From Candidatus Odinarchaeia archaeon (GTDB lineage: Archaea > Asgardarchaeota > Odinarchaeia > Odinarchaeales > Odinarchaeaceae): DNA of 38,369 nucleotides. Below, piece by piece: positions 1 through 38,369 of the stretch. Every line of letters begins with the position of its first letter. Positions within the stretch are counted from its first letter, which is position 1. The stretch covers positions 1-38,369 of the forward strand of contig JAHQXC010000003.1 of the NCBI GenBank assembly GCA_029856525.1, given 5' to 3'. The notes under the pieces are model-generated. The model saw only the letters and a program-made list of their open reading frames with translations, made no database searches and was not told the origin of the DNA. The translations under genes were made by a program, and so were the position numbers.

Positions 1-210
1 CAGGTTGAAAAAACTTCAACAATATTTGAAAGCAGACTAGACGGTTTAAAAAAACAGATAGAAGATAATATACTCCCTGAAATATCTTTAATCCAGAAGA
101 TTCAGGAGAAATTAAACCAGTTAAATACGATGATAAGTGAATTAAACATTAAGCTTACATCTTTAAATGATACAAGTAAACATGTCAGTGAGCCGGCTGC
201 TGATAGATAA
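1..210 (+). CDS. 3' end of a truncated CDS, coiled-coil-like C-terminus (QVEKTSTIFESRLDGLKKQIEDNILPE...SEPAADR*)
   Basis: Frame 1 is open from base 1 to TAA at 208-210; heptad-like composition. Confidence 0.6.
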   Translation, partial: QVEKTSTIFESRLDGLKKQIEDNILPEISLIQKIQEKLNQLNTMISELNIKLTSLNDTSKHVSEPAADR

Positions 211-301
211 ATTTTTAGAAATCTAAAATTCTAAAACAAGTGAATAAATTAATAATAAACTATTTATATTAACGTGTAAATATACTACTATCAGCTTCAA
301 A

Positions 302-346
302 CTGATGCTATACTGGTAGACTCTTAATCTACCAGTATAGTGTCAG
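302..346 (+). promoter_or_regulatory. Perfect 13-bp hairpin in the leader of the 144-aa membrane protein gene
   Basis: CTATACTGGTAGA (308-320), loop CTCTTAA, TCTACCAGTATAG (328-340), extended by CTGA/TCAG across a TG/TG internal loop. It lies just upstream of AGGAGG and the ATG at 370. Confidence 0.7.
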
Positions 347-369
347 AATAAAATAGGAGGATGTGAAAT

Positions 370-804
370 ATGCCTGAAGGTTCATTTGCAGGTGCCAAAG
401 TAATAGGGACTCTTATAGGGATAGTCGGTATACTTCTAATAGTAATCGGGGCGACTTCTATTCTAGCGATTTCAATTCCAGGTCTACCGCCTGAAATAAT
501 CTCAGCGCTCGCATCTTTAAGCAGTAACGCATACATTCAAATCGTATACGGTTTGATCGCTCTCGGCATAGCCGCCGGATTATGGGGTGCTCGAGCTTGG
601 GCTGCAGGAGCAGCCGGCGTCCTATTATTGATCATTCTTGTATCCACAGGTTTCTCTATATACAGTCTATGGACAGTTTACGGTTTATCAGGTTTATATA
701 CGCTTTTAACAAGTCTTTCAATCCCGTTGATCGTCACGATCGTAACATTTATCGTCGCTTTGGTTTCATTAATATACTTGGTGGCTGCTAGCGGATGGCG
801 TTAA
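370..804 (+). CDS. Small multi-pass membrane protein of unknown function
   Basis: ORF with SD AGGAGG about 10 nt upstream; about 4 hydrophobic segments. Confidence 0.75.
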   Translation: MPEGSFAGAKVIGTLIGIVGILLIVIGATSILAISIPGLPPEIISALASLSSNAYIQIVYGLIALGIAAGLWGARAWAAGAAGVLLLIILVSTGFSIYSLWTVYGLSGLYTLLTSLSIPLIVTIVTFIVALVSLIYLVAASGWR

Positions 805-911
805 ACTAACCTCCCCTCTTTTTTTATTATTCCTGGTAATTTTTCTAACTTTTTTTAATATATTTTTAATAAAGCTTAAAAACAAGTTAAAATATATTAA
901 CTATTTAAAAC

Positions 912-931
912 CTTCGGGTTAACGCCCGAAG
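912..931 (+). promoter_or_regulatory. Inverted repeat CTTCGGG-TTAACG-CCCGAAG directly upstream of the binding-protein gene
   Basis: Perfect 7-bp arms immediately before the ATG at 932; an in-frame ATG at 950 is an alternative start. Confidence 0.6.
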
Positions 932-2857
932 ATGGAAAAGGCGGTTGAAATGAAAAAGAGTGTAAAATACAGTTTAGCCCTAGTTTTAATGCTCTCCTTA
1001 GCCGCCAGCGGTATCATCATACTATCCCCGATAAAAGCTCAGGCAGTCACGACTACGCTTAAAATAGCCCAGGGCGGAGATCCTATAACATTAGACCCGT
1101 ATGATTCATGGGATTCAGCTTCAAACGATGTGATACTCAATATATACGATCAGCTGGTTATGTATGTGCCATCCACATTACAGTTCAGGCCTGGTTTAGC
1201 TGTAGGATGGCAGATCCTACCTAACACAACTATAATATTTAACATAAGACGCAACGTAACATTCCATAACGGCGATCCGATGACACCGTACGATGTATGG
1301 TGGAGTCTTCAAAGAGTTCTTCCATTGTATCTTAGAAGCGCGTTATTTAACAGCAGTTATATAAATAATGCTACCGCTAACCCGCATCACTGGAATTGGA
1401 GTGAATACGACGGTGATAGAGAAAGCTTTGTCTGGCTTCTCTTCGAACCTGTTAAAGACATAAGAATGGCTGATATAGGCTTCTGGGGTAATACAACATT
1501 TACCGGTGAAAACGCCACCGCTGGCGACGGCTGGGATGAAATAGTGGTTGAATTCTCTGAACCGTTTGCACCAGGTTTATCCTTGTTCTCGTACGCTGCC
1601 ACATCTATTGTAAACTGGAAGGTTGCAACCGAGCTTGGACCTCACGGGATGAAATTCGCACCTGTAGGCGCTGGCACAGGGCCTTTCAAGTTTAATTCAT
1701 GGATTTTAAACTACAAGGTAGTTTTAGATAAATGGGAGAATTACTGGGGTCAAGTCCCGCATGTAGACCGTGTCGAGTTTCAAACCATTCTATCAGCGTC
1801 ATCTAGAACGTTAGCTATTAAGACAGGTATGGTTGACTTATTATACCCTGAATCAGCTGACTGGTATGATCTTAAAAGTGACCCTAACATAGAAACATGG
1901 CAGGAAGCCGGTCTTGGAACAAGATATATAAGCTTCCAGTGTCTGCAGAATGTGACAGGTAGAATGTTCGGTATTCTCTCTAACACCACTGTTAGAAAGG
2001 CTTTAAGCTATGCGATTAACTACGATGAGATAATTAACGGTGAACTATTCCTTAACGGGTTAGCTACGAGAATGACTCAACCTGTTGTTCCAGCTATCGA
2101 ATGGGCTTATAACTCTTCTATTAAACCTGAGGATGAAGGCGGTATCCTACCAATATATAATATCACTAAGGCGAATGAAATCTTAGACTCCCTCGGCATA
2201 GTAGATGTCGATGGTGATGGGATAAGGGATATTAAAGGCTGGACTAATTCAAGCGACGACTTTAAACTAATATACGGTTACAATATAGGTAACGCGGTGA
2301 GGGAGAGAGTAGGTACTCTGCTGAAAGACAGCTTCGCACAAATAGGTGTTGACCTAGAGATTCAAGGAGACGAATGGTCTGTGTTCTTATATGATAAAAT
2401 AGTGAACGGTGCATACGATATTTGGATGCTTGGCTGGGGTCCTGATTACATTGACCCTGACACATACTTCTATCCACTCTTCCACAGCAAATTCATATGG
2501 AGTACAAACGGTGCTGGAGTTAACATTTCAAGCGTGGATACTATGTTAGAGCAGGCTAGAGCGGAGACTAATCAAACTATAAGAGCTCAACTATATAAGA
2601 ATGTTACAAACATACTTATCAACGAATACGTTTGGGCTTGGTGTTATATTCCAGATAACTTGTACGCTTGGCGGACAACTGTAACAGGCTTCAAGCACAG
2701 TCCACTGGATCAAATGGATGACCTTGAATACGTTGAGATAACACCCAGCGCAGGCGCGGGTATACCTGTTGAAGTGATAGCTATCATAGTAGGCGTAGTG
2801 GTAGCGGTTGCAGTTATAGGAGGCATCGCCTACTGGCGTAAAGGAGCTCCAGCTTAA
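932..2857 (+). CDS. ABC transporter substrate-binding protein, peptide/oligopeptide family (SBP_bac_5)
   Basis: N-terminal signal segment, 'ITLDPYDSWDSAS...PGLAVGWQI' and 'NVTFHNGDPMTPYDVWWSLQR' motifs, C-terminal TM anchor; followed by permease and ATPase genes. Start may be 950. Confidence 0.93.
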   Translation: MEKAVEMKKSVKYSLALVLMLSLAASGIIILSPIKAQAVTTTLKIAQGGDPITLDPYDSWDSASNDVILNIYDQLVMYVPSTLQFRPGLAVGWQILPNTTIIFNIRRNVTFHNGDPMTPYDVWWSLQRVLPLYLRSALFNSSYINNATANPHHWNWSEYDGDRESFVWLLFEPVKDIRMADIGFWGNTTFTGENATAGDGWDEIVVEFSEPFAPGLSLFSYAATSIVNWKVATELGPHGMKFAPVGAGTGPFKFNSWILNYKVVLDKWENYWGQVPHVDRVEFQTILSASSRTLAIKTGMVDLLYPESADWYDLKSDPNIETWQEAGLGTRYISFQCLQNVTGRMFGILSNTTVRKALSYAINYDEIINGELFLNGLATRMTQPVVPAIEWAYNSSIKPEDEGGILPIYNITKANEILDSLGIVDVDGDGIRDIKGWTNSSDDFKLIYGYNIGNAVRERVGTLLKDSFAQIGVDLEIQGDEWSVFLYDKIVNGAYDIWMLGWGPDYIDPDTYFYPLFHSKFIWSTNGAGVNISSVDTMLEQARAETNQTIRAQLYKNVTNILINEYVWAWCYIPDNLYAWRTTVTGFKHSPLDQMDDLEYVEITPSAGAGIPVEVIAIIVGVVVAVAVIGGIAYWRKGAPA

Positions 2858-2902
2858 AACAACCCCTCTATTTTTTATTTTTTATCTGCAAAGTGAATAT
2901 AG

Positions 2903-3030
2903 GTAACACTCTTTTCGGCTATATATGACGGGAGCGGGACTGATGTGAACAAACCTCAAACTCCCATAGTATACTTGTTAACAGCTCGGTTTGCAAGGGG
3001 GAAACCCGTCTTCAGAACGTGGTAATTCAC
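2903..3030 (+). mobile_element. Probable degenerate IS200/IS605 (TnpB) right end: short TnpB-tail-like peptide plus terminal hairpin
   Basis: Open frame VTLFSAIYDGSGTDVNKPQTPIVYLLTARFARGKPVFRTW*, followed by AAACCCGTCTTCAGAACGTGGTAATTCAC, which resembles archaeal IS605 right ends. Located between the binding-protein and permease genes. Confidence 0.5.
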
Positions 3031-3087
3031 ATTGAATAGTAAAGTTTAAATTATTTTTTAATTATAATACTTGGAAAGTGTATTCGT

Positions 3088-4104
3088 ATGAAGGGCTTAT
3101 ACGCTTATATTATCAGACGGTTGATTCTTCTAATACCTGTGGTTTTAGGCGTCATGCTGCTAACATTTATCTTAATGCACTCTATACCAGGTAATCCTGT
3201 AGCCTACTTAGGGGGCTCAGGGAAGCTTCCACCCGACGCTGTAGAGAAGTTAATAAAAATTTACGGTTTAGATCAGCCTTTATTCATTCAGTTCTTCCTT
3301 TACCTAGCTAATGTTTTTCAAGGTAATCTAGGTACATCGATATCGGTTAACCCTGGAGCTAATATAACAGATCTTATATTAACAGCCTTCCCGCATACCG
3401 TAGAGTTGACCATATACTCATCTATCATAATGGTGTTAGTGGGTATCCCTGCAGGTGTTATCTCAGCTAAGAAGCGGAATTCTTTAACTGATAACGTTAC
3501 CAGGGTAGGAGCGTTGATAGGTGTTTCAATGCCGGTTTTCTGGCTCGGCATTATGCTTCAAATCGTATTCGGGGTTGCAATCCCTATTTTCCCACTGCTT
3601 TGGGCTGGCATTCATGAACCGGCTGTTAAAGCCACTGGAATATATCTCATAGACGGTTTTCTAAGCTTAGATTTCAGAACTATAGTTGATAGTATAATGC
3701 ATTACGCTCTACCCTCTATCGCATTAGGGGCTTTATCTCTTTCAATAGTGACTAGAATGGTTAGATCAAGTATGCTTGAAGTTCTCGGAGAAGATTATAT
3801 TAGAACAGCTAGAGCTAAAGGCTGCTCTGAGAACGCTACAATTTACCGTCACGCGCTTCGTAATTCCCTGCTACCAGCCACCACCGTGATCGGATTACAG
3901 ATAGGCGGCTTACTCGGCGGAGCTGTTTTAACTGAAACAGTGTTCGCTATTCCAGGGGTGGGCAGGCTTATCACGGATGCTATTCTAAAATATGATTATC
4001 CTCTTGTAATGGCGGGAGTCCTATTCATAGCTATAATATATATAATAGCTAACCTAGTAGTCGATGTGCTTTACGCTTATCTCGATCCAAGGATAAGATA
4101 TTAG
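3088..4104 (+). CDS. ABC transporter permease, OppB/DppB-type
   Basis: 'RRLILLIPVVLGVMLLTFILMHSIPGNP' N-terminus and EAA loop 'EDYIRTARAKGCSENATIYRHALRNSLLP'. Confidence 0.95.
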   Translation: MKGLYAYIIRRLILLIPVVLGVMLLTFILMHSIPGNPVAYLGGSGKLPPDAVEKLIKIYGLDQPLFIQFFLYLANVFQGNLGTSISVNPGANITDLILTAFPHTVELTIYSSIIMVLVGIPAGVISAKKRNSLTDNVTRVGALIGVSMPVFWLGIMLQIVFGVAIPIFPLLWAGIHEPAVKATGIYLIDGFLSLDFRTIVDSIMHYALPSIALGALSLSIVTRMVRSSMLEVLGEDYIRTARAKGCSENATIYRHALRNSLLPATTVIGLQIGGLLGGAVLTETVFAIPGVGRLITDAILKYDYPLVMAGVLFIAIIYIIANLVVDVLYAYLDPRIRY

Positions 4105-4115
4105 GTGAATTTAAC

Positions 4116-5162
4116 TTGGTGGATGACAGCTATTCGAAAAGTTATGAAGACGCAGAGAATTTTACGTTTACTGTAGATCTGCCTGGTTTAAAATCAGGGA
4201 TCGTGGAGAGGCCTAGGCTTCAACGCTTCCTAGACTTTTTATCAAGGCTTAAAAACCCTTTAACCATTATCGGTATCATCATTGTAGCCGGTCTGATTTT
4301 ATCAGCTGTTCTAGCTCCTTTTATAGCCCCATATAACCCTATTGCAGTCGATTTAAACTCTAAGAATCTCCCTCCAAGCTTACAGCATCCTTTTGGAACA
4401 GACGGGTTCGGCCGTGATATTTTCAGTCGAATCTTATACGGCGCTCAAATCTCTCTTTTCGTAGGAATCGTCTCCGTGCTAGGAGCTGTAGCTGTAGGCG
4501 TCCCGTTAGGTATTCTATCAGCTTATAAAAGCGGTTACATTGACACTGTAATTATGAGGATAATGGATATTATGCTAGCTTTTCCAAGTATTATTTTAGC
4601 GATCGCTATCGCGATGGTTATAGGAGCAGGAATCCACGCTGTTACAATCGCGATACTTGTGGTTTCAATACCGGTCTACGCTAGAATCGCCCGCGGCTCA
4701 GCTTTAGCTGTGATACAGGAAACTTATATTGAAGCGGCTAGAGCGATAGGCGCCTCCGGGCTCCGAATAATATTCCGGCATATACTCCCTAATATTCTAG
4801 CACCTTTACTTGTTGAAATGACCTTGGATATAGGTTCAGCGGTCCTCTCCTTAGCCGGTTTAAGCTTTCTAGGTTTAGGTGCTCCTCCACCTTACACTTA
4901 TGATTGGGGTAGAATGATAAGCGATAATTTCAGCTACCAGGCTGTTACACGATACTGGTGGCAGTTAACGTTCCCCGGGCTCGCCATAGTCTTCTGTGTT
5001 TTAGGCTGGAATCTACTAGGGGATGGTTTAAGAGACGCGATGGATCCTAAGCTTCGATTAAAATTATCTAAGGAAGCTAAAAAGTTAATTAAAGATTTGA
5101 AAAAGAAGCAGCGCGGTTTAGAGAAATCTAACGCTAAAAAACCGGTGAGAGTGGTTAATTGA
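4116..5162 (+). CDS. ABC transporter permease, OppC/DppC-type
   Basis: 'HPFGTDGFGRDIFSRILYGAQISLFVG' and 'ETYIEAARAIGASGLRIIFRHILPNI'. Confidence 0.95.
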   Translation: MVDDSYSKSYEDAENFTFTVDLPGLKSGIVERPRLQRFLDFLSRLKNPLTIIGIIIVAGLILSAVLAPFIAPYNPIAVDLNSKNLPPSLQHPFGTDGFGRDIFSRILYGAQISLFVGIVSVLGAVAVGVPLGILSAYKSGYIDTVIMRIMDIMLAFPSIILAIAIAMVIGAGIHAVTIAILVVSIPVYARIARGSALAVIQETYIEAARAIGASGLRIIFRHILPNILAPLLVEMTLDIGSAVLSLAGLSFLGLGAPPPYTYDWGRMISDNFSYQAVTRYWWQLTFPGLAIVFCVLGWNLLGDGLRDAMDPKLRLKLSKEAKKLIKDLKKKQRGLEKSNAKKPVRVVN

Positions 5163-6196
5163 CAGCGAATGTTTTATTAACTATTCGAAATCTTAGAACT
5201 CACTTCTTCACAGAGGAGGGTGTTGTTCAAGCTCTTGACGGCGTCGACTTAGAGGTTTACGAAAAAGAGATTATCGGTTTAGTTGGTGAAACAGGTTCAG
5301 GTAAATCTGTTACCGCTCTCTCTGTTATGCGTCTTATCCCTCAACCCGGATTCATAGTTGACGGCGAGATTATTTTTAAAGGAAAACCATTGCATCTACT
5401 TAGCGAAGAAGAGATGCGGAAAATTCGAGGTAAAGAGATAACAATGATATTCCAGGATCCGATGAATGCGTTGAACCCTGTTTTCACTGTCGGAAACCAG
5501 ATAGCTGAAACTATTCAACTCCACAATGATGTCACATATAGAGAAGCGTTTAATCAGTCTATTGAACTTTTAAGAAGGCTTAACATCCCTAAACCGGAGA
5601 GAATAGTTAACTCCTACCCTCATGAGCTCAGCGGAGGTATGCGGCAGCGTATCCAAATAGCTATCGGTTTAGCATGTCAACCAGCTTTGTTGATAGCTGA
5701 TGAGCCCACCACCGCGTTAGACGCTACTGTAGAAGTCCAAGTGCTTGAACTTATTAAAAGGCTTAGAGATGAATTTAACACGTCTATTATGCTTATAACA
5801 CATGATTTAGGTGTTATAGCAGAAATGTGTGATCGAGTGGTGGTGATGTACGCCGGCAACGTTGTAGAGAAAGCAGATGTGAAAACGATTTTCAAACACC
5901 CGCTTCACCCTTACACTCAGGCGCTTCTAGGCGCTATACCCTACGCTGAGCGAAAAAAGAAAAGCAGGCTTACCACAATTCCTGGTACAGTCCCTAACCT
6001 GATAAATCCTCCTTCAGGCTGCCGCTTCCATCCGAGGTGTAAGCATGCGATGATAGTTTGTAAGACTCTTAAACCTATGTTACTTGAAGAAGAACAGGGG
6101 CATTTCGTCTCATGCTTCCTTTACTCTAAAAACAAAGAGTTCGCGGAACGTGAACACGGCGTATTCGAGCCTTTACCCGGTAGAATCGTTTACTAA
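5159..6196 (+). CDS. Oligopeptide ABC transporter ATP-binding protein, OppD/DppD-type
   Basis: Walker A GETGSGKS, signature LSGGMRQR, Walker B ALLIADEPTTALD, C-terminal oligopeptide domain '[13 protein letters not shown]'. Overlaps the previous stop. Confidence 0.95.
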   Translation: MTANVLLTIRNLRTHFFTEEGVVQALDGVDLEVYEKEIIGLVGETGSGKSVTALSVMRLIPQPGFIVDGEIIFKGKPLHLLSEEEMRKIRGKEITMIFQDPMNALNPVFTVGNQIAETIQLHNDVTYREAFNQSIELLRRLNIPKPERIVNSYPHELSGGMRQRIQIAIGLACQPALLIADEPTTALDATVEVQVLELIKRLRDEFNTSIMLITHDLGVIAEMCDRVVVMYAGNVVEKADVKTIFKHPLHPYTQALLGAIPYAERKKKSRLTTIPGTVPNLINPPSGCRFHPRCKHAMIVCKTLKPMLLEEEQGHFVSCFLYSKNKEFAEREHGVFEPLPGRIVY

Positions 6197-6211
6197 AATA
6201 GAGGTGTTAAA

Positions 6212-7192
6212 GTGGCTGAACCTTTAATACAAGTTAAAAACCTGGTTAAATATTTCCCGATATACGGGGGAGTGCTTCTCAAAGAGATTGGGAGAGTTCA
6301 CGCTGTTGACGGTGTCTCCTTCGAGATTAATAAGCAGACGACGCTTGGTTTAGTGGGTGAAAGCGGATGCGGTAAGACTACTGTGGGACGCTGCACGCTT
6401 CGGTTAATAGAGCCTACGTCAGGTGAAATATACTATAACGGTGAGAATATTCTGAAATTTAAAGGAGCGCAGCTTAATAAATTCCGCTGCAAGGCTCAAA
6501 TAGTTTTCCAGAACCCGCATGCTTCACTGAATCCGAGGATGAAAATAAAAGATATTCTATCCGAACCTATTAGAATTCATAAACTTCTACCTAAAAATGA
6601 GATTGAAAACCGTGTACTCCAGTTGATAAGCGAGGTTGCTTTAGAGCCTAGTCATCTTGTCCGCTATCCTCATGAGTTTAGTGGAGGCCAAAAACAGCGG
6701 ATAGTTATCGCTAGAGCTCTTGCATTAAACCCTGAGTTTATAGTTTTAGATGAGCCTACATCCGCGTTAGATGTCTCCGTTCAAGCACAGATATTAAATT
6801 TACTGATGGATTTGCAGAGGAAGTTTAAATTAACATACCTGTTTATAACACATAACCTTAATATCTGCAGGCATATAAGCGATGAAATAGCTGTCATGTA
6901 TGTGGGTAAAATTGTTGAACGCGCCGGCGCTGATGAACTTTTCGAGGAGCCTCTTCACCCTTACACTCAAGCGCTTTTATCAGCTAACCCTATACCAGAC
7001 CCTGAGGCTAAGAGAAGTAAGATAATTTTAACAGGAGAGGTTCCAAGCCCGATTAATCCGCCTAGTGGTTGTAGATTCCACCCCAGGTGTCCTAAAAGAA
7101 TGGATGTTTGCGATAAATCTGAGCCTTCTTATATTCAAGTTAAACCAGGTCATTACGTGGCTTGCTATCTTTATTCAAATAATAAGAGTTGA
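6212..7192 (+). CDS. Oligopeptide ABC transporter ATP-binding protein, OppF/DppF-type
   Basis: Walker [29 protein letters not shown], '[20 protein letters not shown]'. Confidence 0.95.
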
Positions 7193-7803
7193 TGAAAATG
7201 GAGCGTCTTTCAAAAACAGAGCTTTACAGGAAGCGAAAACTCTCAGGGCTTCTAGGATTTATACATATAATGTTATCTCTTCTATCCGCGTTCATGCTAG
7301 GATATCCTTATAGTGCTTTCCTAATGGAGGCTGGTGGAAGCTTCTCTATATCAGAATATAATATGCTTTTTATATTCGGTGGATTAATTCTCTATTTCAC
7401 AGGGTTAGCATTCGCGTTATTAGCTTTTTACGTGGATAGGAAACCGTTTAACATAGAGCATCCTGTTAGAAGACGCCACCGTTCTCTGCCAATGTTTCTC
7501 ACCTGGCTTTTAGCATGGAATCTCATCGATATATTTATAGTCGGCAACTTCGCTCGAACAAGTCTCGCTTTCACATCTTTCTGGATGAATACTATAAACG
7601 ATTTTGTAATCAGGTATGTTCTCGTTTTAGGCTCCATTATATTATTCATGCTCATACTTATGACGTTTACATACAATAAGATTATACCTGACAGGAGAAG
7701 CTTAGAGTTAAATGTATTTAAGAGAAGGCTAATTTACGTTGGAGTTATCTGGCTGTTAATTATACTCGCTTTCAGCATAGGAGTCTTTATAAACATAGTT
7801 TGA
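7189..7803 (+). CDS. Integral membrane protein of unknown function
   Basis: ORF overlaps oppF stop by 4 nt; several hydrophobic segments. Confidence 0.75.
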   Translation: MMKMERLSKTELYRKRKLSGLLGFIHIMLSLLSAFMLGYPYSAFLMEAGGSFSISEYNMLFIFGGLILYFTGLAFALLAFYVDRKPFNIEHPVRRRHRSLPMFLTWLLAWNLIDIFIVGNFARTSLAFTSFWMNTINDFVIRYVLVLGSIILFMLILMTFTYNKIIPDRRSLELNVFKRRLIYVGVIWLLIILAFSIGVFINIV

Positions 7804-7815
7804 ATCGTGGTGTAA

Positions 7816-8652
7816 ATGGGTTTTTTTAAAAAATATGTTTATACGATTCACGGTAATGATGCGGCTCCAATGCTTCCTTTAATCGATGCGACGAAAACAT
7901 ACGGTTTCGCTTTCACATGTATCCCTGTCCCTCTGAGAGTGGATAAAGTGATTAACGGAGAGTTAACCACTTTTATCACACCTGATAAAAATATACGTGT
8001 AGAATTATCCGGTAAACTCTATTCACTTAACATTATAAAACTCATAGAAGAAGTGGTCTATCTTTTAATTCACTGGAGTAAAAACATTGTCAAATCTAAA
8101 TTTAACAGGGATCTGCCGAGGGAACGCTTAGCCTCATGGCTTTCTAAAACTTTACACGCTAAGATTATAGCTCCCACGCTATCCGAGGACGCGGGGGATT
8201 TCATAAAAAATTATTTCGAAACAGTTTTAATCTCCTATTTTAAAAACAGCAGTTTAAATGAAGCCTTGAAATCCTATTTAAATTATATAGTTGAGAGGTG
8301 TATGAAGCGTATTTCCAGTAATCGAATAAAGGTTTCAGTCGAACAGGTTTATGTAGACTACCCTATGTTAGAAGAGGAGATCCCTGAAGAGGATTATCTT
8401 AACCCTGAGGTGAAAGGTAACACTATACCAGTAGACGTCTACTTAAATAATAAATTGAAGACGATGAGTTTCCGACCTTTTCTAGTATACCAGGATTTAC
8501 TTGAAACAGCCGAATACACATTGAAGAGAATAGAGGAATCAGAGTTAATAACCCCAATGGATTTAATAGAGAAACATATTATAATTTTTGACGATGGAAA
8601 ACTTCAGGGAGAAGTTGAGTTATCCGAGCTTATAGATAAGATCATATTCTGA
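7816..8652 (+). CDS. Conserved-looking protein of unknown function
   Basis: 278-aa ORF in tight co-directional array. Confidence 0.7.
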   Translation: MGFFKKYVYTIHGNDAAPMLPLIDATKTYGFAFTCIPVPLRVDKVINGELTTFITPDKNIRVELSGKLYSLNIIKLIEEVVYLLIHWSKNIVKSKFNRDLPRERLASWLSKTLHAKIIAPTLSEDAGDFIKNYFETVLISYFKNSSLNEALKSYLNYIVERCMKRISSNRIKVSVEQVYVDYPMLEEEIPEEDYLNPEVKGNTIPVDVYLNNKLKTMSFRPFLVYQDLLETAEYTLKRIEESELITPMDLIEKHIIIFDDGKLQGEVELSELIDKIIF

Positions 8653-8673
8653 CTTCGCTTTAATTAACATCAG

Positions 8674-9513
8674 GTGTCGAGAATGGTGCAGATAGCTTTT
8701 CAAGGTGAAAGAGGCGCTTATAGTGAGGAAGCTGCTTTAGAGTATTTCGGCGGCGCAATCTCCTTTAAACCATGTTATAGCTTCCAAGAAGTTTTTGAAC
8801 AGGTGGCGGGGAAACAAGTTGATTACGGTGTTGTACCGGTGGAAAACTCGTATACAGGTAGCATCGTGGATACATTTGATCTTTTATTAAATTTTAATGT
8901 GAACATAGTCGGTGAGAAAATTCTGAGAATAAAACATAATTTAATAGTGAATAAAGGTGTCTCATTAGCTGATATCCGTGAGATTTACGCTCACCCTCAG
9001 GCTATAGCGCAATGCGATGTTTTCCTTAAAAAAATAGGTAAGCGCGTTATTCCATTCTATGACACCGCTGGTAGCGTTAAATATATTAAAGAGAATAATC
9101 TTATGAACGCTGCTGCTATAGCAAGCCGTTACGCCGCTGAAATATATGATATGCATATTATAGCTGAATCGATTGAGAGCGTTTCTAATAATTATACGCG
9201 ATTCTATATAATCTCTCTTAAGGAGTCTGTGAAAGGCTTAAAGAATAAGACTACCATCGTTTTCTCTATTAAAAATATCCCTGGATCTCTTTATAATTGT
9301 TTAAAGCCTTTAGCTGAAGCAGGTTTAAACTTAACTAAAATAGAGTCGAGGCCTGATAGAAAGAAACCGTGGGAGTATATTTTCTACCTTGATTTTGAGG
9401 GTGTTAAAGATGATCCGATTGTAAGAAAGGCTTTAATAGAGCTTGAAGCTAAAACCTCGTTTCTAAAGATTCTAGGATCATACCCGGCTGATACTTCAAC
9501 AGTGATAGGGTGA
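8674..9513 (+). CDS. pheA: Prephenate dehydratase with C-terminal ACT domain
   Basis: 'AFQGERGAYSEEAALEYFG', 'DYGVVPVENSYTGSIVDTFDLL', 'NYTRFYII', ACT 'GSLYNCLKPLAEAGLNLTKIESRPDRKKPWEYIFYLDFEG'. Start could be ATG 8683. Confidence 0.93.
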   Translation: MSRMVQIAFQGERGAYSEEAALEYFGGAISFKPCYSFQEVFEQVAGKQVDYGVVPVENSYTGSIVDTFDLLLNFNVNIVGEKILRIKHNLIVNKGVSLADIREIYAHPQAIAQCDVFLKKIGKRVIPFYDTAGSVKYIKENNLMNAAAIASRYAAEIYDMHIIAESIESVSNNYTRFYIISLKESVKGLKNKTTIVFSIKNIPGSLYNCLKPLAEAGLNLTKIESRPDRKKPWEYIFYLDFEGVKDDPIVRKALIELEAKTSFLKILGSYPADTSTVIG

Positions 9514-9538
9514 ATGGTATACGCATTCTGTTAAATGT

Positions 9539-10363
9539 TTGATAACGGGAGGGACAAGCGGTTTAGGTAAGGCTACAGCGCTCAGCTTAGCTAAACTCCC
9601 TTCATCTCATATTATAATTTTAGGTCGTGATAGAAACCGTTGTGAAGCAGCTGTATCAGATATTATTCAAGCTACCGGTAACAAGTTAGTTGAATATAGA
9701 TTAGCGGATTTATCTTCTCAGGCAAGTATTAGAAGCTTTGCTTCAAAATTTAGAGACGAGTTAACTCCTATTAATATACTTATAAACAACGCGGGGGTTA
9801 TGTGTCAGAAAAGAATTTTAACAGTAGACGGATACGAGTTAACGTTCGCCGTTAATTATCTGGCTCCTTTTCTTTTAACGAATCTCTTAATAGACTCTTT
9901 AAAAAATAACACACCCGCCCGTATAATAAACGTTGCCTCGGATTTTCACAGTGATCGAATAGACTTTGATAATCTTAACGGTGAAAAAAGCTTCTCTCCT
10001 TTCAAAGCTTATAAGCTCTCTAAGCTTGCTTTAATTATCTTCTCATTTCATCTTTCTAAAAAACTTTTAAATACCGAGATTACAGTTAACTGTTTCCATC
10101 CAGGTTTTCTTAAAACAAATATCAGCCGAGGCTTAAGCGGCGTTTACAAATTCGGATTTAAAACAGCTTCTTTCTTATTCGGCAAAAACCCTGAAAAAGC
10201 TGCATCTGATCTAGTGTATTTAGCAACCTCCCCTGAGTTAAGTAACGTGACTGGTAAATATTTTAAAGGACGTGTTGAAGCTAAACCGGCTGCGGTAGCA
10301 TATGATATTCAAATAGGCGAGAGACTATGGGATTTAAGCTTAAAGCTCACCGGGTTATCTTAA
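9539..10363 (+). CDS. Short-chain dehydrogenase/reductase, retinol-dehydrogenase-like
   Basis: ITGGTSGLGKA, NNAGVM, YKLSK catalytic motif, 'FHPGFLKTN'. Start codon uncertain: the frame is open slightly upstream but has no ATG. Confidence 0.9.
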   Translation: MITGGTSGLGKATALSLAKLPSSHIIILGRDRNRCEAAVSDIIQATGNKLVEYRLADLSSQASIRSFASKFRDELTPINILINNAGVMCQKRILTVDGYELTFAVNYLAPFLLTNLLIDSLKNNTPARIINVASDFHSDRIDFDNLNGEKSFSPFKAYKLSKLALIIFSFHLSKKLLNTEITVNCFHPGFLKTNISRGLSGVYKFGFKTASFLFGKNPEKAASDLVYLATSPELSNVTGKYFKGRVEAKPAAVAYDIQIGERLWDLSLKLTGLS

Positions 10364-10421
10364 AAATATTAGCAAGCTTAATATAATCTTCTTTTTCAAA
10401 AATTATAGTTATTAAAGGCTG

Positions 10422-11174
10422 ATGAGTATGATATCTAACCGATTCTATATTAATAAAATCTTAAGTAATATTATAGACGAGGATGTTCACCGGCATCTTA
10501 TAAAGTATAGTAGAGGCGAATTCCCAGGCCCGGATTTGCTTATAAAAATTAAAGGCGGAAAGATCACGGTGAACGCTGATTACGAGTACACTAATTTCAT
10601 AGAGTTTTTATTCATCTCAGAAGTAGATTCAAAGACTTTTAATGTTAAAGGTAAAATCTATGCTTTAAAAGATGTAGCATCTTATCTTAAAGATTTAGGC
10701 GTCTCTTCGATGAAGAAAACGCCGCCGCTTTACTTTACTGATATAAACGGTTTATTTAACAGGGAGATTTTACTTAAAATATTCGATAACGAGTTTATAA
10801 CAGCAGCTTTGTTTAATATTAATCCGGGAGTCGATTTTTACTCTAATATAAAAACAGGGATGCGCATACCTAAACCTAAAATAGAGCGGTCTGAAACACC
10901 CCCATCTTTTATAACTATGAGAGTGGATGTAAACGAGCTTATAGATAAGCCTGCTAATTTTTTAAAACTTTTAATTCCCGATTTACCTGAAGATAAAATA
11001 GACTGTGAGACGATAAAAGTTGAAAACGATTTCACCGTGAATGAACTAATATTCCCTGAAAATAAGGAGAAGATCCCCCCTTCACAGTTAAGATATATGG
11101 TTAAAAAGAAAGGTTACTTGACACGTAGAATCACCGTAGATGATTCTATTATAGAGGGGACATATTATTTTTAG
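10422..11174 (+). CDS. Protein of unknown function
   Basis: 250-aa ORF upstream of psmB. Confidence 0.7.
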   Translation: MSMISNRFYINKILSNIIDEDVHRHLIKYSRGEFPGPDLLIKIKGGKITVNADYEYTNFIEFLFISEVDSKTFNVKGKIYALKDVASYLKDLGVSSMKKTPPLYFTDINGLFNREILLKIFDNEFITAALFNINPGVDFYSNIKTGMRIPKPKIERSETPPSFITMRVDVNELIDKPANFLKLLIPDLPEDKIDCETIKVENDFTVNELIFPENKEKIPPSQLRYMVKKKGYLTRRITVDDSIIEGTYYF

Positions 11175-11362
11175 TAAAACTATAGTCCGGGTTATATATC
11201 CTCCTATTTAAGTTGAGTGTTTAAACGCATCTCACATGAGACTTGTTGAGAGTATATCACAACGCTTATATTCTAAATTAATCTTCGATAAATAATATAG
11301 GCGCTTATAGTGGATTCCACCAATTTACAGATCGTTCACAATCTTATTTGAGCTGAGATAGT

Positions 11363-12016
11363 ATGATAAACGATAATAAATTTAAAACACCCGGTTTCCA
11401 AACCGGGACAACCACTCTCGGATTAATTTATAATGAAGGTGTTATTTTAGCCAGTGAAAGCCGCGTCTCTGAAGGATATTACGTGGCTAGTAAGACAGGT
11501 AAGAAAGTTTTAATGATAGACGACCATATAGGTATGACTATCGCCGGTTCAGTTGCAGACGCTCAATCGATGGTTGATCAGGCTAGAGCGTTAGCGAAAC
11601 TTTATTTTTATGATAAAGGCAGGAAGATGCCTGTTAAAGCAGCGGCTAAGCTTATATCGAATATTCTATTCGGCCAGCGACCGTTGTATTTAATGACAGC
11701 GCTTCTAATAGGCGGCGTGGACGATGAGGGTCCACATCTTTTCAGTTTAGACTCCGCGGGGTCACTTATACCGGATAAATACACTTCCACAGGATCAGGC
11801 TCAGTGATAGCTTACGGTGTTTTAGAGGACTCTTATAAGGATGGTATGAGTGAACGTGAAGCTGTTGAACTCTCTATAAGAGCTATCTCCGCAGCTAAGA
11901 AGCGTGATGTTTTTTCAGGTAACAAGATAAGCGTGGCTGTAATAGATAAGAAGGGGTTCAGACTGCTTTCAGATGAGGAGATAGAAGCGGTTGAGCGTAA
12001 GCTTTCAAGCCAGTGA
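11363..12016 (+). CDS. psmB: Proteasome subunit beta
   Basis: Propeptide G|TTTLGLIYNEGVILASESRVSEG with N-terminal Thr; 'GSGSVIAYGVLEDSYKDGMSEREA'. Confidence 0.95.
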   Translation: MINDNKFKTPGFQTGTTTLGLIYNEGVILASESRVSEGYYVASKTGKKVLMIDDHIGMTIAGSVADAQSMVDQARALAKLYFYDKGRKMPVKAAAKLISNILFGQRPLYLMTALLIGGVDDEGPHLFSLDSAGSLIPDKYTSTGSGSVIAYGVLEDSYKDGMSEREAVELSIRAISAAKKRDVFSGNKISVAVIDKKGFRLLSDEEIEAVERKLSSQ

Positions 12017-12018
12017 TT

Positions 12019-12804
12019 TTATTTTCCAATAATATTAATAATGATCTTTCCGTCAAGGTTTTCATCAACTTGTTTAAGCGTAGATATTAAAGCTATAACC
12101 GTGTTTCTTATTATTTTAGCCGGGAATTGTTTCAAAGGCAGTTTAGCACCGTTAACAACTATCTCTATTCTAGAATCTTCTGTGATCACTGGACAGTCGC
12201 TTAGACTTCTCTCCCCTTTATATATTCTTTCAGCCATCTCAAAGCAGCTAAAACCGCATTTTAAACAATCTAATTTAGGGAGCTCTCTGTAAAACTTGTA
12301 AACTGAGTTAAACTCTTCTATATACCGTTCAACTCTCTTAATTAACTCTTCGAATTCTAAGCTCTCCTCCCCGCTCTTATACGAGTAGTATCCTAGTATA
12401 GGCGGTTTTATATCGCTGAAATAATCTTTCAATTGTTCACTGTTAGTGTAACAGATGATTTTAGCTATTCGACTATCTTTTCGAGCGATTTCTGAAAAAC
12501 CCTCTAATATTATAACATCTACGGGTGTGATAATGTTTTTTTCAATATCTTCAATTGAAGCCGGTTCAACCACACTATCCGCGTATATCGTAATCTTCCC
12601 GGCGGAGAATAATATAACAGGACTCGCTCCAGCTTGATGGAATCTATAACTATCGGTTCCTTTATCATCTAATTCAAGTTTATGAGTAGTATGCTTCACA
12701 GCAGCCACTTTTATTTTACGATTAATTAAAGCAGCTATTATTCTCTCAGCTAACCCGGTTTTACCTGTATCTTTTTTCCCTAATATGCATATGACCGGAT
12801 GCAA
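12019..12804 (-). CDS. mobB: Molybdopterin-guanine dinucleotide biosynthesis MobB-like GTP-binding protein with C-terminal Cys-rich domain
   Basis: P-loop GKKDTGKT, 'VAAVKHTTH', 'DSYRFHQAGA', 'VIILEGF'; extra C-terminal 'LDCLKCGFSCFEMAERIYKGERSLSDCPV'. Confidence 0.85.
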   Translation of the reverse strand: MHPVICILGKKDTGKTGLAERIIAALINRKIKVAAVKHTTHKLELDDKGTDSYRFHQAGASPVILFSAGKITIYADSVVEPASIEDIEKNIITPVDVIILEGFSEIARKDSRIAKIICYTNSEQLKDYFSDIKPPILGYYSYKSGEESLEFEELIKRVERYIEEFNSVYKFYRELPKLDCLKCGFSCFEMAERIYKGERSLSDCPVITEDSRIEIVVNGAKLPLKQFPAKIIRNTVIALISTLKQVDENLDGKIIINIIGK

Positions 12805-12957
12805 TTATCTCCCCTTCCATTTTATAATTATTTTATGTTAATCTAAGTTTCATATAAGTTTTAAAATAAGCGGATTCAAATTATATAAATGTTAAAAATC
12901 AAGCTGTAAACTATTAATATATTAGGTTTGAATACGTGAATTGGATGTGGAATTCTC

Positions 12958-13698
12958 ATGTCTATGTTAACTGCAGCTGACGCTTTAAATACGGCTATTA
13001 GTGAAAACGATCCTGTGAAACGTTCTCAAAAATTTTTTGAAGCCTGCCTTCTTTTATTTAAAGCCGGCCGTTTTGATGAAGCGCTGAAATATATATTTAA
13101 TGTAACAGATGCTGAACAATTTATTAATCTCGTCACAGACGAATATTTTAACACGAAGCTTTTTGAAATGAGCATGGTTAAAACGCTTAAAGACCTGCTT
13201 GTAAAAGCTGAAGAGAAAATATCCTCTTTAAATAGTATAAGCGATCAGATTCGCATGAGTTTAAAAATTTCTCTTTCATATTTTCGAATCGGGTTAATCC
13301 CCGAGTCTCATAGGATAGTTGAATTCGTGTTAGAATCTATTAGAAAATATACAGGCGAGGACCGTGATAGCTTACTTTGCATGTTAGTTGATGTGCAATC
13401 TAGAATTAGTGATTTAAAAGAGGCGCGTAAAACTGCAAGTGAAATAAAAAACCGGGTTTTCAAATCTCTAGCGTTATTATATATTGTGAAAGCGTTCTCG
13501 TTTAAAGATCAAACAGATGAAGCTATTCTAGTCGCTAACGAAATAGATGATCCTATTCAAAGATCTAATGCTTTTACATATATAGCGGCTTCCTTGATCA
13601 GGAAGAGGAATATTCATGAAGCTGAGCTTATCGCAGCGCTTATAACTGTTCCAGTTTGGAGGGAGAAAATAAAGCATTGGATTCACGTTTACAGATGA
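12958..13698 (+). CDS. Helical-repeat (TPR-like) protein of unknown function
   Basis: 246-aa ORF with repeated helical hairpins (e.g. 'AGRFDEALKYIFNV', 'KDQTDEAILVANEIDDPIQRSNAFTYIAAS'). Confidence 0.65.
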   Translation: MSMLTAADALNTAISENDPVKRSQKFFEACLLLFKAGRFDEALKYIFNVTDAEQFINLVTDEYFNTKLFEMSMVKTLKDLLVKAEEKISSLNSISDQIRMSLKISLSYFRIGLIPESHRIVEFVLESIRKYTGEDRDSLLCMLVDVQSRISDLKEARKTASEIKNRVFKSLALLYIVKAFSFKDQTDEAILVANEIDDPIQRSNAFTYIAASLIRKRNIHEAELIAALITVPVWREKIKHWIHVYR

Positions 13699-13807
13699 GC
13701 AGGCTTAATTCATCTAATTTTGAAACTCAATCATCTCATATTCGGAGATTTTATAAAAGCTGTTTTTAAGTAAAACTTATTAGATTATAGGATGATAAAT
13801 ATTTTAG

Positions 13808-14239
13808 GTGGTTGTTTTGCCTCAAAGCATGCGTATCCTCCAAAAAAATCTTAAAAACGCTAGAGCTAAGCTAGAAGAGGCTTTTAAAAACATTGTAGAA
13901 AAAGAGAAGATGGCTAATTTTTATAAATACTATGCGAATTATTACTGGGTTAAATCATCTGATATTCAGATCCAACTCTGGTTGAAGGAATTTAATGAGC
14001 TTTTAAACCAGAAATCTTTAGTTAACGATAAAAATACTCTGGCTGATAGAATTAAAAGAGTTGAAAATGATATCGTTCACATACTCTCTAATTTAAAGAA
14101 ATGTGATGAAGAGGCTGTTCAAAAGAACTGGAAGGTTAGATCAAAGTATAAGACTATCCACGATTATATTCGTGAGGTATACGGTAAAGCTGCAGAGCTG
14201 CGGCGTTTACTTAAAAAAGTTAGTGCTAATTTTTTATAG
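13808..14239 (+). CDS. Small helical protein of unknown function
   Basis: 143-aa ORF, convergent with the cupin gene with a short overlap. Confidence 0.6.
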   Translation: MVVLPQSMRILQKNLKNARAKLEEAFKNIVEKEKMANFYKYYANYYWVKSSDIQIQLWLKEFNELLNQKSLVNDKNTLADRIKRVENDIVHILSNLKKCDEEAVQKNWKVRSKYKTIHDYIREVYGKAAELRRLLKKVSANFL

Positions 14240-14570
14240 GGATTAGGCATAGGAATACTAAGTCTGTTGCTCCTATATTCTTATAATAGTGAGGCTCATT
14301 CGGTGGAATGTAAATAGCTGTATTCTCCTCAACCTGGTAGCTTTCATCACCGTTTTTAACAACACCTCTCCCTTTTAATATGAAGATTTCATGCTCCCAG
14401 TTATGACTATGTAACCCTATCTCCCCTCCAGGTTTGACTGTGAAAAGTCTCATAGCGAAGTTCTCAGCTCCGCAGATCTCCTTGTTTATTAAAACCTTTA
14501 TATAAGTGTCTTTGACACCTTCTTGATTAACTAATTCAGCTTTCACATCTTTAACTTTTTTAATATACAA
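14226..14570 (-). CDS. Cupin-domain protein
   Basis: 'MRLFTVKPGGEIGLHSHNWEHEIFILKGRGVV...ENTAIYIPPNEPHYYKNIG' - both cupin motifs. Confidence 0.92.
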   Translation of the reverse strand: MYIKKVKDVKAELVNQEGVKDTYIKVLINKEICGAENFAMRLFTVKPGGEIGLHSHNWEHEIFILKGRGVVKNGDESYQVEENTAIYIPPNEPHYYKNIGATDLVFLCLIPIKN

Positions 14571-14636
14571 TTTATTTACCTCCTATTGAAATAAATTTTT
14601 ATATTATCTCTTTATGTATTATACGCTTAAAAACTA

Positions 14637-15176
14637 ATGCGGGGTTGTTTTTTGCCGTTTACACTCTTACATTACCCGGTTGCATTCATATTTTACCATA
14701 TTACTAAGAAGCGTCTTAACCTACCTGTTTTAGTCATATCTTCAATGATACCTGACTTGGAGATACCTTTCATGTTTTTATTAACAGGCGGTTTAATCGA
14801 CCGCTTAGTTTTTCATAGTTTAATAGGAGGCCTAGTTTTAGGTATCCCTTTAACTATACTAGTCTTTTACCCTCTTTACAAAATATTTTTCAATAAGATA
14901 GCCGCCGTCTCATTTAAAAAGGAGTCGTATAAGATTTTAGTTTTATCAGCTGCCATAGGTGTTTTATCTCATATAATTTTGGATTCAACCCAGCACCCTT
15001 ATAACCCATTGTTTTGGCCTATCTTATCAGAGTCTTTTAACGATCTCATTTTATTCGGTAATCTGATTATCGCGTCTAATCTTCTATATATGGTTTTCAC
15101 GACCGCCATGTTGCTAATTATCTTATATGCTTTATTGAATAGGAAGGGGTTTTTAACACAAATCTTCATAGAATAA
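14637..15176 (+). CDS. Membrane-bound metal-dependent hydrolase-like protein (YdjM/DUF457-like)
   Basis: 'LLHYPVAFI..', 'SSMIPDLEIPF', 'HSLIGGLVLGIP', 'GVLSHIILDSTQHPYNPLFWP'. Confidence 0.8.
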   Translation: MRGCFLPFTLLHYPVAFIFYHITKKRLNLPVLVISSMIPDLEIPFMFLLTGGLIDRLVFHSLIGGLVLGIPLTILVFYPLYKIFFNKIAAVSFKKESYKILVLSAAIGVLSHIILDSTQHPYNPLFWPILSESFNDLILFGNLIIASNLLYMVFTTAMLLIILYALLNRKGFLTQIFIE

Positions 15177-15358
15177 TTTTAAAATAAGATATTTTTTGTT
15201 TTCTTCAGATTATCAAGTTCATCTATTGTAAGAAAAACACTGTTTCTTAAAAATCCTGTTACAGGTTTAAACTCTTTTTCATTTCCAGGTTAAACTTGTA
15301 TTCACGCTCTTCAATCTAATCGAATTATTCTTTTAACTTTATCAGCAGGGGGCTTTTT

Positions 15359-15469
15359 ATGAAAACGGGGAGGTCCCTCTCTTTAATAGTAGCCGTATTT
15401 TTTACAATGCTTGTTCGCATTTCATTATACTCAAATTTATTGAAGAGATTAATAGAGATTATATTGTGA
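15359..15469 (+). pseudogene. 36-codon ORF encoding one hydrophobic segment (MKTGRSLSLIVAVFFTMLVRISLYSNLLKRLIEIIL*); micro-protein or 5' relic of an interrupted membrane-protein gene
   Basis: SD-like AGGGGG shortly upstream; TM-like peptide; followed by an IS605-type relic. Confidence 0.3.
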
Positions 15470-15499
15470 AAAACCTTATCTCTAAAAAGTATTTTTAAA

Positions 15500-15653
15500 A
15501 ATCAGCGTTTACATCTTCTACACTTTAAAAACACTGGATTTGAAGACTCTGAGAAGCCTGTTAAGAGAGAGCCTCTAATCCGCGCTGAGACTGGATCGTA
15601 GACTACATCTCTAATGAAATTTAAAGCTCTCTCCGAAAGGAATAGTGGTTGAC
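15500..15653 (+). mobile_element. Degenerate IS200/IS605 right end: TnpB C-terminal tail relic plus terminal hairpin
   Basis: Open frame NQRLHLLHFKNTGFEDSEKPVKREPLIRAETGS* (stop 15599-15601), then AAAGCTCTCTCCGAAAGGAATAGTGGTTGAC, the hairpin/TTGAC ending expected of IS605-family right ends. Confidence 0.6.
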
Positions 15654-15722
15654 TTATAGAAAAAGATTTAAATAATATTTATGTGATTATAGCTACGGTT
15701 TTATTTAAACTCTGGTTTAGAA

Positions 15723-16337
15723 GTGGTTGAAGTGAGCGATATAAAACTTTTTAATAAATGGGATTATGATAACCTCCAGGTTAGTGATATAGGCCTTCAA
15801 AGATATATCTCGCTTAAACCTGTTGTGCTTCCGCACACCGGGGGTAGGCATGAGCATAAACGTTTCGGTAAATCTGAGGTTCCTATAGTGGAGAGATTCG
15901 TTAACAGGCTTATAGCGGTTGGTTTAGCTAAAGGTAAAGGCGGTAAGCATATTAAGATGTGTATCGCTACAGGTAAGAAGCAGACTGCTATTAATATTGT
16001 TAAAAACGCTTTTGAAATAATTAATTTAAGAACAGGTAAGAATCCTATTCAAGTTTTAATAGACGCTATTGTTAACTCAGCTCCACGTGAGGATACTACT
16101 AGAATAAGTTATGGTGGTATAGTTTACCATCAATCTGTTGACATGTCTCCTCAGAGGAGAGTGGACATGGCTTTAAGATTTCTCGCTCAAGGTGCTTTAA
16201 AAGCTAGTAAGAAAAATTCTAGTACTATCGAGGAGTGTGTAGCTGAGGAGCTGATAGCTGCTTCCGAGAATAATCCTAAAAGCTATGCTATTAGTAGGAA
16301 GGAGGAGCGTGAGCGGATCGCTGCAGCGGCTAGATAA
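15723..16337 (+). CDS. rpsG: 30S ribosomal protein S7 (uS7)
   Basis: 'HGGRHEHKRFGKSEVPIVERFVNRL', 'GKNPIQVLIDAIVNSAPREDTTRISYGGIVYHQSVDMSPQRRVDMALRFLAQGA', C-terminal 'SYAISRKEERERIAAAAR'. Confidence 0.97.
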   Translation: MVEVSDIKLFNKWDYDNLQVSDIGLQRYISLKPVVLPHTGGRHEHKRFGKSEVPIVERFVNRLIAVGLAKGKGGKHIKMCIATGKKQTAINIVKNAFEIINLRTGKNPIQVLIDAIVNSAPREDTTRISYGGIVYHQSVDMSPQRRVDMALRFLAQGALKASKKNSSTIEECVAEELIAASENNPKSYAISRKEERERIAAAAR

Positions 16338-16359
16338 AATTTTATATAACTTACATTTT

Positions 16360-16665
16360 TCAACTTATATTTTGAGATAACTCGATAAGATCCGCGGCTA
16401 TTCCTTCTCTTTCAATATAAAGTTTTAAATTCTCGAATTTTATCATTTTAGCTTTATAAGCGTCTACTATTATAGCTAGTTTGGTTACCACTCTGCATAT
16501 TTTATTTAACACTATATCGTTTATCACCCGTTTTTTACTATTTACTATCTGCCATATTTTATCGATACGGTTTTGTATTTCATCGGCTTTAAATTTGCCC
16601 TCATCTGTTATAGCTAGTATAGAGCTTATACGCTCAAGCTCTATATTGACGCTCACATCAAACAC
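16360..16665 (-). CDS. Small helical orphan protein (paralog of 16947-17258)
   Basis: 101-aa ORF; shares the pattern ...IxxIWxxxN...I..IV..(A)I.(V/E)AY.A..I..E.L...I...A..(D/E)LI..S.NI(S/N) with the 103-aa ORF nearby. Confidence 0.6.
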   Translation of the reverse strand: MFDVSVNIELERISSILAITDEGKFKADEIQNRIDKIWQIVNSKKRVINDIVLNKICRVVTKLAIIVDAYKAKMIKFENLKLYIEREGIAADLIELSQNIS

Positions 16666-16696
16666 CTATATTTCACGGTTATATTCGATAATAATT

Positions 16697-16933
16697 CTAA
16701 AGATGTATATAAAGCTCGTATTCTTTGCTGTCACTCACCTTCATAAACGCTTTTATCTGATCCTCTGTAATTTTATCTAATAGGGTTAAAAATGTTTTAA
16801 TATATTCTTTATTATAATTTGATTCTTTGAATACTAGTTTGAATCTTTCACTCCCGTATTTATCGACTAATATGTCACCGTTTTGAACATCCTTAAGTAA
16901 CTCGAATATATTATTAAGCTGCTTCTCCCCCAT
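16697..16933 (-). CDS. Small orphan protein
   Basis: 78-aa ORF between two paralogous small ORFs, same strand. Confidence 0.55.
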   Translation of the reverse strand: MGEKQLNNIFELLKDVQNGDILVDKYGSERFKLVFKESNYNKEYIKTFLTLLDKITEDQIKAFMKVSDSKEYELYIHL

Positions 16934-16946
16934 CTCCGAAACCCCT

Positions 16947-17258
16947 CTAATTTATATTATAAGAATAATCTATTAGTTCGCTGACCGCCTTAATTTTTAA
17001 GATGTTTACGATAAGCTCCTCTTTTGTTATTGCACCTGCCAGATAGGCTTCTATAGCGATTGACATGTTGACTATGATCTCTGTTATCTGCTTTGTTTCA
17101 AATGACTGAAGCTGGTTTAAATATTTCCATATATTGTTTAATTCTTCGTATACTCTTCTGGTTTCATCGTGTGATTGTTTTATTATAAGCTCCTTTGTCT
17201 TATACGCGATGTTCATGATTTTTTCTTTTACATCTTCTGCTGCTGTTAACTGGTTCAT
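16947..17258 (-). CDS. Small helical orphan protein (paralog of 16360-16665)
   Basis: 103-aa ORF with SD-like AGGAGGAGAAGAA upstream on the minus strand; similarity as above. Confidence 0.65.
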   Translation of the reverse strand: MNQLTAAEDVKEKIMNIAYKTKELIIKQSHDETRRVYEELNNIWKYLNQLQSFETKQITEIIVNMSIAIEAYLAGAITKEELIVNILKIKAVSELIDYSYNIN

Positions 17259-17540
17259 TCTTCTTCTCCTCCTATCAGTGTAAATAGGCTTTTTTTATTC
17301 CTTTTTAAACACTTCTGTTCGTTTAAAGAATTATTATAAAATAAGCTTAAACTTGTTCATAAATTTTTTTATACATTTTTAAATGCTTTTTTTATTTTTA
17401 AACTGTTTTTTATCGTTTTATTTTATGGGAATATGCTTTAATTCTCTTATTTTATGTTTATTTTAAATATTATCGGAATCTTTATATCGAACAATTGCAC
17501 AATTTTTATTAGAATTATTATATTTTTTTTCGGTGCCGTT

Positions 17541-19115
17541 ATGCTGAAAACCGAATTCCAGTCAATCATCGAGACAACAATTAAAGATTATCTTGATAAG
17601 AAGACCGTGTGGAGTGAATTTTTAGAATCACCTATAATATTTAACGACGATCATATTCAAATAGCTCGTAGAATATTTCAAAAATATGTTTCGAAGATAA
17701 TCCCTGAAACTATACTAGAAGACCTCGAATACCTGCTATTATATAAGCTATCTGACGCTTCGATACGCCAAAGATTACTGGAAGAGTGGAGTAATAAAAG
17801 GAATTCAAATATAGAAGACGCTACTAAAATCACATATGAATTCGAAGACGGATCGTGTTATAGAGCTGTCTACGATCTTATTCTTTATGATAAAATGACC
17901 AGCGGCTTATTCCTTCCAACGATTTTAGAAAACATGAAGAAATTAGAGAAATATAATTATACTCTCGATTTAAAAGACGCATGCCATTATATACGTCTTC
18001 ACTCTCTTTTAACCTATACAGTTGAGTTGGATACAACGGATATCAAAATCATAGAATTGCTGAGCAAAGACCCTCTTATCTCAAATAACGAGGCTGCTAG
18101 CCGGCTCAGATTATCGAGAAATACTTTTTCAAACCGTCTGCTAAGACTTCAGAAAAGAGGCTGCTTATTTTTCAATGGCAGAATAAACCTTGAAAGACTA
18201 GGTTTAAAAATTTTAACGATCATGACAGATCAGATTATTCCAAAGCTACCATATATGAGAATTGTTCAAGAGCTTAGAGGAGGGTCAACCGTCTACCTTT
18301 ATTCGTTTAACATTCCTGAAGAGTTTCTAACCTCTTTTATTGAACTGGTTAAACCTTATATAAGAAACGCTGAATACTGGATTGATGAAGGACCTGGACG
18401 GCACTCTCTCTCACTAAGAAATTCCTATGATACTGTGAATAAGAAATGGGCGTTCAACTGGGAGAACTGGGCGTTATGGGTGAGAAAGGTTTTAGATGAA
18501 TCATGGCATACGCTTTACGTTTCAGGTGATGTAGAGGAATCAACTCCAGGGGGAGAGCATAATCTCAGAATATTAGATTATGATATACTAGACTTAGAAT
18601 TATTAAATCAGCTAAGCTATGACTTCAAGCAGCCTATACGGGATATTTCACTTAAACTAGGGGTTTCACCTACCACTGTTTATGAGCGTAAAATTCGTTT
18701 AATATCTAACGGTGTTGTTAAACCAACTTTATTCGTTGAAAATATAGGGTTAGATGAACATGTATTTATTAAAATTAAAGGATCGGAGAAAATCATAAAT
18801 TCTGTGGAATCAGGCTTACTAGATCTGCCGAGTGTGTACATTTTTCGGGTTAGAAATTTGCAAGGGGAGAAAGCACTTAACGCATATCTTTTTCTTCCTA
18901 AAGGGAGTCTTGTAATGGTTGATTACACTCTTAAAAACTATTTGGAAGATATGAGTGAGGAGGTTGATTTCAAGCTTTTCTACAGGCTTAAGCAAAACTA
19001 TCTCTCTCAGGGTTTACCGTTCACCTTCGAAAACACGTATTTATATAAGGAAGAGTTTAGAAAATGGATTTTCCCGCAAAAAACTATTATTAAAATATTA
19101 AAAGAAGGTAGCTGA
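17541..19115 (+). CDS. Large transcriptional-regulator-like protein with two separated Lrp/AsnC-type HTH modules
   Basis: HTH 1 'DTTDIKIIELLSKDPLISNNEAASRLRLSRNTFSNRLLRLQKRG'; HTH 2 'DYDILDLELLNQLSYDFKQPIRDISLKLGVSPTTVYERKIRLISNGVV'. The ORF track starts at 17454; ATG 17541 preferred. Confidence 0.75.
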   Translation: MLKTEFQSIIETTIKDYLDKKTVWSEFLESPIIFNDDHIQIARRIFQKYVSKIIPETILEDLEYLLLYKLSDASIRQRLLEEWSNKRNSNIEDATKITYEFEDGSCYRAVYDLILYDKMTSGLFLPTILENMKKLEKYNYTLDLKDACHYIRLHSLLTYTVELDTTDIKIIELLSKDPLISNNEAASRLRLSRNTFSNRLLRLQKRGCLFFNGRINLERLGLKILTIMTDQIIPKLPYMRIVQELRGGSTVYLYSFNIPEEFLTSFIELVKPYIRNAEYWIDEGPGRHSLSLRNSYDTVNKKWAFNWENWALWVRKVLDESWHTLYVSGDVEESTPGGEHNLRILDYDILDLELLNQLSYDFKQPIRDISLKLGVSPTTVYERKIRLISNGVVKPTLFVENIGLDEHVFIKIKGSEKIINSVESGLLDLPSVYIFRVRNLQGEKALNAYLFLPKGSLVMVDYTLKNYLEDMSEEVDFKLFYRLKQNYLSQGLPFTFENTYLYKEEFRKWIFPQKTIIKILKEGS

Positions 19116-19133
19116 CTCCGTTTCAGCGGAGTC
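19114..19133. terminator. Perfect hairpin spanning both stop codons of convergent genes
   Basis: GACTCCG-TTTCAG-CGGAGTC; plus-strand stop TGA 19113-19115 and minus-strand stop 19123-19125 lie in or at the hairpin. Confidence 0.5.
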
Positions 19134-19344
19134 TAATCATGCATTTATTTTGGCTGACGTATACGTGGACTGGTCGACTGTATTTCTCCTCTAAATATCT
19201 CGCTATTTTTTTAAGCTGCTCTGATTGTTTAAATCTTCTAAAATCAGGGATATACGCTTCAATCCAGTCGTTAGCGTATTCCTTTACGACTATCCGGCTT
19301 GAAATAAGCTCTTTTAACTCGTTGAAATCACTGTACAGGCTCAT
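19123..19344 (-). CDS. Small orphan protein
   Basis: 73-aa ORF with SD-like AGGAGG about 6 nt upstream on the minus strand. Confidence 0.6.
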   Translation of the reverse strand: MSLYSDFNELKELISSRIVVKEYANDWIEAYIPDFRRFKQSEQLKKIARYLEEKYSRPVHVYVSQNKCMIRLR

Positions 19345-19488
19345 CTTTTAACCTCCTTTTTTATCTCGGCCATCCAATAGGCACCATTTAATTTTTCCCT
19401 CCCTCTTTTTAAATTGGAATATTTTTGAATTAAAAAGTATAGATTTTTATTTAAAAATTTAACTATATAATATAATAAATAGGAAAAT

Positions 19489-19534
19489 AGTTAACTAATA
19501 CTTGAAAAGTTAACTTAACAATTAAAAGTTAACT
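19489..19534. promoter_or_regulatory. Array of three AGTTAACT palindromes at 19-bp periodicity
   Basis: AGTTAACT at 19489-19496, 19508-19515 and 19527-19534. Confidence 0.6.
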
Positions 19535-19557
19535 TAGAAAAGAAAAAGAAAAAAATA

Positions 19558-20064
19558 TTATAAGACGCGGTCTAAAGACTTCACTGCATAATCTAGTTCA
19601 TCGCTTAAACGGGTTAAATGGTATAATTTACTTGTTAAATGAGTGCTGTTCAAGAAAAGTTCTAAATGTTTTTTAATAGTAGCGGCTATATTTCCGAATA
19701 ATTCACGGGCAGCGTCGGAATCGCTTGTTTCTTCAGGGGAAGCCATAGATCTCTGCTCTAAGGCTTCGATAGCTATAAGTATTCTCTTTATATGCGTGTC
19801 TTTAACACCGTCTACGCTTATAATCTTCCCGTTACTATCTTTAAGAACCCCTGTAATCTGTTTTTTAACAAAGTTTATGAAAGCTGGAAGCTCATGGCCT
19901 ACGAATATAACTTCTAATTTATTTTTATCTTCTACTAGAACCACCGGCCCCTTTGGAAAATTCAGGGAATTAGGTATTAAAAGCCCTTTACTCCCACCCC
20001 AGTCTCTGATACGGCTTTTAAAACACTGGTTCAATAACCTGCTCTTATTCGAATTAAAACCCAT
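19558..20064 (-). CDS. Orphan protein of unknown function
   Basis: 168-aa ORF; SD-like GGGAGGGAG upstream on the minus strand. Confidence 0.65.
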   Translation of the reverse strand: MGFNSNKSRLLNQCFKSRIRDWGGSKGLLIPNSLNFPKGPVVLVEDKNKLEVIFVGHELPAFINFVKKQITGVLKDSNGKIISVDGVKDTHIKRILIAIEALEQRSMASPEETSDSDAARELFGNIAATIKKHLELFLNSTHLTSKLYHLTRLSDELDYAVKSLDRVL

Positions 20065-20168
20065 CTACTCCCTCCCTTCATCAGTAAACCCCTCACCCCC
20101 ATTTTTTTTAATTAAAAATATAAAAATAGTTTCTTAATAATTTTATGGTTAAGATTTAAATTTTTAAA

Positions 20169-21014
20169 TCATTTTTCAGTTTGAATTAAATCCTTTCCAG
20201 CAGACTCGAGAAATTCAAGCACTCTATTATAGTCTTTAAAGCGTATCCGCCCGTCTACACTTAAATATAAATCTTTTGTTTGTATCTCCGTCCAGCTTCC
20301 AAGCCGGCTTAAATCAATCTCTTGCCTTCTGTTAAGCTCTATTAAACCTTTCCCGACATCGCTGCCATGGAAAACAATTTTTTCAATGCCATCAGTGCCG
20401 CTTATCTCTCTGGAACAGGATAAGCTGGCTGTTAAAACATCTTTACAGTTTGAAACAAAATCTTTTATAACGTAAGCTGGGAAACTGATTTTATATAATT
20501 TTAAATTATAATTTTTTATTTCAGCTAAGATTTTATCGCTTTCTTTAAGACTGTTCCTGATAATTGCAACCGCTTTCTTCACGTCGAGAAATCCGATCAT
20601 GTTTTTATAAGCTTCCCGGATAGTGGATTTAACGCTTAATTTTTCAACGTTAAATAAATAATATGACTCTGATTTCAAAGGTTTTTCAATCCATAGATAA
20701 GTTTTATCAGGGTTATTTAACTTTTCTAAATCAAGTTTTAAACTATAGGCTGAAGAGATCTGTTCGATTTTATATAGTGTCCAATCATTCTCCCAGAAAA
20801 CGTTTTCAGAATTTAAAGTCTTTTGTAATGCTAAATATAAGCTGATTAACCTTGGCATCTTCTTGTAATCTAAACCTGCTGCTAACAATTCTTTAAGTTT
20901 AACACCTGTAAACCCCAGATACTTATAGAACTCCTTCAACTCGCTTTGACTGTATTGTTTTAATAATTTAGAAAGGGGGATTGTATCCACTGTTGGAATG
21001 TTTATTCTACTCAT
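20169..21014 (-). CDS. Orphan protein of unknown function
   Basis: 281-aa ORF, AT-rich. Confidence 0.65.
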   Translation of the reverse strand: MSRINIPTVDTIPLSKLLKQYSQSELKEFYKYLGFTGVKLKELLAAGLDYKKMPRLISLYLALQKTLNSENVFWENDWTLYKIEQISSAYSLKLDLEKLNNPDKTYLWIEKPLKSESYYLFNVEKLSVKSTIREAYKNMIGFLDVKKAVAIIRNSLKESDKILAEIKNYNLKLYKISFPAYVIKDFVSNCKDVLTASLSCSREISGTDGIEKIVFHGSDVGKGLIELNRRQEIDLSRLGSWTEIQTKDLYLSVDGRIRFKDYNRVLEFLESAGKDLIQTEK

Positions 21015-21386
21015 ATATTCTGCTTCCAGTCTATAATAATTAAAAATATTTAATATTATCTCAAAGTATATAAGCTATAACCTGAATTAAAAGTTTAGAC
21101 TAATACACACCTTTAGTTTTAAGATAGGAGAGGCATCGATTAAAAATTGTTTTATTATAGCGGTGTGTAAAAACGTTTAAATCATGGATGCCACGGTTAA
21201 ATAATTATATTGTTAACGAGATAAAAACAGGTTTTTAGAAATATTTTATCAAAGCCATCATAGAAATCCATGGGTTTAAAGATATGAATGCTTCCGCTTT
21301 AACTTCACAGCAGACTATCTGATGTAGATAGGTGAGAGTTGATATTCTTATAAAGCTATATAAATTATAATTATAAATAAGGATGA

Positions 21387-21472
21387 GTGGTGGAAGCGGC
21401 CCTGAAACCTGTGAAGAGAAGAACTCTTCTCAATGAACAGGACTCATCTGTGAAAAACAAGTTGTAGATCAC
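21387..21472 (+). mobile_element. Probable degenerate IS200/IS605 right end (TnpB tail relic), alternatively a structured RNA
   Basis: Frame VVEAALKPVKRRTLLNEQDSSVKNKL* (KPV...-type tail like the 15.5-kb relic), ending GTTGTAGATCAC; strong secondary structure (GATGAGT...ACTCATC, CCTGT...ACAGG, GAGAAG-AACT-CTTCTC). Confidence 0.4.
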
Positions 21473-21510
21473 CCGCTAATATTTGTTTAAAAATAATCGA
21501 GGCGTCTGTT

Positions 21511-21957
21511 TTGAAACTTATAGAGCTGACTAAGAAAGTAGTACACTGTCTCAGGAATTCGCCTAAACCTTTATCTGCAGTTGAAATAAGCAAGCAAATA
21601 AATCTCCCTATTGAAAAGAAGCGGAGAATCTATGATGTTTTAGACGTATTAGAGGTTTTAGATGTTATAAAAATATCTCGGCGTGGTAATGAGAAATTAG
21701 CTCAATGGATTTCTTCAACAGAGAAACCTGTTGTAAAAGAGTCTTTAGCTGTTGAGAGAAAAATAGAGGATAAGCCTCACTGCGTTGTTAACGTTGACTT
21801 AGTTTTCCCTTCATCCGATTATAAGAATTTAAGTAATCCAACCTGGCAGGAAATGATGATTAGAGATGTTAAAAGAAACATTAAGGGTTTACTGGATATA
21901 ATCGTTAACGATATTAAATTAACGGAGGCTAAGAGGATTCTAGCAGCCAGTCAGTAA
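21511..21957 (+). CDS. Winged-helix protein with E2F/DP (E2F_TDP)-type DNA-binding domain
   Basis: 'LTKKVVHCLRNSPKPLSAVEISKQINLPIEKKRRIYDVLDVLEVLDVIKISRRGNEKLAQW', matching the E2F/DP signature (R)RIYDxxxVLExxxxIxKxxxxxxxW. Confidence 0.65.
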   Translation: MKLIELTKKVVHCLRNSPKPLSAVEISKQINLPIEKKRRIYDVLDVLEVLDVIKISRRGNEKLAQWISSTEKPVVKESLAVERKIEDKPHCVVNVDLVFPSSDYKNLSNPTWQEMMIRDVKRNIKGLLDIIVNDIKLTEAKRILAASQ

Positions 21958-21959
21958 CC

Positions 21960-22331
21960 TTAGCTTTTATCGCTGCCTAGTATTTCAGATATATCCGCTT
22001 CTTCCTTCCCCCTTCTCTTAATTTTAATTTCAGGTCCGCGTCCCTCTATTCTTCTCTCTAAAAGCATTATATCAGTCTTAGATATTTTAGATTGAAGGCC
22101 ATACTGGTTGACTATCATTATGATTATATTCTCTATTTCCGCTGCTACAGAGGGTTTTAACTTATAAAGTTCGTTAAGATATTTTAACGCGTCTTCTTCG
22201 CAGACTAATCCGAAAAATTTAGCTTTCTCCTGTTTCACCTTCTCCTGGTATTCTTTTAATTTAGCCTGCTCGTTGATTCTCTGAATCATCTCCTTCATTT
22301 TCTTAAGTCTTATCCGCTCTAATTCATCCAT
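21960..22331 (-). CDS. PDCD5-like DNA-binding protein
   Basis: MDELERIRLKKMKEM N-terminus; 'DALKYLNELYKLKPSVAAEIENIIIMIVNQYGLQSKISKTDIMLLERRI...IKIKRRGK' matches PDCD5/TFAR19 layout. Confidence 0.6.
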   Translation of the reverse strand: MDELERIRLKKMKEMIQRINEQAKLKEYQEKVKQEKAKFFGLVCEEDALKYLNELYKLKPSVAAEIENIIIMIVNQYGLQSKISKTDIMLLERRIEGRGPEIKIKRRGKEEADISEILGSDKS

Positions 22332-22469
22332 TACTGTTCACCTAGTTTAACCATAAGTGACTGCTATGGATATAAATATTCGCTTTACCTAAGGTTAATA
22401 AAGTTGATTTTGCTGTTTAAAAATTTGTATTTTAATATTCTCTTATAGTTAAATAGTTTACCTGTAATT

Positions 22470-22554
22470 CACGCTGCCGGGTTTACCCTGCTTAAAGCGG
22501 CGGTCTTCTCGCGGCGAAATTTATAATATTACTAATATCTTAAATTTCAGCGTG
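22470..22554. ncRNA. Candidate structured RNA, potential three-way junction
   Basis: P1 CACGCTG(22470-22476)/CAGCGTG(22548-22554); GGG-TTTA-CCC hairpin 22479-22488; GAAATTTA(22516-22523)/TAAATTTC(22541-22548); GC-rich core in AT-rich intergenic DNA. Confidence 0.35.
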
Positions 22555-22618
22555 CGGTTTATACTAATGGTATGCGCAATCCCCTCTTGTTTAATTGCCG
22601 GCCGGATGCTTGTGTAAT

Positions 22619-22882
22619 TTATTGTGAGGGTAGACTCTGTATTTTATATACTAGGCCGTTAACTCTTTTTAATTCTGCTGCGAGTCTAGCTGTGATGAAT
22701 TTTTCTCTTACAGGCGCGTTATCTGGTATAGCTGTGTATATTACTTTATTTTCTTGATCTACTATTATTATACATGAGTTTTTATCCGGTTCAGCTACCG
22801 GTTTTAGCTCCCCCTCCTCTGTTACACAGTAGATTTGTCTCCCCATATGAATCCCATTTTGTAGTTTAACTACATATAGCAT
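22619..22882 (-). CDS. Small protein of unknown function
   Basis: 87-aa ORF, beta-rich. Confidence 0.5.
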   Translation of the reverse strand: MLYVVKLQNGIHMGRQIYCVTEEGELKPVAEPDKNSCIIIVDQENKVIYTAIPDNAPVREKFITARLAAELKRVNGLVYKIQSLPSQ

Positions 22883-22966
22883 AAATTAATATTTATACTT
22901 TTCCATCATTCTAAAAATATAAAAGTATATAAATACACTTTTCAAAAAATAAAGCTGGTAATCGTT

Positions 22967-23563
22967 ATGAAGTTTATTTTAACCGGGGTTCCAGGCGCTG
23001 GAAAATCAACTGTTTGCAACAGGCTTCTAGAGAGAACCAGCGATGTCAGCGTGGTGAACTACGGGGACATGATCTTCGAGGATGCTAAAAAACTCTATCC
23101 AAGTCTTATCCAAGTAAGAGAGGATGTGCGTAAGCTCCCCAGAGACGAATATAAAAATATACAGGTTGAAGCCGCTAGAAAAATAAGTCTAATAAAGGGA
23201 AACGTGGTAATCGACACTCACATGTCTGTTAAAACACCTTACGGTTTCTATCCTGGTTTAATCCCTGAAACACTTCATATAATACAGCCTGATGGAATAA
23301 TTCTTTTAGAGTTTAATCCGAGGGATGTTATCGCTAGACGGGAGAAAGACAGGTTAGCTGGGAAGCGTGTTACACGTGACAGTGAGAGTGAAGAAGAGAT
23401 ACTTTTACATCAACAGGTGAATCGAATGTACGCTATCAGTTACTCGGCTATAAACCAGTGTTATGTTAAGATAATAGATTTAACGTGGCCTCAACAATAT
23501 GATTTTCAACACACAGACTACGCTGTAGGGAAGATAATAGAAATGTTAAATTTTAAACTGTGA
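22967..23563 (+). CDS. adkA: Archaeal-type adenylate kinase
   Basis: 'ILTGVPGAGKST', 'VVNYGDMIFEDAKK', 'DVRKLPRDEYKNIQVEAARKI', 'DTHMSVKTPYGFYPGLP'-like region. Confidence 0.93.
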   Translation: MKFILTGVPGAGKSTVCNRLLERTSDVSVVNYGDMIFEDAKKLYPSLIQVREDVRKLPRDEYKNIQVEAARKISLIKGNVVIDTHMSVKTPYGFYPGLIPETLHIIQPDGIILLEFNPRDVIARREKDRLAGKRVTRDSESEEEILLHQQVNRMYAISYSAINQCYVKIIDLTWPQQYDFQHTDYAVGKIIEMLNFKL

Positions 23564-23570
23564 TCACGTT

Positions 23571-25139
23571 TTAACTAGTCACCTTTTTGAGAAGAATATC
23601 TGGACCGGCGAATTCTTTCACATATCCGCTTTGAAGAATGCTTTTCAGTTTATCCCAAGCCTCCTCATTTCTTATGCATCCAGGGTCAGGTGCTCTAAGA
23701 TCTTTGAAGTAATTGAATGAGCGTGCTCTGCAACCGCCACAGTAATATCTAAACTCGCAGCTACCGCAATTATCCTCTAATATATCTTTATCCCTGCATT
23801 CTTTTAGAACCTGGTTATTCACCCATAAATCCTCGAAGTCATCTCTATAAATGTTTCCTACTAAAACCTCTTTTTCATGCGGGAAGAAGACACATGGATA
23901 AAGGTCTCCGTTCGGTTCTATAGCCATATAGAAGCGACCGGCTCCGCATCCTCCTATAAATGAAGCGAGGTTTTTCAGTTTACCTGAAAAAGACGGGTTA
24001 TAAAAATGAGTTGGGACAACAACTTGATTACACTCTCCTTCGCTTAGAGATACACCCATAGCTCTCTCAGTTTGCTGGATTGCAACTCTTGCGAACTGGG
24101 GTGCGGTTGAAAGACAGTTAACTTTAACCTTTTTCTCAGATAAAGTATTCCATAAAATTGTTAAAAGCTCCTCTCTTTCCTGGGGTGTGAGATCCTGATC
24201 TATGATGTCGACGCCTCTTCCAGTAGGCACGAAATTATAGACCATAAACCAGTCGGCTCCAAGACTGTCAACGAATTTTATTAACTCCGGTATTTCTTTA
24301 TAGTTATAGTGGGTTACCGTCGTAGCAACCTCTACGAAAAGCCCTTCCGCCACACAGTTTTTAATACCTTCAACTGTTTTATTAAACGCTCCTTTAACAC
24401 CTCTGAATTCATCGTGTGTTTTAGGATCTAAGCCGTCTAAACTTATCTGGGCGAATTCTAATCCAGCGTTTTTAAATCTTTTAACAACCTCGCGATCAGC
24501 GAAAGTTAAAGCATTCGTAGCGCAGGCTACATACATACCCCGGTTGTGAGCGTGTCTTATCAATTTTAATATGTCTTTTCTTATAGTCGGTTCACCGCCT
24601 GAAAAAGCCAGTATTATCACACCAGCGTCTGCTAGTTTATCTATAACTTTCAACGCTTGCTCAGTTGTTAATTCATCCGGGTCAGCTACACCAGCATTCT
24701 CATAGCAGTGTTTACATTTAAGATTACATTTCCTGGTTACATTCCAGACGACTTGGAAGGGGGCTCCTGGAACAAAAGGCTTCCGCACACCGAATTGAGC
24801 GATTCCTTTTATAACGTTAGCTAATCCCCTCCGCCAGTATACGTCTGAGAACCTCTCCTTTAAATCTTTAACAGATACTCCGAAAGACGAGCCTCCTAAT
24901 TTAAGTATAGGAGCTAAAATTTTAGCTGCAATCTTACACCAAGGGCAGGCTTTATCCCTCTGCCCTGTATAAATCTGTAAAGCTACATCCAGCCTGTTGT
25001 CTTTGTCAAATTTACAGTACTTAGAGATGCCTTTGAGAACTCTTCTAACTAAAACATTCTCTGTGACGCCTTTGAACACTTCTATCATTGAACCTGTGTC
25101 AACTGTGGTTTTAACTCTTTGACCCTCTTCTTCAACCAT
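23571..25139 (-). CDS. Radical SAM protein with SPASM-type C-terminal Fe-S domain
   Basis: 'WNVTRKCNLKCKHCYENAG', 'FSGGEPTIRKD', C-terminal 'CGSCEFRYYCGGCRARSFNYFKDLRAPDPGC'. Confidence 0.93.
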   Translation of the reverse strand: MVEEEGQRVKTTVDTGSMIEVFKGVTENVLVRRVLKGISKYCKFDKDNRLDVALQIYTGQRDKACPWCKIAAKILAPILKLGGSSFGVSVKDLKERFSDVYWRRGLANVIKGIAQFGVRKPFVPGAPFQVVWNVTRKCNLKCKHCYENAGVADPDELTTEQALKVIDKLADAGVIILAFSGGEPTIRKDILKLIRHAHNRGMYVACATNALTFADREVVKRFKNAGLEFAQISLDGLDPKTHDEFRGVKGAFNKTVEGIKNCVAEGLFVEVATTVTHYNYKEIPELIKFVDSLGADWFMVYNFVPTGRGVDIIDQDLTPQEREELLTILWNTLSEKKVKVNCLSTAPQFARVAIQQTERAMGVSLSEGECNQVVVPTHFYNPSFSGKLKNLASFIGGCGAGRFYMAIEPNGDLYPCVFFPHEKEVLVGNIYRDDFEDLWVNNQVLKECRDKDILEDNCGSCEFRYYCGGCRARSFNYFKDLRAPDPGCIRNEEAWDKLKSILQSGYVKEFAGPDILLKKVTS

Positions 25140-25325
25140 TCTATAACACCGTTACTGAAATTTAAGATTTTAAAGCTTGATTATTCCCTTATAAGTTTTC
25201 TTATAAAAAGATTATCTTATCTTTCAACATATAAAATGTGTGAAATTTTAGCTTTAAATTAACTGAAATAATTCACGCAGTTAAATATTTAAACATATAT
25301 TAACCTTTTAGAATAGGGTGGAAGC

Positions 25326-26423
25326 ATGGTTAAAGTTACACTAATACCAGGAGATGGAATAGGCCCTGAAATAACAGAGGCCATGTTGAAATGTGTGGAA
25401 GCTACAGGAGCGGATATTCAATGGGAGAAGGTTTTAGCCGGGTCAGCGGCTATGGAAAAATACGGGGTTCCCCTACCGGAGGAGACTATCACATCTTTTA
25501 AGAAAACACGGGTTCTACTTAAAGGACCGATAACTACTAGTTTCGGCACAGGTTTCAGGTCTGTTACAGTCGCTCTAAGGCAAACATTTGATTTATACGC
25601 TAATGTTAGACCGGCTAAATCTATTGAGGGAGTTGAATCCAAGTTTAAAAACGTCGACCTCGTGATTATTAGAGAGAATACTGAAGGCTCCTATTCAGGT
25701 ATAGAATTTCAGAAAGCTTCACCTGAATTAAAAGAATTAATACAGCTCCTTAAACGCACACATAACGTGATAATCGACGAGGACACAGCTATATCTCTTA
25801 AGAAAATATCTGTAAAAGCCTCTCAGAGAATAGTGAAGTTCGCCTTCGATTACGCTGTTCAACATAATAGAAGAAAGGTTACATGCGTTCATAAAGCTAA
25901 TATACACAAGTTCAGCGACGGGCTGTTCCTCGAAGAAGCTAGGAGAATAGCTCAGCTTTACCCGGATATAGTATACGAGGAAAAGGTTGTAGATAATATG
26001 GCTATGCAGCTTGTTATGAAACCGGAGGAGTATGATGTATTAGTGACACCTAACCTTTATGGGGATATACTCTCAGATCTAGCTGCCGGTTTAGTAGGCG
26101 GACTAGGTCTTCTAGCCGGAGCTAACATTGGCTCAGAATACGCTATGTTCGAGCCTGTTCACGGATCAGCGCCTAAATACGCTGGTTTGAATAAAGTTAA
26201 TCCGACAGCTATGATCAACAGCGCTGTTATGATGCTTAGACATCTTAAAATGTTTCGTGAAGCTGAATTACTGGAGAAAGCCACCTTAAAAGTTATTAAG
26301 GACGGTGTTAAAGTAACATATGACTTATATAATAAGCCGGAGGGTTCACCGGCCGGTACAATGGAGATGGCTGATGAAATAACCCGGCAGATAGAATTAC
26401 TATTACAGAAAGGTGACGTATAA
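25326..26423 (+). CDS. Isocitrate/isopropylmalate dehydrogenase family protein (NAD-IDH-like)
   Basis: 'LIPGDGIGPEITEAM', 'LRQTFDLYANVRPAKS', 'VDLVIIRENTEGSYSGIE', 'PNLYGDILSDLAAGLVGGLGL...EPVHGSAPKYAG'. Confidence 0.95.
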   Translation: MVKVTLIPGDGIGPEITEAMLKCVEATGADIQWEKVLAGSAAMEKYGVPLPEETITSFKKTRVLLKGPITTSFGTGFRSVTVALRQTFDLYANVRPAKSIEGVESKFKNVDLVIIRENTEGSYSGIEFQKASPELKELIQLLKRTHNVIIDEDTAISLKKISVKASQRIVKFAFDYAVQHNRRKVTCVHKANIHKFSDGLFLEEARRIAQLYPDIVYEEKVVDNMAMQLVMKPEEYDVLVTPNLYGDILSDLAAGLVGGLGLLAGANIGSEYAMFEPVHGSAPKYAGLNKVNPTAMINSAVMMLRHLKMFREAELLEKATLKVIKDGVKVTYDLYNKPEGSPAGTMEMADEITRQIELLLQKGDV

Positions 26424-27671
26424 TTGGAGATTAAAATACCGTACGGTTCATCTTATCAGAAACTTGTCATCGACGACGAAAATATTTTGAAAATAGTATA
26501 TCCTAATAACGTGGAGAAACGTGATGAAATACGCGTTCTCGAAGAGGCTTTTAACAATCCTGTGGAAAGCCCGAGGTTAGCCGAGTTCTTAGATAATGTG
26601 AAACGTTTTATAATAGTGGTTAACGACGCTCAGAGGTCAACGCCTACATCTAAAATATTAAACTATATTGAACCTCAACTAGAGGGACGGGACTTTATTT
26701 TCCTAGTGGCTACAGGAGATCATAGAGCCCCAACGGAATCTGAGATTAAACAAATTTTAGGTGATAAGCTTTACAATAAATACCGTGATAGAGTAACATA
26801 CCATGACAGTAAGAAATCTGAGCTATACTATTTCGGTAAAAGCAGTCGGGGAACTGAAATCTATTTAAATAAGCTGGTCGCCGATTACGGTGCTATAATC
26901 GCGGTTAACTCGCTTGAACCGCATTATTTCGCAGGATACACAGGCGGTAGGAAGAGCCTTGTACCTGGGGTCGCAGGGTATAAGACTATCACCCAGAATC
27001 ACTCACTCTCCTTGTATAGAGAAGCCCAGTTAACGAGGCTTGAAGGCAACCCTGTTCACGAGGACTTCGAGGATATCGCTCGAATCGTCCTTGAAAAGAT
27101 TAGAATATTCGCAGTTAACGTTGTCACCGACGGGGACGGTGATATTTACGCCTGCGCTACAGGCGATATATTAAAATCTTTTTACACGCTTATAGAAGCA
27201 GCTGAAGAAGTCTACTGTGCTAGAATACCTTGTAAAGCTGAAATAGTGGTTACAATCGCCCGCCCGCCTCTCGACATCAACCTTTACCAGGCTCAAAAAG
27301 CTATAGAATCAGCTAAAATCGCGGTTAAAGATAAAGGAGTAATAATACTGGTAGCTGAATGCCGTGAAGGAATAGGTCCTCCTGATTTTTACAATCTTAT
27401 GAAAGAGTCCAGTAACCCTGATGAAATATTCGCTAAAATAAAAAGCAACTATAAGTTAGGTTACCATAAAACAGCTAAGCTCATAGAGACAGCGATGTTC
27501 TCTAATATATTTATAGTTTCAAGTATGAAGCCTGAGATTTTTGAGGGAACATTTATAAAGCCTTTCTCAAACATAGATAGCGCTCTTCAAGAAGCGCTTA
27601 AAATAACAGGGCGAGCTTCTAAAATACTTTTTCTAATGGATGGTGGAACAGTCGCCCCGATAATCAAATAA
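26424..27671 (+). CDS. LarA-family (nickel-dependent lactate racemase-like) protein
   Basis: 'VNDAQRSTPTSKILNYI', 'ATGDHRAPTESEIKQILG', 'EPHYFAGYTGGRKSLVPGVAGYKTITQNHSL'. TTG start directly after the preceding stop. Confidence 0.88.
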   Translation: MEIKIPYGSSYQKLVIDDENILKIVYPNNVEKRDEIRVLEEAFNNPVESPRLAEFLDNVKRFIIVVNDAQRSTPTSKILNYIEPQLEGRDFIFLVATGDHRAPTESEIKQILGDKLYNKYRDRVTYHDSKKSELYYFGKSSRGTEIYLNKLVADYGAIIAVNSLEPHYFAGYTGGRKSLVPGVAGYKTITQNHSLSLYREAQLTRLEGNPVHEDFEDIARIVLEKIRIFAVNVVTDGDGDIYACATGDILKSFYTLIEAAEEVYCARIPCKAEIVVTIARPPLDINLYQAQKAIESAKIAVKDKGVIILVAECREGIGPPDFYNLMKESSNPDEIFAKIKSNYKLGYHKTAKLIETAMFSNIFIVSSMKPEIFEGTFIKPFSNIDSALQEALKITGRASKILFLMDGGTVAPIIK

Positions 27672-27697
27672 TATTATGATTTTCAAGGGAGTTCTAA

Positions 27698-28828
27698 ATG
27701 AATCCGTTTTTAGATGGTAAACGCGCTCTCATCTGTTTTCTTAAAAAGAATCCTCACGATCATAAAATTTACAAACTTAAATTAGATGAATTGAAGAATC
27801 TCGTTAAATCCTTGAATATTATAATAGTGGATACAGTGGTTCAAACACGCCTTAAACCAACCTCTAACTATTACCTCGGGAAAGGAAGAGTGATGGCTGT
27901 TAAAGAGCAGATTAAAGAAAATAAAATCGATCTTATAATATTCTATAATAGATTGAGTAGTAAGCAGAGATTGAATTTAAACAGGTTTTTAGAAGTCCCA
28001 GTCCTGGATAGAAACGATATTATCTTCGAGTTATTCAGGCGGGGTGCATCCGATAAACTATCTCTACTACAGATAGAATACGCTGAAATCTCTAGAATGC
28101 TACCATACTATAAATTGATTGTGAAAGAAAAATTTATGAGTGATAGAGCTTTTCTCGGCTCAAGCGGCGAATACGGATATCATAACACTCTTAAAGCCTA
28201 TACTCGTAGACTCTGTAAGATTAAAGGGGAGATGGATGACTATTTCCAAGATAAATTATCCCAGATTGAAAAACGAAAAGCATTAAATAAGCCCTCTGTA
28301 TGTATTTCAGGCTATTACAATGCAGGTAAAACCACGCTTTTCAATTTTCTAACAGGAGAAAGCAAGGAGGCTAGCAGTAAACCTTTCACCACTCTGGTGA
28401 GCAAGTATCAGACATGTAAATTAGATAAAGATATACTCTTTATAGATACTATAGGGTTTGTAGCGGACATGGATTTAAACGTGTTAAAATCTTTCACTCT
28501 TAACATGCTAGATATTATGAACGCTGATCTTATCCTTTTCACAGTGGGTTTAGACGATGATCTTGAAGCTATTAAATTTAAAATACAACAGGGATTTGAA
28601 ATATACCGTGAGCTTCGAATCGACTTTAATAAAATACTTCTCGTTTTTACAAAAACAGATTTACTTGGTATAGAAGCATTCAAAAATTATAAATCAGCTT
28701 TAACGGAGCTGTATCCTCCTGATAAAACAATTTTTATATCTGTTTTAAACAGGTTTGGTTTACCGGATTTAATGGATAAGATTAAGTGTAATCTTAGAAC
28801 ACACGGCAATTGCATTGAAATCATTTAA
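27698..28828 (+). CDS. hflX: HflX-family GTPase
   Basis: 'YYLGKGRVMAVKE', 'DRNDIIFELFRRGASDKLSLLQIEYAE', P-loop 'GYYNAGKTTLFNFLTG', 'FIDTIGFVADM', 'FTKTDLL'. Confidence 0.93.
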   Translation: MNPFLDGKRALICFLKKNPHDHKIYKLKLDELKNLVKSLNIIIVDTVVQTRLKPTSNYYLGKGRVMAVKEQIKENKIDLIIFYNRLSSKQRLNLNRFLEVPVLDRNDIIFELFRRGASDKLSLLQIEYAEISRMLPYYKLIVKEKFMSDRAFLGSSGEYGYHNTLKAYTRRLCKIKGEMDDYFQDKLSQIEKRKALNKPSVCISGYYNAGKTTLFNFLTGESKEASSKPFTTLVSKYQTCKLDKDILFIDTIGFVADMDLNVLKSFTLNMLDIMNADLILFTVGLDDDLEAIKFKIQQGFEIYRELRIDFNKILLVFTKTDLLGIEAFKNYKSALTELYPPDKTIFISVLNRFGLPDLMDKIKCNLRTHGNCIEII

Positions 28829-28997
28829 AAGTATTTTCAACTAAACCGGATATACTTTTGCACTCTGAGATCTATAGATTAACATGTTCATAGAATATAA
28901 GTTAAATAGACTGGGATAAAAGTTAAGTTTAAATAAAGTATTTTAAAACCGTTTCAAATTGCATAAAAGCGGGTTTATCGTTAACCGTGCCATTCAT

Positions 28998-29030
28998 GGA
29001 AGCCTATGACTTAAATCATAGATAGCTCAG
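28998..29030 (+). mobile_element. Possible IS200/IS605 right-end relic, or terminator-like hairpin
   Basis: GGAAGCCTATGACTTAAATCATAGATAGCTCAG; perfect CTATGA-CTTAAA-TCATAG hairpin. Confidence 0.3.
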
Positions 29031-29613
29031 TATTCCAAGGAGCGTTTTTGAAAATTATTCTTAAATTCTCACCTGTTTTAACGAGTTGAATATACCCGTC
29101 TCTTCTAAGATTTTTCAGTAGATTTATTAATTTTTCATTCGCCATCCTACTTTTAGCTTTCATGTTTTTCAAATCGGTTTCAGAATACTCTTCAGCTAAT
29201 GCTAATATTTTAAACTTAGGCTCTTTAATCAATAATTTCTTTATTAAAGCGTTTTTCTCAGCTAAAACTTTCTTAAACAAATTTTTTTCCTCTTCCAATC
29301 TATTTTTGAAATCGTCTACAATTAACTCCAAGCTCTTGTTTAAAGATTCAACATGTCTTGTAACGATTTTAATACTCTCTTTTAACAGTGTACTAGTCAG
29401 ATCTTCTAGGATGTTTTCTGAAGTTTTTTTAATGAATGTAATTTTCTCCTCTAACTCTGGGATTTTATTAAACAGGTTAAAGAGGGTTGTATCCGATTCA
29501 TTTTTAAAAGCTGAGGTTAGCTTTCTCGCGAATTCTTCTTTAATCTCGTAGAAAACACCGCTTAACTGTAGAAACAGTTTACGGATTCTTTCATCATTAT
29601 TCATTTTCAACAA
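29011..29613 (-). CDS. Coiled-coil protein with C-terminal winged-helix-like domain
   Basis: Long charged helical region followed by 'KMKAKSRMANEKLINLLKNLRRDGYIQLVKTGENLRIIFKN'-type segment. Confidence 0.65.
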   Translation of the reverse strand: MLKMNNDERIRKLFLQLSGVFYEIKEEFARKLTSAFKNESDTTLFNLFNKIPELEEKITFIKKTSENILEDLTSTLLKESIKIVTRHVESLNKSLELIVDDFKNRLEEEKNLFKKVLAEKNALIKKLLIKEPKFKILALAEEYSETDLKNMKAKSRMANEKLINLLKNLRRDGYIQLVKTGENLRIIFKNAPWNTELSMI

Positions 29614-30289
29614 CTCTATTTAAAGAATAAATTTTCAAATCATACATTTCGATGTTGTTTAAAAAATTATTGAGCTTATAAACCGGTACTATAGGCACCA
29701 TGTTATGGAATTGTATTCGTTCATCATACCAGGTTATTATTAACGGAGTGATTTGTTTAACTGGAAGATTAGTGTAATCTTCTCTAAATTTTTTAGATTG
29801 CACGAGCATCTTTATTCTAGCATCCTGTTTTTCAGCGTATTTTACTAGTAGGCTTCTCTTACCTTGCCTAGCAGACCAGTGTTTAACATCCGCTGCGAGA
29901 ATTAAACCGTTTCTATAAGCTAAAATATCTATTTCGAAACGTTTACCAGCTTCTTTGAAACGATAGTGTAATTTACAATCGAATTCGTTAAATTCTAATA
30001 TTTTAGCGCAGAGATACTCGAATTGAACCCAATTTAAAACTTCGCTTAAATCTTCTATTGAAAGATGTTCTTCAATAAGCTTTATTATAATATGGGTTAG
30101 CGAATCTTTATCTTTAAGGTCAATCCACCCCTCCTGGTCTTCATCTCTCCCCAGAGATTGATTTATAAATCTTATAATATTCTCATCCACAACCGTTTTA
30201 CTCAAGAAAACTCTCCCAGAATTATCTTTCCCCAGGCTATTCTTAGAGATAAACTCTAAGACCTGTAAAGGTAGATCGCTTTCCCCCAT
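29597..30289 (-). CDS. PD-(D/E)XK superfamily nuclease (restriction-endonuclease-like)
   Basis: 'QFEYLCAKILEFNEFDCKLHYRFKEAGKRFEIDILAYRNGLILAADVKHW' - E/D...D-V-K core. Confidence 0.75.
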   Translation of the reverse strand: MGESDLPLQVLEFISKNSLGKDNSGRVFLSKTVVDENIIRFINQSLGRDEDQEGWIDLKDKDSLTHIIIKLIEEHLSIEDLSEVLNWVQFEYLCAKILEFNEFDCKLHYRFKEAGKRFEIDILAYRNGLILAADVKHWSARQGKRSLLVKYAEKQDARIKMLVQSKKFREDYTNLPVKQITPLIITWYDERIQFHNMVPIVPVYKLNNFLNNIEMYDLKIYSLNRVVENE

Positions 30290-30565
30290 TTCAATCTAAC
30301 CTAAAACTCTTAGTAAAATGATTTTCTCAACTCGAACTTTTAGCATTATAATTTTTAAATCAAATTTAATAGTATTTTAACTTTACCAAAAAATTATTTA
30401 CTTTAAACACCTGAAAGATACTAAAAATCCTGTTAGATTTAGAGGATCAGCTAACATGAATAATTCACTGTTTTTACTAGAACACTGCATGTTAATGGTT
30501 ATACTGGTTTACCGCCTATTTAAACTGCCTTAAAGATTTTTCAGAGAATATAATTTAATTTTTTA

Positions 30566-32548
30566 TTAATTAGTTTTTGAAGCTTTTTCGTCAACCGCGA
30601 CAGCTTCACGATCTTCTTTATGTATGTTTAATCTTTTCTCCGCTGCTTCTAATATTTCTTTTAGCATCATTGAATATGATAGGCCTGCGAACTTAGCCAT
30701 TTTAGCTAGATGCCCGTCCCAGCACCAGCCGGGGTTAGGGTTAACTTCTAGAAGCTTCGGGACACCGTTTTCATCTAATCTCCAATCGAATCTAGCGTAA
30801 TCCCTGCACTCTAATCTATTGAAGAGTTTAACACACCATTCAACTATAATATTATATGTTTCTGCGGGTAGATCCGCTACAACGGTTTTAATATTCCAGT
30901 AAGGTGAATCTGGAAGCCATTTAGCTTCATAACCGCATATTTTAGGTAACCCCTCCGGTATAGTGCTATAATCTTCCTCTGTTATAGGTAGAACTATGTA
31001 GTCAGGCGGGTTCCCGATTATCCCTACGCTTAAATCTTTTCCTGTTAGAAACTCTTCTACAAGAATATGCTTATCGTATCCGAATTTATCTCTTATCTCT
31101 GAAATAGCGGCTATGAACTCTTCTCTATTGTAAGCTACACTTTTCTGAGTTATTCCGAAACTGGAGTCACCGAAATTAGGTTTAACAATAACAGGGAAGT
31201 CGAAGTTGATTTCAAATGTTTTATCCTCTGGTTTAATGAACACAGCTTCCGGAACCGGTATACCCATTTCTCTTGCAACTCCTCTTACAAGAGATTTATC
31301 ATAGCAGATTGCTAGACATTGAGGGCCGGCTCCCGTGTAAGGTATACCAAGTACATCTAGTAAAGCTGGCACGTGAAGTTCTTTACGCGGATCGTTGAAG
31401 TAACCTTCATCACAAAGGTTTAAGACTAAATCTATTTTATCTTTTAACTTTATAAGATCGCTGATAAGTGTATCATGGTCGTTAAGATAAGTGAATTTAT
31501 AGCCTTCTAGTTCTCTTAAAGCATCTTTCATCTGGTCTATAGTGTAGATGTCGTCGTCGTCGAATACTGTTGAAGGTTTCACAGGGTCTCTTTTAGTCGG
31601 GTCTCCTAGAATTACAACTACGTTTTTAACTTCAGCTTTAGTTCTTCTTTTAACAGGGGACCATTCCTTTTTAACTAAAGCTGTTAGAACCAGCCGCTGC
31701 TCCATCATTCCAAGATCCTGTTTCCTCTTAGAATCTGTCGCTATCTCCCCCTGGAAAACTAGATCTGTGAAACCTGCGGCTGTTAGAAACTTTATTAGAG
31801 TATCTTTAGTGTAAAGTCTTTCAGCGTAGAATTGATCAGCTAAAACACCTTTATTAACGTGAGCTACCACTTCTCTGCAAATTAAACGCTGCTCATCTAC
31901 TGAAAGCGTTCTCTCCCTGCACACGTAATGTTTTTTATCAATCCACTCCCAGGATCGCGGTTGAAAATTCTTTTTCACATATTCCCCGTCAGCTACGTCG
32001 ATAAGCAGCTTACCCCACGGTTTCAAGACTCTGAAAACCTCTCTTAAAACCTTCATATCATCTTCAACAGTTTCAAAGTATCCGAAGCTGTTACCTAGAA
32101 TCATAACCGCGTCGAATGTGTCAGCTGGATAAGGAAGTTTTCTAGCATCCCCCTCCCTGAATTTCACTATTAAATTCTCTTTTTTAGCTGTGTTTCTAGC
32201 TTTCTGGATAAGGTATGATGAGCGGTCTAACCCCTCCACGTTTTTAAATCCGCGTCTAGCCAACTCTAGTGAATGCCGGCCGTGCCCGCAGCATAAGTCT
32301 AGTATCCGATCATCCGGCTGAAGTTTTAACATGTCAATGAATAGATCAACTTCTTTAGAAGTGATCTCCTCGTCGTCGACGACATCCGCGTCTGTTTTAA
32401 GATAAAGGGGGGTGAAAAGATTCCTCCACCAGTCAGGTCTAACATACTTTGCTAAATCATCTATCGGACCTAGAACTTTCACAGGTTTTTTACCGTTTTT
32501 TAAAGGCTTAACAGGTTTAACCTCTAATTCTTTTTTCATAGCCTCCAC
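30566..32548 (-). CDS. Fusion of class I SAM methyltransferase and D-alanine--D-alanine ligase-like ATP-grasp domain
   Basis: 'RILDLCCGHGRHSLELARRGFKNVEGLDRS' (MTase motif I), then 'LNLCDEGYFNDPRKELHVPALLDVLGIPYTGAGPQCLAICYDKSLVRGVAREMGIPVPEAVFI' and 'ARFDWRLDENGVPKLLEVNPNPG'. Confidence 0.92.
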   Translation of the reverse strand: MEAMKKELEVKPVKPLKNGKKPVKVLGPIDDLAKYVRPDWWRNLFTPLYLKTDADVVDDEEITSKEVDLFIDMLKLQPDDRILDLCCGHGRHSLELARRGFKNVEGLDRSSYLIQKARNTAKKENLIVKFREGDARKLPYPADTFDAVMILGNSFGYFETVEDDMKVLREVFRVLKPWGKLLIDVADGEYVKKNFQPRSWEWIDKKHYVCRERTLSVDEQRLICREVVAHVNKGVLADQFYAERLYTKDTLIKFLTAAGFTDLVFQGEIATDSKRKQDLGMMEQRLVLTALVKKEWSPVKRRTKAEVKNVVVILGDPTKRDPVKPSTVFDDDDIYTIDQMKDALRELEGYKFTYLNDHDTLISDLIKLKDKIDLVLNLCDEGYFNDPRKELHVPALLDVLGIPYTGAGPQCLAICYDKSLVRGVAREMGIPVPEAVFIKPEDKTFEINFDFPVIVKPNFGDSSFGITQKSVAYNREEFIAAISEIRDKFGYDKHILVEEFLTGKDLSVGIIGNPPDYIVLPITEEDYSTIPEGLPKICGYEAKWLPDSPYWNIKTVVADLPAETYNIIVEWCVKLFNRLECRDYARFDWRLDENGVPKLLEVNPNPGWCWDGHLAKMAKFAGLSYSMMLKEILEAAEKRLNIHKEDREAVAVDEKASKTN

Positions 32549-32867
32549 TTCTCATTTTTAATCTCAAATTTTCTATAAATAACCGTGTAATAGTTGTAAA
32601 ACAAGTAGAATAAGTTATTAAATAAATCGTTAAATATTGTTTTAATCATTGATGATTTAAAATAAGCTTTTATTTTAGAACCGGTTTTTACAACTCCATT
32701 TCGGAATGAACTCACTTTAAATAAGCTCCATGTTTAATCATTGATTTTAACATTCATCCAGTTTAAGCTTAACTAACATAGCTATTAATAAATATATCGG
32801 TTAATTTCCATTGGAGAAGACAAACATTATATATTATGATAAAACTGTCTAAACCGTGTAAAAACAT

Positions 32868-33716
32868 GTGCTCTGTGTCGATATGTTTAACTTTAAACCT
32901 GTTCACCTGTTTAAGTCTTGGAGTGAACTCGAAGAGCGAATAAGAGAAGCGGATAGAATAATTCTATTCTTAGACTATGATGGAACACTCCTCCCTATAG
33001 TTGAACGGCCTGAGCTCGCTGTAGCCGACGAAGAGTTGAAGACTCTTTTAAATAATCTAGCAGCCGACTCTAAGATTAAAGTCATCATTGCTAGCGGTAG
33101 AGCTATTCAAACATTAAAACAATTAATTCCATTAAGAAACGTGGTTTACGCCGGTGATCATGGAATAAATATTGAATTCCCTACAGGGGAAGAATTTAAA
33201 TGGCGTAAAGCTAGACAAGTCAACCCTCTTATAGATAAAATCTATAATGAACTATCCGAGTGTTTTAGAAGCGAACCGGATGTAATCATTGAGAAAAAGA
33301 ACTCTAATCTAAGCGTGCACTACAAGCTTTTAAAAGACGCTAATAAGATTAACGGAGTGATTCAAAAAACTTATAGAATAGTTGAAAACCATGATAAAAC
33401 AGGCTTACTTCAAGTATTCGAAGGATTTAAAATCATTGAAATACGCGCTAAAGGATGGGATAAAGGCAAAGTTGTTGAAATAGTATGTGAAAAACTAAAA
33501 ACCACCAGCCGCGACCTAATATTCTTCATAGGAGATGATATAACAGACGAGGACGGCTTCAAAAAGATTAAACCTACAGGTATATCTATACTCGTTAAAA
33601 ATGAAAATAACCGTGAAACCTCCGCTGATTATTTTCTACACAATCCGTTAGAGGTAAGACAGTTTCTCCGCTATTTTCTATCCGCTCACAATATATTGGA
33701 TTCCGCCTCCACTTAA
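32868..33716 (+). CDS. otsB: Trehalose-6-phosphate phosphatase (HAD superfamily)
   Basis: 'ILFLDYDGTLLPIVERPELA', 'VIIASGRAIQTL', 'YAGDHGINIE', 'GKVVEIV', 'FIGDDITDEDGFK'. Start may be the ATG at 32884. Confidence 0.92.
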   Translation: MLCVDMFNFKPVHLFKSWSELEERIREADRIILFLDYDGTLLPIVERPELAVADEELKTLLNNLAADSKIKVIIASGRAIQTLKQLIPLRNVVYAGDHGINIEFPTGEEFKWRKARQVNPLIDKIYNELSECFRSEPDVIIEKKNSNLSVHYKLLKDANKINGVIQKTYRIVENHDKTGLLQVFEGFKIIEIRAKGWDKGKVVEIVCEKLKTTSRDLIFFIGDDITDEDGFKKIKPTGISILVKNENNRETSADYFLHNPLEVRQFLRYFLSAHNILDSAST

Positions 33717-33778
33717 CCTAAGCTGTCAAAGCCGCTGAAATTTGAAAGATAACAGGCCCCTCATTTACACGGCTTAAA

Positions 33779-35500
33779 TCAGAACCGGTAAACTCTAATA
33801 TTTGAAACAGTGTAAACTAGAATAAAAGAGGAGTCTCCTTCTAATAACATCGTTAAATTAGGGTAACTGTCCACGTTCACTAGTAGATAATGGTATTCAC
33901 TGTTTAAAAGTTCTGAGATAATAGTATCGTTCACAGCTGTTTCATTAAAAACATATGTAGCGTTTGTGCCGACGAATCTAGGGTTTAACAGCGCCCTTGA
34001 CGGTAATATGATAGAAGGATAAACCATCACTCGCTCAGAGTAATCAGCATGGTTATTCAGCCATGTTAACGCTTGGTACTCAGATCTGTTAATAGCGAAA
34101 TCCCAGTATCCTTCACCTATAAGAGCGGTTAACCCGATAGTGGACTGAAATATGATGGTTCCAATTATAAAGAGGGGGATCGTATATTTAGAGGTATTAC
34201 CTCTGCCAGATTCTTTAATTAGTTTCACAGTTTTCTCCATTCCAAAACACGCGGTTATACTGCTAGCGATACTCATATACATGAGGTATCTTATCGGAGG
34301 CCATGGAACACCTAGGAACCCGGATGGTAGAAATGTGAAAAAAGTTGATACAATTAATAATATGAAAAATATTTTTAGTAAAGGTGCACCGTTTCTTAGA
34401 GAATATAATCCTCCAATAAATGCTAGAGTATATGTTATCAATCCAGCCGAGTAAAACAAATAATGGATGAATTGAGGTCTATTACTAGACGTGTATGAAA
34501 ATTCTAGGAAATATTTTATTATAAATGGGAAGAATAATTCAACTACAGCTATAATAACAGAGGATAGTAATATTAAAAATACAAGTATTATCTTCGTCTC
34601 CTTATAGTGGATTACATACCTATGAGTTGCCAGATAATATAATCCATATATTAAAAGAGTGATTAAGATAATCATCGCAGTCGGACTGTGAATAATATAA
34701 ACCCCTATTATTAGAAAAATTCCTGGAATCCGTTTTAATCCTCTCTGCGATGTGAAATATAAGCACGCTGGTAAAATAGCGAAAGCCACGTTTTGAGGTA
34801 AACCTAGCATACCGTAGCTGGCTAGAAAATAGGATGCTGAAAAAACTAAACCAGCGAATAAAGAGTATACTTTATTTTCTCCTAGTATCCTGTTAGCTAC
34901 ACATATAACAGCGACGACACCTATTGAAAAATATAAGCTGACAGATAGAAGCTGGATGAATAAGTATGTGAGATCCAAGTTTATCAGAGAGGATATCCCT
35001 GCTATATAAGCGTAACCGCTTGGATATAAAGGTTTAAAAGATATAAGCGAATGTCCGTGGTAAACAATATTCTTAGATATATTCAACCAATACCATGGAT
35101 CCCAGGCCATTAAAATCTCGTTTACTAATGGGACACTGACTCTTATAACCAATCCGAAAGCTAAAACAAGTAATATAAGTATGAGGCTTTTATCTTTAGA
35201 TAGTTTAAGTTTAAACTGCTCTATTATATGTTTTCTCCGTGAAATCAAAGCTGTGAAGATAATAATGAGTGTCGGAATTATAACATTGATAAAATTCACT
35301 CCTACAGTGTAATCTAAGATAAAACCTAAAACAGATAAGTAAGCTGACCCGAAACAAAATGAATAAGCGAATATTTCTATATCGTTAAATTCGCTTTTCA
35401 AATTCTTATAGAATATAAGAAGTATAGACCAACCTGAAATTAAATTAATAAATATAATCCAGCACAACCATGCGAATATTATAGTCACGGTTAAAACCAT
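33779..35500 (-). CDS. Multi-pass membrane protein, GT-C glycosyltransferase-like
   Basis: Many TM segments, 'WDPWYWLNISKNIVYHGHSLISFKPLYPSGYAYIAG' loop, soluble C-terminal domain. Confidence 0.65.
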   Translation of the reverse strand: MVLTVTIIFAWLCWIIFINLISGWSILLIFYKNLKSEFNDIEIFAYSFCFGSAYLSVLGFILDYTVGVNFINVIIPTLIIIFTALISRRKHIIEQFKLKLSKDKSLILILLVLAFGLVIRVSVPLVNEILMAWDPWYWLNISKNIVYHGHSLISFKPLYPSGYAYIAGISSLINLDLTYLFIQLLSVSLYFSIGVVAVICVANRILGENKVYSLFAGLVFSASYFLASYGMLGLPQNVAFAILPACLYFTSQRGLKRIPGIFLIIGVYIIHSPTAMIILITLLIYGLYYLATHRYVIHYKETKIILVFLILLSSVIIAVVELFFPFIIKYFLEFSYTSSNRPQFIHYLFYSAGLITYTLAFIGGLYSLRNGAPLLKIFFILLIVSTFFTFLPSGFLGVPWPPIRYLMYMSIASSITACFGMEKTVKLIKESGRGNTSKYTIPLFIIGTIIFQSTIGLTALIGEGYWDFAINRSEYQALTWLNNHADYSERVMVYPSIILPSRALLNPRFVGTNATYVFNETAVNDTIISELLNSEYHYLLVNVDSYPNLTMLLEGDSSFILVYTVSNIRVYRF

Positions 35501-35517
35501 TTGAAAACCCTCATAAT

Positions 35518-35931
35518 TTATTTAGACAAACTGTTATAGCAGGTGAATAACTTTTCACAATATGAACCGAATAATGTTGAAGAGACTATAATCAAGGTCA
35601 CGGCAAGTCTTGCGGTTAATGGAAATTGAAAAGACTGGTCGATTATAAAACTACAACTGTTAATTACTAATATTATAATAATAGACGCTATAATAGATGT
35701 TTTAATATTTTTTAATAAATAACTGACCGCGCCGGCTGAAAACGCGGATAAAGCAGCGTAAGCGAGAAACGTGTAGATGTTAAAGAACCCGACCATAAAA
35801 ATAGTGTTCAATGTGATCATTATATTATTTAAACCGTAGGCGGCTATCATCGGAATCAGGTTAGCTGGTATGAGGATTAAAAAATACAGTGTTATGAAAA
35901 CGGGGATATTCTTTAAATCTTTCATTACCAT
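35518..35931 (-). CDS. Small multi-pass membrane protein
   Basis: 137-aa hydrophobic ORF immediately upstream of the 573-aa membrane protein on the same strand. Confidence 0.65.
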   Translation of the reverse strand: MVMKDLKNIPVFITLYFLILIPANLIPMIAAYGLNNIMITLNTIFMVGFFNIYTFLAYAALSAFSAGAVSYLLKNIKTSIIASIIIILVINSCSFIIDQSFQFPLTARLAVTLIIVSSTLFGSYCEKLFTCYNSLSK

Positions 35932-36003
35932 CCCTTTAAAATAAAATTTTAGTTATCGTAAACAATTAATATTATAATATTACATTAATATTTATTTCAA
36001 ACG

Positions 36004-37176
36004 GTGAAAGTATTGGATTTACTTATGATCGCTAATATCTCTTTACCCCCATCTACAGGGGATGCTGTTCACTTTCTAGAATTAGCCCGCTACTTTAGTA
36101 AACATAAAGTGAACGTATTAACGGTTATCCCTAAACCTTTGAAAGAATTTAAAAATAATCTCGGAGTTAAATACTATTTCTACCATCGTTTTAATGTGAG
36201 ACTGCTTGGCGGCTTCCTCAGCTTGCTAGCTATGGCTTTAACTGTTCTACGTATCTGCGCTGCTAGGCGAGTTGACGCAATCTACCTGCGTCAACCAACA
36301 TTTTTTTTCATAATTAATTTTATCGCTAGATTGTTTAAAGTGCCTGTTTTTTTTGAAGTAAACGGATTATACTCTTATGAAGAGAAGGCTAGAGGTGGAG
36401 CGGCTTTTAAAATATGGTTTTACAGGTTTTTAGATAATCTTGCAATACGTAAAGCTAAAGGGGTTATATCTGTAAGCTCAGGGTTATATGATTACGCTGT
36501 TAGTATAAGGGAATGCGGTGAAAATATTTTAGCCTCATCTAATGCGGTTAGCCTTGAATTATTCAATAAAACTTTTGATAAAGTGGAAATCAGAAAAAAA
36601 TATAAGCTTGGCGATAACCTATTTCTGATTTTTATCGGTAATTTAACTCCATGGTATGATTTCACCACTCTGTTGGAGGCTATGAGCATTATTCAAGGAT
36701 ATCGTTCTGATATTAAATTACTTATAGTAGGAGGGGGGATACTTGAAAAAGAGATTAAAAATTCTATCAGAAGAATGGGTTTAAATAACGTGATTATGCT
36801 CGGCGCCGTCCCCCACTCTGAAATACCTGAACTTTTAAGTATAGCGGAAATAGGTTTGCTTCCTTTAAAAAAAATACCGCATAATCTATTCGTGGATATT
36901 CCGGTAAAAGTATTAGAGTATTTCGCCGCCGGTAAACCGGTTATTTCCTATAATATAGGCGGGGTTTCAAAACTTGTTATCGACGATTACACAGGCTTCC
37001 TTGTTTCAAATAACACGCCCCATGATCTAGCTGAGAAAATATTATATCTTTTAAATCACCCTGAGAAAGCAGAAATTCTAGGTTTAAACGCTAGGAGAAT
37101 CTGCAGTGAAAAATATTCTTGGGATACTGTTTCAAAGCAAATCATAGATTTTATTAGTTTAATTATACAAAAATAA
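36004..37176 (+). CDS. Glycosyltransferase, GT4 (group 1) family
   Basis: 'PPSTGDAVHFLELARYFSKHKVNVLTV', 'FIGNLTPWYDFTTLLEA', 'VPVKVLEYFAAGKPVISYNIGG'-like region; GTG start. Confidence 0.92.
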   Translation: MKVLDLLMIANISLPPSTGDAVHFLELARYFSKHKVNVLTVIPKPLKEFKNNLGVKYYFYHRFNVRLLGGFLSLLAMALTVLRICAARRVDAIYLRQPTFFFIINFIARLFKVPVFFEVNGLYSYEEKARGGAAFKIWFYRFLDNLAIRKAKGVISVSSGLYDYAVSIRECGENILASSNAVSLELFNKTFDKVEIRKKYKLGDNLFLIFIGNLTPWYDFTTLLEAMSIIQGYRSDIKLLIVGGGILEKEIKNSIRRMGLNNVIMLGAVPHSEIPELLSIAEIGLLPLKKIPHNLFVDIPVKVLEYFAAGKPVISYNIGGVSKLVIDDYTGFLVSNNTPHDLAEKILYLLNHPEKAEILGLNARRICSEKYSWDTVSKQIIDFISLIIQK

Positions 37177-37233
37177 TTTTAAGTAAATTCTTCAAAATCT
37201 ATAGAATGTAAATCTATCATCAGGTGCTTACGG

Positions 37234-38352
37234 GTGAGAATCCTACAAGTATCAGCTTATCCACCAGGCCGCTACGGCGGCTCAGAGAGGTTTGCGATAC
37301 AGTTATCTGAGAGATTAGCTGAAAGAGGCCATGAAGTCACGCTCCTCACATCTAATTTTGATAAACAAGTATTCTACGAAGAAGTGAATAGAGTTAAAAT
37401 CTACCGTTATAAGTGTATAAATAATCTTTGGAATGTAAACCCTTTAACGATAATTCTACCTAAACTTCTTAGAGAGGGAGGCAATTACGATGTAGTTCAC
37501 GCCCATGGGCATATATTTTTCACTTCTAATCAGGTTGCTTTAGCTAAAATATTTAAAAAATACAAGTATGTTCTTCACCTTCACGGTGGAATCATACCTG
37601 AATCGAATAGTTCCGGGGAGAAACGTTTCTTGGTTAAAAAATGGTTTTACGATCCTACAATAGGCTATTTCACTGTGAAAACAGCGGATATAATCGCCTC
37701 GGTTTCAAAACGTGATATAGAGAGCGCGGTTAAAATTTTTAGATGTGAACGTGAAAAGTTTGTTTGGATACCTCCAGCGGTTGACACTAAGAAATTCTGT
37801 AATAATCATAACTCTAATAATGGATTCAATAATATAACCTTCATCGGGCGGCTTGAACCCTGGAAGGGAGCTGACTTATTTATTGAGATAGCTAAAAAAA
37901 TATCTAGAATTAACTCTGACACCCGCTTCACAGTCGTCGGCGACGGGTCTTTAAAATATGAGTTGATTAAATCAGCTGCAGGTTATCCTATCAGATTTTT
38001 AGGAGCGGTTAACCATGATAACATCCCTAATATATTATCTGAGAGCACTGTTCTAATACTTCCTTCGAGACTGGAGGGTTTGCCTACAGTGTGTATTGAA
38101 GCATTAGCCTGCGGTGTACCGGTTATCGCCTCTAACGTCGGAGGGACCTGTGAGATAGTTCAACACGGCCGAACAGGGTTTATTTTCAACCTTCACGAAT
38201 TAGATAAAGCTGTAGAGTACGCGTTGAATATAATCAATAACCCTGATTTAAAGTTGAAAATGGGATTAACCGGTAGTAGAATTGTTGAAAAATTATTTTC
38301 ATGGGATGAAATTACTAGGAGAGTTGAAGAACTCTATAGTAAAATAGTTTAA
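37234..38352 (+). CDS. Glycosyltransferase, GT4 (group 1) family
   Basis: 'PPGRYGGSERFAIQLSERLAERGHEVTLLTS', 'FIGRLEPWKGADLFIEIAKKI', 'LPSRLEGLPTVCIEALACGVPVIASNVGGTCEIVQHGRTGFIF'. Confidence 0.95.
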   Translation: MRILQVSAYPPGRYGGSERFAIQLSERLAERGHEVTLLTSNFDKQVFYEEVNRVKIYRYKCINNLWNVNPLTIILPKLLREGGNYDVVHAHGHIFFTSNQVALAKIFKKYKYVLHLHGGIIPESNSSGEKRFLVKKWFYDPTIGYFTVKTADIIASVSKRDIESAVKIFRCEREKFVWIPPAVDTKKFCNNHNSNNGFNNITFIGRLEPWKGADLFIEIAKKISRINSDTRFTVVGDGSLKYELIKSAAGYPIRFLGAVNHDNIPNILSESTVLILPSRLEGLPTVCIEALACGVPVIASNVGGTCEIVQHGRTGFIFNLHELDKAVEYALNIINNPDLKLKMGLTGSRIVEKLFSWDEITRRVEELYSKIV

Positions 38353-38369
38353 TTTAAATCCTGTTTTTT

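Follow-up and report, generated by a model that had tools for sequence, protein, structure and literature searches.

A compact Asgard archaeal protein with a predicted E2F/DP-type winged-helix domain and a C-terminal domain of its own

The window, by which we mean the whole 38,369-nucleotide stretch of Odinarchaeia DNA that was analysed, carries at 21511-21957 an intact open reading frame of 148 codons between a TTG start and a TAA stop (Table 1). An earlier reading made from the letters alone (the sequence-only reading) had given these coordinates exactly and had called the product archaeal; the genome is, more precisely, that of an Asgard archaeon of the Odinarchaeum type. Because the sole congener compared (G001, also Odinarchaeum-type) encodes a protein that is 84% identical in the same 148-aa frame with the same TTG start, we regard the gene as real. 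The reverse strand of the region has many stops in the frame examined. Upstream, a GAGG is a putative Shine-Dalgarno-like site, and an A/T-rich element is a candidate promoter by comparison of only two genomes. Further upstream, an intergenic stem-loop (21381-21449, + strand; z of -2.75 against shuffles) has an outer stem, GATGAGT/ACTCATC, and inner pairings CCTGT/ACAGG and GAGAAG/CTTCTC. It has no Rfam match and is not kept in G001; an Rfam search of the whole window likewise gave no match. Downstream, a convergent gene for a PDCD5-like protein ends 2 bases from the stop of the E2F-like gene.

Table 1. Features at the E2F-like locus, in window coordinates
Feature	Position	Strand	Basis or remark
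A/T-rich element plus short GC tract (ACCCGCTAATATTTGTTTAAAA), candidate promoter	21471..21492	+	partly kept in G001
GAGG, putative ribosome-binding-like site	21499..21502	+	8 nt 5' of TTG; kept in G001
E2F/DP-type winged-helix protein gene	21511..21957	+	148 aa, TTG start, TAA stop
E2F_TDP winged-helix domain (PF02319), residues 4-66	21520..21708	+	hmmscan
Predicted recognition helix, residues 34-49	21610..21657	+	AlphaFold2, block mean pLDDT about 86-88
RRIYD motif, residues 38-42	21622..21636	+	R38, R39, Y41, D42 invariant in 25 Asgard relatives
Predicted wing, strands 53-58 and 61-66, with invariant closing W66	21667..21708	+	AlphaFold2 and alignment
C-terminal domain, residues 91-147	21781..21951	+	AlphaFold2 (beta-alpha-alpha-beta-alpha) and alignment
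PDCD5-like double-stranded-DNA-binding protein gene (PF01984)	21960..22331	-	tail-to-tail with the E2F-like gene

The N-terminal domain matches Pfam E2F_TDP at 36.3 bits (hmmscan, E = 4.8e-9, residues 4-66), above the curated gathering threshold of 25.7 bits, and all other families fall below their own cut-offs, the next best at 0.009. The sequence-only reading had assigned the first ~70 residues to this domain; the first 66 suffice to exceed the cut-off, E2F_TDP is the clear top family, and no generic winged-helix family matches better. An alignment of 25 diverse Asgard rows shows R38, R39, Y41, D42 and W66 to be invariant, the last being the closing tryptophan of the wing that the same reading had pointed out. 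Searching the PDB with the window sequence alone ranks E2F8 and E2F4 at the top, weakly. A profile built from the 25 rows, with zero eukaryotic sequences, was searched against 177,635 PDB sequences and gave significant matches only to E2F8 (2.1e-12), E2F4 (6.2e-9) and DP2 (0.0011). Judged by sequence, the window domain and the DNA-binding domain of eukaryotic E2F/DP are homologous, and the resemblance is not due to chance.

The AlphaFold2 model has helices at residues 3-15, 23-29 and 34-49 and strands at 53-58 and 61-66. Because the third helix contains residues 38-42, the model puts RRIYD on the recognition helix, as had been predicted. When the model was compared with the PDB by Foldseek, no E2F structure was among the top 50 matches, which were led by winged helices of various families, above all MarR/ArsR/Fur-type regulators and Z-alpha-like domains. 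Fold alone would class the modelled domain with winged helices in general. Since small domains of this fold are difficult to tell apart by structure, the homology call rests on sequence.

The Foldseek ranking bears on the rival explanation that survives best, in which the protein would be a generic archaeal regulator of the TrmB/MarR-like kind whose RRxYD signature arose convergently. TrmB is also the commonest second Pfam match among the relatives that we call B-type below, in 29 of 31 rows, if weakly (best 1.5e-5). However, the match to E2F_TDP covers the whole domain, closing tryptophan included, and the Asgard profile is significant only for E2F/DP chains. Its distribution also argues against a generic regulator. 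Other archaea have many generic winged-helix genes, yet PF02319 exceeded the cut-off in none of 165 genomes of other archaeal phyla (one sub-threshold match) and in none of 14 control genomes, against 76 of 228 Asgard genomes and 32 of 62 Asgard genera. Among Asgard archaea the family is therefore widespread, with gaps that may in part reflect how incomplete many of the metagenome-assembled genomes are; the sampled archaea of other phyla lack it. We consider convergence improbable, because a profile free of eukaryotic sequences retrieves only E2F/DP chains. The sequence-only reading had left ancestor, transfer and convergence side by side; the profile evidence speaks against the last and favours common descent over it.

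E2F/DP proteins, the eukaryotic cell-cycle switch proteins, drive the G1/S switch of animals and plants, and they bind DNA with two domains. The window protein shares with them (PF02319; PDB 1CF7, 4YO2) the winged helix, the (K/R)RRxYD motif, the VLE/VLxxL that follows it and the closing tryptophan of the wing. It differs in a wing that is about 3 residues longer and a short insert ahead of the recognition helix. Since it begins at helix 1, it also lacks the N-terminal arginine arm that in E2F enters the minor groove (PMC4686757). At only 148 aa it leaves scant space for a region that would bind a pocket protein (Rb). It has no marked box and no DP partner, and AlphaFold2 predicts a beta-alpha-alpha-beta domain where E2F/DP has a coiled coil and marked box. 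The genome, which is 93% complete, holds a single PF02319 match, and neither a second E2F/DP-type gene nor a separate DP partner was found in it; a scan of viral contigs for relatives found none. Given the missing marked box and the lack of a second copy, the window protein is a domain relative and not a full E2F.

The C-terminal ~60 residues had been described as having no known function, and indeed neither Pfam nor NCBIfam has a family that they match above cut-off; the whole protein likewise matches nothing in NCBIfam above cut-off. The AlphaFold2 model of this part is moderately confident (block mean pLDDT 57-75), and the conserved positions are L107, N109, M115, R118, D119, K121, R122 and G126, which include an RDxKR motif. 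The beta-alpha-alpha-beta domain is common only to the window protein, Odinarchaeum and six Hermodarchaeota members, which we call A-type and which also have a 3-residue insert ahead of the recognition helix relative to the other, B-type, relatives. Most relatives are B-type (for example L040, L021 and L034); in most of these the winged helix is joined to a beta domain of about 45 residues at the C-terminus, in many members through a coiled coil. The model of L040, for instance, has a 38-residue helix at 81-118, predicted to form the coiled coil, and four strands. PF02319 matches all 31 B-type and all 8 A-type rows, and a profile of A-type proteins alone finds E2F8 (3.9e-5) and E2F4 (7.5e-4) in the PDB. 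By hhalign the two types match at E = 2.5e-15, with the alignment confined to the winged helix. The Asgard E2F-domain family thus has two architectures, and the window protein belongs to the compact A-type. Coiled coil and beta domain of the B-type together bring to mind the coiled coil and marked box of E2F; a search for homology between the B-type beta domain and the marked box found none, however, so we treat the likeness as resemblance only.

The description of E2F/DP as eukaryotic regulators, from which the sequence-only reading set out, is out of date. In its accessible text, the 2024 review The Archaeal Cell Cycle reports E2F homologues in some Asgard genomes (PMC7617429), so such proteins are a kind already known, and the window protein, from the same phylum and with the same domain, is one of them. 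That text gives their presence only and does not describe the two architectures, the synteny or the candidate operator discussed below. The literature that could be searched, with few subscription journals and no supplements, yielded neither the A-type form, its C-terminal domain and its pairing with PDCD5, nor a phylum survey of E2F_TDP or the f3 element considered below. Among Asgard E2F relatives the A-type stands apart as a distinct variant, by its compactness, its C-terminal domain and its conserved neighbour gene.

We favour, with reasonable confidence, a reading in which the window protein is a small archaeal transcription factor, probably homodimeric, that docks on DNA through the RRIYD of an N-terminal winged helix homologous to the E2F/DP DNA-binding domain. 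It would most likely be sequence-specific, with the recognition helix entering the major groove. In E2F8 and in the DP2 subunit of the E2F4/DP2 complex, the arginines of RRxYD make contacts to guanines (PMC4686757). On the model of these proteins, the two arginines of RRIYD would read guanines in a CG-containing core, and the window protein probably binds a site of this kind. The C-terminal domain probably makes the homodimer, or else carries a partner or ligand site; as the genome has no second E2F/DP-type gene, a homodimer, probably through this domain, is the simplest reading.

A candidate operator comes from the B-type family f3: of 40 upstream regions, 33 contain YCGVWWWWYCG, 58 copies in all, against a shuffled mean of 0.9 regions and a maximum of 3; shared ancestry of the promoters inflates the count. 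The element is near-palindromic and repeated, with two or more copies in several promoters. It precedes the E2F-like gene by about 80-160 nt (for example in L084, L114 and L133), typically with a conserved promoter-like stretch, AATACAAACA-YCTAAATA, close behind it. An autoregulatory operator is one possible role, but the element may just as well serve the divergent neighbour gene. No family other than f3 has it, and it is missing from the region ahead of the window gene. The canonical TTTSSCGC is absent from the window gene's own promoter, which says nothing about binding, and nearly absent across the promoters of Asgard E2F-like families. Genome-wide scans (TTCGRAAAATCG, TCGVAAAATCG) found few sites per genome, and most of those inspected lie within coding regions, so we claim no f3 regulon. 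In G198 (L167/L196, motif at 1501) one intergenic TTCGAAAAATCG site precedes an actin-like gene by 95 nt, a single case that may be due to chance.

The f3 element also bears on a second rival, in which the E2F-derived winged helix would serve as a chromatin or general transcription component and not as a gene-specific regulator. The neighbourhoods lend this some colour: besides the PDCD5-like double-stranded-DNA-binding protein, an Alba gene lies less than 8 kb away in 6 families, Hermodarchaeota included, and a TBP gene lies two genes upstream of the E2F-like gene in families f12 and f6. However, the base-contacting RRxYD is invariant and f3 has a specific, repeated promoter element, and we regard this explanation as quite improbable.

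The neighbouring genes are informative mainly about inheritance. The convergent E2F-like/PDCD5-like pair recurs in both Odin genomes and in 5 of 6 Hermodarchaeota loci (7 of 8 overall), whereas the usual neighbour of B-type relatives is a cyclophilin-like gene (PF04126), which adjoins in 51 loci of 8 families, mostly in convergent orientation. A gene for a CxxCxxCC protein adjoins the E2F-like gene in 6 families. Because convergent genes are not an operon, the neighbours give no functional reading. Together with the wide spread over genera and the deep divergence, these conserved neighbourhoods suggest old vertical inheritance within the Asgard phylum. Passage of the gene from eukaryotes to Asgard archaea, as opposed to the reverse or common descent, would suit a domain otherwise best known in eukaryotes and is compatible with the domain tree, but the same spread, divergence and synteny (cyclophilin-like in 8 families, PDCD5-like in Odin and Hermod) make it very unlikely. 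The domain tree itself, built on 60-70 residues with five eukaryotic rows, of which E2F1, Arabidopsis E2Fa and DP1 were approximate sequences, did not resolve its branching and was set aside for ancestry.

A more far-reaching idea, which we offer as speculation and think rather unlikely, is that Asgard archaea hold direct ancestors of E2F/DP in the form of homodimeric, autoregulated replication or division switches. In that case the coiled-coil form would have given rise to the coiled-coil/marked-box architecture of E2F/DP, and the compact Odin/Hermod proteins would stand on a branch of their own. A defined Asgard family makes a pre-eukaryotic role of the E2F/DP switch directly testable. The window protein is short enough to be expressed whole and its f3 relative offers a candidate operator, and the points open to test are the DNA read, homodimerisation and the genes that an Asgard E2F-like protein regulates.

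Two other genes near the locus are worth recording. In G001 the E2F-like gene is directly preceded by a gene for a Ras/Rab-like small GTPase whose coding sequence is split between two frames (L078:12734-13272); the matching gap in the window (21015-21510) has no such ORF. Both Odin genomes also have, near the E2F-like gene, a gene for a 553-aa protein with two AsnC/HTH_24-type helix-turn-helix stretches, which in the window lies at 17454-19115 on the + strand.
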